NCBI GenBank assembly: GCA_017451645.1
Contig: JAFTNZ010000018.1
Coordinates: 1-64,000 of the forward strand
From: Bacteroidaceae bacterium
GTDB lineage: Bacteria; Bacteroidota; Bacteroidia; Bacteroidales; Bacteroidaceae
DNA length: 64,000 bases
Direction: 5' to 3'
Shown: piece by piece, positions 1 through 64,000 of the stretch
Position numbering within the stretch: position 1 is the stretch's first letter
Layout: every line of letters begins with the position of its first letter
Position numbers and translations under genes: made by a program
Notes under the pieces: generated by a model
The model's database searches: none
Told to the model about the DNA's origin: nothing
Seen by the model: the letters and a program-made list of their open reading frames with translations, nothing else

Positions 1-16
1 TAAATTTCCAATTATT

Positions 17-48
17 GTTGCAACTTTCAAATAATAGATTTATCTTTG
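17..48 (+). promoter_or_regulatory. Bacteroidetes-type promoter of the toxin-antitoxin pair
   Basis: A GTTG at 17-20 and TATCTTTG at 41-48 are separated by 20 nt, matching the TTTG / TAnnTTTG consensus of the main Bacteroidetes sigma factor. The first start codon follows 25 nt after the -7 box. Confidence 0.65.
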
Positions 49-73
49 TATTCGATTAAGAAACTATTCGATT

Positions 74-295
74 ATGAAAGAGTACAGACCGATAGAATCA
101 GAACCACTTGTTGCAGCAGAACCTGTAGTGACTTATGGCAGACAGGACACGTTTCCGCAGAGTAGAAATGTGCCCGTAGAACCATGCACTTTTACATTGG
201 ATGAAATGAAGCAGGAATTGACTCTTTCTGAAGCAGATTACATGGTTGGTCGGGTATATACTGTAACAGAATTGCGCAAACGCCACACTTTATGA
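74..295 (+). CDS. Putative antitoxin of a RelE/ParE-type pair
   Basis: A 73-residue acidic protein whose stop codon overlaps the start of the following toxin-like gene (ATGA), the usual order and coupling of a type II toxin-antitoxin operon. I recognise no clear DNA-binding fold; the C-terminal half (from about residue 40, TLDEMKQELTLSEADYM) resembles the toxin-wrapping segment of small antitoxins. The role as antitoxin is inferred from size, position and partner rather than from a named family. A good promoter lies just upstream at 17-48, so the pair is probably transcribed as its own unit and may be autoregulated. Confidence 0.6.
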   Translation: MKEYRPIESEPLVAAEPVVTYGRQDTFPQSRNVPVEPCTFTLDEMKQELTLSEADYMVGRVYTVTELRKRHTL

Positions 296-609
296 AACTT
301 GTTTGGACTGAACGTGCGCTGAAACATTTAGATAAGATATATGCTCACCATCTGTCCTTGACATACAGTGAACGTGCGGCTTCTTTATTGTACAACCATA
401 TTCTTGATGAATCAGAACGTTTGTTGATATTTCCTTTGTTGGGCATTGTCGAATCAAACCTATGTAAAGCCAACATAGAATACCGTTCCTTGGTGGTGTA
501 CGGAGGTCGGTTTAAATTAATTTATTTCATTGATAACGAAAATATCGTAATCGCAGCGATATGGAATTGTCGCATGAATCCTGATTCCATGCCAGACATT
601 ATTGCATAA
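292..609 (+). CDS. RelE/ParE superfamily toxin
   Basis: A 105-residue basic protein with the ParE/RelE layout: N-terminal beta strand plus helices (WTERALKHLDKIYAHHLSL), a helix containing the SERAASLLYNHIL segment, then the late strands with the family-like pattern EYRSLVVYGGRFKLIYFID and a final strand IVIAAIWNCR. Family members poison gyrase (ParE) or cleave mRNA on the ribosome (RelE); the sequence alone does not tell which. The start overlaps the antitoxin stop by 4 nt. Nothing appears truncated. Confidence 0.75.
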   Translation: MKLVWTERALKHLDKIYAHHLSLTYSERAASLLYNHILDESERLLIFPLLGIVESNLCKANIEYRSLVVYGGRFKLIYFIDNENIVIAAIWNCRMNPDSMPDIIA

Positions 610-682
610 AAGTTTATTCTATTAACAATCCCAACACTTTTGAACTCTTCCTTTAGAGGGGCATTGATGCGTCTCTATCTTG

Positions 683-709
683 GGGGGATGTCAAAATTGG
701 ACACTTACA
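683..709 (+). repeat. Direct repeat, left copy (pairs with 1290-1316)
   Basis: Twenty-seven nt starting GGGGGATGTCAAAATT and ending GACACTTACA; identical at 25 of 27 positions to 1290-1316, 607 bp downstream and in the same orientation. The two copies bracket the hypothetical gene at 784-1275. Confidence 0.8.
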
Positions 710-720
710 AGGCACTGAAA

Positions 721-764
721 AAAGTGCCTAATAACGGTGGTATGCCTCAAATTGAGTACTTACA
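721..764 (+). repeat. 44-nt dispersed repeat, copy A (pairs with 20244-20287)
   Basis: Starts AAAGTGCCTAATAACGG and ends AATTGAGTACTTACA. About 40 of 44 positions match 20244-20287, same orientation. The last part also resembles the 27-nt repeats at 683 and 1290 (ending xACTTACA). A small hairpin, AGGCACT/AGTGCCT, overlaps its left edge at 708-728. Confidence 0.8.
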
Positions 765-783
765 ACATCCACAACCAATCACC

Positions 784-1275
784 ATGATAACCATCTCCGA
801 CACCCATTTCAAGTCCGACATTGCATTGGCAGACATACTTGCCGTGAAGACAAAAGCCGACATACTAAAAATCTGCGATAAGCTGGACTTGTATGTCAGT
901 CCGAACTTGAAGAAAGACGAGACAGCCCGTCGGGCTGCACAGGAAATACAGCATCATCCAATCCATGTATTGAGCCAATTATGCAAGTCCGAACTCCAAC
1001 TTCTCGACAAATTCGTGAAAGCAGGAGCGAACCAATATATCGTTGTAAAACAACGCAAAACACTCTACAAACTTCAAAAGTTTGCTATGGTGCTGACTTA
1101 CGAAGACTATGAAAGAAACGAATGGCATCTCCTGATGCCTGATTGTGTCCGTGAATCATTGGCAACCAGTTATCATGCCTATTTACAGATGGCAGAAAAG
1201 GGAGTAAAATTTCCTTCGCCCAAAGAATTGCGGGCGATAGCATTCATGCAACATCTGATGGATGACAAGGAATAG
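784..1275 (+). CDS. Hypothetical protein, repeat-flanked
   Basis: A 163-residue soluble, helix-rich protein (MITISDTHFKSD...) of no family I can name with confidence. It has leucine-rich helical stretches (ADILKICDKLDLYVSPNLKK) and a YKLQKFAMVLTYEDYE strand-like section; no signal peptide or membrane segment. I chose the ATG at 784 because the upstream in-frame region (possible starts at 640, 667, 688, 742) is made of two repeat units that also occur outside the gene. However, the dispersed copy at 20244 preserves the same reading frame with mostly synonymous changes, so a longer protein starting at 688 remains possible. Confidence 0.5.
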   Translation: MITISDTHFKSDIALADILAVKTKADILKICDKLDLYVSPNLKKDETARRAAQEIQHHPIHVLSQLCKSELQLLDKFVKAGANQYIVVKQRKTLYKLQKFAMVLTYEDYERNEWHLLMPDCVRESLATSYHAYLQMAEKGVKFPSPKELRAIAFMQHLMDDKE

Positions 1276-1289
1276 AAAGGCGGCACATA

Positions 1290-1316
1290 GGGGGATATCA
1301 AAATTAGACACTTACA
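1290..1316 (+). repeat. Direct repeat, right copy (pairs with 683-709)
   Basis: Twenty-seven nt starting GGGGGATATCAAAATT and ending GACACTTACA, two mismatches to the copy at 683-709. It lies 14 nt after the stop of the hypothetical gene and upstream of the repeat-peptide gene. Confidence 0.8.
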
Positions 1317-1351
1317 TGTGGAACATAAAATTTTACATTAAATAAATAACG

Positions 1352-1567
1352 ATGGGAAGAAAAACAACAAGCGAAATGACTATTTTAGCACGTGCCGGTG
1401 CAAGTTTAAGTATAGATGCAAGTGAAAAAACAACAAGTGAAATAATTTCTATAGCTCGTTCGATACAAGATAAACGTATTCTAATTGTAAGAAATGCCAA
1501 CGTCAAGACAACATCAGAATTAAATCTGATAGCACAAAATGCGAGCAATATATTATTGGAATTATGA
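1352..1567 (+). CDS. Small protein built of three KTTSE repeats
   Basis: A 71-residue protein made almost entirely of three units of about 21-26 residues, each opening with KTTSE: KTTSEMTILARAG (from residue 4), KTTSEIISIARSI (about 26) and KTTSELNLIAQNA (about 52), each followed by a hydrophobic strand-like tail (SLSID, RILIVRN, NILLEL). This suggests a repeated helix-strand unit. No family name or function can be given. Its stop overlaps the start of the next gene by ATGA, so the two are almost certainly co-translated partners. Confidence 0.6.
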   Translation: MGRKTTSEMTILARAGASLSIDASEKTTSEIISIARSIQDKRILIVRNANVKTTSELNLIAQNASNILLEL

Positions 1568-2151
1568 ATAGGCTAATCAAAACAATAGCATTTATTATAT
1601 ATATTGCTATAATTGTTTATTTCCTCTTTTATTTTTTGGGTTTCTTACCACCAAGTTTGCAGACAACTAATGCCATTGGATTCGTTGGTTCAATAGCTTC
1701 TATAGTTGGGTTGCTTCAATTTTTTGTAAAGGTCGATGTATCTGATATGAATGTAGATGCTCTGAAAAACTTAACTTCAGCCGTTGAAGAAATCCACAAG
1801 AAAGAGCGTGAGCTGAAAGATAAGACAAATATTATCCGTGACTTGGAAATTAAAAAAGAAAACCTTGAAGTACTGATACAAAAAGCCGGTTTAAGTCTCT
1901 TTTATAAGCATGAAACGGAACGATACACGGAAAAACTGCAAGATTATTTACAGAGTCATAAAGAGATTCAGGATATAATCCAACAATTATTGAATTATAG
2001 AAAACTATCCGTTGAACTTGGAAATGAAATAGAGCAAGATGAATCCATTAAAGAAACTATTGATTTATTGAATAAATATCAAAAGCAGAATCAGCGTGGA
2101 TTGTTCTTTTCGTTTGATGGAATCACCCCTGTCTTTTCCATAAAATTATAA
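1564..2151 (+). CDS. Hypothetical membrane protein with coiled coil
   Basis: A 195-residue protein with two N-terminal hydrophobic segments (about residues 5-28, IAFIIYIAIIVYFLFYFLGF, and 38-57, AIGFVGSIASIVGLLQFF), then a charged coiled-coil-like region (about 65-185; VEEIHKKERELKDKTNIIRDLEIKKENLE). The likely topology is a membrane hairpin with the long helical part in the cytoplasm. I recognise no catalytic motif. Overlap with the KTTSE-repeat gene indicates a functional pair; membrane-anchored partners of small repeat proteins occur among phage-defence and toxin systems, but there is no direct evidence for that here. Confidence 0.55.
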   Translation: MNRLIKTIAFIIYIAIIVYFLFYFLGFLPPSLQTTNAIGFVGSIASIVGLLQFFVKVDVSDMNVDALKNLTSAVEEIHKKERELKDKTNIIRDLEIKKENLEVLIQKAGLSLFYKHETERYTEKLQDYLQSHKEIQDIIQQLLNYRKLSVELGNEIEQDESIKETIDLLNKYQKQNQRGLFFSFDGITPVFSIKL

Positions 2152-2282
2152 ATTAATCCTCCCTCTGTCAATCCATCGATGTAGATAGCAATGTTTTAGG
2201 TACTTAGAAACTGTGTCCTTTATACGATTCTTTTGAATGTAGGTCTGACAGAGAAGCACATTGAAATAATAATCCAATAATA

Positions 2283-3500
2283 ATGAAAGAACTAAAAATT
2301 ATCATAGCTGGAGCTGAAATAAAGACAGTCAATAGAGGCTGCACGGCATTGAGTATTTCTACTATGTATCTTTTGGATGAACTTTTGTCGAGAAAAAAAA
2401 TCTCGTATAAGCTTTATCTCCCCAACAGCGGTTTTGCTGACAATGAATGTCGGACGTATAAAATTGGAGAGAAAGAGATTGTTTTTTACCCATGGAAATA
2501 CCCTATTTCAGATTTGAAAGAGTTTTTAAAGGCGATATATAAAAGACAGAATCCTCTTAAGTATAAGAAAATTTATAAGGATGCAGATTTTATATTAGAT
2601 TTAGGTTTAGGAGATTCCTTTGCTGACATTTATGGAGAAGCGCGATTTAACAAAATAGACAAGATTCATGTCTTAGCACGTAAATACAGAAGGCCTTATT
2701 GCATTCTGCCACAAACAATAGGACCTTTTTCTGATAATAAGATTAAGGATTTGGCAGACAGAAGTATTTCTCATGCAAGTATAGTAATGGCAAGAGATAA
2801 GCAAAGCCTTGATTATGTACTTCAAAATGTGCCTGAGCAGAAAAATATAGCAGAATATATAGATGTTGCTTTTTTTATGCCATATAAGAAAGAAAAGATT
2901 TCTCATGACATGGTAAATGTAGGAATAAGTATTTCTGATCTTCTTTGGCGGGGTGGATATACAGGCCATAATGAATTTGGACTGTTGGATGATTATCAGA
3001 AAGTGATTCGTCATATAATTCACTTTTTCTTGAAAAAAGAGAATGTTAGATTACATTTGGTTGGACATGTCGTGAATGGTGAACGATGGAGTGAAAATGA
3101 TTATGCGTTATGTTATGATTTAAGTAAAGAATACAATGATTCACGTATTGTTTGTGCTCCCTATTTTTTAGGGCCAATAGAAGCTAAAAATTATGTTGCA
3201 GGATTAGACTTTTTTATGGGAGCACGTATGCATGCTACTATTGCTGCATTTTCATCAGGTGTTCCTGTGGTGCCAATGGCCTATAGTCGCAAATTTAACG
3301 GACTTTTTGAAGGCACCCTTCAGTATCCGTACATGATTGACATGAAAGTCGATACGATTGAGACGATGATTTCCAAGATAGATGAGAGCTTTTCTAATCG
3401 TGGTGAATTGAAAGAGATTATAGATAACAGAATGTCCACAATCGTTGAAGAACGTCGCAAACTGCTGATTAAAAATTTAAAGATTTTTTTTAATATATGA
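2283..3500 (+). CDS. Polysaccharide pyruvyl transferase family protein
   Basis: A 405-residue protein of the CsaB/WcaK family, whose members transfer pyruvate from phosphoenolpyruvate to a sugar as a ketal. Visible features are the N-terminal Rossmann-like start (KIIIAGAEIKTVNRGCTALS), the central ILPQTIGPF segment (around residue 140) and the C-terminal FMGARMHATIAAFSSGVPVV block (around 312-331), the family signature with its conserved Arg-His. It opens the first polysaccharide locus; its stop overlaps the next start. The substrate is unknown. I see no strong promoter in the 131 nt upstream, so the locus may be read from further upstream. Confidence 0.85.
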   Translation: MKELKIIIAGAEIKTVNRGCTALSISTMYLLDELLSRKKISYKLYLPNSGFADNECRTYKIGEKEIVFYPWKYPISDLKEFLKAIYKRQNPLKYKKIYKDADFILDLGLGDSFADIYGEARFNKIDKIHVLARKYRRPYCILPQTIGPFSDNKIKDLADRSISHASIVMARDKQSLDYVLQNVPEQKNIAEYIDVAFFMPYKKEKISHDMVNVGISISDLLWRGGYTGHNEFGLLDDYQKVIRHIIHFFLKKENVRLHLVGHVVNGERWSENDYALCYDLSKEYNDSRIVCAPYFLGPIEAKNYVAGLDFFMGARMHATIAAFSSGVPVVPMAYSRKFNGLFEGTLQYPYMIDMKVDTIETMISKIDESFSNRGELKEIIDNRMSTIVEERRKLLIKNLKIFFNI

Positions 3501-4468
3501 CAAATTTGTTCAAGACTTTAAAAAGAAAAATGCATTACTTGAAGAATGCAATAAAACTGTTTTCCTATTTTTTTTCGGATTACATATTTTATTTACGTCA
3601 TAATATAGACAGTAAATGTGGTAAGGATTGTCAGTCTGCTAAGATTATGTTACTGATGCATCAGTTAGAAAAAGGTATGTCCTTTACAGAGTCCAAAAGA
3701 GAATTTGGAGCTGAAAAATCACAGCAATTAGTCGCTGAGATACGTAAATATATAGAGCGATATGGCATAAACGATGTCTGTCGTGTAGCTATTAATGTTT
3801 TGAACGAATTTTTATCAAAAGAAAATTCCACTCGAAATGAAGATATAAGGACTCATATTGAGATGCTTTGCAAAGAATATGCTTATGTAATCAAATCTGA
3901 TTTTGCTGGAGTGAAGTTAGTCTCTACTCCTCCTATTTTTAATTATGAAGCTATAGAGGATTTTTTTGCGTCGCGTTCAAGTGTTCGTGAATTTTCTGAT
4001 AAACCCATTACAGATAAAGAATTAGAAGCTGCCATACAAATAGCATCGTATACACCTACTGCATGCAACAGACAGACTGCTCGGTTGTATCATTTTAACA
4101 CAAAACCTATGATAAAAAAAATGGTAGACAACCAATTAGGACCACAAGGATGGTGTTATAATGCCACATCATGTTTTGTTATTACAGTTAATCAATGTTA
4201 TTTCGGGGGTGGATATGAGCGCCATCAAGCATTAATAGATGGAGGCTTATATGCGATGAATTTTGTTTGGGGATTGCATCTGAACCATATTGCTACTTGT
4301 TTCAAGATGTTTGTTCGTGAACCTAAAAGAGAAAAAGAATTTAAGAGAATAGCAAATATACCCAAGAACGAAATACCTGTTGTTCTTGTTCTTGCAGGGC
4401 ATTACAAATCTACTCCTGTAATTTCTCCAAAATCAGTCAGAATTAATTTTGTGAGCAGTGCTATCTAA
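3497..4468 (+). CDS. Nitroreductase-family protein of the polysaccharide locus
   Basis: A 323-residue protein. The first 150 residues are a helical, basic region of unknown role (MHQLEKGMSF...); the second half is an FMN-binding nitroreductase domain, with the SRSSVREFSDKPITDKELE opening (about 161-180) and the ASYTPTACNRQ motif just after. Family members reduce substrates with NAD(P)H and FMN. Here it lies between a pyruvyl transferase gene (4-nt overlap) and the flippase, so a role in modifying a sugar or lipid-linked intermediate is plausible but unproven. It could alternatively be an inactive or regulatory homologue. Confidence 0.8.
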   Translation: MTNLFKTLKRKMHYLKNAIKLFSYFFSDYIFYLRHNIDSKCGKDCQSAKIMLLMHQLEKGMSFTESKREFGAEKSQQLVAEIRKYIERYGINDVCRVAINVLNEFLSKENSTRNEDIRTHIEMLCKEYAYVIKSDFAGVKLVSTPPIFNYEAIEDFFASRSSVREFSDKPITDKELEAAIQIASYTPTACNRQTARLYHFNTKPMIKKMVDNQLGPQGWCYNATSCFVITVNQCYFGGGYERHQALIDGGLYAMNFVWGLHLNHIATCFKMFVREPKREKEFKRIANIPKNEIPVVLVLAGHYKSTPVISPKSVRINFVSSAI

Positions 4469-4490
4469 CCATTCAGAAGAAAAATTGTAA

Positions 4491-5981
4491 ATGGGAAGCA
4501 GTCAGAAAATTGCCAAAGGAATGTTTTGGACCACTTTGGTCAATCTGGTGAACGGACTTTACGGATTCATTTCCGTGCCTATTTTATTGGCTTATTTCGG
4601 TAAATCCGATTATGGCTTGATAGGACTGGCCATGTCCGTCAATGTCTATCTTCGCCTGATGGATATGGGGTTGAATTCCACCAATGTCCGTTTCTTCTCC
4701 AACTGGATAGCCAAGAAAGAGTATGGGCAGGTGAACAAACTGTTCCAGACAAGCCTCACGTTTTATGGGACGATAGGTTTGCTGAATGCGTTGATATTGG
4801 TTGTAGTGTCTTGCTTTTCCCAACAGATATTCCACTTAAGTGCCGAACAAGACATCATAGTCAAACACCTTTTCTATATTCTTGCCATCAGTGCATTCAT
4901 CAGTTGGTTCACTTCCTGTTTTGACCAGTTGATACGCGCCAATGAATATGTTGGTTGGACACAGAAAATGACACTTTTACCTAAAGTCGTGCAGATGATT
5001 GTATTGGCGTTGACGGTGCTACTTCATTTCTCCATTGAACTATATTATGCGTTGACTGCATTTTCAATGTTTCTGGTCATACCGTTCTGTGTACATAAAA
5101 TCAGGCAAATATGTCCCTATGTTTCTTTCCATTTAGGTTTTGACAAACCCATTTTGAAAGAGATACTGCCCTATTGCCTGAATATCTTTTCATTCGGAAT
5201 ATTCCAATTCTCAATGAATCATCTCCGTCCGGTATTCCTTGGGATGCAGGGCACGATAGAGTCTGTAGCCGACTATCGGGTATTGAATGGTATAATATCT
5301 ATAGTACTGATGTTAGGAGGTGCTTTCATGGGAGTCTTCCTCCCCTCATCGGCAAAGGCTGTGGCAAAGGGTGATAAGGTTGCACAAGACAAGGTGGCTT
5401 ACAACGGCACCAAATACATCTCCATGACATTGTGCTTCTGTTGTTTTGGGGTAATCAGTGTCAGCCCAGAGTTGATAACGTTATATGTGGGAGAAGAATA
5501 TCTTTATCTGACGGGATGGCTGATTATCTGGCTGCTGACTACACTGGCTGCACACAACCAAGCCATATCAAGCTTAATCTTGGCAGGAACGGACATACGT
5601 GCTATTACCAAAAACACAATCACTTCCTCTATTGTCGGTTTATTGGTATGTTGGTTCACTATCCCTTATTGGCAGATAGGAGGAACTATCATTGCTTATG
5701 GAGTATATGTATTGATGCAATTACTCTTCTACTATTTTTATTACTGGCCACGGGTAATGAAAATTAATTCGTGGAGGATATTCACAAAATCTTTTATACC
5801 ATATGTAATGTTAGGAACAGTTATTTCTTGGGGATGTTTTAGCATCACCATATTCACCAATTCTTGGACTGCATTTTTTACAAAAGGTATTTTATTTGCG
5901 ATATCTTACGGAATTGGAACTTTCTTTCTTTTGACAAAGGAAGACCGCCTATTTATAATAAATATAAGAAAAAAAGTATAG
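4491..5981 (+). CDS. Wzx-type oligosaccharide flippase (locus 1)
   Basis: A 496-residue polytopic membrane protein of the MATE/Wzx group with roughly 12-14 hydrophobic segments and the typical opening GMFWTTLVNLVNGLYGFISVPILLA-like region within residues 10-35. Flippases of this kind move the undecaprenyl-linked repeat unit across the inner membrane for polymerisation. Its GC content is visibly higher than that of its neighbours up to about 5760, which suggests a different origin inside a mosaic locus. Its stop is immediately followed by the start of the polymerase gene with no spacer. Confidence 0.9.
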   Translation: MGSSQKIAKGMFWTTLVNLVNGLYGFISVPILLAYFGKSDYGLIGLAMSVNVYLRLMDMGLNSTNVRFFSNWIAKKEYGQVNKLFQTSLTFYGTIGLLNALILVVVSCFSQQIFHLSAEQDIIVKHLFYILAISAFISWFTSCFDQLIRANEYVGWTQKMTLLPKVVQMIVLALTVLLHFSIELYYALTAFSMFLVIPFCVHKIRQICPYVSFHLGFDKPILKEILPYCLNIFSFGIFQFSMNHLRPVFLGMQGTIESVADYRVLNGIISIVLMLGGAFMGVFLPSSAKAVAKGDKVAQDKVAYNGTKYISMTLCFCCFGVISVSPELITLYVGEEYLYLTGWLIIWLLTTLAAHNQAISSLILAGTDIRAITKNTITSSIVGLLVCWFTIPYWQIGGTIIAYGVYVLMQLLFYYFYYWPRVMKINSWRIFTKSFIPYVMLGTVISWGCFSITIFTNSWTAFFTKGILFAISYGIGTFFLLTKEDRLFIINIRKKV

Positions 5982-7331
5982 ATGTTATACCACATTTTAA
6001 ATATTATAACCGTTGTTTTGGCTTGTTCTATGTTCATCATATCCAGAACAAAAAAAATGGCATTGCTGATTATATGGATGATGTGCTTGACAACATTCCC
6101 AAGTCCTGTTCCATTAATGAAACAGATATTCATCCTAATGCCTATGTTTTTCTTTTTCTCAGAACTTAAATATCTACCCCAAATATTACCAAGTTTGAGA
6201 CAAACTGTTCTATGGAATTTGTCTATATGGATGTTGTTTGCTGCCATTATTTTATTTTTGCATAGTCCACATTATAACCATTCGATAGTGGAAGCTGTCA
6301 AGTTTTTTGAGGCAGAGACAATTTGCTCGTATTTTATAATACTGTTTCCATTGGTACTTTTTAGAGGAGCGATAGATATGCGTTATATTTATCGCGTATT
6401 TTTCTTTTGTCTATTGGCCTTGACAGTTTTCGGAGTATTGAATTTGCTTTTCCATCGAGATGTTTTCATTGATTTCATTTACTCTGGTCGTGCCATGTCT
6501 GGAGCATTTGAGGATTTAGGTTCTAAGTACCAATACGCTGACAGATTTAGGGTACATTCCATGTTCTTAAATCCATTCGATTATGGCTATATTTGTTTGT
6601 TGGCATTGTTGTTTAATTTCTATTGCAGAAAACTCAAATTTGCGACAAGAAAAGAATTCCTTATTTCATTATTTGGATCCATATTTGGTATATTATCCTG
6701 CAATACACGCACATTACTCCTTTGTAGTATTGTCGGGGTATTGGTCTATTTCTTATGTGTGTACAATATAAAGCAAAAAGTTCGCATAGCTTTAATAGCT
6801 TGTATTGTCGGTGTAATCCTATTAAACGTCTTTCCATCTCATACCGACTATCTTGGTGAAATGATTCTGTCAGTATTTGATTCTAATTCAAATGTACAGG
6901 GTAGCAGTTGGGAAATGCGAGAGATGCAATTCCTCGCAGTTTTATACCACATAAAAGACAATTTGCTATTAGGTAATGGAAAAGGTTACTTTTACATCGA
7001 TATGGGATATGCAGAGGGCGGACTAAGCACTTTAGTGGATCATGATTTATTAGGTCTTGAAGGTGTCTATTTATTCAATTTGTTGGAACGAGGTATCATA
7101 GGAACAATATTCTACTATGTTTATTGGATTGCCATAATTCTTTTATTCCATAAATTACGAAAATTCGATAAGAGTACAACAGGTTTTGCGTTAGCACTGA
7201 TTTCGTCATATTTGTGTTTTGCACATTTTACGGGTGAGTTATCTTCACTTGCTCCAACACTCTTCTTTATAGGAATGGCATATGCCATGATTAAACTGCA
7301 TATACATAATAATCAGACAATCAATATTTAA
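5982..7331 (+). CDS. Wzy-type O-antigen/capsule polymerase (locus 1)
   Basis: A 449-residue membrane protein with about ten to twelve hydrophobic segments and a large loop before the C-terminal third (around residues 290-355, with GSSWEMREMQF and NLLLGNGKG), the layout of O-antigen polymerases/ligases (Wzy_C type). The NGKG..Y segment resembles the short conserved stretch of this family. It starts directly after the flippase stop, and a glycosyltransferase follows after 6 nt. Polymerases have weak sequence conservation, so the call rests on topology, loop position and context. Confidence 0.8.
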   Translation: MLYHILNIITVVLACSMFIISRTKKMALLIIWMMCLTTFPSPVPLMKQIFILMPMFFFFSELKYLPQILPSLRQTVLWNLSIWMLFAAIILFLHSPHYNHSIVEAVKFFEAETICSYFIILFPLVLFRGAIDMRYIYRVFFFCLLALTVFGVLNLLFHRDVFIDFIYSGRAMSGAFEDLGSKYQYADRFRVHSMFLNPFDYGYICLLALLFNFYCRKLKFATRKEFLISLFGSIFGILSCNTRTLLLCSIVGVLVYFLCVYNIKQKVRIALIACIVGVILLNVFPSHTDYLGEMILSVFDSNSNVQGSSWEMREMQFLAVLYHIKDNLLLGNGKGYFYIDMGYAEGGLSTLVDHDLLGLEGVYLFNLLERGIIGTIFYYVYWIAIILLFHKLRKFDKSTTGFALALISSYLCFAHFTGELSSLAPTLFFIGMAYAMIKLHIHNNQTINI

Positions 7332-7337
7332 TTTAAT

Positions 7338-8249
7338 ATGGACCCATTAGTCAGTGTGATAATTCCAAACTATCGACATGCCCCCTATTTAGATGAACGT
7401 ATAAAAAGTGTTTTGGATCAAACATATTCAAATATAGAAGTGATTATTTTGGATGATCACTCACCTGATAATAGCTTGGATGTCATCAATAAATATAAAA
7501 ATGACAGTAAGGTCGCCCATATCATAGCTAATGAAGTTAATAGTGGATCAACCTTCAAACAATGGGAAAAAGGCTTTGCTTTGTCAAAAGGAGAATATAT
7601 ATGGATTGCAGAGAGTGACGATGTTGCAGAAAGTTCCTTTTTGAGCCAATTGATGCAAGGTATTCTTAAAAATAAAGATATAGTTTTAGCGTATAGCTCT
7701 TCACATATCATAAATCAAGATGGTGATAAAATAGCGTCATCTGATGGATTGTGGAAAAAGAGTTTTGTAAAAAACGGGGAATCTTTTGTCAAGACTTATA
7801 TGTTGGGACGAAATCATATTTACAATGCAAGTGCAGTCGTTTTCAAGAAATCAGTATTGGCAAATATTCAGCCAATAGAATATTCTGCATATAAAGCCTC
7901 TGGCGATAGGATGTTTTGGAGTCTGGTCTGTTTGCAAGGTAATGTTTATTACCATGCTGAAAAATTGAACTATTTCCGAAAACATAATTTAAAGGTTTCT
8001 CCCAAAGCTGCAACTCAAGGAATCACCATGTTGGAAGATTATGACATATATAAGAAATTAGGAAAAATATTGTCTTTGAATCTTGTTCATCGGATATTGG
8101 CTTGTGGCTATCAGTATGGCATAATCAAACGATGCCCTTTTGAAGAGGGAGCAAAACAGCGAGTGCTTGAAAGGTGGGGAAAAGAAGGTTGTTTTTCCTT
8201 TGTGAATTACTTGATTTATCGTCTGCTCTTAAAATTGATGTCAAAATGA
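7338..8249 (+). CDS. Glycosyltransferase family 2 (locus 1)
   Basis: A 303-residue GT-A fold enzyme. The N-terminal VSVIIPNYRHAPYLDERI and VIILDDHSPDNS (around residues 35-46) are the nucleotide-sugar binding signature, and the ESDD motif (about residue 91-94) is the metal-binding DxD equivalent. No membrane segment, so it should act at the inner face of the inner membrane on the lipid-linked repeat unit. The donor and linkage cannot be read from sequence. Its stop overlaps the start of the acyltransferase (ATGA). Confidence 0.9.
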   Translation: MDPLVSVIIPNYRHAPYLDERIKSVLDQTYSNIEVIILDDHSPDNSLDVINKYKNDSKVAHIIANEVNSGSTFKQWEKGFALSKGEYIWIAESDDVAESSFLSQLMQGILKNKDIVLAYSSSHIINQDGDKIASSDGLWKKSFVKNGESFVKTYMLGRNHIYNASAVVFKKSVLANIQPIEYSAYKASGDRMFWSLVCLQGNVYYHAEKLNYFRKHNLKVSPKAATQGITMLEDYDIYKKLGKILSLNLVHRILACGYQYGIIKRCPFEEGAKQRVLERWGKEGCFSFVNYLIYRLLLKLMSK

Positions 8250-9193
8250 AAATGCTCAAAGTGCTTGATGAAATCTCTGGCCAAAGAAATGTACAGTTAG
8301 GTATTGCCATTTTCTTGGTAATAGTGTATCATCTTTATTGCTTGGGGATGAGTGATTTTCCTTTTAATCTATTTAAATGGGGGTATATCGGTGTTGATAT
8401 TTTCTTATTTTATAGTGGATGGGGACTAACACGATCATATTCAAACAAATCTATAGGAAAATTTTATATTTCACGCTTTGTCAGGATATATCCAATGTAT
8501 CTTATCGTTGTTCTGTACACAGCTTTTAGATATATCGTTCAAGGTAAAACATTTTCGGTTTGGGACTTCATTTGTAATGCCACTGGATTATCTTATTGGG
8601 AATTGGGAGGGAGTCATTTTGAATGGTATTTAATGGCAATTTTGAATTTATATATTTTCTTTCCTTTATTTGTTAAACTGTTTAACATTTTAGGGGGGGT
8701 ATGTTTGCTTACAAACGTGATAGTACTTTTCTTGGTTTACAATGTATCTTTTGTTCCTGATCATTTATTTCTAATAAGTAGAATCCCAATTTTTATGTTG
8801 GGAATTTATGTCTGCAAATTTATGGGTGACAAGAACTTCGACAGGAATTTAGGCTTTATATTATTTCTTTATCTTCTCGGAGCCTTCTTATGTATGTGTT
8901 TAAAAGGGCAATTCCGCTATCTTATGACTACCTATCTTGCTCCATTCCTAATTTTTGCCATAAGTAAAATTAGGCTTGACAGGATAGGTATGTGCAAACC
9001 ATTAAACTTTATCGGAACAAAAACCCTTGAATTATATTGTGCCCAAATACCAACAATGACTATTGTTATAGCTTTGGAATTAAAGGGGATAACCTTGCTG
9101 ACTACCTATGTGGTGTTACAGTGTATCTTTTCTATTTTATTTGTTGCATTGAATAAATATGTACAGATGATAATTGCAAAATTAATTAAATGA
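8246..9193 (+). CDS. Acyltransferase family 3 membrane protein
   Basis: About 315 residues with around ten hydrophobic segments, beginning with the acyltransferase-3 type stretch RNVQLGIAIFLVIVYHLY and containing the GYIGVDIFLFYSGWGL motif (family: GxxGVdlFFvlSGf) and FEWYLMAILNLYIFFPLF. Such proteins O-acetylate extracytoplasmic sugars. The ATG at 8246 overlaps the preceding stop by 4 nt and is preferred over the longer in-frame start at 8174, which would lie inside the glycosyltransferase gene. Usually the family has a conserved His in the first helix; here the YH of VIVYHLY is the candidate. Confidence 0.85.
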   Translation: MKMLKVLDEISGQRNVQLGIAIFLVIVYHLYCLGMSDFPFNLFKWGYIGVDIFLFYSGWGLTRSYSNKSIGKFYISRFVRIYPMYLIVVLYTAFRYIVQGKTFSVWDFICNATGLSYWELGGSHFEWYLMAILNLYIFFPLFVKLFNILGGVCLLTNVIVLFLVYNVSFVPDHLFLISRIPIFMLGIYVCKFMGDKNFDRNLGFILFLYLLGAFLCMCLKGQFRYLMTTYLAPFLIFAISKIRLDRIGMCKPLNFIGTKTLELYCAQIPTMTIVIALELKGITLLTTYVVLQCIFSILFVALNKYVQMIIAKLIK

Positions 9194-9200
9194 ACATTTG

Positions 9201-10448
9201 ATGAAAGTTCTTTGGTTTACAAATTCTCCTTCAAATTATAAAAGAGGGGCTAATAAATATAATGGAGGCGGATGGATTTCATCATTGGAGACCTCTTTCA
9301 TGGACAAAGAAGATATAGACTTAGCTATAGCCTTCACAATGGATGGGCAGGAGTTCAAGGTTCGGCAAAACCGAGTAACATATTACCCTATGCCTTGTCG
9401 CCAAATGAAAAAATGGAGAAAGATACAATCTCTATTTTATGGAAATACAAGGAACGAAAAAGAAAATTGGCCAAAACTAATTCAACAATATCAGAAAGTA
9501 ATAGAGGATTTTAAGCCCGATGTGATTCAAGTTTTTGGGTCGGAACAACCATTCGGACTTATTGCTTCTGAGACAAATATCCCTGTAGTTTTACACATAC
9601 AAGGGATACTGAATCCATATTTGAATGCTTTTCTTCCTCCTTTCATTTCTTTAAAAGATTATTATTGGCAAAGTCTCAATCCTATCAATGCACTGAAAAA
9701 TTACAATCGCATCTGTCTTTGGCAACGAAATTGTTTTCGTGAACGTGAAATATTTAAGAGAGTCAAATATTACATTGGTCGCACTGAGTGGGACAGAATG
9801 ATTGTGGAAGCATACACTCTGAGACAATCCAAATATTATTATGGCAGTGAAATATTGAGAGCAGCGTTTTACAAAGATGAAATACGAGATATACCACAAA
9901 AGTTGACCATATCTACCACTATTTCCAATCCGACATACAAAGGCTTCGACTTCATATTGAAAACAGCCGATTTCCTTAAAAACGAGATGGGATTGGAATT
10001 TGATTGGAAGGTATATGGTAACATCAATCCTCGTTTTATGGAAAAGAAATTTCGCATTAAAACATCTGAAGTAAATATACATTTAAAAGGAGTTGCATCT
10101 GCCGAAGAGATAAAGGAATCTCTTTTAAGAAGTACAGTGTATGTGCATCCGTCCTATATAGACAATAGCCCCAATAGCATCTGTGAAGCACAGTTGCAGG
10201 GCATTCCTGTGATTGCTTGCAATGTCGGTGGCGTTTCTTCTTTGATTGAGCATGAAAAGACTGGAATATTAGTCCCTGCCAATGACCCCACATTGGCAGC
10301 ATCCCATATATATAGTCTGTATTCAGATAGAAATAAGAATATAAGGCTCGGTCAAAAAGCGAAAGAGATAGCTTCCGCTCGTCACAATAGAGGTAGAATT
10401 GTTAACGGACTGATGAATACTTATTTACAGATTCTTAAAAAAGATTGA
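9201..10448 (+). CDS. Glycosyltransferase family 4 (locus 1)
   Basis: A GT-B fold retaining glycosyltransferase of about 415 residues. The N-terminal half begins MKVLWFTNSPSNYKRGANKY; the C-terminal domain carries the typical VHPSYIDNSPNSICEAQLQG (around residues 314-333) with the donor-binding Glu, followed by GIPVIACNVGGVSSLI and GILVPANDP. I took the ATG at 9201; a TTG lies one codon upstream. The donor sugar is unknown. Genes on both sides are 1-7 nt away, in line with one long transcript. Confidence 0.9.
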   Translation: MKVLWFTNSPSNYKRGANKYNGGGWISSLETSFMDKEDIDLAIAFTMDGQEFKVRQNRVTYYPMPCRQMKKWRKIQSLFYGNTRNEKENWPKLIQQYQKVIEDFKPDVIQVFGSEQPFGLIASETNIPVVLHIQGILNPYLNAFLPPFISLKDYYWQSLNPINALKNYNRICLWQRNCFREREIFKRVKYYIGRTEWDRMIVEAYTLRQSKYYYGSEILRAAFYKDEIRDIPQKLTISTTISNPTYKGFDFILKTADFLKNEMGLEFDWKVYGNINPRFMEKKFRIKTSEVNIHLKGVASAEEIKESLLRSTVYVHPSYIDNSPNSICEAQLQGIPVIACNVGGVSSLIEHEKTGILVPANDPTLAASHIYSLYSDRNKNIRLGQKAKEIASARHNRGRIVNGLMNTYLQILKKD

Positions 10449-10449
10449 T

Positions 10450-11070
10450 ATGGAATTAAACAAAATTCAATTCATTCCAAGAAACATAAGGAAAAGATTC
10501 TATTTAAGATGGAACAGATTCTTGTTTAAACTGAATAAGATAAATTATGGGGCTGATTGTATGGTTTACAATGAAATCTATATAAAGAAAGAACAATCTG
10601 CTTCCATCAGTATAGGCAATCATTTCCGGTTTAATAGCGGAGACTGCTATAATCCCTTGGCAAGAAATATCCGAGGTTCAATTTTCGCTTTTAAAGATTC
10701 TAAAATTGAAATAGGGGACCACGTAGGATTAAGTTCTTGTGTTCTATGGTGTTCTCAATCTATAAAAATAGGGAATCATGTAAATATCGGAGCAGACACT
10801 ATCATTTTGGATACGGATTCACATAGTTTGGATTTTCAAACAAGAAGGGACAGAGTTTTGGATGCAAAATCTGCAAAGACTGCTCCCGTCGTAATAGAAG
10901 ATGATGTACTGATCGGTACAAGATGCATCATTTTGAAAGGGGTGACAATTGGCGCAAGAAGCGTAATCGGGGCTGGTAGTGTGGTGACAAAATCAATACC
11001 TGCCGATTGTGTGGCTGCCGGCAATCCGTGTAGAATCATTAAAAAGAGAAATCAAGATGAAAGGGTATAA
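10450..11070 (+). CDS. Hexapeptide-repeat O-acetyltransferase
   Basis: A 206-residue left-handed beta-helix protein. The hexapeptide pattern runs from about residue 50 to 190 (for example IEIGDHVGLSSC, IKIGNHVNIGADTIIL, VIEDDVLIGTRCIILKGVTIG, SVIGAGSVVTKSI), ending with the AAGNPCRII signature of the WcaF/NodL/CysE-like group. The TDSHSLDF segment (about 120-126) supplies the usual catalytic His. It probably acetylates a sugar of the repeat unit in the cytoplasm with acetyl-CoA, complementing the membrane acyltransferase earlier in the locus. Confidence 0.9.
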   Translation: MELNKIQFIPRNIRKRFYLRWNRFLFKLNKINYGADCMVYNEIYIKKEQSASISIGNHFRFNSGDCYNPLARNIRGSIFAFKDSKIEIGDHVGLSSCVLWCSQSIKIGNHVNIGADTIILDTDSHSLDFQTRRDRVLDAKSAKTAPVVIEDDVLIGTRCIILKGVTIGARSVIGAGSVVTKSIPADCVAAGNPCRIIKKRNQDERV

Positions 11071-11071
11071 T

Positions 11072-11821
11072 ATGGAAAAAGGATTAGTTTCAATCGTTAT
11101 AGCTACATACAATTCTGCAAGAACATTGCAGACGGCATTAGCCAGTGTTGCGAATCAAACGTATGCAAACATAGAGTTGGTCGTTGTCGATGGAGGTTCT
11201 ACGGATGGAACTCTTGAAATGATTGAGACCTATGCATTTAAAAGAAAAACGTACATCTCGGAAAAAGATAAAGGAATATTTGATGCTCTCAATAAGGGAG
11301 TGAAAATGTCTTCTGGAGAGTGGATTTTTGTTTTGGGTAGTGATGATGAACTTTTACCTGATGGCATTGACACATTAATACAGCACAGTGACGGATTTGA
11401 TGTCGTGTACGGAAATACAATAAACAGATTTGATGATGGTAGTCTGACTCTGTTTAAAGCAAAGGATTATCATTGTTTGAATCACATTATATGTTGCTGC
11501 CATCAAGGCCTTATCATGAAAAAGGATTGTATATTAAGAGAAAATGGCTTTAATCTTAATTACCCGCTTCGTGCAGATTTTGACTTGATACAACGTTGTT
11601 ATTTAAAGGAATACAGATTCAGACAAGTCGATGCATCCATCGCTTATTACTATGTGGGAGGTGCCAGCGGGCAGGCTAATCTTTCTTCAGATATAGAACG
11701 GTATCACATATTGAAGAATAATCATTCTACAAAATTCCCATTTTTGGTATTCTTGTACTATTTCATGAAGAAGCTGGTACGGTTGTATATTTATGACCCT
11801 AAAAAAAATATAAAAGCATGA
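11072..11821 (+). CDS. Glycosyltransferase family 2 (locus 1)
   Basis: A 249-residue GT2 enzyme of the WcaA type: GLVSIVIATYNSARTLQTAL at the N terminus, VVVDGGSTDGTLE (about residue 37-49), and LGSDDELLPDG (about 86-97) as the DxD-like metal site. The ATG at 11072 sits one base after the previous stop; a second candidate at 11057 would overlap the acetyltransferase by 14 nt. The stop overlaps the FrhB-like gene. Family members of this length often add galactose, fucose or N-acetyl sugars, but nothing here fixes the donor. Confidence 0.9.
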   Translation: MEKGLVSIVIATYNSARTLQTALASVANQTYANIELVVVDGGSTDGTLEMIETYAFKRKTYISEKDKGIFDALNKGVKMSSGEWIFVLGSDDELLPDGIDTLIQHSDGFDVVYGNTINRFDDGSLTLFKAKDYHCLNHIICCCHQGLIMKKDCILRENGFNLNYPLRADFDLIQRCYLKEYRFRQVDASIAYYYVGGASGQANLSSDIERYHILKNNHSTKFPFLVFLYYFMKKLVRLYIYDPKKNIKA

Positions 11822-13035
11822 TTCAATTAGCAAACAGATTAGACTGCACTGGTTGTTCAGCTTGTGCCAACATTTGTGGCCATAATGCAATTGCTATGGT
11901 TGCAGATGAAGAAGGTTTTTTGCAGCCACAGATTGACAAGGAGCAATGTGTAGAGTGTGGGTTGTGTGCTAAATCTTGCCCCATAGTATCTTCGAAATCA
12001 GAAATCCCTTCAGATAAAGAAAAGCAGACAGCGTATGCTTTAATTAGCTATGAAGACCGGACGGTAAGTTCCTCTGGTGGAGCCTTTTCAGTATTTGCCA
12101 AATGGATATTGAGACAAGGAGGTATCGTATATGGTGCTACAATAGATGACCAACTTCAAGTTTACCATGTTGGTATAGATAAATTGGAAGATTTAGGAAA
12201 GCTGAGGGGATCAAAATATATACAAAGTAAAATTGGTAATACTTATCGTGAAGCGAAAGATTGGTTGAGAAAAGGACGGAAAGTCTTATATACCGGAACT
12301 CCTTGTCAAATAGCCGGTTTGTATGGATTTCTCAACGGAAAGAAATATGAAGGTTCTCTTTATACTTTGGACTTGGTATGCCATGGTGTGCCTTCACAAA
12401 AAGGTTTTGATGCTTACCTTGATAAAATTAAGAAAAATTGTCCCGGCACCGGGAATATTGAAGCATTTCGATTCCGTAAATTTGATAGCTGGGATTATCG
12501 ACCAGCTATCAAATTTACGGAATCGAAATGGAAAATATTGAAGTATGCTGATAATGCATATATGAATGCTTTTTTTGAAGGATTAACTTTTAGAGAGAGT
12601 TGTTTTAGATGCAACTATTGTAATACAGACCGAGTAGGAACATTTACCATTGCAGACTTTTGGGGGATAGGAAAACATGGACATAAATTCAAAAGAAATG
12701 TAGCATGTGGAGTTTCTTTGGTAATAGATAATTATGGTATAATGCCACAACTTGTAGAGAATCTAAACCAATATGCTTATATTGAAAAACGCTGGATGGA
12801 TGAAGCCGTGGCTGAACAAACCAATCTTAAGCATCCGATGCCAAGAAATGAAATGCGTGACAATACCGTAAAAGATATGATTGATCCGACCATATCGTTG
12901 AAGGATTTTTCTAAAAAATATGGTTTGCCATATCAGAATACTATAAAATCGGTGTTGAAGGAAGGTGTGAAAACTTTGATTTATAATTTAGGATTATACA
13001 ACCTTTATAAAACTTTATCATATAAATTCTCATGA
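11818..13035 (+). CDS. Iron-sulfur FrhB/FdhB-like protein of polysaccharide clusters
   Basis: A 405-residue protein with an N-terminal double 4Fe-4S ferredoxin domain (CTGCSACANICG about residues 10-21 and CVECGLCAKSCP about 44-55), then the coenzyme F420 hydrogenase/dehydrogenase beta-subunit domains: a middle part with the SSGGAFSVFAKWIL and YTGTPCQIAGL motifs and a C-terminal part with CFRCNYCNTDRVGTFTIADFWGI. Such proteins are common in Bacteroides capsule loci, usually beside pyruvyl transferases as here; they probably perform a flavin/Fe-S redox step on a sugar, but the reaction is not established. The coding sequence contains a perfect 29-bp inverted repeat (12464-12530, residues 216-238). 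Stop and start overlap with the next gene. Confidence 0.85.
   Translation: MIQLANRLDCTGCSACANICGHNAIAMVADEEGFLQPQIDKEQCVECGLCAKSCPIVSSKSEIPSDKEKQTAYALISYEDRTVSSSGGAFSVFAKWILRQGGIVYGATIDDQLQVYHVGIDKLEDLGKLRGSKYIQSKIGNTYREAKDWLRKGRKVLYTGTPCQIAGLYGFLNGKKYEGSLYTLDLVCHGVPSQKGFDAYLDKIKKNCPGTGNIEAFRFRKFDSWDYRPAIKFTESKWKILKYADNAYMNAFFEGLTFRESCFRCNYCNTDRVGTFTIADFWGIGKHGHKFKRNVACGVSLVIDNYGIMPQLVENLNQYAYIEKRWMDEAVAEQTNLKHPMPRNEMRDNTVKDMIDPTISLKDFSKKYGLPYQNTIKSVLKEGVKTLIYNLGLYNLYKTLSYKFS
12464..12530. repeat. Perfect 29-bp inverted repeat inside a coding sequence
   Basis: Left arm 12464-12492 begins CATTTCGATTCCG and ends TAGCTGG; the 9-nt loop is GATTATCGA; right arm 12502-12530 is its exact reverse complement. 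I checked it base by base; pairing stops at the next position outward (12463 versus 12531). It is read as FRFRKFDSW / loop / PAIKFTESK without breaking the frame. Confidence 0.95.
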
Positions 13036-14207
13036 AAATAGGTATTGTTACATACGTGAAATGTGATAATTATGGTGCAGAATTGCAGGCTTATGCTATG
13101 CAATATATTTTTAGAAAATTGGGATATGATGCAGAACTTGTAAATTTAGAAAAGCGAGAAAAGGATTTGACTTCATCAGCATCTGCTATCATACCAGCCA
13201 TTATCAATCGTTTCAAAGTATATGGTTGGAAAGCTCCTTTTAAAATATTAAAATTGGTTGGTGATGTAATTGAACGAAAAAAAGCATCTAAATTATATGC
13301 AGAAGAAGAACGGAATAAGCATAAATTATTTACAGACTTCTTTGAAAATAATATAGCACATTCTGAAAAATTCTATACTTTAGAGAGTGTATATACCGAT
13401 GATATGCCGTATAATGTTTTTGTAGCAGGCAGTGATCAGATATGGAATTATATGCATACAGATAATTTGGATGTATATTTCTTGATGTTTGCAAATCGTT
13501 TCAATGCTAAAAAGATTTCCTATGCTGCAAGTATAAGTGTGCCGGATATACCATCACGATTGCATGCCGACTATAAAAAATATTTGGAGAATTTGGACTC
13601 TGTAGCTGTTCGCGAATTGAGAGGGAAAGAGTTGGTGGAGAAATATAGCAATAAAACAGCTGAAGTCGTTCTAGACCCAACTTTGTTAGTGACAAAAGAA
13701 GAATGGAAATGTAATGTTGCTAACGAAATTAGGAAAGGAGAGAAATATGTTCTTATTTACACGCTTTCCGGTTCTTTCTATATTAGGGATTTGGCCAAAT
13801 CTATAGCACAAAGAATTAGTCCAAACTGTAAAGTCATTAATATTAAGCCTAATTTTAAAAAGGAAAATCCCAATGATGGAATAGAGCATCTCTATAACGT
13901 TGGCCCTAAAGAATGGGTTGGTCTCTTGATGAATGCGGCTTATATTGTCACGGACAGTTTTCACGGAACTGCATTCTCTATAAATTTCAATATTCCATTT
14001 ACTACTTTGGTAAATCCCACCAGCAATATGAACAGTCGCGTAATGTCAATATTAACAATTACAGGACTACAGAATAGAATCATCTATGACGATGACTCCC
14101 ATTTGGAACCTCAGTCTTTGGATGTGGATTTTAGTCCTGTAAATAAAATAATTGAGAATTGGCGTACAAAATCCGTTGACTATATTCACAAAGCATTATC
14201 TTGTTAG
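13032..14207 (+). CDS. Polysaccharide pyruvyl transferase family protein (second)
   Basis: A 391-residue protein with the family hallmarks: GIVTYVKCDNYGAELQAYAMQ at the N terminus (residues 3-23), VFVAGSDQIWN (about 135), SYAASISVPDIP, VREL..KELVEK, VVLDPTLLV (about 217) and AAYIVTDSFHGTAFSINFNIP (about 303-323) carrying the conserved Ser-Phe-His-Gly. This subgroup is the usual partner of FrhB-like proteins, whose gene directly precedes it with a 4-nt overlap, so the two probably act on the same substrate. It is only distantly similar to the pyruvyl transferase at 2283. Confidence 0.85.
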   Translation: MKIGIVTYVKCDNYGAELQAYAMQYIFRKLGYDAELVNLEKREKDLTSSASAIIPAIINRFKVYGWKAPFKILKLVGDVIERKKASKLYAEEERNKHKLFTDFFENNIAHSEKFYTLESVYTDDMPYNVFVAGSDQIWNYMHTDNLDVYFLMFANRFNAKKISYAASISVPDIPSRLHADYKKYLENLDSVAVRELRGKELVEKYSNKTAEVVLDPTLLVTKEEWKCNVANEIRKGEKYVLIYTLSGSFYIRDLAKSIAQRISPNCKVINIKPNFKKENPNDGIEHLYNVGPKEWVGLLMNAAYIVTDSFHGTAFSINFNIPFTTLVNPTSNMNSRVMSILTITGLQNRIIYDDDSHLEPQSLDVDFSPVNKIIENWRTKSVDYIHKALSC

Positions 14208-14208
14208 A

Positions 14209-15273
14209 ATGAAAATTGCCATTGATTTAACTCCGTTATGTGGAAGGAAGCGAACAGGGGTAGAAATGTATGCCATAGATCTGTATCGGGCATTGCTTTC
14301 CACTGAGCATAGTATCATTCCAATTTTCCATGTTGAAAATGAATTGGATACAAATCCTAATGCGTACATAATAAAACGGACAAAGCGTTTATGGTTGGAA
14401 AACGTTGCTTTGACAAGAGCCATCTGCAAAATAGATGCAGATATAACCTTATTCCCTATTTTCCCGCCTCCAGTAGATGTCTATTGCCGTTCAAAAAGCA
14501 AAATAATACCGACTCTGCATGATTTTACTTTCTTAAAATATCGCAAGACATTGAACTATGCTGCAAAATATTATCTGACTCCCAAATATCTGCTTTCATT
14601 CAAAAAGGCCGATGCGATTATTACAATTTCTGAAACAATCAAAAACATATTGAAAAGATACACCATACGACCAATATATAATTGTGGGGAAAACATTTCT
14701 TCTGATTATAAAAATTGTGAAAAATATGCAGACCCTGCTTTCTTGGAAAGATGGGGATTGAAAGATAGTAATTATATCATTTCTGTTTCCACATTAGAGC
14801 CAAGAAAGAATTTCAAATACCTTTTGAAGGTCATTTTCCCCTACTTGAAAAGAAATAATTATAAATTAGTGTTAGTCGGTCGAAAGGGATGGGGAAAAGA
14901 TGAAGAGTTGCAGACTCTAATAGATGACATGCAAGAATGCTTAGTGTTTACAGAATATGTCGAAACAGAATGTCTGATTTCTCTTTATAAATATGCTTTT
15001 GCTTTTGCTCTGTTGTCAGTTGATGAAGGTTTTGGACGAACACCTTTTGAAGCTGTTGCTTGTGGATGCAAAAGAGTTATATTGAGTGACATCGAAATCT
15101 TCCATGAAACATTTGAAGAAAATGCATTATTCTTGCCATTGAATGATGTGAATAAATGCACTTCATTATTGTTGGAACAAGAATTACCAAAAATAAAAGA
15201 GAATTTTAATATACCCTTTGAAGTAGTAGAACAACGAATTAAAGATTTAATTCAATTATATGATAATCCGTAG
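14209..15273 (+). CDS. Glycosyltransferase family 4 (locus 1)
   Basis: About 354 residues, GT-B fold. The N terminus MKIAIDLTPLCGRKRTGVEMYAIDLY and the segments HDFTFLKYR, ISVSTLEPRKNFKYLL (about 200), LVLVGRKGWGKDE and VDEGFGRTPFEAVACGCKRV (about 267-286) are typical of mannosyltransferase-like GT4 enzymes. The ATG at 14209 is one base past the previous stop; the longer in-frame start at 14152 would lie inside the upstream gene. Being next to the GDP-heptose genes, it is a reasonable candidate for the heptosyl transferase, but that is inference only. Confidence 0.9.
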   Translation: MKIAIDLTPLCGRKRTGVEMYAIDLYRALLSTEHSIIPIFHVENELDTNPNAYIIKRTKRLWLENVALTRAICKIDADITLFPIFPPPVDVYCRSKSKIIPTLHDFTFLKYRKTLNYAAKYYLTPKYLLSFKKADAIITISETIKNILKRYTIRPIYNCGENISSDYKNCEKYADPAFLERWGLKDSNYIISVSTLEPRKNFKYLLKVIFPYLKRNNYKLVLVGRKGWGKDEELQTLIDDMQECLVFTEYVETECLISLYKYAFAFALLSVDEGFGRTPFEAVACGCKRVILSDIEIFHETFEENALFLPLNDVNKCTSLLLEQELPKIKENFNIPFEVVEQRIKDLIQLYDNP

Positions 15274-16315
15274 TAAAGCTCCTCTCCGCCTCGGTTTGGC
15301 AGGAGGAGGAAGTGATGTGTCTCCATACAGTGACATTTATGGAGGACTGATATTGAATGCCACCATCAATCTGTATGCTTATTGCACAATTGAAGAAACA
15401 GATGATAAATTAATAACCATCAATGGATATGACAGCCATTGTTTCAAAAGTTATCCGATAACAACACGGTTGGAAATTGATGGTGAAGCAAGCTTGATAA
15501 AAGGAGTGTATAATCGCATTATGCAAGACTATGGTTTTGAAGCCCGAGGTTTTAAGATAACAACTTACAATGACGCTCCTGCAGGTTCGGGGTTGGGTAC
15601 TTCATCAACCATGGTTGTATGTATTCTCAAATGTTTTGTCGAGTGGTATTCTTTGCCATTAGGAGACTATGAAATAGCCCGTTTGGCATACGAGATTGAG
15701 CGTAAAGACCTTGGACTATCAGGCGGAAAACAAGATCAATATGCTGCTGCTTTTGGTGGATTCAACTATATGGAATTCTTGAAAGACGATATGGTAATCG
15801 TCAATCCATTGAAAATGAAGCGTTGGATTCTTGATGAATTGGAAGCAAGCATGGTCTTGTATTTTACAGGGCGTTCACGAGAATCTGCCAACATCATTGA
15901 TGAACAAAAGAGAAACACATCAACAGGAAACAGTGATGCGATAGAAGCAATGCACAAAATAAAGCAAACGGCTATTGATACGAAACTGGCATTGCTGAAA
16001 GGGGATATGGATGCCTTTGCTGAAATTCTACGAATTGGTTGGGAGAATAAAAAGAAAATGGCTGATCACATCACCAATCCTATCATTCAAGAAGCTATGG
16101 ATATAGCAATGAATGCAGGTGCAAAAGCAGGAAAGATAAGCGGTGCCGGAGGTGGTGGATTCATCATGTTTGTTGTAGAACCGACAAGAAAGAAAGAAGT
16201 GATTGATGCATTGAGCAACTTGGATGGTTTTGTCATGCCATTCCAGTTCAGTGATGGAGGCGCTCATGGATGGAAAGTATATCCTACTGACAATATCAAT
16301 TCTTTAAAATATTGA
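15260..16315 (+). CDS. hddA: D-glycero-alpha-D-manno-heptose 7-phosphate kinase
   Basis: A 351-residue GHMP kinase: N-terminal RSKAPLRLGLAGGGSDVSPY (residues 4-23), the ATP-binding PAGSGLGTSSTMVV motif (about 108-121) and C-terminal KISGAGGGGFIMFV (about 292-305). HddA phosphorylates D-glycero-D-manno-heptose 7-phosphate at O-1 in the alpha configuration, which leads to GDP-heptose. The close relative fucokinase is excluded by length and by the neighbouring gmhA, hddC and gmhB genes. The start overlaps the preceding glycosyltransferase by 14 nt. Confidence 0.92.
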   Translation: MIIRSKAPLRLGLAGGGSDVSPYSDIYGGLILNATINLYAYCTIEETDDKLITINGYDSHCFKSYPITTRLEIDGEASLIKGVYNRIMQDYGFEARGFKITTYNDAPAGSGLGTSSTMVVCILKCFVEWYSLPLGDYEIARLAYEIERKDLGLSGGKQDQYAAAFGGFNYMEFLKDDMVIVNPLKMKRWILDELEASMVLYFTGRSRESANIIDEQKRNTSTGNSDAIEAMHKIKQTAIDTKLALLKGDMDAFAEILRIGWENKKKMADHITNPIIQEAMDIAMNAGAKAGKISGAGGGGFIMFVVEPTRKKEVIDALSNLDGFVMPFQFSDGGAHGWKVYPTDNINSLKY

Positions 16316-16320
16316 AAGCG

Positions 16321-16971
16321 ATGGAAGATAGATTATTAAAACATGTAGATTTGCTCATTGACAGATTCCCGTGTCTTGAAACATGCAAAAAAGATATTAT
16401 TTCTGCATATAATATATTAGAAGAAGCATATTCTGCTGGTAGGAAATTGCTAGTAGCAGGAAATGGCGGCAGTGCATCTGACAGCGAACATATTGTTGGA
16501 GAATTGATGAAAGAATTCAAACTGAAACGCAAAATCTATGCCGCACAAATAGACCGAATGATGAAAATAGACGCAGAAATGGGCACTGTATTAGCTGAAC
16601 ATTTGCAAGGGTCACTTCCTGCCATCTCATTAGTTGGTGAACCATCATTAACGACGGCTTTTATGAACGATGCTGTACCTGTACTTATCTTTGCACAACA
16701 AGTCAACGGTTTGGGTAGAGCAGGCGATGTATTCTTAGGTATTTCGACTTCAGGGAATAGTAAGAATGTTCTATATGCGGCAGTTGCAGCCAGATCAAAA
16801 GGGCTGAAGGTTATCGGTTTGACAGGAGAAAAGGAGAATCGTTTGATGGATTTTGCTGATGTCTGCATCCGTGTACCGGAAACAGAGACATATAAGATAC
16901 AGGAATTGCACCTTCCTGTATATCATTGTTTGTGTCTGATGTTGGAAGATAAATTCTTTGGAAACAATTGA
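16321..16971 (+). CDS. gmhA: Sedoheptulose 7-phosphate isomerase
   Basis: A 216-residue SIS-domain protein. The GNGGSASDSEHIVGEL motif (about residues 47-62) is the sugar-phosphate binding site of GmhA, and GISTSGNSKNVLYAA (about 138-152) and the QELHLPVYHCLCLMLE segment near the end (with the conserved Glu and His) fit the isomerase. It makes D-glycero-D-manno-heptose 7-phosphate, the first step of the pathway. A TTG at 16312 overlaps the hddA stop and could serve as start; the ATG at 16321 is preferred. Confidence 0.93.
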   Translation: MEDRLLKHVDLLIDRFPCLETCKKDIISAYNILEEAYSAGRKLLVAGNGGSASDSEHIVGELMKEFKLKRKIYAAQIDRMMKIDAEMGTVLAEHLQGSLPAISLVGEPSLTTAFMNDAVPVLIFAQQVNGLGRAGDVFLGISTSGNSKNVLYAAVAARSKGLKVIGLTGEKENRLMDFADVCIRVPETETYKIQELHLPVYHCLCLMLEDKFFGNN

Positions 16972-16994
16972 ATTGTTAGATATAAAGGAAAAGT

Positions 16995-17699
16995 ATGGAA
17001 GTAATCATATTGGCCGGTGGATTAGGGACTCGTTTACGTAGCGTTGTAGCTGATGTTCCTAAATGTATGGCTCCCGTAGCTGGCAAACCTTTTTTATGGT
17101 ATTTATTAAAGTACCTTACCAAATATCCTGTGAATCGTGTAATATTATCCGTGGGCTATTTGCGCGAAGTGATATTTGACTGGATTGATGCAAACAAGGA
17201 TGAATTTCCGTTTGAATTTGATTATGCGATAGAGGAAGAGCCATTGGGAACAGGCGGAGGCATTAAATTAGCTTTAAGCAAAGCTCAAGATCCCTATGTA
17301 ATCATTCTGAATGGAGATACATTCTTTGATGTAAACTTGGACGCATTATGCCAATGGCATTACAGTAGCAAGAAAAACATAACCTTAGCACTGAAATTAA
17401 TGAAGAATTTCAATCGCTATGGAACCGTCAGTTTGGATTCGATGTATGGAACAATCATCTCATTCAATGAAAAGCAATATTGTGATGAAGGGTTGATAAA
17501 CGGAGGGGTGTATGTCGTGAATCGTAATGCACCTTTGTTCGAAGGGCTTCCTGAGAAGTTCTCTTTTGAAACAGCCGTTCTCGAACCTCAATGTGCAACT
17601 CAAAATCTGCAAGGTGTTGTGCAAGACGGTTATTTTATAGACATAGGTATTCCCGAAGACTATGAAAAGGCAAATCAAGAATTTCCTCATCTATTTTGA
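16995..17699 (+). CDS. hddC: D-glycero-alpha-D-manno-heptose 1-phosphate guanylyltransferase
   Basis: A 234-residue nucleotidyltransferase with the N-terminal [23 protein letters not shown] region (residues 5-27; GGxGTRL and the Lys of PK), [12 protein letters not shown] (about 104-115) as metal site and [14 protein letters not shown] (about 81-94). HddC joins GMP from GTP to heptose 1-phosphate. In sequence alone it could be any small sugar-1-phosphate nucleotidyltransferase, but the position between gmhA and gmhB settles the call. Confidence 0.9.
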
Positions 17700-17707
17700 T
17701 TGAATTT

Positions 17708-18175
17708 ATGAATTTGTTGGATATTGATATAACAGGATACGAGACTCTATTACTTGATAGGGATGGTGTAATTAACAAGTTACGACCCAATGATTATGTA
17801 AAGTGTTGGGAAGAGTTTGAATTCTTGCCAAATGTGTTTTATGCCTCTCAGGCATGGAACACGGGTTTAAAACATATATTCGTTGTTACCAACCAACGTG
17901 GTGTAGGGAAAGGGCTCATGACAGAGGATACTTTGAATGATATACACCAAAGAATGATTGCAGAAATAGAGTCACATGGAGGTCGTATCGATAAAGTCTA
18001 TTATTGTACCGCACTGACAGAAGAAGATAATCGAAGAAAACCTGGAATAGGAATGTTCCTTGATATATTGAGGGATTATCCTGATGTAAAACCTGAGACT
18101 TGCCTGATGATTGGTGACAGTGACAGTGATATGGAGTTTGCAAAGAATTGTGGAATAAAAGGAATAAAGGTATGA
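17708..18175 (+). CDS. gmhB: D-glycero-D-manno-heptose 1,7-bisphosphate 7-phosphatase
   Basis: A 155-residue HAD phosphatase: [12 protein letters not shown] (motif I with DxD, about residues 14-25), [11 protein letters not shown] (motif II, about 59-69), RRKPGIGM (motif III Lys, about 109-116) and [12 protein letters not shown] (motif IV). The zinc-binding loop of many GmhB proteins is not present: only one Cys remains ([15 protein letters not shown]) where the E. coli protein has a Cys/His cluster. Length is near the lower end of the family. The ATG at 17708 is chosen; TTG 17696 overlaps the hddC stop. The stop overlaps the next gene. Confidence 0.88.
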
Positions 18176-18924
18176 CAGAATCAATCAAACTATTAAATGT
18201 TAGAATAGATAATTATACCTCTAAAGAGTTGTTGAAAGATCTTCATAAAGGGGTATTGGTGACACCAAATATTGATGATATAGTCAAACATCAGCATAAT
18301 GAGGAATTTCATTTGAATGCTTCGCGGGCAGAATATTCTATTTGTGACAGTCGGGTGGTACAATTGATGTCCCGTATTATGGGAAAACCGCTGAAAGAGG
18401 CTATTCCCGGTTCCAGTTTCTTTCCGATGTATTGCGACTATCATGCCAAAAATGAAGATATAAAGATATTCCTGTTGGGTGCTAAAGACGGGGTTGCAGA
18501 AGTCGCAAAGGAGAAGATTAATAAACGTATAGGTCGTGAAATTATTGTAGATACCTATTCTCCGCCGTTCGGATTTGAAAAAAGTGAAGAGGAGTGTAAG
18601 AAGATAGTAGAATTATTGAATGTTTCTCCTGCTAATGTGGTCTTGGTTGGGTTAGGAAATCCCAAACAGACTAATTTTATTTTTAATTATAAAGATAAAG
18701 TTCCAAATGTCAATCTTTGGATGGCATTGGGGGCGACCATTGATTTTGAAGCCGGCAACATCAAACGTGCCCCGAAAATCTATCAGAAATTAGCAATGGA
18801 GTGGTTCTACCGTTTCTTGAAAGAACCGAAGCGAATGTTCAAACGGTATTTCATTGATGATGTGAAATTTTTCTGGTATTTTGGAAAGCAATTATTGGGT
18901 GTGTACAAAAATCCGTTTGCATAA
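18172..18924 (+). CDS. WecG/TagA/CpsF family glycosyltransferase
   Basis: A 250-residue GT26 enzyme. Visible signatures are [14 protein letters not shown] and the [11 protein letters not shown] region (about 55-65), [14 protein letters not shown] (Gly-Ser start of the family core), [18 protein letters not shown] (about 98-115) and [16 protein letters not shown] (about 158-173), ending with the basic [13 protein letters not shown] tail that associates with membranes. Family members usually add the second sugar (for example N-acetylmannosaminuronate or N-acetylmannosamine) to undecaprenyl-PP-linked sugar. It closes the locus and overlaps gmhB by 4 nt. Confidence 0.92.
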
Positions 18925-19029
18925 AGTCCAGCCTTTATACAAAAGAACAAACGGCAGACTGAGGATAAAGAGTGTCAGCCATACGATGCCATTGAGCAGT
19001 AATAGCAAAATTGCTTTCAGACGTTTCAT
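18892..19029 (-). CDS. Possible small single-span membrane peptide
   Basis: A 45-codon frame on the minus strand, starting ATG at 19029: MKRLKAILLLLLNGIVWL, continuing with TLFILSLPFVLLYKGW and a basic tail. It has one or two hydrophobic stretches after a positively charged start. A TAACTTTG box (TAnnTTTG) ends 4 nt before the ATG, so a transcript would be nearly leaderless; no -33 box is evident. Its 3' end overlaps the end of the WecG-type gene on the other strand. There is no family evidence; it could be chance, or a remnant of a larger gene. Confidence 0.3.
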   Translation of the reverse strand: MKRLKAILLLLLNGIVWLTLFILSLPFVLLYKGWTLCKRIFVHTQ

Positions 19030-19089
19030 AGTGCAAAGTTAATCATTTTTATTCATTACCATGAGTCTGGCAATAAATTCTCCCGATAA

Positions 19090-19121
19090 TTTGTTTATTT
19101 GAGAGGAAAAAGTTATTTTTG
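19090..19121 (+). promoter_or_regulatory. Promoter of the MNT/HEPN pair
   Basis: TTTG at 19090-19093, 20-nt spacer, TATTTTTG at 19114-19121: a perfect Bacteroidetes promoter. It starts transcription about 15 nt before the ATG at 19142. The surrounding 40 nt recur, diverged, at 20050-20089. Confidence 0.85.
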
Positions 19122-19141
19122 CAGAAAAATAAATTGGAGTC

Positions 19142-19462
19142 ATGGCTATTGATTATCAAACGATGTTGTCTAAAATAAAGCAGAATGTGCTGGAAACAGA
19201 TCCTTTGGCACAGGTGTTGCTTTATGGTTCCCGTGCCCGTGGTGAAGCAAGGGATGATTCTGATTGGGATGTGTTGGTGTTGTCTCCCAAAGACAGATTG
19301 GACTTTAAAGAGGAAGAACGCTTCATGGATCATATTTGTGACTTGATGGTGGAAACAGGACAGGCTATCCAATTGTTTGCCTATGGACGAAAGGATTGGC
19401 ATGAACGACATGCCGTGACTCCCTTTTATCAAAGTGTTCAAGCAGAAGCAATCCGATTATGA
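19142..19462 (+). CDS. MNT-type nucleotidyltransferase domain protein (antitoxin-like)
   Basis: A 106-residue minimal nucleotidyltransferase with the full signature LLYGSRARGEARDDSDWDVLVL (within residues 23-44), i.e. GSxxxG and the DxD of the polymerase-beta fold. In MNT/HEPN systems this protein neutralises its partner, in known cases by adding AMP to it. The stop overlaps the HEPN gene by 4 nt. The role here is inferred from the pairing. Confidence 0.85.
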   Translation: MAIDYQTMLSKIKQNVLETDPLAQVLLYGSRARGEARDDSDWDVLVLSPKDRLDFKEEERFMDHICDLMVETGQAIQLFAYGRKDWHERHAVTPFYQSVQAEAIRL

Positions 19463-19863
19463 ATATAATTCAGGATGAAAATATGACGGCTTATATCCGT
19501 TATCGGCTGGAAAAGGCACAGGAGACATATCAAGCAGCTTGTGTATTGTATGATGCCTCACAGTGGAACTCGGTGATAAACAGACTGTACTATGCCTGTT
19601 TTTATTCAGCTTCAGCATTGCTATTGTATAGGCATATCCCTGCTAAAAGCCATGCTGGGGTCATTGGACAGTTTTCGGAACAAATTGTACGTGCAGGTCT
19701 AATGACAACAGAGGATTTTCGTGTATATGCAAAATTGTTGAATTGGCGTTCAAAGGGAGATTATAGCGATTTGTTCGACTTTAATAAAGAGGATGTAGAT
19801 TCTATGATGGAACCTTGCAAGCGCTTTATCAATCTTGTTTCAGAACTGATAACTCTGAAATAA
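19459..19863 (+). CDS. HEPN domain protein (toxin-like partner)
   Basis: A 134-residue all-helical HEPN protein: AYIRYRLEKAQETYQAACVLY (about 11-31), SVINRLYYACFYSASALLLY (about 41-60) and NWRSKGDYSDLFDF (about 93-106). The RSKGDY pattern belongs to the HEPN branch usually paired with MNT proteins. The RNase motif RX4-6H of toxic HEPN proteins is met only by RHIPAKSH (about 61-68), where the His belongs to the general KSHAGV family motif, so RNase activity should not be assumed. Co-transcribed with the MNT gene from the promoter at 19090. Confidence 0.85.
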   Translation: MNIIQDENMTAYIRYRLEKAQETYQAACVLYDASQWNSVINRLYYACFYSASALLLYRHIPAKSHAGVIGQFSEQIVRAGLMTTEDFRVYAKLLNWRSKGDYSDLFDFNKEDVDSMMEPCKRFINLVSELITLK

Positions 19864-20057
19864 CGAACGCTCTCATCCGATAATTTGCGTCCCTGATACT
19901 CTCACCAGTAAGCGTCCAAAATGACATCTTGTCAATAATCCCCGGTCTTTATATCTTTATTCGCTTATTGCTGATGCGCTCTGCTCTTTCCACCATGGTT
20001 AAAATCTGTGAGAGAGGAAAATTTTGGAAAGGAAGAACGATTATTTCCCCTGATAAT

Positions 20058-20089
20058 TTTGTTTTTTGGGAAGGAAAAAATTACTTTTG
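20058..20089 (+). promoter_or_regulatory. Orphan promoter, duplicate of the MNT/HEPN promoter
   Basis: TTTG at 20058-20061, 20-nt spacer, TACTTTTG at 20082-20089. The flanking sequence matches the promoter at 19090-19121 over about 40 nt (shared GATAATTT and AGGAAAAA blocks). No reading frame follows. Confidence 0.7.
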
Positions 20090-20243
20090 TAAACTGGATT
20101 AATATTACCTTGGATTTTTTTCAAAAATAGCTTTAACGAATGTCGGGATTTTCTTAGTCTGACACCCACCAACATGGGATTGTCTTCAATCTAATATTAA
20201 GACAAACACCGGGAATTTAACATCTCACATTTTAGGCAATGGA

Positions 20244-20287
20244 AAAGTACCTAAAAACGGTGGTATACCCCAAATTGAGTACTTACA
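20244..20287 (+). repeat. 44-nt dispersed repeat, copy B (pairs with 721-764)
   Basis: Starts AAAGTACCTAAAAACGG and ends AATTGAGTACTTACA; about 40 of 44 positions equal 721-764. In the frame used by the gene at 784 the codons give KVPKNGGIPQIEYLQ, with most changes from copy A silent. Confidence 0.8.
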
Positions 20288-20376
20288 GGATTCAAACATG
20301 GGCATAACATCAAATTGAAACGATAAAATGATTTGTTGAATCTTGAGTTTCCCCAAAATGTATATTGAAAACGCAA

Positions 20377-20417
20377 GACGCGGGGATACAGAGAAATGGG
20401 CTCTGTATCCCCGCGTC
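20377..20417 (-). terminator. Terminator of the DUF3127 gene
   Basis: A perfect 17-bp stem (GACGCGGGGATACAGAG and its complement) with a 7-nt loop, 30 nt past the stop of the minus-strand gene and followed on that strand by TTGCGTTTTC. Confidence 0.9.
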
Positions 20418-20447
20418 TTTGCTTTCCTGACAGATTGCCTGCTGATT

Positions 20448-20825
20448 TCAGAAAGGCAAATCGTCGCCTTCGCTACTGGCCGTAAAATCTACCGGAGCTG
20501 ATGATGGCGCTGTGAATGGTACTGCCGGTTCACCTGCAGGTGCCATCGGTTGAGCACCGCTACGCTCTACCTTCCAAGCCCGAATGTCGTTGAACCAACG
20601 TCCTTGCCACTCGCGGCAATCAATGTCAAACGATACGGTCACCTCTTCACCTATCTGTATGTTGAATTGCGCAATCTTGTCTGCACCAAAAAGATTGAAA
20701 CACATCTTACGGGGATACTGGTCATGTGTCTCTAACACATACTCCTGTGTCTTCCAAGGATTTCCCGCCTTAGAAACTCCCTCTCTTGCGGGGAGCACTG
20801 CAATTATTTTTCCACTTAATTCCAT
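20448..20825 (-). CDS. DUF3127 OB-fold protein with SSB-like tail
   Basis: A 125-residue protein. The first 85 residues form the DUF3127 domain (MELSGKIIAVLPAREGVSKAG, then GEEVTVSFDIDCREWQGRWFNDIRAW in residues 60-85), an OB-like fold known in Bacteroidetes. It continues with a low-complexity Pro/Ala/Ser linker and ends in EGDDLPF, the acidic-hydrophobic tip seen in single-stranded DNA-binding proteins. It is divergent from dnaN with about 150 nt between, and has its own strong terminator. A ssDNA- or replication-linked role is likely by analogy; it is not the canonical ssb. Confidence 0.8.
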   Translation of the reverse strand: MELSGKIIAVLPAREGVSKAGNPWKTQEYVLETHDQYPRKMCFNLFGADKIAQFNIQIGEEVTVSFDIDCREWQGRWFNDIRAWKVERSGAQPMAPAGEPAVPFTAPSSAPVDFTASSEGDDLPF

Positions 20826-20894
20826 GCTTGTACTTTTAAAATTTGTCGCGAAAGTACTATTTTATTTTATATAAAGCTAATTTTTCCACACCTT

Positions 20895-20928
20895 TTTGCC
20901 ATGGATACATAAAGTTTTCGTATCTTTG
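20895..20928 (+). promoter_or_regulatory. dnaN promoter
   Basis: TATCTTTG at 20921-20928 with TTTG at 20895-20898 (22-nt spacing, slightly long), 45 nt before the dnaN start. Confidence 0.6.
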
Positions 20929-20972
20929 CTCATTATTAACGATGAAAAAACAAACAAAGAAATAATAGCCTT

Positions 20973-22097
20973 ATGAAATTTATCGTATCAAGCACATCAC
21001 TCTTCAGCCACTTGCAGGCTATCAGCCGGGTGATCAATTCAAAAAACACTCTCCCTATTCTTGATTCATTCCTTTTTGACCTGACTGGAAACACGCTGTC
21101 GCTGACTGCTTCTGACAATGAAACAACGATGATTACTTCGCTGGAAGTGATTGAGAGCGAAGGTAACTGCCGGTTTGCCATCACTTCAAAGACGATTCTT
21201 GACGCTCTGAAAGAGATTCCTGAACAGCCGCTTTCGTTCGACTTCAACCCAAGCACACTGGAAATCATCGTACAATATATGAACGGACGCTATAGCGTGG
21301 TGGCACAGAATGCGGACGAATATCCTCTGCCTGTAGAATTGGGAGAGAATGCTGTGCACGTGGAAATCGAAGCATCTACCCTGTCGGGAGGCATCAACCG
21401 CGCCCTCTTTGCCACTGGAGACGATGAGCTGCGCCCGGTAATGAACGGACTCTATTTTGACATCAACACCGACTCCATTACCATGGTGGCCTCTGACGGA
21501 CACAAATTGGTGAGAAACAGAAATACTGCTGCACACGGCACAGAGAAGGCTGCCTTCATCCTGCCCAAGAAACCTGCTACTTTGCTGAAAAGCCTGCTGG
21601 GGAAAGAGCAGGGGAATGTGAACGTTGACTTCGACGACCGCAATGCCTCCTTCACAATGCCCGGATACCGCATGGTGTGCAGACTCATCGAGGGAAGATA
21701 CCCTAACTACAATTCAGTAATCCCACAGAACAACCCGAACAAGGCTACCATCGACCGGGCCACTCTGTTGAGTGCCCTCAAGCGTGTATCGGTGTTCTCT
21801 TCGCAAGCAAGCAGCCTCATCAAACTGCGCCTGCAGGATAACCAACTGGTGATATCTGCACAAGACATCGACTTCTCTACCTCAGCGGAAGAGAGCATCA
21901 GCTGTGCATACAACGGCGCACCGATGAGCATCGGATTCAAGGCTACATTCCTGATTGATATGCTGGGCAATCTTTCTGGACAGGACATCGTCATCGAACT
22001 GGCAGACCCATCGCGTGCCGGTGTGCTCGTACCTGCTGAACAGGAAGAGAACGAAGACTTGCTGATGCTGCTCATGCCGATGATGCTGAACGACTAA
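20973..22097 (+). CDS. dnaN: DNA polymerase III beta subunit (sliding clamp)
   Basis: A 374-residue clamp protein with the expected three repeated domains: N-terminal MKFIVSSTSLFSHLQAISRVI, the ARD-like NGLYFDI and ASDGHKLV segment (about 155-178), IEGRYPNYNSVIP (about 237-249) and the C-terminal MLLMPMML end. It encircles DNA and tethers polymerase and repair enzymes. In this lineage it lies away from dnaA, followed by an exonuclease and coaBC. Full length; the ATG at 20973 fits the family start. Confidence 0.98.
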   Translation: MKFIVSSTSLFSHLQAISRVINSKNTLPILDSFLFDLTGNTLSLTASDNETTMITSLEVIESEGNCRFAITSKTILDALKEIPEQPLSFDFNPSTLEIIVQYMNGRYSVVAQNADEYPLPVELGENAVHVEIEASTLSGGINRALFATGDDELRPVMNGLYFDINTDSITMVASDGHKLVRNRNTAAHGTEKAAFILPKKPATLLKSLLGKEQGNVNVDFDDRNASFTMPGYRMVCRLIEGRYPNYNSVIPQNNPNKATIDRATLLSALKRVSVFSSQASSLIKLRLQDNQLVISAQDIDFSTSAEESISCAYNGAPMSIGFKATFLIDMLGNLSGQDIVIELADPSRAGVLVPAEQEENEDLLMLLMPMMLND

Positions 22098-22100
22098 ATG

Positions 22101-22208
22101 CATTTACCATTTACAATGTGCAATCGCTGTATCGCCTGATTGCAGCCCGTGAAGGCTGCAATGATTGTACCTTGTAAATGGTAATTTGTAAATGGTAATC
22201 TGTAAATG
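22101..22208. repeat. Intergenic palindromic repeat element
   Basis: CATTTACCATTTACAA at 22101-22116 is inverted by TTGTAAATGGTAA at 22172-22184, which is itself repeated in tandem (to 22208). In the middle is a perfect 9-bp hairpin, ATTGCAGCC/GGCTGCAAT (22139-22162). It fills the gap between dnaN and the exonuclease and resembles the element at 35417. Confidence 0.75.
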
Positions 22209-22213
22209 ACATT

Positions 22214-22978
22214 ATGAAACTGAACTTGAAGAACCCACTCGTATTCTTTGATCTGGAAACGACGGGTATCAATATAAACTCTGACCGCATCGTGGAAATA
22301 TGTTACCTGAAGGTGTATCCCAACGGTAATGAGGAGTCGAAGACAATGCGCATAAACCCTGAAATGCACATCCCCGAACAATCGTCAGCCGTACACGGCA
22401 TCTACGATGAGGATGTGGCTGAATGCCCAACCTTCAAGGAGGTGGCCAAACAGATAGCCCGGGACATTGAGGGATGCGACTTCGCCGGATTCAACAGTAA
22501 CCGGTTCGATGTGCCCCTGTTGGCTGAAGAGTTCCTCCGTGCGGGAGTTGATATAGACATGAGCCGGAGGAAATTTATCGACGTACAGGTGATTTACCAC
22601 AAGCTGGAACAACGTACTTTGTCTGCCGCATACAAGTTCTACTGCGACAAGAATCTGGAAGATGCCCACACGGCTGAAGCTGACACGAGGGCTACCTATG
22701 AAGTGTTGAAGGCACAACTCGACCGATACCCCGAAGCGTTGCAGAATGACATGGCATTTCTGGCCGACTACTCCAGTTTCACACGCAATGTGGACTTTGC
22801 CGGACGTATGGTGTATAACGAAAAGAACATCCCTACCTTCAACTTCGGCAAATATAAGGGAAAAACCGTGGAAGAGGTCTTACGAAAAGACCCGGGCTAC
22901 TACAACTGGATACTACAAGGGGAATTTACCCTGAACACCAAACAAATGCTGACACGCATCAAACTGGGGATGAAATAA
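22214..22978 (+). CDS. DnaQ-like 3'-5' exonuclease with DUF3820 domain
   Basis: A 254-residue protein. Residues 8-175 are a DEDDh exonuclease: VFFDLETTG (Asp13, Glu15), FNSNRFDVPLL (ExoII Asp) and DAHTAEADTRATYEVL (ExoIII His and Asp). The C-terminal part (FNFGKYKGKTVEEVL, GYYNWILQGEF) is the DUF3820 module. It may proofread for DNA polymerase III or degrade RNA/DNA ends; location next to dnaN favours a replication link. Nine nt separate it from coaBC. Confidence 0.9.
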   Translation: MKLNLKNPLVFFDLETTGININSDRIVEICYLKVYPNGNEESKTMRINPEMHIPEQSSAVHGIYDEDVAECPTFKEVAKQIARDIEGCDFAGFNSNRFDVPLLAEEFLRAGVDIDMSRRKFIDVQVIYHKLEQRTLSAAYKFYCDKNLEDAHTAEADTRATYEVLKAQLDRYPEALQNDMAFLADYSSFTRNVDFAGRMVYNEKNIPTFNFGKYKGKTVEEVLRKDPGYYNWILQGEFTLNTKQMLTRIKLGMK

Positions 22979-22986
22979 GAAAGATT

Positions 22987-24213
22987 ATGAGCATACTACA
23001 AGGAAAGAAATTCGTACTCGGCATCACGGGAAGCATTGCCGCTTACAAGGCATGCACCCTGATAAGGGGCCTCATCAAGGAAGGGGCAGAAGTGCAGGTG
23101 GTCATTACTCCGGCCGGTAAGGAGTTCATCACCCCCATCACCCTATCGGCACTGACAAGCAAACCGGTCATCAGCGACTTCTTTGCCCAACGCGACGGCA
23201 CTTGGCATAGCCACGTGGCACTCGGGCTTTGGGCTGATGCCATGATAATTGCTCCTGCCACGGCCTCCACCATCGGAAAAATGGCACACGGTGTGGCCGA
23301 CAATATGCTCATCACCACCTATCTGTCGATGAAGGCTCCAGTGTTTGTGGCACCAGCCATGGACCTTGACATGTATGCCCACCCATCCACCAGGCAGAAC
23401 CTTGACACGCTGCGCTCATACGGAAACCACATCATCGAACCGGGTGAAGGGTTTCTGGCCAGTCATTTAGTGGGCAAGGGACGCATGGAGGAGCCGGAAA
23501 ACATACTCATTGCACTCCAGAAATTTTTCTCAGACAGGGAGAAAAGTTTTTCCCCGTTGGACGGAAAAAAAGTGCTGATTACAGCCGGACCCACCTACGA
23601 AAAAATTGACCCTGTACGTTTCATTGGCAACTATTCATCCGGCAAGATGGGATATGCACTGGCTGAAGAGTGTGCCCGCCGGGGGGCTGATGTGACACTC
23701 ATCAGCGGACCGGTGGACATGAAGTGCCAACATCCGAACATCAACCGCATTGATGTGGAATCGGCCCAAGAAATGTATGACGCTGCCACAACCCACTACC
23801 CTGCTTGCGATGCCGGCATTCTATGTGCTGCCGTAGCCGACTTTACTCCTGAGGTGAAAGCCAATCAGAAAATCAAGCGTGAGGGAGATAATCTCGTGCT
23901 CTGCCTGAAACCGACACAAGATATTGCAGCAGCATTGGGCAAGACCAAGTGCAAGGGGCAAGTGCTGGTGGGATTCGCTCTTGAGACGACTGATGAACTG
24001 GCTCATGCGCAAGACAAACTCCGCAGGAAGAACTTCGACTTCATAGTGCTGAACTCACTCAATGACAAAGGGGCGGGATTCCGACACGACACCAACAAGA
24101 TAACCATCGTATCAGAAAATGTCGTCAAAGAATACCCGTTGAAACCTAAAAATGAAGTGGCTGCTGACATTATCGACGAATTGGAAAAGGAACTTAACCG
24201 AATCAAAGAATGA
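22987..24213 (+). CDS. coaBC: Bifunctional phosphopantothenoylcysteine decarboxylase/phosphopantothenate-cysteine ligase
   Basis: A 408-residue two-domain enzyme of coenzyme A synthesis. The N-terminal flavoprotein (CoaC, residues 1-180) has LGITGSIAAYKACTLIRGL, IIAPATASTIGKMAHGVADN and VAPAMDLDMYAHPST (family PAMN, here PAMD). The C-terminal CoaB domain has KKVLITAGPTYEKIDPVRFI, NYSSGKMGYALAEEC and CAAVADFTP. It joins cysteine to phosphopantothenate and decarboxylates the product. Its stop overlaps the start of the next gene. Confidence 0.97.
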   Translation: MSILQGKKFVLGITGSIAAYKACTLIRGLIKEGAEVQVVITPAGKEFITPITLSALTSKPVISDFFAQRDGTWHSHVALGLWADAMIIAPATASTIGKMAHGVADNMLITTYLSMKAPVFVAPAMDLDMYAHPSTRQNLDTLRSYGNHIIEPGEGFLASHLVGKGRMEEPENILIALQKFFSDREKSFSPLDGKKVLITAGPTYEKIDPVRFIGNYSSGKMGYALAEECARRGADVTLISGPVDMKCQHPNINRIDVESAQEMYDAATTHYPACDAGILCAAVADFTPEVKANQKIKREGDNLVLCLKPTQDIAAALGKTKCKGQVLVGFALETTDELAHAQDKLRRKNFDFIVLNSLNDKGAGFRHDTNKITIVSENVVKEYPLKPKNEVAADIIDELEKELNRIKE

Positions 24214-25130
24214 AGACATTCATCCGACATCTCCGCACACTTGTCATCGTGGCCCTGTCGGCCATAGTGACTCTGCACCTTCCGGCACAAGAGTTGGAAG
24301 CCAAGGTGGTCATCAACAGTCAAAAGATTCAAGGTACCAGTAAGGAAGTGTTCAAGACTCTGGAAACAGCATTGACCGAATTCCTGAACGACCGCAAATG
24401 GACCAACCAACAATACGGCCTGCAGGAACGCATTGTCTGTTCATTCAACATCACCGTCAACCAATACAGCAACGACGGCAACTTCGTATGCGACCTTATG
24501 GTGCAAAGCAACCGGCCTGTCTTCAATTCGACTTACAACAGCACGGTGTTCAACTTTAAGGATACGGATTTTGCCTTTACCTATCAGGAATTTGACCAAC
24601 TGAATTTTCAGGAAGAGATGTTGGACAACAACCTGACAGCCGTCATGGCTTACTACGCCCTGCTCATTATCGGCATGGATATGGATACCTACGCACCACA
24701 AGGAGGAACTGAGGTCCTGCAACGGGTGCAAAACCTCGTGAACAATGCGGAGATGCTCAATGCTACAGGGTGGAAGGCTTTTGACAGCGACCGTAACCGA
24801 CATGCCATCATCAACGACTATCTGGATGGAGGAATGCTTCCTCTACGACAATTGGCGTATGACTACTATCGCAAAGGATTGGATGAAATGGTCACCAATG
24901 CCGAGCGAGGACGCACGAACATCACTGCAGCTCTGGCTTATCTGAAAGAGGCCAAAGAAAAGAAACCGCTTTCGGCTTTGCCCGTCATCTGGACTGACAT
25001 CAAAAAAGATGAACTCGTGAATATCTACTCCAAAGGCACACAGAAGGAACGGGAAGAGATTGCTACCATGATGAGCGACATCAACCCTTCGCAATCCACC
25101 AGTTGGAACAAGATAAAAAACAGCAAATAA
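24210..25130 (+). CDS. DUF4835 family exported protein
   Basis: A 306-residue protein with a signal peptide (hydrophobic about residues 10-26, cleavage near LPAQE) and the DUF4835 pattern: LEAKVVINSQKIQGTSKEVF, CSFNITVNQYSNDGNF, FAFTYQEFDQLNFQ and YYALLIIGMDMDTYAPQGG. Function unknown; the family is typical of Bacteroidetes and regularly sits between coaBC and recN, as here. It probably acts in the periplasm or at the outer membrane. Confidence 0.85.
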   Translation: MKTFIRHLRTLVIVALSAIVTLHLPAQELEAKVVINSQKIQGTSKEVFKTLETALTEFLNDRKWTNQQYGLQERIVCSFNITVNQYSNDGNFVCDLMVQSNRPVFNSTYNSTVFNFKDTDFAFTYQEFDQLNFQEEMLDNNLTAVMAYYALLIIGMDMDTYAPQGGTEVLQRVQNLVNNAEMLNATGWKAFDSDRNRHAIINDYLDGGMLPLRQLAYDYYRKGLDEMVTNAERGRTNITAALAYLKEAKEKKPLSALPVIWTDIKKDELVNIYSKGTQKEREEIATMMSDINPSQSTSWNKIKNSK

Positions 25131-25157
25131 TGATACAAGAGAAGCCTCACGTTAAGC

Positions 25158-26825
25158 ATGTTACAAACTCTACACATACAGAATTATGCTCTGATTGACC
25201 GGCTCGACATTGATTTTGAATCGGGGTTTTCGGTCATTACAGGAGAAACCGGTGCCGGCAAATCCATCATCCTTGGCGCTATCGGCTTATTGCTCGGAAA
25301 ACGGGCTGACTCAAAAAGTATCAAGACAGGGGCTTCCAAATGCGTAATTGAGGCACACTTCAATCTGTCGGCATATCATCTGCAAGACTATTTCGAAGAA
25401 AAAGAACTGGAATATGATGGAGACGAATGCATCATGCGACGTGAATTGTCTGCATCAGGAAAAAGCCGGTCGTTCATCAACGATGTACCGGCCTCACTCA
25501 ATCAGATGAAAGAATTGGGAGAACAGCTGATTGATGTACACAGCCAACATCAGAACTTGCTGCTCGGTAAAGAAGACTTCCAACTGAATGTGGTGGACAT
25601 CATTGCCAACAATGCCAATGATGTCGGAGCATACAGGCAAACATTCGCCCAATGGAAAAACCTAACAAACCAACTGGACCTTCTCATGGAAGAGGCCGAT
25701 AAGAGCCGGGCTGACGAGGACTACTTGTCTTTTCAATTGGAACAGTTGGAGCAACTGAACCTGAAAGAAGGAGAGCAAAAGGATCTGGAAGCAGAAGCTG
25801 ACCGCCTGAGCCATGCCGAAGAGATTAAAAGCGGACTCTATGCTGCAGGCCAATACCTCTGCCACGATGAAGGGAGCGGCGTGCTTTGCAGCCTGAAAGA
25901 TGTGCTACGTCACCTGCGAGACATTGCCCGCGTATATCCTGAAGCAAATGAATGGCAAGAGCGTATCGAAAGTTGCCACATTGAACTGAAAGATATCTGT
26001 GATGAAGTGGAGTCGGCTTTGGACGAAGTGGAATTCAACCCTGCCCGCATGGAAGAAGTGAACGACCGACTGAACCAACTCTATACTTTGGAGCACAAAC
26101 ACCATCTACAGACGGACAAAGAATTGCTGACCTTAGCCGAAGACTTACGCACCCGATTGGATGCCATTACATCTTACGACGAGCGCATAACCGACCTGAA
26201 AAAAGAGATTCAAACCGTATATAACCAATTGTTGAAGCAAGCTGCCGCACTCACCGACATGCGCAAGAAGGCTGCCAAGCATATCGAACAACAATTGACC
26301 GAGCACCTGATTCCTTTGGGGATGCCAAACGTACAATTCCACATTGCATTCACCAACCGGAAGGAACCGGACAACCACGGTATGGACAGCGTCGTCTTCC
26401 TGTTTTCAGCCAACAAGAACAGCCAGCTACAAGACATCGCCCATGTGGCCTCAGGAGGTGAAATTGCCCGCGTAATGCTTTCGCTGAAAGCATTGATTGC
26501 TGGAGCCGTAAAATTGCCCACCATCATATTTGATGAGATTGACACCGGAGTTTCTGGCAAAATAGCCGAACGTATGGCTCTCATCATGCAAGAAATGGGA
26601 AATCGTGAACGACAAGTAATCAGCATCACTCACCTGCCACAAATTGCAGCACGAGGTAATGCACACTACCGTGTCTATAAGGAGGATACTGAAACGGGAA
26701 CCACTTCTCACCTTACCCGCCTCAACGATGAAGAACGCATAACCGAAATTGCCCACATGCTGAGTGGTGAAAATCTGACCGAAGCAGCAATGGAGAATGC
26801 ACGGGAATTATTGAAACGAGAATAA
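25158..26825 (+). CDS. recN: DNA repair protein RecN
   Basis: A 555-residue SMC-like ATPase: Walker A GETGAGKSIILGAIG (about residues 29-43), a long coiled-coil centre (about 150-360), the ABC signature VASGGEIARVMLSLKALI (about 429-446) and Walker B PTIIFDEIDTGVSGKIAERM (about 454-473). RecN gathers broken DNA ends in double-strand break repair. The start at ATG 25158 gives the canonical MLQTLHIQNYALID N terminus. Confidence 0.97.
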   Translation: MLQTLHIQNYALIDRLDIDFESGFSVITGETGAGKSIILGAIGLLLGKRADSKSIKTGASKCVIEAHFNLSAYHLQDYFEEKELEYDGDECIMRRELSASGKSRSFINDVPASLNQMKELGEQLIDVHSQHQNLLLGKEDFQLNVVDIIANNANDVGAYRQTFAQWKNLTNQLDLLMEEADKSRADEDYLSFQLEQLEQLNLKEGEQKDLEAEADRLSHAEEIKSGLYAAGQYLCHDEGSGVLCSLKDVLRHLRDIARVYPEANEWQERIESCHIELKDICDEVESALDEVEFNPARMEEVNDRLNQLYTLEHKHHLQTDKELLTLAEDLRTRLDAITSYDERITDLKKEIQTVYNQLLKQAAALTDMRKKAAKHIEQQLTEHLIPLGMPNVQFHIAFTNRKEPDNHGMDSVVFLFSANKNSQLQDIAHVASGGEIARVMLSLKALIAGAVKLPTIIFDEIDTGVSGKIAERMALIMQEMGNRERQVISITHLPQIAARGNAHYRVYKEDTETGTTSHLTRLNDEERITEIAHMLSGENLTEAAMENARELLKRE

Positions 26826-26831
26826 AAGGAC

Positions 26832-26851
26832 ATATATATAATAAGGTATAA
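26832..26851 (+). promoter_or_regulatory. AT-rich leader motif before rlmB
   Basis: A TATATATAATAAGGTATA sequence lies 12-30 nt upstream of the rlmB start. Near-copies occur before aroC (63573-63592) and, on the minus strand, before the TPM-domain gene (around 30973-30994). Role unknown; perhaps a translation-initiation or promoter element. Confidence 0.4.
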
Positions 26852-26863
26852 TACAGACAACTC

Positions 26864-27613
26864 ATGAATAACGACCAGACTGAAATGATATTTGGCATTC
26901 GTGCCGTAATAGAAGCCATCGAAGCAGGAAAAGAAATAGACAAGATATTGGTGAAGCGCGACATACAAAGTGACCTGTCGCGCGAACTCTTTGCGGCCTT
27001 GAAAGGTAAAATCATCCCCGTACAGCGTGTACCAGTGGAGCGGCTCAACCGCATTACCCGAAAAAACCATCAGGGAGTAGTGGCTTACATATCCAGCATC
27101 ACTTACCAACATACCGAAGACTTGGTACCCACACTCTTCGAAGAGGGGAAAAGCCCTGTTTTTCTGATGTTGGACGGTGTGACAGATGTACGCAATTTCG
27201 GAGCCATAGCACGTACTTGTGAATGTGCCGGTGTAGATGCCATCATCATTCCAACAAACAACAGTGCAAAAGTGAATGCTGATGCCATCAAGACCTCTGC
27301 CGGCGCATTACACACTTTGCCTGTATGCCGGGAGAAGAGCCTCACTGCCACTATCCACTATCTGAAGCAATGCGGATTCAGAGTTGTAGCAGCTACAGAA
27401 AAGGGAGACTACAACTATACCCGAGGGCAATACACTGACCCCGTCTGCATCATCATGGGAGCAGAAGACAAAGGGGTAAGCTACGAACATTTGGCTTTGT
27501 GCGATGAATGGATAAAGATACCAATGAAAGGACATATCGAATCACTCAACGTCAGCGTTGCAGCAGGAATACTCATTTATGAAGTGTTCAGACAAAGGGG
27601 ATTTGAAGAATAA
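26864..27613 (+). CDS. rlmB: 23S rRNA (guanosine-2'-O-)-methyltransferase
   Basis: A 249-residue SpoU/TrmH enzyme. Residues 7-80 form the RNA-binding substrate domain (IFGIRAVIEAIEAGKEIDKILV, NHQGVVAYIS); the knotted methyltransferase domain has FLMLDGVTDVRNFGAIARTCEC (motif 1, around 103-124), VCIIMGAEDKGVSYEHL (motif 2) and IPMKGHIESLNVSVAAGILIYE (motif 3). RlmB methylates G2251 of 23S rRNA; other TrmH members are similar, so the exact site is inferred. Confidence 0.93.
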   Translation: MNNDQTEMIFGIRAVIEAIEAGKEIDKILVKRDIQSDLSRELFAALKGKIIPVQRVPVERLNRITRKNHQGVVAYISSITYQHTEDLVPTLFEEGKSPVFLMLDGVTDVRNFGAIARTCECAGVDAIIIPTNNSAKVNADAIKTSAGALHTLPVCREKSLTATIHYLKQCGFRVVAATEKGDYNYTRGQYTDPVCIIMGAEDKGVSYEHLALCDEWIKIPMKGHIESLNVSVAAGILIYEVFRQRGFEE

Positions 27614-27625
27614 CCTATACAGACA

Positions 27626-29344
27626 ATGACTATGCAAAGAATAACTACTGCATTACTCCTCTGTTTGCTATGTGTAGCAACACAAGCACAAGAAATGCCC
27701 AAATGGACTAAAAAAGCGCGTAATGCCATTTTTTCCATTATCACATACGACAACCAGGATAATATACAAAGCACCGGAAATGGTTTTTTCATCAGCGAAA
27801 CTGGAGAAGCTGTCTCTGACTACACACTATTCAAAGGGGCTGAACGAGCCATCGTAATCACAACCACGGGCAAACAATTCCCCGTACAAAAGATTCTTGG
27901 GGCGGATGATATGTATGACATCATCAAGTTTCAAGTTGACACGCAAAAAGAGAAACTCACCATATTACCTCTTGCCACTTCCCCTGCCCTTGCCGGAGAA
28001 TCGGTATGGCTGCTGCCATATTCCACTCAAAAGGAAATGAAATGCCAGACTGGAAAAATAGAAGAAATTGTCCGGACAGACAAAAACTACAATTATTATA
28101 CCTTACGGCTTCCCATCACAGAAAAGACAGTCAGTTGTCCGATTACTAATCAAGCTGGTGAAGTGATAGCCTTGGCACAAACCTCAACTTCCGGAGACGA
28201 GAAAGTGAGTTATGCCATTGATGTACACATGGCTGCTTCGCTCAACATCGGAGCACTGACAGCCAACAGTTCTGCATTGCGTTCCATCGGTATAAGGAAA
28301 GCACTGCCCTCTACCGAAAAAGAAGCCTTAGTATTCTTATACATGAAAGCCGGACGAGAAAAACCTGAGGTATATTTGGATTTACTCAACGAATTCATCA
28401 ACACCTATCCCACAACAGCTGAAGGATACCGCCGGCGAGCCGAACATTATGTACAAACATTTAAAGACAGTGTACATTATGAATTGGCCGAACAAGACAT
28501 CGAAAAAGCGCTGAACCTGACGGAGAAGAAAGATGACATCCACTTTGCCTTCTCCCGTATGATGTTCCAAAACTGTGTGTCAGCACAACCGGTCAGATAT
28601 AAAGACTGGGGACTGGAACGCTCTCTTGCTGAATGCCGTCAGGCTATCTCCATAGACAGCATTCCTCTGTACCTGCAGACCGAAGGTGACTTATTGTTTG
28701 CTCTCCGCAACTATCATGAGGCTCATCGCGCATATATGGCCGTGAACTCTTCAAACTTGGCCACTGCATCCACATGGTATGCAGCAGCACAAAGCCTACG
28801 TCTGACAAACGACACGACACAAACCGTAGCAGACAGTGTACTTGCACTCATCAACCATGCCATAGCATGTTATGCCCGCCCATACCCTCAGGAAACAGCC
28901 CCTTATATTTGGGAACGTGCCAAGGTGCTGGCAGATATGGGACGCCCACGAGAAGCCGTAGCTGACTATAATGAATATTACACACTGATGAATGGTAATG
29001 TCAACGATTTGTTTTACTATCAACGTGAACAAGCAGCCATTGCAGGACGTATGAACCAACTTGCCCTCGACGATATAGCCCGTGCTATAGAACTCAATCC
29101 TCAAAATGCTGATTATCTGGCAGAGCAAGCCTCACTCTATGTCCGGTTCAACCAACCGGACAATGCCATCAGTTCTTGTCAGAAAGCGCTAACCTTATAT
29201 CCGGACTACTCTGACTGCTACCGCATCCTGGGAATCTGCTATGCATTGAAAGGTGAAAAAAAACTGGCTCATGACAACTTGGCAAAAGCACAAGATTTGG
29301 GCGACCCTTACGCAGAGTCCCTTATCGAGAAATACTGCAAATAA
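27626..29344 (+). CDS. Exported trypsin-like pseudo-protease with TPR repeats
   Basis: A 572-residue protein with a signal peptide (about residues 4-22, ending TQAQE). Residues 30-215 have the trypsin/HtrA layout: GNGFFISETGEAVSDYTLF, DDMYDIIKFQV and SCPITNQAGEVIALA. In active HtrA proteins the first block has Asn-His and the last Gly-Asn-Ser-Gly-Gly; here the His and the GNSGG core are missing, so it is probably inactive. Residues 230-572 are tetratricopeptide repeats (for example LALDDIARAIELNPQNADYLAEQA). A periplasmic scaffold role is likely. It follows rlmB after 12 nt. Confidence 0.8.
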   Translation: MTMQRITTALLLCLLCVATQAQEMPKWTKKARNAIFSIITYDNQDNIQSTGNGFFISETGEAVSDYTLFKGAERAIVITTTGKQFPVQKILGADDMYDIIKFQVDTQKEKLTILPLATSPALAGESVWLLPYSTQKEMKCQTGKIEEIVRTDKNYNYYTLRLPITEKTVSCPITNQAGEVIALAQTSTSGDEKVSYAIDVHMAASLNIGALTANSSALRSIGIRKALPSTEKEALVFLYMKAGREKPEVYLDLLNEFINTYPTTAEGYRRRAEHYVQTFKDSVHYELAEQDIEKALNLTEKKDDIHFAFSRMMFQNCVSAQPVRYKDWGLERSLAECRQAISIDSIPLYLQTEGDLLFALRNYHEAHRAYMAVNSSNLATASTWYAAAQSLRLTNDTTQTVADSVLALINHAIACYARPYPQETAPYIWERAKVLADMGRPREAVADYNEYYTLMNGNVNDLFYYQREQAAIAGRMNQLALDDIARAIELNPQNADYLAEQASLYVRFNQPDNAISSCQKALTLYPDYSDCYRILGICYALKGEKKLAHDNLAKAQDLGDPYAESLIEKYCK

Positions 29345-29362
29345 TAAAAAAAGAGGGTCTTG

Positions 29363-29416
29363 AAATGAAGTGAACCCCAGAAGTTTTTGGTCTGACTCCT
29401 GGGGTTCACTTCATTT
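29363..29416. terminator. Bidirectional terminator between convergent genes
   Basis: An 18-bp stem, AAATGAAGTGAACCCCAG against its complement, one mismatch at most, with a 17-nt loop; A-rich sequence on the left and CCCTTTTT on the right give U-tracts for both directions. It serves the TPR protein gene (+) and lemA-like gene (-). Confidence 0.9.
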
Positions 29417-29429
29417 AGGCACACCCTTT

Positions 29430-30008
29430 TTAAAACTCTACCGTCGGAGCCTTTTCACTTCCTGCTTCGGCCTCAAAATAAGCCCGCTTGTCAAAGCCGA
29501 AAAGACCAGCAATTATATTTTGTGGAAACTTGCGGATGTAGGTATTATAATCACCTACCACTTCATTAAAATTGCGTCGTTCCACACTGATACGGTTTTC
29601 TGTACCCTCAAGTTGTGCTTGCAACTCTTTAAAATTCTCATTGGCCTTCAAATCAGGATAAGCCTCAGTTATTGCAAGAAGTTTGCCGAGCGCACTGGTC
29701 ACTTGCCCTTGTGCCTCCTGATACTCCTTCAGCTTTTCTGGAGTCAAATCTTCAGCGTTAACCGTTATTTGGGTTGCCTTCGAACGGGCTTCCAACACTG
29801 CGCTCAGGGTTGTCTGCTCATGCTGAGCATATCCCTTGACGGTGTTCACCAAATTGGGAATAAGGTCAGAACGGCGCTGATATTGGTTCTCAACGTTACT
29901 CCAGGCTTTATTCACAGCCTCCTCTTTCTCTGTCATTGTGTTGTAGCCACAACTGTTAAGTCCCACCAAGGCTATCAAAGCCACAAGCAATTTACTGATT
30001 TTCTTCAT
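29430..30008 (-). CDS. LemA family protein
   Basis: A 192-residue protein with an N-terminal lipoprotein-like signal (LLVALIALVGLNSCGYNTM, Cys about 20) and the LemA core: VNKAWSNVENQYQRRSDLIPNLVNTVKGYA and later NENFKELQAQLEGTENRISVERR...YN..IRKFPQNIIAGLFGF. The family is membrane-anchored with a helical bundle outside; its function is unclear, though it is constantly found next to TPM-domain proteins, as here (42 nt apart). Confidence 0.92.
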   Translation of the reverse strand: MKKISKLLVALIALVGLNSCGYNTMTEKEEAVNKAWSNVENQYQRRSDLIPNLVNTVKGYAQHEQTTLSAVLEARSKATQITVNAEDLTPEKLKEYQEAQGQVTSALGKLLAITEAYPDLKANENFKELQAQLEGTENRISVERRNFNEVVGDYNTYIRKFPQNIIAGLFGFDKRAYFEAEAGSEKAPTVEF

Positions 30009-30049
30009 TTCTTATATTTTTAAATTACACATTTTCCTTTTTTACTTTA

Positions 30050-30970
30050 TCAGAATCGTCCTCCTGCACCTCCGCCACCAAAGCTACCTCCACCAAACGA
30101 ACCTCCACTGAATCCGCCTCCATGAAAACTGCCTCCATGTCCGCCTCCGAAAACAAATGGACCTCCCAATGTTCCGCCACCAAAGCCGGTATAGTTATCA
30201 TCCTCTTCCTGTTCCTGCCTCACAACTGTATGTCCGCAATACTTGCAGGTGTAAATCACTTCATTTGTCTTTATGCCGTTCTTTCGGGATATCAATCTCG
30301 AATTACTACGTTGCAATCCACTCTTCTTACAATAAGGACATTTTGTTTGTCGCAACACAACAAAGAAACAAAAAAGCAAAAAAGCAAATACCAATAAGGC
30401 AAATCCACCAACCATAATAAGTAATCCTTCCAAATTTTCCTCAGCAGCATCCGAACTTTTCCATTCATCGTAATCTGTCAGATAAGTGTTTACCGATTTT
30501 ATGCCGGCCAACATTCCCTCATCCCATTTCCCTTGACGCAGCAATGGAAACATATCTCGTTCTTGTATCCGCTTGCAGATGGCATCAGGCAGATTTCCTT
30601 CAATACCATAACCGGTAACAAACTGCACGCATCGTTCGCCACGCACCAACAGAATGACAAGCCCATTGTCTGCCTCCTTCTTCCCGACACCGTTCTGCTT
30701 ACCTAATTGATAGGCAAATTCGAAACAATCACCATCCTCTATTTCTTCTACAGCCACCACCAATGTTTCAATACCCGTTCTCGCTTCCAACTGACGGAGC
30801 ACTTCATCCATAGCCTCCACCGACTGTGCGGAAAGAATACCATCAGGGTTACTTACATAGCGCGTTTCGTCCTGCAAGTGCACCATCGGAACATCTTCCA
30901 CTTTATAGCGTTTGGACCATGCCGGACAAACCAGCACCAGCAATAAGACAATAAAAAGCCACTTTTTCAT
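30050..30970 (-). CDS. TPM-domain (YgcG-like) membrane protein
   Basis: About 306 residues: signal peptide (MKKWLFIVLLLVLVCPAWS), TPM domain (about residues 30-165; YVSNPDGILSAQSVEAMDEVL, IETLVVAVEEIEDGDCFEFAYQL, GNLPDAICKRIQERDMFPLLRQG), one membrane segment (about 190-215), a zinc-ribbon-like CPYCKKS...CKYCGH pair (about 220-255) and a Gly/Phe/Ser-rich tail ending GGGGAGGRF. The start at 30970 is chosen because it gives the signal peptide; the longer frame to 31084 would overlap the upstream gene. Operon with lemA. Confidence 0.88.
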   Translation of the reverse strand: MKKWLFIVLLLVLVCPAWSKRYKVEDVPMVHLQDETRYVSNPDGILSAQSVEAMDEVLRQLEARTGIETLVVAVEEIEDGDCFEFAYQLGKQNGVGKKEADNGLVILLVRGERCVQFVTGYGIEGNLPDAICKRIQERDMFPLLRQGKWDEGMLAGIKSVNTYLTDYDEWKSSDAAEENLEGLLIMVGGFALLVFAFLLFCFFVVLRQTKCPYCKKSGLQRSNSRLISRKNGIKTNEVIYTCKYCGHTVVRQEQEEDDNYTGFGGGTLGGPFVFGGGHGGSFHGGGFSGGSFGGGSFGGGGAGGRF

Positions 30971-31017
30971 CACACTATACTCCTTATTATTATATAATGT
31001 CGTTCTTCGCCATCGTT

Positions 31018-32340
31018 CTATACATCCTTCAATAAGGAAGCCTCGCAGTAGCCGCACTCCTTTACTTTGGTCAGAAGTTGCCATTCTTTGCTGAATAATC
31101 CGATATGATCGACTTTGAAGTTTTCAGTACCATCCGTGTCTATACGCTCTAACAGTTTACCTACGGTCAAACGATTTATATCTTCCGCTGGCAAGTAGAT
31201 GGGTGAATCGCTCTTTTCATCCTCCATCACAGGATATATCAAACCAAGATCCTGCAACTCATAGAGCATTTCCTTTACCAGCCGCAAAGGAATCCGGTGC
31301 TGACGTGCCATTTCTTCTGCGGTATAAGGATGTTCTCCTCGTGCAAAACATTTGCAAATTGCTGACATCAACAAAATACAAAGAAAATCGTGATAACGCC
31401 GACTGATATTACGGGCATCTTTTTCGAAATTATAATTTTCCACATTCTGGCTCACATAAGTCAATTCGGCACCAAAAAGACAAATGCACCACGAAATCTG
31501 TGTCCATAAAAGAAACATAGGAATGGCAGCAAAACTACCATAAATGGCGTTGTAACCTGAAACCCACAATTGACTGTTGATATAGAAATACTGAAATCCT
31601 TGAAAAGCCACACCTGCCACAACTCCGGGCAGAAGTGCATTAATCAAACGCACCTTGGTATTGGGCATAAAAATGTAAAGAGCTACAAAAATGATGGATG
31701 TGAACACAAATGGAATCATCCGTACAAGCCATTTCAAGACTGGAGCCATCAACTCATAGCCAGCCAAATCCTTCACCATGGTAGCCATAAACACAGAAAG
31801 TCCACCGGAAACTACAATCAGAACAGGAAGCAACAGGAAAATGGAAAAATAGTCTGTGATTTTACGAAAAAGGCTGCGTGGCTTCTTTACTTGCCAAATC
31901 TGATTGAATGTACGTTCTATATTGCTTGTCAGGGTAAGCACTGTCCATAACAACATCACCAATCCCACTCCAATGAATATTCCACTTTTGGCATGTTCCA
32001 GATAAGAATCTATCAGCTGAAGTAAAGTTTCAACGGCCAGACTCTGCCCTTCAAACCCCTGACGGAACTGTTGCTCCATCAATGAAGAAAAGCCAAATCC
32101 ACGAGCTATGGCAAACAGAATAGCCATGATGGGCACTATCGACAACAATGTACTGTACGTCAATGCTGCAGCCCGATTGACCAACCGGTCGCGTGATACA
32201 CGCTGCACCGACAATACCATCACCTTCAACAATGTGTACCAACGGCGTTTCAACGGATTCCGCAATTCATCATCCGTCACTCGCCAAATTCCTTCATCAA
32301 GGAAATGGCGCACATCCTTTATCGTCATTATAAGTTTCAT
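31018..32340 (-). CDS. YihY/BrkB family inner-membrane protein
   Basis: A 440-residue protein. Residues 40-310 carry six membrane segments with the family pattern (RDRLVNRAAALTYSTLLSIVPI, FIGVGLVMLLWTVLTLTSNIERTFNQIW-like region, LLPGVVAGVAFQGFQYFYI, YGSFAAIPMFLLWTQISW). The C-terminal 120 residues form a soluble region with a winged-helix look (TAEEMARQHRIPLRLVKEMLYELQDLGLI). The former label ribonuclease BN is not supported for this family; transport is presumed. Upstream of the TPM and LemA genes on the same strand. Confidence 0.88.
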   Translation of the reverse strand: MKLIMTIKDVRHFLDEGIWRVTDDELRNPLKRRWYTLLKVMVLSVQRVSRDRLVNRAAALTYSTLLSIVPIMAILFAIARGFGFSSLMEQQFRQGFEGQSLAVETLLQLIDSYLEHAKSGIFIGVGLVMLLWTVLTLTSNIERTFNQIWQVKKPRSLFRKITDYFSIFLLLPVLIVVSGGLSVFMATMVKDLAGYELMAPVLKWLVRMIPFVFTSIIFVALYIFMPNTKVRLINALLPGVVAGVAFQGFQYFYINSQLWVSGYNAIYGSFAAIPMFLLWTQISWCICLFGAELTYVSQNVENYNFEKDARNISRRYHDFLCILLMSAICKCFARGEHPYTAEEMARQHRIPLRLVKEMLYELQDLGLIYPVMEDEKSDSPIYLPAEDINRLTVGKLLERIDTDGTENFKVDHIGLFSKEWQLLTKVKECGYCEASLLKDV

Positions 32341-32377
32341 CTCTTACGTATAAGGGAGGTTCTATAAAAATGAAAAC

Positions 32378-32766
32378 AGCCGGACTATAAGCCGGGTTCT
32401 GTCCCTCTCACATATAGAAAGAGGTGTCTGTCATTTATCTACGTCATTTGTCACCAAATGACTTTAGCGGTCCACCCTCCGGCATGGGGCGGGCAACCCT
32501 CATTACGCCGGTTTACATGACCTTACAGTTCCCAAGGCACACAGCCTGTGTGTCACCACACAGCTGGTGAGCTCTTACCTCACCTTCTCACCCTTACCGT
32601 ACATTTTCTGCATCAGCCTCAACTGATACAGAGCTGCCCGGCGGTTATTTTCTTCTGCACTACTCCACCCTCACGGATAGCTTTCTGTTAGGAAGTGGGA
32701 TGCCCTATACTGCCCGGACTTTCCTCTCAACCTTATGGCTCAGCGACAGACCGTCCGACTGCTTTC
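32378..32766 (-). ncRNA. rnpB: RNase P RNA
   Basis: Read on the minus strand, the region contains the universal RNase P blocks: GAGAGGAAAGTCCGGGC near the 5' end (complement of about 32713-32731) and AGAACCCGGCTTATAGTCCGGC at the 3' end (around 32380-32401), with class A-like spacing of nearly 390 nt. It is the catalytic RNA that matures tRNA 5' ends. Ends are approximate; the 5' end was set from the -7 box at 32773-32780. Confidence 0.95.
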
Positions 32767-32772
32767 AGCCTG

Positions 32773-32780
32773 CAAAGATA
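32773..32780 (-). promoter_or_regulatory. -7 box of rnpB
   Basis: TATCTTTG on the minus strand, placed for a transcript start near 32766. No good -33 TTTG is seen at the expected distance. Confidence 0.55.
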
Positions 32781-33103
32781 GGAATATTTTATAGAAAAGC
32801 CGGACATTCAGACAAAAATGTGTAAGTCCGTAGCTGCAAGAGAGAGAGAAAAGCCTTTATATATGTTACGGACAAACAACAACCACACGCCTTGATGAAG
32901 GACATGAAAGCGGGAAAAGCCCAATGAAAACTGTCAGTCTGATGCAAGACAGCAAAAGAACTTTCCTTTTTTAGCTTTGTTATAAAGAAAAAATGGAATG
33001 TTTTTCTTTTTTCTGAAAATTATATGTAATTTTGCGCAAATTTTCAAGAATCAGACGAGATTTGATTACAATTTGACAATAAAATAGAGTAAAAAGATAT
33101 ATT
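32781..33103 (+). promoter_or_regulatory. Upstream region of maeB
   Basis: About 320 nt without a gene. Two TAnnTTTG boxes point toward maeB: TAGCTTTG at 32972-32979 and TAATTTTG at 33027-33034; neither has a perfect -33 box, although T-rich sequence lies upstream. The leader ends in an AGAGTAAAAAGAT stretch that is also found just before gdhA. Confidence 0.45.
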
Positions 33104-35401
33104 ATGGTAAAGATAACAAAAGAAGCAGCTTTGCTCTACCACTCGCAGGGCAAACCGGGTAAGATAGAAGTTGTACCCACCAAACCCTATAGCACACAGA
33201 CAGACCTTTCACTGGCCTATTCTCCGGGAGTGGCAGAACCTTGTCTGGAAATTGAAAAGAATCCTCAGGATGCTTACAAATATACTGCTAAAGGAAATCT
33301 TGTAGCCGTCATCTCCAATGGCACAGCAGTACTTGGATTGGGGGATATTGGTGCCATGGCCGGAAAACCCGTCATGGAAGGCAAAGGACTGCTGTTTAAA
33401 ATATACGGTGGCATCGATGTGTTTGACATTGAGGTAAACGAGAAAAATGTAGATAAGTTCGTAGAGGCAGTAAAAGCCATTGCCCCCACTTTCGGAGGTA
33501 TCAACCTGGAAGACATCAAAGCTCCTGAATGTTTCGAAATTGAACGTCGTCTGAAAGAGGAATTGGACATACCGGTCATGCATGACGACCAGCATGGCAC
33601 AGCCATCATCTCCAGTGCAGGACTGCTGAACGCATTGGAAGTGGCCGGCAAGAAGATTGAAGACGTGCGCATCGTAGTGAACGGAGCAGGAGCTGCAGCT
33701 ATTTCGTGTACAAAACTTTATGAAGCATTAGGTGCATCACATAAGAACATTGTGATGTTAGATTCAAAAGGTGTTATCCGGAGCGACCGCGAAGGTCTTG
33801 ATCGTCCGGGAAATGAAATGAAGCGCTATTTTGCCACCGAACGCCGCGACATCACCACATTGGAAGAGGCAGTACGTGGTGCAGACGTATTCTTGGGCTT
33901 GTCGAAAGGCAATGTACTTACCCAAGACATGGTTCGTTCAATGAACACCCACCCCATTGTGTTTGCTCTGGCAAATCCCGTGCCCGAAATATCTTACGAA
34001 GATGCTATGGCCGCCCGCCCCGATGTTTTGATGTCCACAGGCCGCAGCGACTACCCCAACCAGATAAACAACGTTATCGGATTCCCATACATATTCCGTG
34101 GAGCACTTGATGTGGCAGCCACAGCCATCAACGAAGAGATGAAGTTAGGAGCCGTACGTGCCATTGCCGCATTGGCCAAACAGCCCGTGCCCGATGTGGT
34201 CAATGAAGTGTACCACGTGAACAACTTCACCTTCGGTCCCGACTATTTTATCCCCAAGCCTGTTGACCCCCGCCTCATCACCGAAGTATCCATGGCTGTG
34301 GCCAAAGCTGCCATGGAGAGCGGAGTGGCACGCAAACCCATTGAAGATTGGGATGCTTATCGCCAACACTTGAAGGAGTTGATGGGACAGGAAAGTCAGT
34401 TGACACGTCAGCTTCGTGAGACAGCCCGCCGCAATCCTCAGCGCGTAGTCTTTGCCGAAGGTATTCACCCCAATATGCTGAAAGCTGCAGTCGAAGCTAA
34501 AGCAGAAGGTATTTGCCACCCGATTGTGTTGGGCAACGATGAAGCCATCACCAAATTGGCCAAGGAACTTGAATTGAGTCTGGAAGGTATCGAAATCGTA
34601 AACTTACGCCACCCCGATGAAGCACCACGTCGCGAACGCTATGCCCGCATTCTCTGCGAAAAACGTGCCCGCGAAGGAGCCAACTTCCAAGAAGCTAACG
34701 ACAAGATGTTCGAGCGTAATTACTTTGGTATGATGATGGTAGAAACAGGAGAGGCTGATGCATTCATTACCGGCCTTTATACCAAGTACAGTAATACCAT
34801 CAAAGTAGCCAAGGAGGTCATCGGCATCCAACCGGGGTACAAACACTTTGGTACGATGCATATCCTGAACAGCAAGAAAGGTACTTACTTCTTGGCAGAT
34901 ACACTCATCAACCGTCATCCTGGCACCGACACCCTCATTGATGTGGCCCGATTGGCAGACAAGACAGTACGTTTCTTCAACCATACCCCAATAATGGCCA
35001 TGTTGAGTTACAGCAATTTTGGTTCCGACCCCGAAGGCAGTCCGGCCAAAGTGCACGAGGCTGTTAATTATATGCAATGCGAGTATCCCGAATTGGCCAT
35101 TGATGGTGAGATGCAGGTAAACTTTGCCATGAATACCAAGTTGCGCGATGAGAAATATCCCTTCACCCGTCTGAAAGGCAAGGAAGTGAACACCCTCATA
35201 TTCCCGAACCTCAGTTCGGCCAACTCTGCATACCAACTCATTCAAGCCATGAGCAGCGACACAGAAATAATCGGCCCCATCCAGATGGGACTGAACAAGC
35301 CTATTCACTTCACAGATATCGAAAGTTCGGTAAGAGACATCGTAAACACCACTGCTGTAGCGGTTATCGACGCTCTTGTAGCCAAAAAGATGAAAGAATA
35401 A
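33104..35401 (+). CDS. maeB: NADP-dependent malic enzyme with phosphotransacetylase-like domain
   Basis: A 765-residue fusion. Residues 1-420 are malic enzyme: [35 protein letters not shown], the catalytic [14 protein letters not shown] and [11 protein letters not shown], then the NAD(P)-binding [11 protein letters not shown]. Residues 430-765 resemble phosphate acetyltransferase ([37 protein letters not shown]), a regulatory domain in enzymes of this MaeB type. It converts malate to pyruvate, CO2 and NADPH. Length and order are normal for the family. Confidence 0.95.
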
Positions 35402-35416
35402 GCATATTCTCAAACA

Positions 35417-35466
35417 CAATTTACAATGACCGTTTTATCCACAAGGAAGGAACGGCATTGTAAATT
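35417..35466. repeat. Palindromic element after maeB
   Basis: CAATTTACAATG plus CCGTT (35417-35434) pairs with AACGG plus CATTGTAAATT (35451-35466), one bulge. It starts 16 nt past the maeB stop and may end or stabilise that transcript. The ends resemble the element at 22101-22208. Confidence 0.7.
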
Positions 35467-35501
35467 TTGTACATTGTAATTGATAAATTGTAAACACACC
35501 C

Positions 35502-35672
35502 ATGCGCCGCCGTCTCAACCGTCCACAAGCTATTCTGCTCGTTCTTTTTTGGGTCGTACTCTGTTATCTGGTGCTTGTCAGTGCCCCACGTATTGACGGC
35601 CCGCTCATTCTCTCACTCATCATTTCCGGAGCATTGGTTTTTATACCTGTATATAAAAGCATGAAGGAATGA
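35502..35672 (+). CDS. Small two-span membrane protein
   Basis: A 56-residue frame starting MRRRLNRPQAILLVLFWVV, with two hydrophobic segments (about residues 9-26 and 32-48, split by SAPRIDGP) and a short basic/polar end (YKSMKE). Positive residues at the N terminus suggest a hairpin with both ends inside. Coding potential is supported by a clean start, the topology and position in a gap that is otherwise empty. Too short for a family call; the function is unknown. Confidence 0.55.
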   Translation: MRRRLNRPQAILLVLFWVVLCYLVLVSAPRIDGPLILSLIISGALVFIPVYKSMKE

Positions 35673-35700
35673 CGCAACAGTCCCCCCAAAAAAAAGACTG

Positions 35701-37158
35701 TTATCCTCCTTTCTTCCGATGAAAAGCATGAGCCAACAGAAAACCTATCAGGAAAATGACAATGGTTCCTAACACAATGGCCATGTATTCATGAATTCCA
35801 GAAGAAGGCAGATGAAGAAACTCCGCAGCAGATATCCATCCGATAACGACAACACCACACACTGTACCTATAACGGCATCCGCATGACGGGCCTTGCGGA
35901 CGACATAGCCTAACAAGAACAGCCCCAACATTCCGCCACTGAACACACTTGACAGTTTCCACCAGGCATCCAGAATGCTTTCTACATTCAACAATGCCAG
36001 TGCAATGAATATCCCGATAACACCAACAAGCAGACTGGCCACTTTGAGGACAAGAAGTTCTTCTTTGTCACTCACATTCTGACGGATTCGCTTGTAATAA
36101 TCGGTAAGAATAATCGTGCTCGAACTGGTAACACTGGTAGCCACCGTACTCATGCCTGCTGCAAAAATGGAAGCGATGAGCAGCCCTGTCAGCCCTACCG
36201 GCAATTGGTTGGCAATAAAATAAGGAAAGACGTAGTCCGCCTTGACACCCTCTGCCGGAAGCAAGTGGGGATAGACCTGATAGTAGGCATACAAGGCAGT
36301 ACCTATCAGAAAGAAAACGGCAGACATGGGGATATAGAGCCACCCTCCGAACAAAGCAGAGAATCTGGCTTCCTTCTCATTCTTGGCCGCATGATACCGC
36401 TGTACATAGTTCTGATCTATACCATAATTCTGCAAATTGATGAAAATTCCATATACCAGACAGACCCAAAAAGTTGACGAACTGAGCCCCAAATCAAAAC
36501 TTCCCAACTCAAACTTATGGTCACGAATACCGATTTCAAAAGTCTGTAACGGCCCCTCAGGCATACTGAAAAGTAACACAGCCAAGCAAAGCAAGGCTCC
36601 ACCTATAAGAATGAACCCTTGAACAGCCTCAGTCCAAATGACAGCTTTCACCCCACCCAACATAGAGTAAACAATGATGGCCAGACTGGTGAATATGATG
36701 ACAGTCCGTATATCCCATCCCATCAACACATTCATGGGGACCGCCAATAAATAAAGGATGGACCCCATGCGGGCTATCTGAGTCAACAAATAACAAGCAG
36801 AAGCATAAAGGCGTGCCCATGGTCCGAACCTCTCTTCCAAGAAAGAGTAAGCTGACACACTGCCTTGACTCCGGTAAAAAGGCACAAAGTACTTGGCTGC
36901 AAAGTAAGAGGCTATAGGAATGGAAAGACTGAACACGAAGGGATTCCAGTCACCGGCAAATGCCTTGCCAGGATTTCCCAGATAACTGATACTGCTCACA
37001 TAGGTGGCAAAAATAGACATACCCACCACCCAACCGGGCAGACTGCGCCCCCCGGAAGTGAACTCTTCAGATGATATTTTATGTCTGAAAAACGAGCAGC
37101 CAAAAAGCACTATTCCACCCGTGAAAAGGAAGAAGACAATGAGATCAATTATATGCAT
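35701..37158 (-). CDS. Sodium:solute symporter family protein
   Basis: A 485-residue SSS family transporter with about 13 membrane segments: MHIIDLIVFFLFTGGIVLFG, FTSGGRSLPGWVVGMSIFATYVSSISYLGNPG (first part of the family core), RMGSILYLLAVPM, AVIWTEAVQGFIL (about 165-177) and LTGLLIASIFAAGMSTVATSVTSSS (about 318-342). Relatives carry glucose, sialic acid, proline or other solutes with Na+; the substrate cannot be told here and no sugar-catabolic neighbour helps. A TACTTTTG box on the minus strand (37199-37206) is the likely promoter. Confidence 0.92.
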   Translation of the reverse strand: MHIIDLIVFFLFTGGIVLFGCSFFRHKISSEEFTSGGRSLPGWVVGMSIFATYVSSISYLGNPGKAFAGDWNPFVFSLSIPIASYFAAKYFVPFYRSQGSVSAYSFLEERFGPWARLYASACYLLTQIARMGSILYLLAVPMNVLMGWDIRTVIIFTSLAIIVYSMLGGVKAVIWTEAVQGFILIGGALLCLAVLLFSMPEGPLQTFEIGIRDHKFELGSFDLGLSSSTFWVCLVYGIFINLQNYGIDQNYVQRYHAAKNEKEARFSALFGGWLYIPMSAVFFLIGTALYAYYQVYPHLLPAEGVKADYVFPYFIANQLPVGLTGLLIASIFAAGMSTVATSVTSSSTIILTDYYKRIRQNVSDKEELLVLKVASLLVGVIGIFIALALLNVESILDAWWKLSSVFSGGMLGLFLLGYVVRKARHADAVIGTVCGVVVIGWISAAEFLHLPSSGIHEYMAIVLGTIVIFLIGFLLAHAFHRKKGG

Positions 37159-37535
37159 AGCATCAGTCTGTTTTTGATTCAGTACGTGAATAAAGACACA
37201 AAAGTAAGATTTTCTTTGCTATAAAGAAAATCTTCCGGCTGTTTTTACGATAGCAACAATGCAAATTTCACCGGCCCTGGCCATATTCTTGATTATTCCA
37301 ACCAGAAGAACTCTACTTCCAATTCAACGTAAACAGTTACATTTTATCAAGAAAACTGCATTCAAATACAAATTTTGCCGCAAAAACAGAAGAAAAACAT
37401 TCAATTTGCAATTCTTTTTCCTTTTTTATTGGAAAAATGTTGCACAGATGAAATATTCACTTTATCTTTGCAGCGTTTTTGAAACAGCAATGAACAAATA
37501 ACAATTATATTACTAAAACTAAAAAGAGTAAAAAG
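37159..37535. other. Divergent promoter region, symporter and gdhA
   Basis: A 377-nt AT-rich gap. It holds the minus-strand -7 box for the symporter (37199-37206) and the gdhA promoter (37439-37470). A plus-strand open frame at 37259-37501 has lysine/phenylalanine-rich, non-protein-like composition and is not called. Confidence 0.65.
37439..37470 (+). promoter_or_regulatory. gdhA promoter
   Basis: GTTG at 37439-37442, 20-nt spacer, TATCTTTG at 37463-37470, followed by a 65-nt leader ending in AAAAAGAGTAAAAAG before the ATG. Confidence 0.8.
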
Positions 37536-38870
37536 ATGAATGCAGCAAAAGTTTTGGAAGACTTGAAGCGTCGTTTTCCCAACGAGCCCGAATATCATCA
37601 GGCCGTAGAAGAAGTACTTGGTACAATTGAAGAAGAATACAACAAACACCCCGAATTTGATAAAGCAAACTTGATTGAGCGCCTCTGTATCCCCGACCGT
37701 GTATTCCAGTTCCGTGTGACATGGATGGACGACAAAGGCAATATTCAGACCAATATGGGTTACCGCGTGCAGCACAACAATGCCATCGGTCCCTACAAAG
37801 GTGGTATCCGTTTCCACTCATCCGTAAACCTTGGTATCTTGAAGTTCCTTGCCTTCGAGCAGACTTTCAAGAACTCATTGACCACTCTGCCTATGGGTGG
37901 AGGTAAGGGAGGATCAGATTTCTCTCCTCGTGGAAAGAGCAACGCAGAGGTGATGCGTTTCTGCCAGGCTTTCATGTTGGAATTGTGGCGTCATGTAGGT
38001 CCTGATATGGATATCCCCGCCGGTGACATCGGTGTCGGTGGTCGTGAGGTTGGCTATATGTTTGGCATGTACAAGAAGTTGACCCGCGAATTTACCGGAA
38101 CATTCACAGGTAAGGGCCGCGAGTTCGGTGGTTCACTCATCCGTCCTGAGGCTACAGGTTACGGTAACGTTTACTTCCTGATGGAGATGCTGAAGACCAA
38201 AGGCTTGGACTTGAAGGGCAAGACCGTGCTCATCTCAGGTTCAGGAAACGTGGCTCAATATACAGCCGAGAAGGTGCTCCAATTGGGTGGCAAGGTACTC
38301 ACCATGTCAGATTCTGACGGCTATGTTTACGACCCCGATGGCATCGACCGCGAGAAGCTCGACTACATCATGGAGTTGAAGAACCTCTACCGTGGACGTA
38401 TCCGCGAATATGCCGAGAAATACAATGTAAAATATGTAGAAGGTGCCAAACCTTGGGGTGAAAAGGCAGACATCGCTTTACCTTCAGCCACTCAGAATGA
38501 GTTGAACGGAGAGCACGCACAGATGTTGGTTGACAACGGAGTCATTGCCGTTAGCGAAGGTGCCAACATGCCCTCTACTCCCGAAGCCATCAAGATATTC
38601 CAGGATGCCAAGATTCTCTACGCACCGGGTAAGGCTGCCAATGCCGGTGGTGTGTCAGTATCAGGTCTGGAAATGAGCCAGAACTCTGAGCGTCTCTCAT
38701 GGAGCAGCGAAGAGGTGGACAACAAACTTCACTACATCATGGAGAATATTCACGAGAACTGTGTGAAGTACGGTACCGAAGAAGACGGTTACGTAAACTA
38801 CGTGAAGGGAGCCAACATCGCCGGCTTTATGAAGGTAGCCAAGGCCATGATGGCCCAAGGTATTGTTTAA
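37536..38870 (+). CDS. gdhA: NADP-specific glutamate dehydrogenase
   Basis: A 444-residue hexameric-type glutamate dehydrogenase: RVQHNNAIGPYKGGIRFHSSV (about 74-94), the catalytic LPMGGGKGGSDF (about 117-129, reactive Lys), DIPAGDIGVGGREVGYM and the nucleotide-binding VLISGSGNVAQYTAEK (about 232-247). The conserved length and the SDSDGYVYDPDG segment fit the NADP-linked, ammonia-assimilating class. Strong promoter upstream and a terminator just downstream make it a single-gene unit. Confidence 0.97.
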   Translation: MNAAKVLEDLKRRFPNEPEYHQAVEEVLGTIEEEYNKHPEFDKANLIERLCIPDRVFQFRVTWMDDKGNIQTNMGYRVQHNNAIGPYKGGIRFHSSVNLGILKFLAFEQTFKNSLTTLPMGGGKGGSDFSPRGKSNAEVMRFCQAFMLELWRHVGPDMDIPAGDIGVGGREVGYMFGMYKKLTREFTGTFTGKGREFGGSLIRPEATGYGNVYFLMEMLKTKGLDLKGKTVLISGSGNVAQYTAEKVLQLGGKVLTMSDSDGYVYDPDGIDREKLDYIMELKNLYRGRIREYAEKYNVKYVEGAKPWGEKADIALPSATQNELNGEHAQMLVDNGVIAVSEGANMPSTPEAIKIFQDAKILYAPGKAANAGGVSVSGLEMSQNSERLSWSSEEVDNKLHYIMENIHENCVKYGTEEDGYVNYVKGANIAGFMKVAKAMMAQGIV

Positions 38871-38906
38871 GACTCCTTTTTTTACACCATAGTGATTTAA
38901 TTGTGA

Positions 38907-38950
38907 ACCTGCGCTTCTCTGTGAAAGAGAGGCGCAGGTGTTTCTTTTTA
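38907..38950 (+). terminator. gdhA terminator
   Basis: Stem ACCTGCGCTTCTCT / AGAGAGGCGCAGGT (one G-U type pair) with a short GTGAA loop, followed by GTTTCTTTTT. Confidence 0.92.
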
Positions 38951-38994
38951 TGAAATTATTCATCATATAAAAAGGTATATTCCGATAAAATGTT

Positions 38995-39002
38995 TACCTT
39001 TG
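38995..39002 (+). promoter_or_regulatory. -7 box upstream of polysaccharide locus 2
   Basis: TACCTTTG followed by about 55 nt to the start of the initiating transferase gene. No clear -33 TTTG at 20 nt, so strength is uncertain. Confidence 0.5.
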
Positions 39003-39056
39003 CAATATTTTTAATCAAAGTGCGTTATTGATATTGGCAATAGTCAAGAGGTAAGA

Positions 39057-39692
39057 ATGACAACAACAGAATGGAACGATATAACATCGCAGGATGCGAT
39101 GTCTCAGACAGCAAGGCATATCAAAAGGACAACCGACGTCTTTTGTTCGTTGGTAGCATTGGTTATATTGTCCCCAGTCTTTTTTATCATTTACGTCATA
39201 CTCAAGGTTGAAGGATGCCATTCCCCTCTCATTCGTCAAGAGCGTATCGGATACAAAGCCCGGCCATTCACCATCTACAAGTTCCGCACGATGCATACTG
39301 ATGCAGAGTCAGATGGTGTTCCCCGGCTCGCAGTCAAGAACGACGACCGGCTGACCCCCGCGGGCAAGATTTTGCGCGAATATCATTTGGACGAACTACC
39401 ACAATTCTGGAATGTACTGACGGGAGACATGTCGTTGGTAGGACCACGCCCCGAGCGCAAATATTTCATTGACCAAATCAATCAAGTGACCACCGACTAC
39501 CGCTATATTTATGCCATGCGTCCGGGGCTGACCTCACGGGCAACCATTGAAAACGGCTATACCGACAACATGGAAAAGATGCTCCGGCGGTTGGAGATGG
39601 ATATTGAATACCTGCGTACACGTTCCCTGTGGGGCGACTGCAAACTCATCGTACGTACGTTGGGCTCTTTTTTGTGTGGAAAGAAAATCTGA
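39057..39692 (+). CDS. Initiating undecaprenyl-phosphate sugar phosphotransferase (locus 2)
   Basis: A 211-residue small phosphoglycosyl transferase of the PglC type: one N-terminal membrane-entry helix (about residues 24-50, TDVFCSLVALVILSPVFFII), then the catalytic part with QERIGYKARPFTIYKFRTMHT, HLDELPQFWNVLTGDMSLVGPRPE (catalytic Asp-Glu) and MRPGLTSRATIE. It transfers a sugar 1-phosphate to undecaprenyl phosphate, starting repeat-unit assembly. It is the only such gene in the window and might also serve locus 1. Confidence 0.93.
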   Translation: MTTTEWNDITSQDAMSQTARHIKRTTDVFCSLVALVILSPVFFIIYVILKVEGCHSPLIRQERIGYKARPFTIYKFRTMHTDAESDGVPRLAVKNDDRLTPAGKILREYHLDELPQFWNVLTGDMSLVGPRPERKYFIDQINQVTTDYRYIYAMRPGLTSRATIENGYTDNMEKMLRRLEMDIEYLRTRSLWGDCKLIVRTLGSFLCGKKI

Positions 39693-39729
39693 AGAAAAGA
39701 AACAAGAAAACTATAATAATACATAAGGA

Positions 39730-42243
39730 ATGATGCGGAAATATATTGTAATGCTATTGATTTTCACAAGTTGTTGTCTGGCTACACCGGCATGGGCACA
39801 AAGCATGTCAGACGAACAGGTGATAGAATACATACTGCAAGAACAGGAAAAAGGGACTTCACAGGAAAACATCATCAAGGCGCTGATACGCCGTGGTGTG
39901 ACTATGGAGCAAGTGAATCGCCTGAAGGCCAAGTATCAGAGGCAGGAGTTGGGTGTCATAGGGAACACAGATGTTTATAAGAAAGTGCGCACACGCAACA
40001 AGCCCGAAAAACCCACCCAAAGCGACTACATGATAAAGGCTCAGGAAGACAAGAAGCAAAAAGGTAAGCCATTGAAGCCCGGTGAGCTGACACAAGAAGA
40101 GCAGATGTTGCAAGGTCTGGACTTCATCATGCCGGACAGCACCATGCTCTATATGGAGATGTACGGTCAGGAAGCGAAGAAGAAAATCTTCGGACGTAAC
40201 ATCTTCAACAACAAAGAACTTTCTTTCGAGCCAAATCTCAACATAGCCACACCGGCCAATTACCGGTTGGGGGCAGGCGACGAAGTCATCATCGATGTTT
40301 GGGGAGCTTCGCAGAACACAATCCAGGAGACCATCTCTCCCGATGGAGCCATTCAGGTAGAGGGGCTCGGCCCTGTCTATCTCACCGGCATGACTGTGAA
40401 GGAAGCCAATGCTTATCTGCAAGAAGAACTGAGCAAAATCTATGCCGGTGTAAGTGGCGACCACCCCACATCGCAAATCAAGTTGACTTTGGGACAGATT
40501 CGGACCATTCAGGTAAACGTCATGGGTGAAGTGGAGAATCCCGGCACCTATACACTCTCCTCCTTTGCCACCGTATTCCATGCCCTGTATCAGGCCGGCG
40601 GAACCAATCAGATTGGAACGTTGCGTGCCATCAAGGTATATCGGCAAAACCAACTGATTGCCACACTCGACATCTACGACTACATTCTCAAAGGCCAGCT
40701 GAAAGACGACATCCGCCTGATGGATAACGACGTCATCATCGTCGGCACCTACGATTGTCTGGTCAACATTGCCGGTAAAATCAAGCGCCCCATGTTCTAC
40801 GAGATGAAATACGAAGAAAGCGTAGGCACCCTTCTCGAATATGCCGGCGGATTCACAGGTGATGCTTACACCAAGAATGTGCGCCTCATCCGCCGGAGCG
40901 GCAGCAAACATCAGATTTACACCATTGACGAATTCGATTTCCATTCTTTCCGCGTAATGGATGGAGACAGTCTCAGTATCGACTCCATCATCCCCCGTTT
41001 TTCCAACATGGCAGAAATCAAAGGTGCAGTCTATCGTCCGGGTATGTACCAGATGGACGGCCATATCACCACAGTACGCCAGCTCATTGAGGCCGCAGAA
41101 GGAATCACAGGAGATGCCTTCACCAATCGCGCAGTACTTCACCGCAAGCGCAACGACCTTTCCTTGGAAGTCATCTCTGTTGACGTCCGTGGTATCCTCG
41201 ATGGCACATCCGCCGACATCACGTTGCACAACGAAGACGTACTGATGATTCCCAGCATCAACGACATTCAGGAAGAGCGCACCCTCAGCATTCATGGAGA
41301 GATCGCGTTCCCCGGCATCTACGTCTATGCGGCCAACACCACGCTCGAAGACCTTGTTCTTCAAGCCGGTGGTTTGAAGGAGGCAGCCTCTACAGTACGT
41401 GTCGATGTAGCCCGCCGTATCAAGGACTCCAATGCTACCACCAGCCAAAGCCAGACAGCCGAAACCTACAGTTTCTCTCTGCGCGATGGGTTTGTTGTAG
41501 ATGGCGAGCAAGGATTCGTTCTCGAACCATTCGACGAGATTTATGTCCGCCGTTCTCCCGGTTACTACGAGCAGCAGAACGTAAAGATTGAAGGCGAAGT
41601 CCTTTTCTCCGGCACATACGCTTTGGACAAGAAGAACTACCGGTTGAGCGAACTGATTAAAGCCGCCGGTGGCCTTACTGACGAAGCCTACATCAGGGGA
41701 GCCCGTCTGGAACGCCAGATGACCCCAGAAGAACAGGTTCGTATGAAAGCAGCCCTCCGTATGACCAAACTGGGAGGCAAAGACTCCATCGACATCGACA
41801 AGCTCGATTTGGGAACCACCTACAGCGTAGGTATCTCGTTGGAAGAAGCCTTGGCTCATCCGGGCAGCGAGCATGACATCGTGCTGCGTGAGAACGACCG
41901 CATCGTTGTGCCCCAATATGTCAACACCGTCAAAATCAATGGAGAGGTGATGTACCCCAACACCGTGTCTTATCTCGACGGCAAGAAGTTGAAGCACTAC
42001 ATCGAACAGTCGGGAGGCTATACAGCCGATGCCAAGAAAAGCAAGGCATATATTGTCTATATGAACGGCACCATTGCCCGGGCCAAAGGAGGAGGAAAAG
42101 ACTTGATACAGCCCGGATGTGAAATCATCATTCCGGCCAAGCCCGAGCGTAAGGGATTGTCACTGCCCGAAATCTTGAGTATCGGAACATCGACAGCATC
42201 ACTTGCTACCATGATTGCCACCATTGCTAACTTGATTAAATAA
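39730..42243 (+). CDS. SLBB-domain polysaccharide export protein (Wza-like)
   Basis: An 837-residue exported protein: signal peptide (about 1-24, ending PAWAQS), a polysaccharide export domain (NYRLGAGDEVIIDVWGASQNT, about 176-196) and a series of SLBB domains, each with a V.GEV..PGTY-like pattern (VMGEVENPGTYTLS, IAGKIKRPMFYEM, IKGAVYRPGMYQM, IHGEIAFPGIYVY, IEGEVLFSGTYAL, INGEVMYPNTVSY). The C terminus has a hydrophobic stretch (about 810-835). It forms or lines the export channel through periplasm and outer membrane. About 38 nt after the transferase gene. Confidence 0.92.
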   Translation: MMRKYIVMLLIFTSCCLATPAWAQSMSDEQVIEYILQEQEKGTSQENIIKALIRRGVTMEQVNRLKAKYQRQELGVIGNTDVYKKVRTRNKPEKPTQSDYMIKAQEDKKQKGKPLKPGELTQEEQMLQGLDFIMPDSTMLYMEMYGQEAKKKIFGRNIFNNKELSFEPNLNIATPANYRLGAGDEVIIDVWGASQNTIQETISPDGAIQVEGLGPVYLTGMTVKEANAYLQEELSKIYAGVSGDHPTSQIKLTLGQIRTIQVNVMGEVENPGTYTLSSFATVFHALYQAGGTNQIGTLRAIKVYRQNQLIATLDIYDYILKGQLKDDIRLMDNDVIIVGTYDCLVNIAGKIKRPMFYEMKYEESVGTLLEYAGGFTGDAYTKNVRLIRRSGSKHQIYTIDEFDFHSFRVMDGDSLSIDSIIPRFSNMAEIKGAVYRPGMYQMDGHITTVRQLIEAAEGITGDAFTNRAVLHRKRNDLSLEVISVDVRGILDGTSADITLHNEDVLMIPSINDIQEERTLSIHGEIAFPGIYVYAANTTLEDLVLQAGGLKEAASTVRVDVARRIKDSNATTSQSQTAETYSFSLRDGFVVDGEQGFVLEPFDEIYVRRSPGYYEQQNVKIEGEVLFSGTYALDKKNYRLSELIKAAGGLTDEAYIRGARLERQMTPEEQVRMKAALRMTKLGGKDSIDIDKLDLGTTYSVGISLEEALAHPGSEHDIVLRENDRIVVPQYVNTVKINGEVMYPNTVSYLDGKKLKHYIEQSGGYTADAKKSKAYIVYMNGTIARAKGGGKDLIQPGCEIIIPAKPERKGLSLPEILSIGTSTASLATMIATIANLIK

Positions 42244-42251
42244 AGCAGGAT

Positions 42252-43370
42252 ATGGAAGAGAAGAAAAATAAGGTTTTTGAAATAAATATATTTGCCATAC
42301 TCAAAAACATTGTTAATCACCGTAAGTTACTATTGCGCAATTGCATTGTCACCGGATTTATAGCAATCATTGTAGCTTTCAGTATCCCTAAAACTTATAC
42401 AGTAAATGTGTCATTGATACCAGAGATGAATACCTCCAATGGGTTATCTGGTGGAATGGGAGCATTGGCTTCTATGGCAGGAATCAATTTAGGGGGTGCT
42501 GTAGGTGAAGACGCAATCTATCCGGACTTGTATCCTGAAATTGTTTCTTCAATTCCTTTCTTGGCAGAGTTATATAATGTTCAGGTTCAGACTGTAGATG
42601 GAGAACTGAACACTACTATGGCTGATTATCTCGAAAAACATCAGAAAAAAGCATGGTGGAGTTATATATTGGGGCTTCCGGGAAAAGCTATCAATACAAT
42701 AGTCAAGTTGTTTTCAGAACCTAGAGAAAATGACAAGTCTGCAACTATCAATGTTTTCCAGTTAAGCAAACATCAGCAGAAAATTTTAGAAATGATTGAG
42801 AACATGATGTCTGTCATGATAGACAATGAAACCGGATTGGTTTCCCTGTCTGTTACAACGCAAGACCCGTTGGTGTCGGCAGAGATGGCAGACACGATTG
42901 TTGCTAATTTGCAACGCTATATCATTGACTATCGCACAAAAAAAGCACGCAACGATTATGAGCAGATAGAAGAACTTTACAATAGTGCTCAAGCTGACTA
43001 TTATAAAGCTCAGAATGCGTATGCCCAATTTGTGGATGATAATCAAAATATTATCCGTGCCCGTTTCCGTACAGAACAAGACCGATTAGAAAATGAGATG
43101 ACATTATCTTATAATGTATATAATCAGTTGGCACAACAGTTACAGATAGCCAAGGCTAAAGTGTTGGAGCAAACCCCTGCTTATACGGTCATAAAACCGG
43201 CAACCGTTCCGTTAAAGGCCTCTGCGCCCCGCAAACTGTTGATGCTTGTTGGTTTTGAATTTTTAGCAATATTCGGAACTATAGCCTGGTTGTTGTCTCG
43301 CGATATGCTCAAAAGTATATGGCAAATGGTGTATCAACCTAAAAAGAAACAGACTGTCACTGATAAATAG
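42252..43370 (+). CDS. Wzz-like chain-length determinant protein
   Basis: A 372-residue polysaccharide co-polymerase: first membrane segment at about residues 32-49 (CIVTGFIAIIVAFSIPKT), a mainly helical periplasmic domain, and a second segment at about 327-348 preceded by the conserved PATVPLKASAPRKL. No C-terminal tyrosine kinase domain is present, so any BY-kinase control would need a separate protein. AT-richer than the upstream SLBB gene: the composition break near 42245 suggests that the exchangeable part of locus 2 begins here. Confidence 0.9.
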   Translation: MEEKKNKVFEINIFAILKNIVNHRKLLLRNCIVTGFIAIIVAFSIPKTYTVNVSLIPEMNTSNGLSGGMGALASMAGINLGGAVGEDAIYPDLYPEIVSSIPFLAELYNVQVQTVDGELNTTMADYLEKHQKKAWWSYILGLPGKAINTIVKLFSEPRENDKSATINVFQLSKHQQKILEMIENMMSVMIDNETGLVSLSVTTQDPLVSAEMADTIVANLQRYIIDYRTKKARNDYEQIEELYNSAQADYYKAQNAYAQFVDDNQNIIRARFRTEQDRLENEMTLSYNVYNQLAQQLQIAKAKVLEQTPAYTVIKPATVPLKASAPRKLLMLVGFEFLAIFGTIAWLLSRDMLKSIWQMVYQPKKKQTVTDK

Positions 43371-43385
43371 TCGGGATTTGTAGGG

Positions 43386-44663
43386 ATGGCAAAAGGTATC
43401 AGACAACATCTGCAAAGGCATAAATCTGTAATTGAGAGTTTTCTTTCGTTATCCGTATTGAATGTTCTCAATATGTTATTGCCTTTGATTACAATCCCTT
43501 ATCTTTATCGGGTTGTTGGAGTGGATAGGTATGGTGCCTACTCATTTGTTTATGCCATTATCATGTATCTGATACTTTTTTCCAGCTATGGATTCAATTT
43601 CTCGGCAACCCGACAGATTGCAAGGCATCGCGATGATCCGGAGGCGGTGAATCGCATATACAATTCAGTCCTGCAATGTCGTTTGACGTTGGCTCTGTTT
43701 GCCTCTTTCCTTGTTTGGTTAGCATTGACTGTTTTTGCTGAGCGCGAAACCTCCTTAATGTTATTTTATGGTTTGGGCATAGTTTTTGGTGATGTCTTTA
43801 TTCCCGTTTGGTTATTCCAAGGAATGGAAAAGATGCGTTATATCACATTGGTCAATGTGGTCTCCAAGTTGTTGTTTACCGGACTGACGTTCTTGTTGGT
43901 CAAGACCCCTTCTGATTATGTCTATGTGATATTGTTTAATTCGTTGGGGTATATGGCTGCAGGTATAGTCAGCACTTATATCGCTTATCGAATGTTTGGT
44001 ATTTCCATACGCCGTATAAGCAAGTCTGATTGGATATATCAGATGCGCGATGGCTTGCATGTTTTTCTCTCTACTCTGTTTATGAATCTCTACCGCAATT
44101 CAAATATCTTATTGTTAGGTGCTTGTGGATTGTCTGACGCTTCATTGGGTTATTATTCGGGTGCCGAAAAGATTGTGAAGGCTGTAGAAGGGATGGTGCA
44201 ACCATTGTCGCAAGCTTTGTTCCCTCATTTGGGTTATCGGTTTAAAAATCATTCGAACAGCGAGAATATCCGTTCGCTTTTCCGCTTGTCTTTATATCTC
44301 TTAGGTTTGTTGGCACTGCTTACGGTTGTATTCTATGTCTCAGTACCTTGGATTACTTGGGTCGTAATGCATGTACATTCGGCTGAGGCAGAAAACCTGA
44401 TGCGTATCATGTCGGCAGTTATCATGTTTGGCGGCATCAACTATGTGTTGGGCATCGTTGGATTGATCAATTTAGGAGAGCAGAAACGTTTTCTGTACAA
44501 TGTTTGCAGTTCGGGTCTCCTCAGCATCTTGTTTTTGCTTGCCACAGTCCATAGCTTGGGGAGCATGGCAGCCGGATTCTCTATGCTGTTATCTGAATTA
44601 TTGTTGTTTGTTTTGTGTGTATATTCGTTGTGGCGTATCTATCAAAACGCCCGTAATCTATAG
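43386..44663 (+). CDS. Wzx-type flippase (locus 2)
   Basis: A 425-residue membrane protein with about 12 hydrophobic segments, opening with SVLNVLNMLLPLITIPYLYRVVGVDRYG-like sequence (residues 22-50; the PYL.RVLG...YG pattern is typical of RfbX flippases) and containing IYNSVLQCRLTLAL and IFGDVFIPVWLFQGMEKM-like regions. It differs clearly from the flippase at 4491, so two separate repeat units are implied. Confidence 0.92.
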   Translation: MAKGIRQHLQRHKSVIESFLSLSVLNVLNMLLPLITIPYLYRVVGVDRYGAYSFVYAIIMYLILFSSYGFNFSATRQIARHRDDPEAVNRIYNSVLQCRLTLALFASFLVWLALTVFAERETSLMLFYGLGIVFGDVFIPVWLFQGMEKMRYITLVNVVSKLLFTGLTFLLVKTPSDYVYVILFNSLGYMAAGIVSTYIAYRMFGISIRRISKSDWIYQMRDGLHVFLSTLFMNLYRNSNILLLGACGLSDASLGYYSGAEKIVKAVEGMVQPLSQALFPHLGYRFKNHSNSENIRSLFRLSLYLLGLLALLTVVFYVSVPWITWVVMHVHSAEAENLMRIMSAVIMFGGINYVLGIVGLINLGEQKRFLYNVCSSGLLSILFLLATVHSLGSMAAGFSMLLSELLLFVLCVYSLWRIYQNARNL

Positions 44664-44674
44664 GAGAGCGGCAG

Positions 44675-45937
44675 ATGGATAAGCTTACAGACATGCTCAT
44701 TCTTTTCTCTTTCCTCGTAGAGGCAGGTGTATTGGTTTATTTAGAGCGTCGAATCTGGAACACCTTGTTCACTCCATTGGTTTTTATGATATTACCTTAT
44801 ACTTTGGTCTTGTTAGTCACCATTGCAGTGTCGGGGAATATGGGCTTTGTACAATTCTATTATCCCAGCATCCTTTTCTGGAGTGTCGGGAGTATTATCT
44901 TTTTTATACCCAGTCTGATACTTGGATATTATTACAATCGGAAGATTGGATTGCCGGTACATGCCAACTACAGTGATTTTGAGTTGTCATCAGCATTCAT
45001 ATGGTTTGTCCGGATTTTGTGCCTGTTGTTCGTATATCGTTTTTGGACAGTATTGCATACGTCTGACGAGTTGTTTGGTTCAGAAGATTTTGGTACGGAT
45101 TTTGCCGGAGGCGGATTGTGGGGACATTTGCGAGAGTTGTCATGTGCATTCCTTGCTTTGTTTATATATAAGGTAGACAAGCAGCATCGTTCTTACTTCT
45201 TTTATATATTTATCTTTTTGCTTGTAGGATTGTTTTATCAAGTAAAAGGTTGGATAATAATTCCTTGTGTTGCAGGTTTGGCTACCCGATTGATTACAGG
45301 GAAATTGAAGTTGCGCTTAGGATTGGTGGTGCGTACTATAGTGCTCGGATTCTTGTTGTTTCAGGTCTCCTATATTTTATCATTTACAGTTGGTGGTGAA
45401 GAAGAACAAGTCACTTGGTATATGGTCGAATGGGTGGCAAAACACTTTTTTCACTATTTCACGAGTGGTACGTTTGGATTGAGTGTTGATACGGTGAATG
45501 GATTTCCTGATTGTCGTAGCTTTGAAGTGTTGCTCGCTCCTTTTTATAATGTGTATGCAACATTGGCGGGTGAAGAACTTATCAGTCCGGTAAATCCGAT
45601 ATATTATAATCCAGGGTTGAATTTGACCAATGTCCGTACTTTTTGGGGGACAGTATATATTAATGGTTCTTTGTTGTCGGGGATTTCTTATTCTTTGGTG
45701 CTGAGTTCCTGGATATATGGAAGTATGATTGTCGCATTGGTTACAAGGCACTTGATGTTTTTGTTGTGCTATTTGTTTTCGTGCTCGTTGTTGGCTATGG
45801 GATGGTTTGAATTCTATTTTTTCCATTTGAGTATTATAGAAATTCCATTTTATTTTTGCTTAATATTCCTTCTTTCACGTTGCAGATTCAATTATAGTGG
45901 TAAGGGGGAGGTTGATAAATTTGTTGATAAGAAGTAG
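44675..45937 (+). CDS. Wzy-type repeat-unit polymerase (locus 2)
   Basis: A 420-residue protein with about 11-12 hydrophobic segments and a large loop between about residues 270 and 330 (NVYATLAGEELISPVNP, NLTNVRTFWGTVYINGS). This layout and the NVRTF..T.Y..GS pattern fit the oligosaccharide repeat unit polymerase family. Located between the flippase and glycosyltransferase genes. The polymerase role is inferred mostly from topology and context. Confidence 0.78.
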   Translation: MDKLTDMLILFSFLVEAGVLVYLERRIWNTLFTPLVFMILPYTLVLLVTIAVSGNMGFVQFYYPSILFWSVGSIIFFIPSLILGYYYNRKIGLPVHANYSDFELSSAFIWFVRILCLLFVYRFWTVLHTSDELFGSEDFGTDFAGGGLWGHLRELSCAFLALFIYKVDKQHRSYFFYIFIFLLVGLFYQVKGWIIIPCVAGLATRLITGKLKLRLGLVVRTIVLGFLLFQVSYILSFTVGGEEEQVTWYMVEWVAKHFFHYFTSGTFGLSVDTVNGFPDCRSFEVLLAPFYNVYATLAGEELISPVNPIYYNPGLNLTNVRTFWGTVYINGSLLSGISYSLVLSSWIYGSMIVALVTRHLMFLLCYLFSCSLLAMGWFEFYFFHLSIIEIPFYFCLIFLLSRCRFNYSGKGEVDKFVDKK

Positions 45938-45939
45938 AT

Positions 45940-46176
45940 ATGACTGCTATCATTTTATTGAATTGGAATGGATGTGATGACACGCTGGCTTGCTTGAAAT
46001 CCTTGTCGGCTGTCAAGGGAAAAGACTTTTATGTAGTTGTTGCCGACAATGGTTCGACAGATGATAGTATAGGTCGTCTGCTTGATTGGGGTAGCAAGCA
46101 TACAAAAAGAATGTTAATTATAAGATTATTCTTAATGTTCATATCGAAAATAAGATTACTTTTGCCAAAAATATAA
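45940..46176 (+). pseudogene. Truncated glycosyltransferase family 2 gene
   Basis: The first 56 residues are a normal GT2 start (MTAIILLNWNGCDDTLACLK, then VVADNGSTDDSIGRLLDWG), but the frame then runs into an unrelated, AT-rich tail and stops at 78 residues, where a complete enzyme has about 300. The DxD motif and catalytic base are lost. The intact GT2 gene at 47754 has the same kind of N terminus (MTAIVLLNWNGYNDTIACIS), so this looks like the 5' stump of a replaced gene, with the break near 46110. Confidence 0.75.
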
Positions 46177-46192
46177 CGATTCATCATTCTTT

Positions 46193-47050
46193 ATGAAACG
46201 AAGCCTTTTATTAATATTTTGGAGCTTTAGTGCATTAATTAGTACTTCTGTTCATGGTCAAATTATAGCTGGGATGCCACGACCGATAGCGTATAAGCCG
46301 TACTTATATGCACTTGAATTTGCAACGGGAATAGAGTCTCGTTCTTCTGGAGAGGATTTCGAAGTCGTTGTCGAAAAAGGGAAAATAATGGACGAAAATG
46401 GCGATTTTTCCCTTGTTAGAAAGACTTTAAACAGTGAGAATTCTCCTTCGTGCTATATCATGTGGGAATGTGATAGTATTGGTTATGCACACCTATATGA
46501 TTGCGCGGGTTTTTTCATATCCACTTCAGAGTTTCTTCCTGTATGTACAACTAATATTGAAAGTGTCACTTTTGCGAATAGTGTGGAGGATACGATTGTT
46601 GGAGCTTATTTAACAATTAGGGATGTAACAATATCTTCTGGAGCGTCTGTTAATTTTAATGGCATAAAAGAAGTGTCTATAAAGCCTCCATTTCATGCAG
46701 AAACAGGATCGACAGTTAGCATAAGAAGTTATACTCCGGCTTTGCCGTCTAAACTTTATAAAACTCGAACTTCTACACTTGAAACTTCTGAAACAACTGA
46801 AATAGCTTTTTCACTAAAAGGACAATCAGATAAATCTAATCTTTTAGATTTATATATTCCTGTTGAAGTTTCTTCAGCTGCAATTCTTATACAATCTATA
46901 GATAAACAAGTTTCAAAACAACTAATAATTAAAGATAGGGGAGTTTATCAGATGAATTTGAATATGCAGAATTTGGCTGCGGGAATATATGTCTGTTCTT
47001 TGATTGCAGATAATAAATTGGTTCTAACAAAGAAAATTATAGTTGAGTAA
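46193..47050 (+). CDS. Secreted protein with T9SS-like C-terminal domain
   Basis: A 285-residue exported protein: signal peptide (MKRSLLLIFWSFSALISTSVHG), a central beta-rich part of no recognised family (ESVTFANSVEDTIVGAYLTI, ISSGASVNFNGIKEVSIKPP resembles the short repeat often seen before sorting domains), and a C-terminal domain from about residue 205 with VEVSSAAILIQSID..QVSKQLII, LAAGIYVCSLIADNK and a final KKIIVE. That end resembles type IX secretion sorting domains; in Bacteroides such tails occur without a full T9SS. Its role in a polysaccharide locus is unknown. Confidence 0.65.
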   Translation: MKRSLLLIFWSFSALISTSVHGQIIAGMPRPIAYKPYLYALEFATGIESRSSGEDFEVVVEKGKIMDENGDFSLVRKTLNSENSPSCYIMWECDSIGYAHLYDCAGFFISTSEFLPVCTTNIESVTFANSVEDTIVGAYLTIRDVTISSGASVNFNGIKEVSIKPPFHAETGSTVSIRSYTPALPSKLYKTRTSTLETSETTEIAFSLKGQSDKSNLLDLYIPVEVSSAAILIQSIDKQVSKQLIIKDRGVYQMNLNMQNLAAGIYVCSLIADNKLVLTKKIIVE

Positions 47051-47084
47051 TTAACATTTATCAACAAACAATATTATTATATTT

Positions 47085-47744
47085 ATGAAACACTCATTAA
47101 TTCTATTTTCATTATTAGCATTATTTGCTATTAATGAATTAAAAGCCCAAAATTATTTGGAAACTAATCGTATAACAGATTGGAATAACTTGACAGAGTC
47201 AGGATTTTATGAATCTTCTAGTGAAAACGGAATTAATATTCCAAATTCAGGAAGGTGGTATTGGGGAGTAAATATTGCTTATGTAAATAATTCCGAAAAC
47301 AACAAAGAAAATGGCCAATTGTTAATAGAGCAAAGTCTAGGTGATCCCGCAATGTATTTCAGATGTACGTCAAAATCAGGATCTGGTGTGTGGAATAAAG
47401 TTATTTGTGATAAGGGAAATCAGGTGATTGATGGTAATTTGACTGTTACGCAAGGAATTGAAGCTAGTGAAATTTTAGTTACAATAGATGCAGGTGCTGA
47501 TTATGTTTTTGACCCAAGTTACAGATTGTCCCCCTTGGATGATGTCGAGATTTACGTAAAAGAACACAAACACTTGCCCGAAATACCTTCGGAAGCTGAA
47601 ATGAAGTCAAACGGATTGAATGTAAATGATTTCCAAATAAAATTATTAAAAAAAATAGAGGAGCAAACACTTTATATCATAGATTTGCACAAACAGATAG
47701 AGACATTAAACGCACGGATTTCCACATTAGAAAACAGGCATTAA
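47085..47744 (+). CDS. Secreted tail-fibre-like protein (pyocin-knob plus C-terminal chaperone-like coil)
   Basis: A 219-residue protein with a signal peptide (about 1-21, ending NELKAQ). Residues 28-115 resemble the pyocin_knob fold of phage tail fibres (TDWNNLTESGFYES, MYFRCTSKSGSGVWNKVI). A short repeat (QVIDGNLTVTQGIEASEI) leads to the Bacteroidetes fibre end, YVFDPSYRLSPLDDVEIYVK and HKHLPEIPSEAEMKSNGLNV, and a terminal coiled coil (KLLKKIEEQTLYIIDLHKQI). Such C-terminal segments drive trimerisation. Probably a surface or secreted fibre; partner unknown. Confidence 0.7.
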   Translation: MKHSLILFSLLALFAINELKAQNYLETNRITDWNNLTESGFYESSSENGINIPNSGRWYWGVNIAYVNNSENNKENGQLLIEQSLGDPAMYFRCTSKSGSGVWNKVICDKGNQVIDGNLTVTQGIEASEILVTIDAGADYVFDPSYRLSPLDDVEIYVKEHKHLPEIPSEAEMKSNGLNVNDFQIKLLKKIEEQTLYIIDLHKQIETLNARISTLENRH

Positions 47745-47753
47745 AAAGTAGTA

Positions 47754-48746
47754 ATGACAGCTATCGTTCTTTTGAATTGGAATGGATATAACGACACAAT
47801 AGCCTGTATCTCTTCTCTTTATTCAATGACAACAGAAGATTTCTTTGTCATTATAGCAGATAATAATTCAATCGATGAGAGTCTGCAGGAAATGACGATT
47901 TGGTGTCAGAAGAACAAAGATGTCGATTTTCAATTTATTGCTCAGGGTGATGAAGATAATAGTTCCAGACCTCGTTCAGGGACTATTATTCTTTATAGTT
48001 TGTCTGCTAACTATGGATTTGCCAAAGGAAACAATTTAGCTGTAGCTTTGGCATCCCGATTCAAGCCGGATTATTATTTGGTGTTGAATAACGATACGGA
48101 AGTTTCTCCAGATTTCTTGGAACAGCTCTTTTTGTTCAGTAAAAGACATCCTGATTATGAGGTTCTTTCTCCATTAATCAGTTTCTACAATCCTAAAGAT
48201 GTTGTGTGGAATTGTGGAGGGAAGCTATTTGCCGGACTCCGCAAATATCACTATGCTGGCAAACCCGTAAGTTCTATTAAGGAAAAAGAATACATTCCCA
48301 TTTCGTTTATTACAGGATGTGCCCTTTTTTTTACAGACAGGATATTAGATGAAGATGGTCGGCTTTTTACTGAGCGTTTCTTTTTCGGTGAAGAAGATTT
48401 TGCCTTTTCCATTCGTATGAAAAAAGAAAAGAGGAAAATGGCCTGTGTATTAGATTCACGCATATATCATAAAGTTGGTCAGGCGACAGCAAAACTTAAG
48501 CGGAATGATAAACGATATGTCTATTTTCTGAACCGCTATATTGATGTGCGCCTGCATTACTCGCCACTCTTCTTTTTCTGTTGGAGCTATCTTTACTCTT
48601 TTTATATTGCTTTATTGCTAAGGAAAGCAGGTTCGTCTATTCCTGAGACATGGAGATTCATCAGGAATCTGCATATTGATTGTCGCCGCTACGATGGCAT
48701 TTCACAGGAGATGTATTTTAAATTGATGAACATCAAAGAGTCTTAA
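47754..48746 (+). CDS. Glycosyltransferase family 2 (locus 2)
   Basis: A 330-residue rhamnosyl-transferase-like GT2: MTAIVLLNWNGYNDTIACIS, VIIADNNSIDESLQEM, then SLSANYGFAKGNNLAVALA (about 82-100), LVLNNDTEVSPDFLEQL (about 109-125; DxD-like) and FFGEEDFAFSIRMKKE, ending in a membrane-associated segment (about 270-290). It is the only full glycosyltransferase in locus 2. A terminator follows. Confidence 0.92.
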   Translation: MTAIVLLNWNGYNDTIACISSLYSMTTEDFFVIIADNNSIDESLQEMTIWCQKNKDVDFQFIAQGDEDNSSRPRSGTIILYSLSANYGFAKGNNLAVALASRFKPDYYLVLNNDTEVSPDFLEQLFLFSKRHPDYEVLSPLISFYNPKDVVWNCGGKLFAGLRKYHYAGKPVSSIKEKEYIPISFITGCALFFTDRILDEDGRLFTERFFFGEEDFAFSIRMKKEKRKMACVLDSRIYHKVGQATAKLKRNDKRYVYFLNRYIDVRLHYSPLFFFCWSYLYSFYIALLLRKAGSSIPETWRFIRNLHIDCRRYDGISQEMYFKLMNIKES

Positions 48747-48750
48747 GAAA

Positions 48751-48790
48751 TGATAGGAGGGTACATTATTTGCCCTCCTATCATTTTCTC
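48751..48790. terminator. Bidirectional terminator at the end of locus 2
   Basis: Perfect stem TGATAGGAGGG / CCCTCCTATCA, 9-10 nt loop, followed by TTTTCTC on the plus strand and preceded by AAGAAA (T-tract on the other strand). It separates the convergent GT2 and BspA-like genes. Confidence 0.9.
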
Positions 48791-48816
48791 TTTCAACTCC
48801 AAGTATATCAGATTCT

Positions 48817-50463
48817 CTATTTCACCAATTTCTTGCTTACACTTCCGTCACTTTGTCGGATGAGATAGATGCCGGGCTTGTCCATCGATGTGCATGGGCG
48901 TCCGTTGACATCATAGATTTCTGTTGGTGTAATAGCTGTCTTATTCAATTCTTTGACTGAATTCGGATCCATATCATGCTCAGAAATGTATTTGAAATTC
49001 TTCCATACGTCAGCTTTTTGGTATTGGTATTTGAATCCTATCGGAACCCACAAGCGAGCATTACTGTAAGTGGTTTCATCGAAACAATAATCACCGACCG
49101 CAGGTGGAAAGTCTGACAAACAATATACATTGGTGAGACTATTACAACCAAGAAATGCTCCTTGCCCGATAGTCGTTATACTCTCAGGTATTGTAATGTT
49201 GGCTAAGTTTTGACAATAATAAAACGAATATTCCTCAATTTCTGTTAACAAATTATGTAAATTGATGCTTGTAAGATTGCTACAATTCGAAAATGCACTA
49301 CCTCCAATACTGGTTACGGAGTGTGGTATATTAACATTTTCCAGTCCTGAACTTCCTGCAAATGCTGCAAAACCAATTTTGACAACAGATTCGGGTATTA
49401 TCGTTGATTTACATCCCCTAATCAATGTATTTGAGTTAGTCTCTATGATAGCATTGCAATCTTCTCTGGAATCGTAAACCGCATTGCCTTCATCAACTCT
49501 TATATATTCAAGATTACTACAATGTGAAAAGGCGTGAGAACCAATACTTTTAACGGAGCTTGGAATGGTGATACTTATTAATTTTTCACAAAAGTAAAAC
49601 GCCATTTCTTCTATATATTTCAATTGATTGGACAAGATTATATTTGTCAGATTTTTACAACTGGAAAAACAGCCAGCACCTATCAATCTCACTGAATTCT
49701 CCATACTAACGGTTGTCAGCTCTGTGCAACCATAGAATGTATAATTATTAATACTTGTTACCGAATTCGGAATTGTGATGCTTATCAGTCCGGTACAACC
49801 ATAGAACGCATAATCATTAATGGTTGTCACTGAATTTGGTATAACCAACTCGGTCACTTTCTCACCTTTCAAATAAAGAGAGGCACCAAAAAGAGGGTTG
49901 CTATAAGCATTACCAAACTTAATGTTATACCATGATGCCAGATTTGTAACATGCACAGATTTGAGATTGCAACCATAAAATGCATTTTTTTCGATGTTTA
50001 CTACTGAATTGGGGATGACAATTTCCGTCAATCCAGCGCAGTCATAAAAAGCATTTTCTCTAATGGAATGACAAGAATCCGGAATTGTAATACTTGTCAA
50101 TCCAATACACCCCCAAAAAGCGTTAGCTTCAATGCTTTTTATTGTTTTAGGAAAGGATACACTGGTTATATTCTTACAATCTAAAAAAGCACTTTTCCCT
50201 ACATATTTTACCGTGAATGTGCCATTAATTGTATTAATTGTATCTTTAATTACAATGTCACCGCTTGGTTCTATATCATGTGGGTCATATATATTCTTCG
50301 ACTTTATCACTTGTGCTTCTCTTGTATCATAATTCAATTGATAATCTATACCATAGCTATCTTGATAGGCCAATATGTCAGAATTGTAGATGACCAACAG
50401 AACGAATACGATTAATCCTCTTCTTTTAATCCTATTCAGTGAATGTAAAATACTCGCTTTCAT
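48817..50463 (-). CDS. BspA-like leucine-rich repeat surface protein
   Basis: A 548-residue exported protein with an N-terminal hydrophobic signal (about 15-32) and about 14 LRR_5 repeats of the form ITIPNSVTSINNYTFYGCT, from about residue 65 to 450. The tail has a linker (DVWKNFKYI) and a C-terminal T9SS-like strand pattern (ITPTEIYDVNGRPC, GIYLIRQSDGSVSKK). BspA-type proteins mediate adhesion or are secreted effectors of unknown target. The repeats are regular and the frame is intact. Confidence 0.9.
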   Translation of the reverse strand: MKASILHSLNRIKRRGLIVFVLLVIYNSDILAYQDSYGIDYQLNYDTREAQVIKSKNIYDPHDIEPSGDIVIKDTINTINGTFTVKYVGKSAFLDCKNITSVSFPKTIKSIEANAFWGCIGLTSITIPDSCHSIRENAFYDCAGLTEIVIPNSVVNIEKNAFYGCNLKSVHVTNLASWYNIKFGNAYSNPLFGASLYLKGEKVTELVIPNSVTTINDYAFYGCTGLISITIPNSVTSINNYTFYGCTELTTVSMENSVRLIGAGCFSSCKNLTNIILSNQLKYIEEMAFYFCEKLISITIPSSVKSIGSHAFSHCSNLEYIRVDEGNAVYDSREDCNAIIETNSNTLIRGCKSTIIPESVVKIGFAAFAGSSGLENVNIPHSVTSIGGSAFSNCSNLTSINLHNLLTEIEEYSFYYCQNLANITIPESITTIGQGAFLGCNSLTNVYCLSDFPPAVGDYCFDETTYSNARLWVPIGFKYQYQKADVWKNFKYISEHDMDPNSVKELNKTAITPTEIYDVNGRPCTSMDKPGIYLIRQSDGSVSKKLVK

Positions 50464-50526
50464 AATCTTATGTCTTTTAAATTGTTATATCCGTTTGTAA
50501 ACTGATTGTCTTGTTGACGAATTTAC

Positions 50527-51114
50527 TCATTGTTGGTCGGAAAGATCATCACTGTTAATGATGATTGCGTCATTTTCCTTTATTCCCGACACATTAATCC
50601 ACCCCGCAGCACCTTGACTGTTATCAAATTCTACAGCCGTATTGTCTTTTATCAAAAACATTGTGCCCACGTTCCCGTTAGCATCTGCCATCCCATTCAT
50701 AAAACCGATGCCACCCTTTAAATAGTTATTGACGATGCGCACATTGGTACAACCTTTGTACTCAAAGGCATAATCAAACCTTGTCATGTGTTGGGTGACA
50801 ACCACATCATCAAATTGAGAACTGGTCAAGCCTGTAGTGACCAAAGCGCTAAGAAGAGACTGATCATTCATTACATTTGTTCCATAAATAACATTGTTTT
50901 CAATCAATATATCGCTCGCTTTTTGAATATACACGGCATGGCGGATAACTGTCGCTTCAAATACACAACCACTTATCACTCCATGGTTTACTCCTTTTTT
51001 ACCGAAGGGATAATAATCTTGTTCAAAGACTATACCATCAGCATTGATAGTGATAGTTTGGTTTTGAATGTCTTTCAGGCCTTCAGCTTCTGATAATGTT
51101 GTGATTGTTACCAT
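50527..51114 (-). CDS. Beta-helix-like hypothetical protein
   Basis: A 195-residue protein without signal peptide whose centre looks like rungs of a right-handed parallel beta helix (VISGCVFEATVIRHAVYIQ, ILIENNVIYGTNVMND, VRIVNNYLKGGIGFMN, MFLIKDNTAVEFDN). It has no recognised catalytic motif. It may be a fragment of a larger exported protein that has lost its N-terminal signal, or a small independent domain. It lies between the BspA-like and the DUF4143 genes, both on the same strand. Confidence 0.45.
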   Translation of the reverse strand: MVTITTLSEAEGLKDIQNQTITINADGIVFEQDYYPFGKKGVNHGVISGCVFEATVIRHAVYIQKASDILIENNVIYGTNVMNDQSLLSALVTTGLTSSQFDDVVVTQHMTRFDYAFEYKGCTNVRIVNNYLKGGIGFMNGMADANGNVGTMFLIKDNTAVEFDNSQGAAGWINVSGIKENDAIIINSDDLSDQQ

Positions 51115-51292
51115 AACTCAAAATGGGGCACATTGTTACCTTACTTCTGCCATTAGTGGGACTCCCCTTTGCCTCACTTAGGACATACCTGATTAGCTTT
51201 CGCAAGGTAGTCATTAATTATCAGTCATGCAAATGAGCAAAGGACAAAAACAAGTTTTTTCACAATGATTAACCAAAGTGCTGTAACTATTT

Positions 51293-52675
51293 TTAATTCA
51301 AGAAGCTCAAATCAATGTCAGGTACTATAATCTCCGTAAGCTTATCCTTTATTAGGAATCCCATATAAAGAGGTATCGTTAGAATCTCATTTTCGCGTCC
51401 TACATTATATTGCCCAAGTTTGATTGCATTGTTCAAGTGATAAACATTCTTATTCTTCAAGGCTGTTTTCAGACTCTTTGTCTTACCTGATTTCGCCTTG
51501 ACTTCAAGTACTACGCATTCGCTTTTGTAGCGTACAAGAAAGTCCAATTCAAGCCCACTATCCTTTTGGAAGTAGTATAACTTTTGTCCTGACTTACAAA
51601 GAAAATCTGCCATGAGATTCTCAAATATAGCACCTTTGTACCCCAGAAGATTGCCTTTTAGGATGTCCGCTTGAGTACCATAGTCAAGCATAGCTACGAG
51701 AAGTCCAATATCCGTAGCGTACAACTTAAAGCAATCTTTGATAGAATTACCCTCAAGTGGCAGTTCTGTAATCTGTGTATTATAACATCTCTTCGCAATA
51801 CCTGCATCTTCAAGCCACTGAAGGCTACCTATATACTGCGAAGAGCGTCCTCCCTTGCGTACTATTGAATACTGGAATTTCTTATTATCCTTGGCTAATT
51901 GCTTGGGGATTGACTCGAAACATTCACGGATACGAGGTTTGTCTGCATCATCAGCATACTTGACCATATCCTCCTCGTATTCATCAATAAGGTTTCGCTG
52001 TACTTTGTAAGTGAGCTCGATATTTTTGGTTTCAAGGAATGTGTTTACAACCTCCGGAAGACCTCCGACTATAACGTATCTGTACAATAATTCCATCATC
52101 ACTTTGTGGATACCATCGGGAACTGCCGTCTCATTTTCAAAGCAGGTTTTAACCGAATCAATAACCTTGTCGTTGATTCCATTTGCCCACAAGAACTCCT
52201 CAAAATCCAATGGGTACATTTCGACCACAGTCTCATACCCAACAGGAATAGAGTCCTGCCCCTCCACGATTGTCTTGTCACTTTTACCATATCCTCTTAC
52301 CCCCAAGAGGGAACCGGTTGCAATAACATCAAAACGCCCATCTATTTGGAACGACTTTAATGCTGTCCTCGCCTCTCGGCACTCCTGAATCTCGTCAAGG
52401 ATAATACAAGTCTTTCCGTTAACGAAACGACTGCCCGGTATCAAGGCTGACAAGTTAAGGATAATGGTATCAACATCTATACTACCGGCAAAGGCTGACT
52501 TTCTATCCGGCTCAAGAATGAAGTTCATATAAACCACACTCTCGTAATTCTCCTTTGCAAACTTTTGGACAATGTATGTCTTCCCGCATTGGCGAATACC
52601 TTTTATCACAAGTGGCTTCTTGGCTCCAGAGGTTCTCCACTCAACCAAAACTGACTCAATTTTTCTTTTCAGCAT
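51293..52675 (-). CDS. AAA_14/DUF4143 family ATPase
   Basis: About 460 residues. N-terminal P-loop ATPase: VIKGIRQCGKTYIVQ (Walker A GxRQxGKT, about 22-36), CIILDEIQECREARTALK (Walker B, about 88-105) and VIATGSLLGVRGYG (sensor 1); C-terminal DUF4143/PD-(D/E)XK-like domain with GAIFENLMADFL, LDFLVRY and VVLEVKAKSGKTKS (about 405). Function unknown; the family is abundant in Bacteroides. The ATG at 52675 is used since it gives the family N terminus; upstream codons fall in a repeat-rich promoter region (52708-52790). Confidence 0.88.
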   Translation of the reverse strand: MLKRKIESVLVEWRTSGAKKPLVIKGIRQCGKTYIVQKFAKENYESVVYMNFILEPDRKSAFAGSIDVDTIILNLSALIPGSRFVNGKTCIILDEIQECREARTALKSFQIDGRFDVIATGSLLGVRGYGKSDKTIVEGQDSIPVGYETVVEMYPLDFEEFLWANGINDKVIDSVKTCFENETAVPDGIHKVMMELLYRYVIVGGLPEVVNTFLETKNIELTYKVQRNLIDEYEEDMVKYADDADKPRIRECFESIPKQLAKDNKKFQYSIVRKGGRSSQYIGSLQWLEDAGIAKRCYNTQITELPLEGNSIKDCFKLYATDIGLLVAMLDYGTQADILKGNLLGYKGAIFENLMADFLCKSGQKLYYFQKDSGLELDFLVRYKSECVVLEVKAKSGKTKSLKTALKNKNVYHLNNAIKLGQYNVGRENEILTIPLYMGFLIKDKLTEIIVPDIDLSFLN

Positions 52676-52687
52676 CGTGTTGAATAT

Positions 52688-52790
52688 TAGTTTGAGTGCA
52701 AAAATACACTTTTTCAAACGAATAAACAACACTTCAATACACTTTTTCAAGCGAATAATTTAATATAACAACATTTTTTTGAACGAATAA
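52688..52790 (-). promoter_or_regulatory. Promoter with three direct repeats, DUF4143 ATPase
   Basis: On the minus strand a TATTTTTG -7 box precedes the gene, with GTTG 20 nt upstream. Three direct repeats of TTATTCGnTTGAAAAAGTG type (plus-strand CGAATAA at 52719, 52752, 52784) overlap and precede it at 32-33 bp intervals, about three helical turns. Confidence 0.7.
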
Positions 52791-52796
52791 TCGGAG

Positions 52797-53423
52797 TCAA
52801 CCTTTCCTTCTCACATACACCGTGGCAGGTCTACGTCCCTCGGTGGTAATGCCACTGCCGGGATCGCGACGCAACTCCTGAAGTTCGGTGCAGGCAGAGG
52901 TACGCGAAAGTCCGGTCAGGGAAATATAGTCGGCTATGCGCATAAAACCCCGCTCGTCGATGAACTGCAAGGCACGGGCCAGGCGCTCTTCACGTGTGTA
53001 GGGCGACTTGCGCAGGCGGCTCACATGGCTGCGCTCCAACTTGCAATGCCTGTCGGCCTGCTTTACAAGCTCTTTGTCAGCCTTGAAGTTCACTCCATTG
53101 ACACACAGGCTTTGGGCATTGCGCTTGGCATCTTCTCCATCCAGACTGTCCATCTCCTTGAACCGCTTCAGTCCCACTGTAGCCTTGAAGTTGCCCAATC
53201 CTTCAATATTCACCGAGTATCCCATCCCCAAGAGTTCGCCCAACGTATCCGCAGCCTGCGTCAGGACTGCTATGGCTGTACCATGCGACAGTCCTCCATA
53301 ACGGGTCATCAATTCAATGAATTCGTCCATCCCGATATTGCGGATGGTCTTCATCCGATAATATGCCTTTGTCTCTCCACTGCCTCTCATGTCGGGCATT
53401 TCCTGCTTGATGTATTTTGCCAT
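52797..53423 (-). CDS. HU-like DNA-binding protein with winged-helix C terminus
   Basis: A 208-residue protein. Residues 1-130 match the Bacteroidetes HU-like group (YYRMKTIRNIGMDEFIELM, GTAIAVLTQAADTLGELLGMG, VNIEGLGNFKATVGLK). Residues 140-208 look like a helix-turn-helix/winged-helix domain (RLARALQFIDERGFMRIADY, LSRTSACTELQELRRDPGSG). Such a fusion is suited to sequence-specific binding and bending. The array of palindromes at 53517-53610 lies just upstream. It could be autoregulated; that is inference. Confidence 0.75.
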   Translation of the reverse strand: MAKYIKQEMPDMRGSGETKAYYRMKTIRNIGMDEFIELMTRYGGLSHGTAIAVLTQAADTLGELLGMGYSVNIEGLGNFKATVGLKRFKEMDSLDGEDAKRNAQSLCVNGVNFKADKELVKQADRHCKLERSHVSRLRKSPYTREERLARALQFIDERGFMRIADYISLTGLSRTSACTELQELRRDPGSGITTEGRRPATVYVRRKG

Positions 53424-53471
53424 AACGTCTGTATATTGGTGTTTGACTTAAAAAAATTCCGAACTTGGCTA

Positions 53472-53479
53472 CAAATATA
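53472..53479 (-). promoter_or_regulatory. -7 box of the HU-like gene
   Basis: TATATTTG on the minus strand, about 50 nt before the start. The matching -33 box is poor, and the palindrome array begins 38 nt further upstream. Confidence 0.45.
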
Positions 53480-53516
53480 CAAAATATTGGCTGCAAAAGC
53501 AAGAAAATCCATCAAT

Positions 53517-53610
53517 ATTCTATAATCCGTGACGCAGATTATATAATCTGAAGCTTGGATTATATAATCTGTGATTCAGAATATATAATCTGTGATTCAG
53601 ATTATAGAAT
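53517..53610. repeat. Five-unit palindrome array, 21-bp period
   Basis: Core GATTATATAATC occurs exactly at 53537-53548 and 53558-53569, with one change at 53579-53590 (GAATATATAATC). Half-changed outer units sit at 53517-53527 (ATTCTATAATC) and 53600-53610 (GATTATAGAAT), mirror images of each other. All five are in 21-bp register, and spacers are related (TGTGATTCA twice). Confidence 0.92.
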
Positions 53611-53668
53611 AGAAGCCTTTTTATTGGGAATTTACAGGGTTACTTGGGGAAGTTACTTCGGGTATAGA

Positions 53669-53732
53669 CAAAAAAAAAGGGTCAACGCCTTGACCCAACC
53701 TTATTAACCTTAAATCTAATACCATGAAAAAC
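53669..53732 (-). ncRNA. Candidate small RNA (promoter-terminator unit)
   Basis: On the minus strand a TACCTTTG -7 box (53739-53746) with CTTG 19 nt upstream is followed, after about 35 nt of unstructured sequence containing ATGGTATTAGATTTAAGG, by the hairpin GGGTCAAGGCGTTGACCC (53679-53696) and nine T residues. The predicted transcript is about 64 nt and has no useful reading frame. It could be a free small RNA or a leader terminated before the HU-like gene. Sequence of this type is, to my memory, recurrent in Bacteroides intergenic regions, but I cannot name a family. Confidence 0.6.
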
Positions 53733-53836
53733 TTGATGCAAAGGTACAGCTTTCTGCTGAATCTGCAAGAAATTCAGCTCCCTTTTTATGTTATAAAACA
53801 TGTTTCTTGATTTGAATCAAGAGGAAGGGGGTGTTT

Positions 53837-55138
53837 TCACCTTCCCAACCAACGTTCGGGATTCAATTTGGTCTTCTCCTTACGCAATTGGAAGTGAAGC
53901 ACCGTGTTCCCCGAACTGTCGGTAGCTACAGTCCCTATCTGCTCCTGCGTCTTCAGTTTCTGTCCGCGTTTGACAGAGACGGACGACAGATTGCAATAGA
54001 CTGATATATAGCTGCCGTGACGCACAAGCACTCCCGTGGTACCTCCAAACTGGAACACGGCTGAAACTTCACCATCGAATATGGCACGGGCACAGGCCCC
54101 CTTGCTGCCTTTGATGTCTATTCCCTTGTTGTCCAACTGTACATTTTTCAGTCCGGCAACATTGTATTGTCCGAAATGGCTCACCACTGCATAGGCTCCG
54201 GTGATGGGCATCGGCAATTTTCCCCGATTGCTCTCAAACACACCGGACAATTGCCTGTCGCCGGTATATTCTTCCATCATCGGCACTTCTCCCTTCCCTT
54301 TCGACGGTGTGGCTCCTGCCGCAGGTTTTCCCTTGCCAGCCCCCTTGCGGGCCTCAGCCTTGCGTTTGCGCTCGGCCTCTTCAGCACGTCGCTTGGCTGC
54401 AGCTATCTCTTGTTCTATCAACCGGTCTATCTGTGCATTCAGTTGCCGCGACTTTTTGCGTTGTTTGTTCAGTTCTGCCTGCAGTCCGCGCTGCTTTTTC
54501 TTCAGCCGGTCAACCAGCTCCCGCTGCTGTTGTTCCTGTTTCTCCATCTTCGCCCGCTCCTCTTCGCGCTCGGCCAGCAGCAGGGTCTTCTCTTCCCTGA
54601 CGGCCTGCAATTCCTGCCGTTTGGCCTCTACCTGCCCCTGCTTCTCCTTGATTTGTTCTCCCTGCACCCGCTGATAGGTAGCATATTCGTTGACATAGCG
54701 CAACCTCCGATAAGCCTGACTCAATGTCCGGGCTGAAAAGATGAACATCAGTTTCTCTTCGATAGTCCGGTTCTTGCGCAGATACCTCACCGACGAGGCA
54801 TACTTCTCCTGCTTCTCCTTCAAGTCGGCAGCCAGCCGCTTCAACTGCTTGTCCAGGCGGGCTATGTCGCCGTCCAGTGCAGCCATCTCTTCTTCAATGG
54901 CCTCAATATACCTGCGCCGTTCCTCCAGCCTGCTGTTTATCAGGGCCAGATCGTCCAACTGGCTCTTCACATCCTTCTTGGTGGAGAGCAGCAACGACTC
55001 CGACTGCCTGATCTGCTCCTGCAGTTCGCCACGCTGAGTTTTCAACGCTTCAATCTGCCGGTTGGTCTGAGCAGCCAAGGGCATAGCCAGACTTCCCACC
55101 AAGAGACAGAGTTGCCAAAGGATACGGGCTTTCATCAT
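53837..55138 (-). CDS. EnvC-like murein hydrolase activator (M23 fold)
   Basis: A 433-residue exported protein: signal peptide (MMKARILWQLCLLVGSLAMPLAAQ), a very long coiled coil (about 25-275, with RQIEALKTQRGELQEQIRQ and a Lys/Glu-rich end) and a C-terminal LytM/peptidase M23 domain (about 320-433; NKGIDIKGSKGACARAIFDG, GTTGVLVRHGSYISVYCNL, VLHFQLRK). The first zinc-ligand His of active enzymes (HxGID) is replaced here by NKGID, as in EnvC. It probably activates septal amidases. Overlaps the next upstream gene by 4 nt. Confidence 0.9.
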   Translation of the reverse strand: MMKARILWQLCLLVGSLAMPLAAQTNRQIEALKTQRGELQEQIRQSESLLLSTKKDVKSQLDDLALINSRLEERRRYIEAIEEEMAALDGDIARLDKQLKRLAADLKEKQEKYASSVRYLRKNRTIEEKLMFIFSARTLSQAYRRLRYVNEYATYQRVQGEQIKEKQGQVEAKRQELQAVREEKTLLLAEREEERAKMEKQEQQQRELVDRLKKKQRGLQAELNKQRKKSRQLNAQIDRLIEQEIAAAKRRAEEAERKRKAEARKGAGKGKPAAGATPSKGKGEVPMMEEYTGDRQLSGVFESNRGKLPMPITGAYAVVSHFGQYNVAGLKNVQLDNKGIDIKGSKGACARAIFDGEVSAVFQFGGTTGVLVRHGSYISVYCNLSSVSVKRGQKLKTQEQIGTVATDSSGNTVLHFQLRKEKTKLNPERWLGR

Positions 55139-56025
55139 AGGGCCAACAACACTTTCAATATGTCGGCAGCCTCAACCCTCTTGTAGCGGGCCGGAACCGA
55201 CAACGGTTCATATTCCACTTGCGTGTTCCAACGCGAGAAAGCAAATGCTGCCTTCATCGGCTTCTCTGTACCATCCAACGAAAGGTTCATCTTCGACGGG
55301 AACTGCTGCCCACCCAACGGCAGGAAGTCTGTATAGGACCAATTCATCTGATAGCCGGCACCTTTTTTGGCAGTCACATGCACCTGCGACTCTTCCAGTC
55401 GCCCACTCTTCAATGCCGCCAGGAATGAGTAGCACAACCGTTTGCTCACCTGCGATGTAAGAGTGACTTGTGCCTCGCCACGGTTCACATCCAGGCGGAA
55501 GATGTCATTGCCCTCCACATGCTTCACCCCCGGCAAGAAAAGTTCATTCCAAAACAGCGCTTGCAGCGTGTAGAAGTCTATTCTGCTGTCGTCAAAGAAC
55601 TTCAGCTCGTCATAATCCACCTCCATATACCGACGGCCTATGCGGTCGAGCAGCAACAAGCGTTTGGGAGTAATCTCTATCCTGGCTGCTTCCACGATTC
55701 CGATGGCTATCAACGAGAGTTGGATGACCTCGTCCTTCTTCATCTTGATGGAACCGCCCACAGAGATGTTCTCCCCTCCGTACGAAGCCGTGAGCCGCAT
55801 TTTGGCGGAGAATTCTTCAAAGTCGGGTGCATTGGCCACTACACCACGCAAATAGGCCGCATCTGAAACCTCACTCAGGTTCACTCCGCTTCCCGTCACA
55901 CTCTTTTTGGACCCGCACGACACGGCCAGAAGCCCTATAACCAGGGCCAACAATACCATTGAACAGACATTTCTTGTTTTCATCTTTCGTCTCTCTCCAT
56001 ATATTATCCGATTCTTTTTTTTCAT
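55135..56025 (-). CDS. DUF4292 family lipoprotein
   Basis: A 296-residue lipoprotein; the lipobox LLAVSC lies at about residues 33-38, and the frame overlaps its upstream neighbour by ATGA, which supports the start at 56025 (an internal ATG at 55983 is an alternative). The DUF4292 domain has the pattern FEEFSAKMRLTASYGGENI, GSIKMKKDEVIQLSLIAIGIVEAARIEITP and NRGEAQVTLTSQVSKRL, a LolA/LolB-like fold. It may carry or insert lipoproteins; not tested. Same operon as the TPR lipoprotein and envC-like genes. Confidence 0.85.
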   Translation of the reverse strand: MKKKNRIIYGERRKMKTRNVCSMVLLALVIGLLAVSCGSKKSVTGSGVNLSEVSDAAYLRGVVANAPDFEEFSAKMRLTASYGGENISVGGSIKMKKDEVIQLSLIAIGIVEAARIEITPKRLLLLDRIGRRYMEVDYDELKFFDDSRIDFYTLQALFWNELFLPGVKHVEGNDIFRLDVNRGEAQVTLTSQVSKRLCYSFLAALKSGRLEESQVHVTAKKGAGYQMNWSYTDFLPLGGQQFPSKMNLSLDGTEKPMKAAFAFSRWNTQVEYEPLSVPARYKRVEAADILKVLLAL

Positions 56026-57788
56026 TTCAAGGACGTACCAGGCGCCTTCACATACTTCTGCAACCTTATCTTCTTTTCCAGCGTTGCAGAGTCATGCTCC
56101 ATCTCTGCAGCCTGCCTCCAATAGCGCAAAGCCTCTTCTCTCTCTCCCAGCAAATAATAGATGTCGCCGCAATGCTCTACAATGGTGGCACTGCTGTCGC
56201 CCCCATTCTTCATGGCTTCGTCGATATAGACACGTGCCTCGGCATAACGTCCTTTCTCGAAAAGTATCCAGGCATAGGTGTCCAGGTAAGTGTCGTTCTT
56301 CGGCTCGGCCTTGACCGTACGGAAACTCATCTCTTCTGCCCGGTCGAGGTCGCGCCCGTCCAATGAGAGGAAATAGGCATAGTTGTTCAGCACACCGATG
56401 TTGTCGGGATTATAGACCAATGCCGAGTCGTAGGCTGCATAAGCCGCCTCTATCCGTCCGGCTGTATGCTCCAAGTCGCCAATCATACTGTAAAAGTCAG
56501 AAACCAAGGAACGGTTGCTTTCCGGAGTGACCTGCGCCACCCCCTTCTGCAACACCTGAAGTGCTTTCTCCTGCTGCTCGGTCTGATAATGGCTGATACC
56601 CAAATAGTAGTAGAATGCCAATTCGTCCGGATTGTAGAGAAGTGCCGGCTCGCACACACGCACAGCCTCGGCATAGTCGTTCTGCCTTACAGCCTGCAGA
56701 AGGAGCTGATAGCGTGCAGCCACATTGTCAGGCTCTATCTCCAACACCTTTTCCAACACGGGTCTGGTGCGGGTGTCGGCCATCTTGTGATGCTCCATAT
56801 AGCTGTAGCAGAGCAGGGCCATACCGGCATCTTCCTGTGGCAGTGCCAGCATACGGTCGAAAAGTTGCAGCACACGGACACTGTCCTTCGACTGCAGAAT
56901 GATGCGGCTCATGATTTTCTGCCGGGCTTCACTGCCCAACTTGGGATTCATCAACAAAGTGTCCTGTTGGGCCCGGAGCAGCGAATCCATCCCCATGCGG
57001 TCGTAGTAGGAGACAAGGGAGAGCTGTGCCATGGCATTCCCCGGCTCTTCGTCCAACACCGACCGGTAAACCCCGTATGCCTCCTCGGGCTTGTCATTGT
57101 CCAGATAACAGTCGCCAAGCAGTACACGGTAACGCATGTCGTTGGGATATTCTTTCGACAGACTCTCTATCTCATTGAAGGCTTGCTGTTTGTCATTCAT
57201 CTCAAAATAGCAGCGGAACTTCTCCATACTGAGTTGTTCGCTCTTGCCCTCCTTCACCTCCAAGCGGTCCAGCGTACGTATGACATTAGGATAATCCTTC
57301 TGCTGCGAATAGAGGTCAAAAAGCACCATCAGCACCTCGCTGCGGGCAGGAAACTGTTCTGCCATCTGCTCATAGACAACGACAGCCTTGTCCAGTTCTT
57401 TGGTACTCCGATAGAAAGCGCCGAGCGTCTGCCTGTACCAGAAGTTGTCCGGCTCTATCTGCACAGCCTGTTCCAACAGAAGGCGTGCCCTATCTGTCTG
57501 GTCCAGATAGACATAGAACTGCGCCAGCTCATACATGGTGGCCGCCGAACGGGGATTGATGGCCAGACAATGTTCGTAGAGTGCCAAGGCTTCGGCATAC
57601 TCTCCCTTTTCCCTTTGGCGTGTGGCCTCCAAAAAGAAATAGTCGCATTTGCGGGCATCTTCGTAAGACAGGATGGCAACCTCCTCCCTGCCCTGCACCT
57701 GCTTCTTTGATGCGCAAGCCCCCAAAACGAACAAGCCAATGGCGGCAACCGGCATCCAAAGCCAACCTTTCCAATGATGAATATCCAT
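56022..57788 (-). CDS. TPR-repeat lipoprotein
   Basis: About 588 residues. Starting at 57788 the protein has a hydrophobic segment ending in GACASKK (lipobox, Cys at about 25). The rest is made of roughly 14 tetratricopeptide units, for example YAEALALYEHCLAINPRSAA, KAVVVYEQMAEQFPARSEVL and AAYDSALVYNPDNIGVLNNY. No enzyme motif. It is likely an outer-membrane lipoprotein that assembles a complex; its position before DUF4292 and EnvC-like genes links it to envelope building. A longer frame to 57842 is possible but would remove the normal signal position. Confidence 0.85.
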   Translation of the reverse strand: MDIHHWKGWLWMPVAAIGLFVLGACASKKQVQGREEVAILSYEDARKCDYFFLEATRQREKGEYAEALALYEHCLAINPRSAATMYELAQFYVYLDQTDRARLLLEQAVQIEPDNFWYRQTLGAFYRSTKELDKAVVVYEQMAEQFPARSEVLMVLFDLYSQQKDYPNVIRTLDRLEVKEGKSEQLSMEKFRCYFEMNDKQQAFNEIESLSKEYPNDMRYRVLLGDCYLDNDKPEEAYGVYRSVLDEEPGNAMAQLSLVSYYDRMGMDSLLRAQQDTLLMNPKLGSEARQKIMSRIILQSKDSVRVLQLFDRMLALPQEDAGMALLCYSYMEHHKMADTRTRPVLEKVLEIEPDNVAARYQLLLQAVRQNDYAEAVRVCEPALLYNPDELAFYYYLGISHYQTEQQEKALQVLQKGVAQVTPESNRSLVSDFYSMIGDLEHTAGRIEAAYAAYDSALVYNPDNIGVLNNYAYFLSLDGRDLDRAEEMSFRTVKAEPKNDTYLDTYAWILFEKGRYAEARVYIDEAMKNGGDSSATIVEHCGDIYYLLGEREEALRYWRQAAEMEHDSATLEKKIRLQKYVKAPGTSLK

Positions 57789-57807
57789 ATTCTGAAAATG
57801 GCTGAAA

Positions 57808-58239
57808 TTATACTCCCGTATGTCCGAAACCTCCGGCTCCACGTTCTGTGTCGTCCAACACTTCTACGGCCTCCCACTCTACCTGCTCGTGGCGGGCAAT
57901 GACCATCTGGGCTATCCGTTCGCCGTCTTCTATGACAAAATCCTCATCCGACAGATTGACCAGAATCACACAGATTTCTCCCCGGTAGTCGGCATCCACC
58001 GTACCCGGCGAGTTGAGCACCGTCACCCCCCGTTTGACTGCCAATCCGCTGCGGGGCCGCACCTGTGCTTCATACCCCACCGGCAATGACATGAAAAGTC
58101 CGGTAGGCACTAGACAACGTTGGAGGGGTTTCAATACAAGGGGAGTCTCGAGGTTGGCACGCAAGTCCATACCGGCAGAAGCCACCGTTGCATAAGCTGG
58201 CAACGGATGATGCGATTTATTGATGATTTGTACTTTCAT
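57808..58239 (-). CDS. dut: dUTP diphosphatase
   Basis: A 143-residue trimeric dUTPase: [11 protein letters not shown] (motif 1), [12 protein letters not shown] (motif 2), [20 protein letters not shown] (motif 3), ERIAQMVI (motif 4) and the C-terminal [10 protein letters not shown] (motif 5). It keeps dUTP low and supplies dUMP. The ATG at 58239 gives the standard MKVQIINKS start. A -7 box CAAAAGTA/TACTTTTG is at 58266-58273. Divergent from dgt. Confidence 0.97.
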
Positions 58240-58338
58240 TTCACTTATCCAAACTATATTTTCCGCAAAAGTAGGCAAAATAAGGAACATAATGGAAAAA
58301 AAACAGGAAAACTCCCGCCTCTTCTGCATTTTTTACAC

Positions 58339-58346
58339 TACTTTTG
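58339..58346 (+). promoter_or_regulatory. -7 box of dgt
   Basis: TACTTTTG 41 nt before the dgt start; the -33 region is GC-rich and not a good match. Confidence 0.5.
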
Positions 58347-58386
58347 CATTTCAGAGTGAGTATATCTGACGTAAACGGAAAGAAAA

Positions 58387-59721
58387 ATGATGAATTGGCT
58401 GCAATTGATATCCAACAAACGGTTAGGGATGGAAGAGATGCACTCTTCGCACAAGGATGACCGGTCTGAGTTCCAACGCGACTACGACCGGCTGATATTC
58501 TCTGCCCCATTCCGTAGGCTTCAGAACAAAACACAGGTGTTTCCCTTGCCGGGAAGCATCTTCGTGCACAACCGGCTGACACATAGCCTGGAGGTTTCGT
58601 GTGTGGGACGTTCGTTGGGAACGGGAGTGGCCAAAGGCTTGACCGAACGCCACCCCACTCTGAAAGACACCCATGTGGAGGAAATCGGGGCCATTGTAGC
58701 AGCGGCCTGCCTGGCACACGACCTGGGGAATCCCCCTTTCGGGCACTCCGGAGAACGGGCCATCGGAACTTATTTCTCAGAGGGGGACGGACAAGGATTG
58801 CACGAGCTGCTGACCGAAGAACAATGGAACGACTTCATCCATTTCGAGGGAAATGCCAATGCATTCCGATTGCTTACACACCAATTCAAAGGACGCAGGA
58901 AAGGCGGATTCGTCATGACTTATCCGACGCTGGCAAGCATTGTCAAATATCCTTTTTCTTCCCGATTGGCCGGAGCCAAAGGCAAATTCGGTTTTTTCAA
59001 AAGTGAAGAGGAAGATTACCTGCGGATTGCCCACGAGCTGGGGCTCATCCGGCAAAGCAGCCCCGGAGAACCTCTCCGTTTCGCCAGACACCCGCTGGTC
59101 TATCTCGTGGAAGCTGCCGATGACATCTGCTACCAATTGATGGACATCGAAGATGCACATAAGTTGAAACTGCTCACTACTGCCGAAACGACAGAATTGC
59201 TGATGCTCTTCCTCAGCGAACACCGGCAGAACAGAGCCAGAGAGGTCTTCCGGCTGGTCAGCGACACCAACGAAAGAATTGCCTACCTGCGCTCTACCAT
59301 CATCGGACAACTGGTGCGCGAATGTACCGACATTTTCATGGAGAACGAGGAGAAAATCCTCGCAGGTACTTTCACCGGCAGCCTCATCAAGCACTTGGGG
59401 GCGCCTTCAGGCACAGCCTATTCCACCTGTTCATCGGTGGCCATTGAGCGTATCTACCGTTCGCGGGAGGTATTGGATGTGGAACTGGCCGGATACAAGG
59501 TCATCAGCACACTCATCCACCTGATGATAGAAGCGGTCACACAGCCGGACAAGACCTATTCCAGACTACTCATCAGCCGGGTATCCGGGCAGTATGACAT
59601 GGAAGCTCCCACACTCTATGGCAGGATACAGGCTGTGCTCGACTACATCTCCGGCATGACGGATGTCTTTGCCCTGGACCTCTACCGGAAAATAAACGGA
59701 AACGGATTGCCGGAAGTATAA
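58387..59721 (+). CDS. dgt: Deoxyguanosinetriphosphate triphosphohydrolase
   Basis: A 444-residue HD-domain enzyme: DRDYDRLIFSAPFRRLQNKTQVF-like start (about 31-52), NRLTHSLEVS with the first His (about 66), AHDLGNPPFGHSGE with the HD pair (about 110-123) and LVYLVEAADDICYQLMDIEDAHK (about 238-260) with the distal Asp. It hydrolyses dGTP to deoxyguanosine and triphosphate. Full length; two Met codons at the start. Together with the divergent dut gene it forms a nucleotide-pool pair. Confidence 0.95.
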   Translation: MMNWLQLISNKRLGMEEMHSSHKDDRSEFQRDYDRLIFSAPFRRLQNKTQVFPLPGSIFVHNRLTHSLEVSCVGRSLGTGVAKGLTERHPTLKDTHVEEIGAIVAAACLAHDLGNPPFGHSGERAIGTYFSEGDGQGLHELLTEEQWNDFIHFEGNANAFRLLTHQFKGRRKGGFVMTYPTLASIVKYPFSSRLAGAKGKFGFFKSEEEDYLRIAHELGLIRQSSPGEPLRFARHPLVYLVEAADDICYQLMDIEDAHKLKLLTTAETTELLMLFLSEHRQNRAREVFRLVSDTNERIAYLRSTIIGQLVRECTDIFMENEEKILAGTFTGSLIKHLGAPSGTAYSTCSSVAIERIYRSREVLDVELAGYKVISTLIHLMIEAVTQPDKTYSRLLISRVSGQYDMEAPTLYGRIQAVLDYISGMTDVFALDLYRKINGNGLPEV

Positions 59722-59763
59722 TGACAAGGAAACAACTAACACAAAAAAAACGAATCATACAAA

Positions 59764-62700
59764 ATGAAGAAAAAAACCTTATTGACTTTCTGTACGTGGC
59801 TGCTGATGTCACTGGTCCCCCTCTGTGTTCAAGGGAAGGGATACGAACGTGAGAAGTACAACTTCAACCCCGAATGGTTGCTACACATCGGCGACCTGGA
59901 AGGAGCAGAGAAAACAGATTTCCCCGACGCAGATTGGGAGAAAGTGACCCTACCACGTGCCTTCAACGAGGATGAGGTGTTCAAGGTTGACATCAAACAC
60001 CTGACAGACACCATTGCCTGGTACCGCAAGCACTTCCGCCTGCCCAAGACAGCCAAGAACAAGAAGGTGTTCATCGAGTTCGAGGGTGTGCGCCAAGGGG
60101 CCGACTTCTACCTGAACGGACACTATCTGGGTCTGCACGAGAACGGTGCCATGGCCGTAGGATTCGACCTGACACCCTATATCAATTATGGGGGTGAGAA
60201 CGTGATGGCTGTCCGCACCGACAACAATTGGGACTACCGCGAACGGGCCACCAACACCAAGTACCAGTGGAGCGACCGAAACTTCAATGCCAACTACGGC
60301 GGACTGCCCAAGAACGTGTGGCTGCACGTGACGGACAAACTCTATCAGACACTGCCCCTCTACAGTAACATGAAGACTACGGGTGTCTATGTCTATGCCA
60401 AGGACATACAGGTAAAGAGCCGCAAGGCCATCATCCATGCCGAGTCGGAAGTGAAGAACGAATACAAGAAGCCGCTGACTGTAAGTTATGAAGTGGAAGT
60501 GGTGGACCTCGACGGCAAGTCTGTAGCCACATTCAACAGCGAGCCGGTGGTGATTGCCAAAGGGGAGACTGCCACCTTGAGTGCCGAAGCACCGCTCAGC
60601 GACCTGCACTTCTGGAGCTGGGGATACGGCTATCTGTATAAGGTAAAGACACGCCTCATCGTGGATGGTGATGTGATGGACGAGGTGGTGACCCGCACAG
60701 GTTTCCGCAAGACACGCTTTGGCGAAGGCAAGGTGTGGATCAACGACCGCGTGTTGCAGTTCAAGGGGTATGCCCAGCGTACCAGTAACGAGTGGCCGGG
60801 TGTGGGCTTGAGTGTGCCTGCCTGGATGAGCGACTACAGCAACGGGCTGGCCGTAGAGGGCAATGCCAACTTCTTCCGCTGGATGCACATCGCAGCCTGG
60901 AAGCAGGACATTGAGAGTTGCGACCGCGTGGGTGCCATGCAGATGTTGCCTGCCGGCGATGCCGAAAAGGATCGTCAAGGCCGGCAGTGGGAACAGCGCA
61001 CCGAACTGATGCGCGATGTCATCATCTATAACCGCAACAATCCGAGCGTCATCTTCTACGAATGTGGAAACGAAAGCATCAGCCGAGAGCACATGCTGGA
61101 AATGAAAGCTATCCGTGACCAGTACGACCCACACGGCGGACGTGCCATCGGTAGCCGCGAGATGCTGGACATCCGCGAGGCTGAGTATGGCGGCGAGATG
61201 CTCTACATCAACAAGAGTTGCCACCACCCGATGATTGCGACCGAATATTGCCGCGACGAGGGACTGCGCAAGTATTGGGACAGCTACAGCTACCCCTACC
61301 ACAAACATGGCGACGGCAACACGGGCTACCACTCCACCGTGACCAACACCACGGCTCCCAAGAAAGATGCCAGTGCCTATAACCAGAACCAAGACCTGCT
61401 GACTGTAGAATGGGTACGCCGCTGGTACGACTACTGGCGCGAACGTCCCGGCATGGGCCGACGGGTGAACTCGGGAGGTGCCAAGATTATCTTCAGCGAC
61501 ACACAGACTCACTTCCGCGGTGCAGAGAACTACCGCCGCAGTGGTGTAGTGGACCCTCTACGCATCCCCAAAGACGGATACTTTGCCCACAAGGTAATGT
61601 GGAACGGTTGGGTGGATATCGAAGAGCACGGCACACACATTGTGGGACATTGGAACTATGAAGGCAGACCCCATCCCAACCTTCCCCAAGGGGAAGGAGT
61701 AGATACTCCGCAAAATGCTAAGCATGACATTTCACTCCCCTCTCTTGTGGAGAGGCAAGGGGGAGGGTCCGCTGTTATAAAACCTGTCTATGTAGTCTCT
61801 ACCGGCGACAAAGTGGAACTTTTCATCAATGGAGAGTCACAAGGTTTCGGCCGTCAGGATTACCGTTTCCTCTATACTTTCGACAGCATCCAATGGAAGC
61901 CGGGTATCATCGAAGCCGTATCGTATGACGAAGCCGGCAAAGAGGTGAGCCGTGCTGCCCTGAAGACGGCAGGAAAACCTCATCACCTGAAGCTGACACG
62001 CATGGCCAATCCGGCAGGCAGTTTTGCCGACGGGCACGACATCGTAATGGTGCAGGTAGAGGTAGTGGATGCCGAGGGTAACCGTTGCCCGCTGGCCAAC
62101 GACATGGTAAATTTCACGCTCGAAGGTCCGGCCGAATGGCGTGGCGGTATCGCACAAGGTCCCGACAACTATGCCTTTGCCACCTCGTTGCCTGTAGAGT
62201 GCGGTATCACCCGCGTGTTGGTACGCTCGACCACTGAAGCAGGTGAAGTGAGACTGACCGCTAAAGCTGAGGGATTAGGTACAGCCACAGAAAACTGGAC
62301 TACCCTCCCTGTGGAAGTGGTGAACGGACTGAGCAGACACTTCCCCGGCGAACTCCTCCCCTGCCGTCTGGAGCGTGGCGAGACACCGCTCACTCCATCG
62401 TACACCGACAAGAAGGTGGATGTACAGATTGTGGATGTAAAAGCCGGTGTGAATCAGGAAACAGCGACCAACAGTTTCGACGACAACGAGCTGAGCGAAT
62501 GGCGCAACGATGGCAAGCTCAATACCGCTTGGATTACCTATAAACTCAACCGCCGCGCTGCAGTGGATGACATCTGCATGAAGCTCACCGGATGGCGCCA
62601 ACGCAGCTACCCGCTCGAAATCTTTGCCGGCAAAGAGCTTATCTGGAAAGGCAACACAGAAAAGAGCCTCGGCTACATCCATCTGGACATTGAGCACCCC

Positions 62701-62889
62701 GTCCTGACCGATGAGATTACCATCCGCCTGAAAGGTGCTGCCCAAGAGGGCGATGCCTTCGGACAAATCGTGGAGGTGGTGGAACCCAAAGCCGGAGAAC
62801 TCGACCTCTTCAAGGCAAAAGATGGAGAGAAGACCCGCAGCGAACTCCGCATCGTGGAAATCGAGTTTCTGGAAACGTTGCAACAATAA
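59764..62889 (+). CDS. GH2 family beta-glycosidase (exported)
   Basis: A 1041-residue enzyme: signal peptide (about 1-24), jelly-roll domain (about 40-200; WLLHIGDLEGAEK, FIEFEGVRQGADFYLNGHYLGLHE), Ig-like domain, TIM barrel (about 320-610) with the acid/base region FYECGNESISREH (Glu about 437), then DUF4982- and Big-like domains (KPVYVVSTGDKVELFINGES) and a C-terminal discoidin-like region. Relatives are beta-galactosidases or beta-glucuronidases of plant or host glycans. Residues about 635-670 are encoded by an inserted palindromic element (61667-61769). No SusC/D genes are near. Confidence 0.88.
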   Translation: MKKKTLLTFCTWLLMSLVPLCVQGKGYEREKYNFNPEWLLHIGDLEGAEKTDFPDADWEKVTLPRAFNEDEVFKVDIKHLTDTIAWYRKHFRLPKTAKNKKVFIEFEGVRQGADFYLNGHYLGLHENGAMAVGFDLTPYINYGGENVMAVRTDNNWDYRERATNTKYQWSDRNFNANYGGLPKNVWLHVTDKLYQTLPLYSNMKTTGVYVYAKDIQVKSRKAIIHAESEVKNEYKKPLTVSYEVEVVDLDGKSVATFNSEPVVIAKGETATLSAEAPLSDLHFWSWGYGYLYKVKTRLIVDGDVMDEVVTRTGFRKTRFGEGKVWINDRVLQFKGYAQRTSNEWPGVGLSVPAWMSDYSNGLAVEGNANFFRWMHIAAWKQDIESCDRVGAMQMLPAGDAEKDRQGRQWEQRTELMRDVIIYNRNNPSVIFYECGNESISREHMLEMKAIRDQYDPHGGRAIGSREMLDIREAEYGGEMLYINKSCHHPMIATEYCRDEGLRKYWDSYSYPYHKHGDGNTGYHSTVTNTTAPKKDASAYNQNQDLLTVEWVRRWYDYWRERPGMGRRVNSGGAKIIFSDTQTHFRGAENYRRSGVVDPLRIPKDGYFAHKVMWNGWVDIEEHGTHIVGHWNYEGRPHPNLPQGEGVDTPQNAKHDISLPSLVERQGGGSAVIKPVYVVSTGDKVELFINGESQGFGRQDYRFLYTFDSIQWKPGIIEAVSYDEAGKEVSRAALKTAGKPHHLKLTRMANPAGSFADGHDIVMVQVEVVDAEGNRCPLANDMVNFTLEGPAEWRGGIAQGPDNYAFATSLPVECGITRVLVRSTTEAGEVRLTAKAEGLGTATENWTTLPVEVVNGLSRHFPGELLPCRLERGETPLTPSYTDKKVDVQIVDVKAGVNQETATNSFDDNELSEWRNDGKLNTAWITYKLNRRAAVDDICMKLTGWRQRSYPLEIFAGKELIWKGNTEKSLGYIHLDIEHPVLTDEITIRLKGAAQEGDAFGQIVEVVEPKAGELDLFKAKDGEKTRSELRIVEIEFLETLQQ
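61667..61769. repeat. Palindromic element carried in frame inside the GH2 gene
   Basis: Ends GACCCCATCCC (61667) and GGGAGGGTC (to 61769) are inverted; between them are two smaller hairpins, CTTCCCCAAGGGGAAG (61681-61696) and CCTCTCTTGTGGAGAGG (61739-61755). It is read as RPHPNLPQGEGVDTPQN and on without a stop. Confidence 0.85.
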
Positions 62890-62900
62890 TGAGGATTTTA

Positions 62901-62932
62901 TTTCTCCATCCGATAAATTATGGTTACTTTTG
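62901..62932 (+). promoter_or_regulatory. Promoter of the SlyD-type isomerase gene
   Basis: TTTC at 62901-62904, 20-nt spacer, TACTTTTG at 62925-62932; 43 nt before the ATG. Confidence 0.7.
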
Positions 62933-62975
62933 CAAAGTTTTAATTGATTAATTGATAAAGATAAAATAAATAAGA

Positions 62976-63569
62976 ATGGATACAACACCCAATAAGTACA
63001 TCACAGTGGCATACAAACTGCACGTGATGCGTGACGGAAAGAAGGAATTGGTTGAAGAGGCTCCGAAGGCTCATCCCTATCAGTTCATTTCGGGCATGGG
63101 CATTTCATTAGATGCCTTTGAAGCACAAGTACAGCCCCTTCAAGCCGGAGACTCTTTTGATTTTGTCATACCCTGCGCCGAAGCATACGGTCCCTATGAA
63201 CCGGAACGTGTGGTGACCCTTGGCAAGGATGTGTTCTGCCGCGACGGCAAGTTCCAGTCGGAATACATCTATCCGGGAGCCTATGTCCCCTTGGTCAACG
63301 AAGATGGCAACCACTTTCAGGGACTGGTGGCTGAAGTGAGAGAAACGGAAGTAGTCATTGACCTGAACGACCGGTTGGCAGGTATGGACCTGATGTTTAC
63401 GGGAGAAGTTGTGGAGTCGCGTCCGGCTACCAACGAAGAGATTCAAGGCATGATCAATATGCTGACCAGCGATGGATGCGGATGTGGATGCGGTGAATGC
63501 GGAGGATGCGGGGGTGACTGCGACGATCATCACCACGACGGAGGATGTGGATGCGGACATTGCCACTAA
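62976..63569 (+). CDS. slyD: SlyD-type FKBP peptidyl-prolyl isomerase
   Basis: A 197-residue protein. Residues 5-70 and 125-160 form the FKBP domain (ITVAYKLHVMRDGKKELVEEA, YQFISGMGISLDAFEAQVQPL), with the inserted IF chaperone loop between (FDFVIPCAEAYGPYEPERVV, VPLVNEDGNHFQGLV). The tail from about 165 is rich in Cys, Gly, His and Asp (GCGCGECGGC, DDHHHDGGCG), a metal-binding end as in E. coli SlyD. It speeds proline isomerisation and may bind nickel or zinc. Thirty nt before aroC. Confidence 0.93.
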   Translation: MDTTPNKYITVAYKLHVMRDGKKELVEEAPKAHPYQFISGMGISLDAFEAQVQPLQAGDSFDFVIPCAEAYGPYEPERVVTLGKDVFCRDGKFQSEYIYPGAYVPLVNEDGNHFQGLVAEVRETEVVIDLNDRLAGMDLMFTGEVVESRPATNEEIQGMINMLTSDGCGCGCGECGGCGGDCDDHHHDGGCGCGHCH

Positions 63570-63572
63570 TGC

Positions 63573-63592
63573 TATATATATAATAAGGTATA
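63573..63592 (+). promoter_or_regulatory. AT-rich leader motif before aroC
   Basis: A TATATATAATAAGGTATA sequence ends about 7-9 nt before the aroC start; same sequence as at 26832. Confidence 0.4.
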
Positions 63593-63598
63593 GAGGAA

Positions 63599-64000
63599 AT
63601 GTTCAACAACACATTCGGAAACCTTTTCCGCCTGACGACTTTCGGTGAATCACATGGGAAAGCCATCGGTGGAGTCGTTGATGGCTACCCTTCCGGTATC
63701 GAACTGGATATGGAATTTATCCAAGCCGAACTGAAACGCCGAAAACCGGGGCAATCTCCGATAACCACTGACAGGAAAGAGGAAGATGAAGTACAATTCC
63801 TTTCCGGTGTTTTTGAAGGAAAGACTACGGGCTGTCCCATCGGATTTTTGGTGTACAACACCAACCAACATTCCAATGACTACGAAAACCTGCGCGAGAT
63901 TTTCCGTCCTTCGCATGCCGACTACACCTATACCCAAAAATATGGAGTACGCGACCATCGGGGAGGAGGGCGTTCATCAGCCCGTGAAACCATCTCCCGT
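63599..64000 (+). CDS. aroC: Chorismate synthase, 5' part (runs off the window)
   Basis: The frame from ATG 63599 is open to the window end (134 codons). [20 protein letters not shown], then [36 protein letters not shown] and [13 protein letters not shown] are chorismate synthase signatures; FGESHG supplies the catalytic His. It turns EPSP into chorismate with reduced FMN. The complete protein is normally about 355-360 residues, so some 220 lie beyond the window. Confidence 0.97.

Follow-up and report, generated by a model that had tools for sequence, protein, structure and literature searches.

A 29-bp coding palindrome in a Bacteroidaceae FrhB-like gene recurs at one site among homologues and is probably maintained by template switching

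Introduction

Quasipalindromes in thyA and lacZ reporters of E. coli are hotspots of template switching, an experimental system interpreted through the Ripley model (PMC7202029). In yeast genes, template switching homogenizes the arms of inverted repeats and inverts their spacers (PMC8604942). Perfect coding palindromes are also found in the mitochondrial genes of Nematomorpha, where they show binary identity and where conversion has been proposed (PMC6649704), and template switching can both create and maintain RNA hairpins (PMC8794818).

Here, we analyze a 64,000-nucleotide stretch of a Bacteroidaceae contig (JAFTNZ010000018.1; the window), in which an FrhB-like gene, designated W, contains a perfect inverted repeat; homologous loci carry L numbers. 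As judged from sequence comparisons, template switching by DNA polymerase probably created this coding palindrome and has kept its arms perfect. The mechanism is known, because published work already names homogenized arms and inverted spacers; what appears to be new, as far as our literature searches reach, is that it has recurred over the long term at a single site in a bacterial protein family. The interest of the locus is this recurrence, together with a possible second family, and not the mechanism itself. Literature searches on spacer inversion with template switching in prokaryotes and on F420 hydrogenase with polysaccharide pyruvyl transferase returned nothing, and a search on FrhB with inverted repeats returned one match, on methanogenesis genes.

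As at the E. coli hotspots, an imperfect repeat would become perfect when one arm is copied from the other in replication; unlike those laboratory-measured hotspots, the palindromes of the W family appear to have persisted at one site, while being rewritten, across deep divergence (PMC7202029). The family shares with yeast coding genes perfect arms, reverse-complemented spacers, and residue swaps (E/F, K/L). The yeast cases, however, comprise 39 genes in strains of one species, with arms of 10 to 16 bp in the spacer table (PMC8604942), whereas the present cases are bacterial, reach 29 bp, and recur at one position across genera and phyla. The Nematomorpha repeats are likewise long, perfect, and within genes, with both arms coding for conserved protein, with gains and losses, and with binary identity, but they affect many genes of one unusual mitochondrial lineage and reach 284 bp (PMC6649704); the W family instead shows a favored site in particular bacterial families, and loop flips. 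Multibase compensatory change from a single event, as described for RNA hairpins, is a further likeness, although that work concerns RNA genes and the W family is protein coding with no sign of G-U tolerance (PMC8794818). Taken as a whole, the W family provides repeated natural cases in which template switching in coding DNA can be tested.

The palindrome and its host gene

W lies between genes for a glycosyltransferase and a polysaccharide pyruvyl transferase (Table 1). Its frame is uninterrupted over 405 codons, palindrome included. The AlphaFold2 model of the protein has a pLDDT of 94, and its best PDB match is 8rja_E, from an F420-reducing enzyme complex, with a TM-score of 0.53. In the model, strands flank the palindrome segment on both sides, and the C-terminus is mostly helices.

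Table 1. Coordinates of the palindrome, its host gene and neighbors in the window, and of the genes of a second family
Feature	Position	Strand	Basis or remarks
Family-2 glycosyltransferase gene, upstream neighbor	11009..11821	+	ORF, Pfam
FrhB/FdhB-like iron-sulfur protein gene (W), 405 aa	11818..13035	+	ORF; Pfam Fer4_7, FrhB_FdhB_N, FrhB_FdhB_C
Arm 1	12464..12492	+	Codons 216-225; strand 214-218 and loop after it
Spacer/loop GATTATCGA	12493..12501	+	Encodes D-Y-R; 9 nt
Arm 2	12502..12530	+	Codons 229-238; strand 230-233 and turn; exact reverse complement of arm 1
Polysaccharide pyruvyl transferase gene, downstream neighbor	13032..14207	+	ORF, Pfam
Gly_transf_sug genes	L052:5426-6163; L008:148-774; L264-L286	- (L008)	Recurrent in-gene palindromes

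The two arms are complementary at 29/29 positions and lie 9 nt apart, so that the exact inverted repeat inside an open coding frame described by the initial sequence-only reading is confirmed. Of the perfect inverted repeats listed for the window (arms no more than 200 nt apart), this one is the longest. The same reading had held that such pairing does not arise by chance. Indeed, 40 synonymous shuffles of each of 226 homologous genes gave no hairpin scoring at least 20, compared with six observed. In a sample of 394 kb of ORF sequence (20 sampled 20-kb stretches plus the window), seven in-gene hairpins, that of W included, scored at least 11, and the next highest after W scored 16. The synonymous shuffles and the sampled-stretch control exclude a chance origin of the palindrome. 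The expected stability of the transcript hairpin was likewise borne out by prediction, with a fold of -57.5 kcal/mol for the palindrome region, well below the shuffle mean of -22.4.

Other inverted repeats in the window were recorded. A perfect 19-bp hairpin with a 7-nt loop at 20375-20419, not counted inside any ORF of at least 100 aa, is possibly a terminator-type element; an imperfect inverted repeat of 37 nt (81%) at 29348-29431 has a perfect core of 18 bp; and overlapping imperfect palindromes are clustered at 53516-53616, with a repeated unit resembling TATAATCTG.

The assembly holding the window (2.5 Mb, 72.6% complete, 38 contigs) is possibly metagenome derived, which could favor the view that the palindrome is an assembly artifact or an inserted palindromic element. 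We give this view almost no credence. The reading frame is intact and the protein is still family typical in both arms, as the sequence-only reading had noticed; there is no insertion at the palindrome relative to the homologues L036 and L045; and the same kind of hairpin occurs in records without a metagenome-assembly label (L048 from Barnesiella sp. WM24 and L050 from Phocaeicola intestinalis strain Sa1CVN1).

Rickettsia palindromic elements are repeated elements inserted inside open reading frames. They lose arm identity (PMC6649704). The palindrome of W also lies in an open reading frame, but its arm pair occurs once in its assembly and is not inserted. No second copy of the arm was found in the 2.5-Mb assembly with up to three mismatches allowed. 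An inserted element of the Rickettsia type was rejected, given the absence of an insertion relative to L036 and L045 and the presence of the arm at one locus only.

Sampling of homologues

Among the first 101 genomes searched, there was no full-length relative above 46% identity; a search of the family (399 genomes) retrieved L036 at 57% and nine others at 42 to 46%. A pattern search of named genomes, from which the best 80 of 587 candidate loci were kept, spanned several phyla, and these 80 included L047 (uncultured Prevotella, 57%) and L045 (53%). A first contig search with the single W protein as query gave no matches, 61 genomes from the same genus as G312 yielded only the query and one already-known place, and an order-wide search of 393 genomes at an E value of 1e-85 gave W only.

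The resulting set comprised 226 distinct genes, which are not a random sample because they were selected by similarity to W. Hairpins were scanned with loops of 3 to 15 nt, a match score of +1, a mismatch score of -3, and a cutoff of at least 11. For close-up analysis, we used 17 genes, namely the 15-member clade containing W (support, 82) and the outgroup genes L044 and L062, which were picked for their W-x3-P layout, nearer outgroups without it (e.g., L053 and L142) being left out. We note that one FrhB-like gene, L074:3001-4239, has one internal stop codon.

Recurrence at one site

The scan retrieved 36 hairpins in 32 of the 226 homologous genes. In W numbering, 31 of the 36 lie at residues 214 to 249, and 26 lie at residues 225 to 233; the remaining five are at residues 41, 157, 189 (two), and 202. 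Taken by gene, 29/226 have a perfect or near-perfect hairpin of 11 to 29 bp at residues 214 to 249. The 40 synonymous-codon shuffles of the 226 genes gave a mean of 2.4 hairpins and a maximum of 6, and 446 kb of neighboring ORFs of the homologue loci held four that scored at least 12, two of which belong to a second recurrent family (see below). The scores are bimodal: 20 of 114 loci score at least 12, and the remaining 94 do not exceed 9, leaving 10 and 11 empty (among the 20 high-scoring loci, L046 and L050 duplicate L039 and L041).

Within the clade of W, 11 of 15 genes hold 11 or 12 of 12 inner pairs, and the other four (L036, L045, L037, and L049) are near chance. Of the two outgroup genes, L044 is paired and L062 is not. 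Over all 17 genes, 12/12 inner pairs occur in eleven and 11/12 in L004, while the five unpaired genes have 3 to 6. The twelve paired genes have ten different arm sequences. At the codons that form the palindrome in W, relatives pair just as well with other sequences: L047 has 28 perfect pairs, L044 has 27, and L038 to L043 have 16 or 17. Centers and codon registers vary between genes (17, 10, and 9 of the 36 hairpins in the three registers). Nucleotide alignment with homologues, the check put forward in the sequence-only reading, thus shows that the palindrome is shared, in that relatives carry perfect but differently spelled hairpins at the same site. Compared with L036, arm 1 of W is identical at 25/29 nt and arm 2 at 16/29 nt.

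These results bear on the proposal that the palindrome is a single private template-switch scar, or a chance palindrome, in one strain. Although single-lineage events of this kind are described in yeast genes (PMC8604942), the 28-bp palindrome of L047 corresponds to that of W, with changes mirrored in both arms, and a further ten of the 17 genes have palindromes of their own. This proposal is highly improbable and was rejected, as relatives share the palindrome. Of the origins first suggested, a template-switch scar is supported in kind; as a single private event it is not, since the process looks recurrent, with arms also maintained and loops flipped across many relatives. The differing arm sequences of relatives also speak against a target for a sequence-specific recombinase, which had been suggested as well.

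Three further loci deserve mention. L143:201-1367 and its relative in L145 have 25-bp perfect coding palindromes centered on a conserved DLVCHG motif. The L047 contig has two FrhB-like genes (1056-2261 and 4516-5256; the latter extends up to where the stretch ends). Both carry a palindrome, and the two palindromes differ in sequence. At L030:1237-1308, perfect inverted repeats of 26 and 23 bp overlap and share units.

Covariation of the arms

W and L047 are 62.5% identical in DNA. Their 28-bp arms differ at three positions, all of which are mirrored, and third codon positions are identical at 16/19 sites in the arms compared with 162/379 outside. The expectation that codon constraint should break the palindrome was therefore half right: the arms still encode family-typical protein, and silent sites are more alike inside the arms than outside. 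Mirrored substitutions number three in W/L047, two in L125/L126, one in L012/L186, and none in three other pairs, the stems compared being perfect by selection. With that restriction on the stems, arm changes are mirrored between relatives, as homogenization predicts.

Across the 17 genes, own-arm pairing beats that of swapped arms (0/20,000 permutations reach it). The pair-covariation score is 0.491, compared with 0.187 in shuffles (0/500 as high) and a maximum of 0.153 when partners are slid; the numbers of cells changed on both sides and of cells paired are each unmatched by shuffles (0/500). Of the five covariation measures, two give weak signals, namely pairs changed on both sides (11 versus 8.4; 10/500 shuffles reach it) and further pair types (27 versus 24.3; 87/500). 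Pairing also leaves a trace in the coding sequence. Because the clade pairs in codon register, the third base of the Gly/Ser codon before a conserved Trp sets the first base after a conserved Pro. In paired close-up genes, the Gly codons GGT, GGA, and GGC go with Thr, Ser, and Ala after the Pro, respectively; this rule fails in the five unpaired genes.

The 35 distinct stems contain eight mismatches in 607 pairs (four A-C, one G-T, and three others). At the first pair outside the stem, G-T occurs in 6/35 and A-C in 7/35, and pairs farther out match at chance level (93/420). Since mismatches are few, G-T is not preferred, and matching beyond the stem is at chance, the stems have sharp ends and are maintained as complements at the DNA level. 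Such abrupt-ended, near-perfect arms agree with template switching.

A selected mRNA or DNA hairpin, acting in translation pausing between domains, in processing, or in differential operon expression and held by purifying selection with compensatory mutations, would account for a position conserved over deep divergence, for the strong covariation, and for the very stable predicted RNA fold, and it draws further support from a site enrichment that variability alone leaves unexplained. We nevertheless regard it as unlikely. In the close-up set, the 12 hairpin genes have 144 inner pairs, none of them G-U, and G-T does not exceed A-C in the 35 stems; the excess of G-U over A-C that a conserved RNA hairpin or attenuator should tolerate was thus not seen. 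At the threshold used, 194/226 genes have no hairpin, including the four unpaired members of the clade, and the stems differ in length, center, and codon register. An Rfam search gave 12 matches, all under the gathering score, and the sequence after arm 2 contains no T-run (the terminator scan takes loops of 3 to 8 nt, and that of W has 9). The processing or attenuation signal considered in the sequence-only reading finds no support in these features or in a clade in which 4 of 15 genes lack the pairing.

The distribution on the tree is uneven. The unpaired L036 and L045 are nested between the paired W and L047 (support of 90 for W with L036 and L045, and of 98 with L047 added), and 29 hairpin genes among 225 require 19 Fitch changes. 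Several gains and losses across the family are thereby indicated by comparison. Because L036 and L045 are unpaired despite a W-like arm-2 protein, the palindrome shared by W and L047 could stem from transfer between lineages.

Loop flips

The loop of L045, TCGATAATT, encodes S-I-I in place of the D-Y-R of W. It matches the loop of W at 8/9 positions as reverse complement and at 0/9 directly. Because its loop is the near reverse complement of that of W, the ancestor of L045 most likely had the palindrome. In the 87% identical genes of L143 and L145, the 25-bp arms are identical and the loop reads CACG in one and CGTG in the other; one gene encodes His there, the other Arg. A TTT loop in L038, L039, and the second copy in L047 corresponds to AAA in L040, L041, and L042; these flips are weak singly because just three bases differ. 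In all, a flip matches 10/136 loop pairs, which are not independent, compared with 3/32,589 control windows of other codons in the same genes. Spacer inversion was thus found, between species only.

Flips at no fewer than three places in the family could also point to a micro-inversion switch, in which frequent inversion of the loop would yield two protein forms (D-Y-R/S-I-I) that are selected as variation. There is precedent in the spacer of yeast SPO75, which flips repeatedly between K and L (PMC8604942). Here, however, flips are seen between diverged species only, and we consider such a switch very unlikely.

Template switching as the probable origin

In the template-switching explanation, which we infer from comparisons of distant species, the growing strand would meet a partly paired hairpin during replication and there fold back or switch to the sister strand; the polymerase would copy one arm from the other and then return. 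Each event would rewrite the mismatches of one arm, making the arms exact complements, and a strand-to-strand switch would also invert the loop. If such correction outpaces new arm mutations, the arms would evolve in concert. The strand-loop-strand protein segment presumably tolerates the resulting changes, and this tolerance would explain the persistence of hairpins at the site. Under template switching, no function of the hairpin is needed.

The choice of site is only partly accounted for by variability. The segment at residues 226 to 240 is the most variable before residue 316, but the C-terminus (residues 316 to 405) is about as variable, and the 226-gene scan found no hairpin there; variability alone is thus insufficient as the cause. 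A short seed present throughout the family is hardly supported either. In hairpin-less homologues, the mean best stem at 226 to 240 is 4.37, compared with 3.8 to 4.5 elsewhere, and stems of at least 8 are commonest there (6/175 versus 0 to 4 per other segment), so that complementarity is barely raised, and slightly at most. The structural model leads us to propose that a turn between two short strands is where the protein would best tolerate a reverse-complement copy.

Compensatory changes commonly count as proof of a selected RNA structure, and consecutive amino acid changes as proof of positive selection. Here the two coincide, and a mutation mechanism at work for a very long time within a bacterial gene family is the better explanation. 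Pairing in the palindrome makes the first base of one codon depend on the third base of another. Codon-based tests may mislead at such sites.

A bolder idea is that particular protein families of bacterial capsule loci have dedicated palindromic diversity sites, at which the hairpin is selected since a single template-switching step replaces a block of residues and inverts the turn while the fold is kept. If true, this would amount to replication-driven, enzyme-free targeted variation at strand-loop-strand segments. We hold this idea to be unlikely.

A second gene family

Among 24 distinct genes of the capsule glycosyltransferase family Gly_transf_sug (PF04488), six carry a total of seven hairpins, of which four lie at residues 107-108, two at residue 114, and one at residue 207. 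Here too, the site may be a strand-turn-strand segment. That a second capsule family shows this pattern, albeit in a small sample, suggests a wider occurrence. In L267, IPT has become IQT (Pro to Gln) inside a 12-bp arm, as arm copying would do, while the Pro is kept in L052, L264, L265, and L266/L008.
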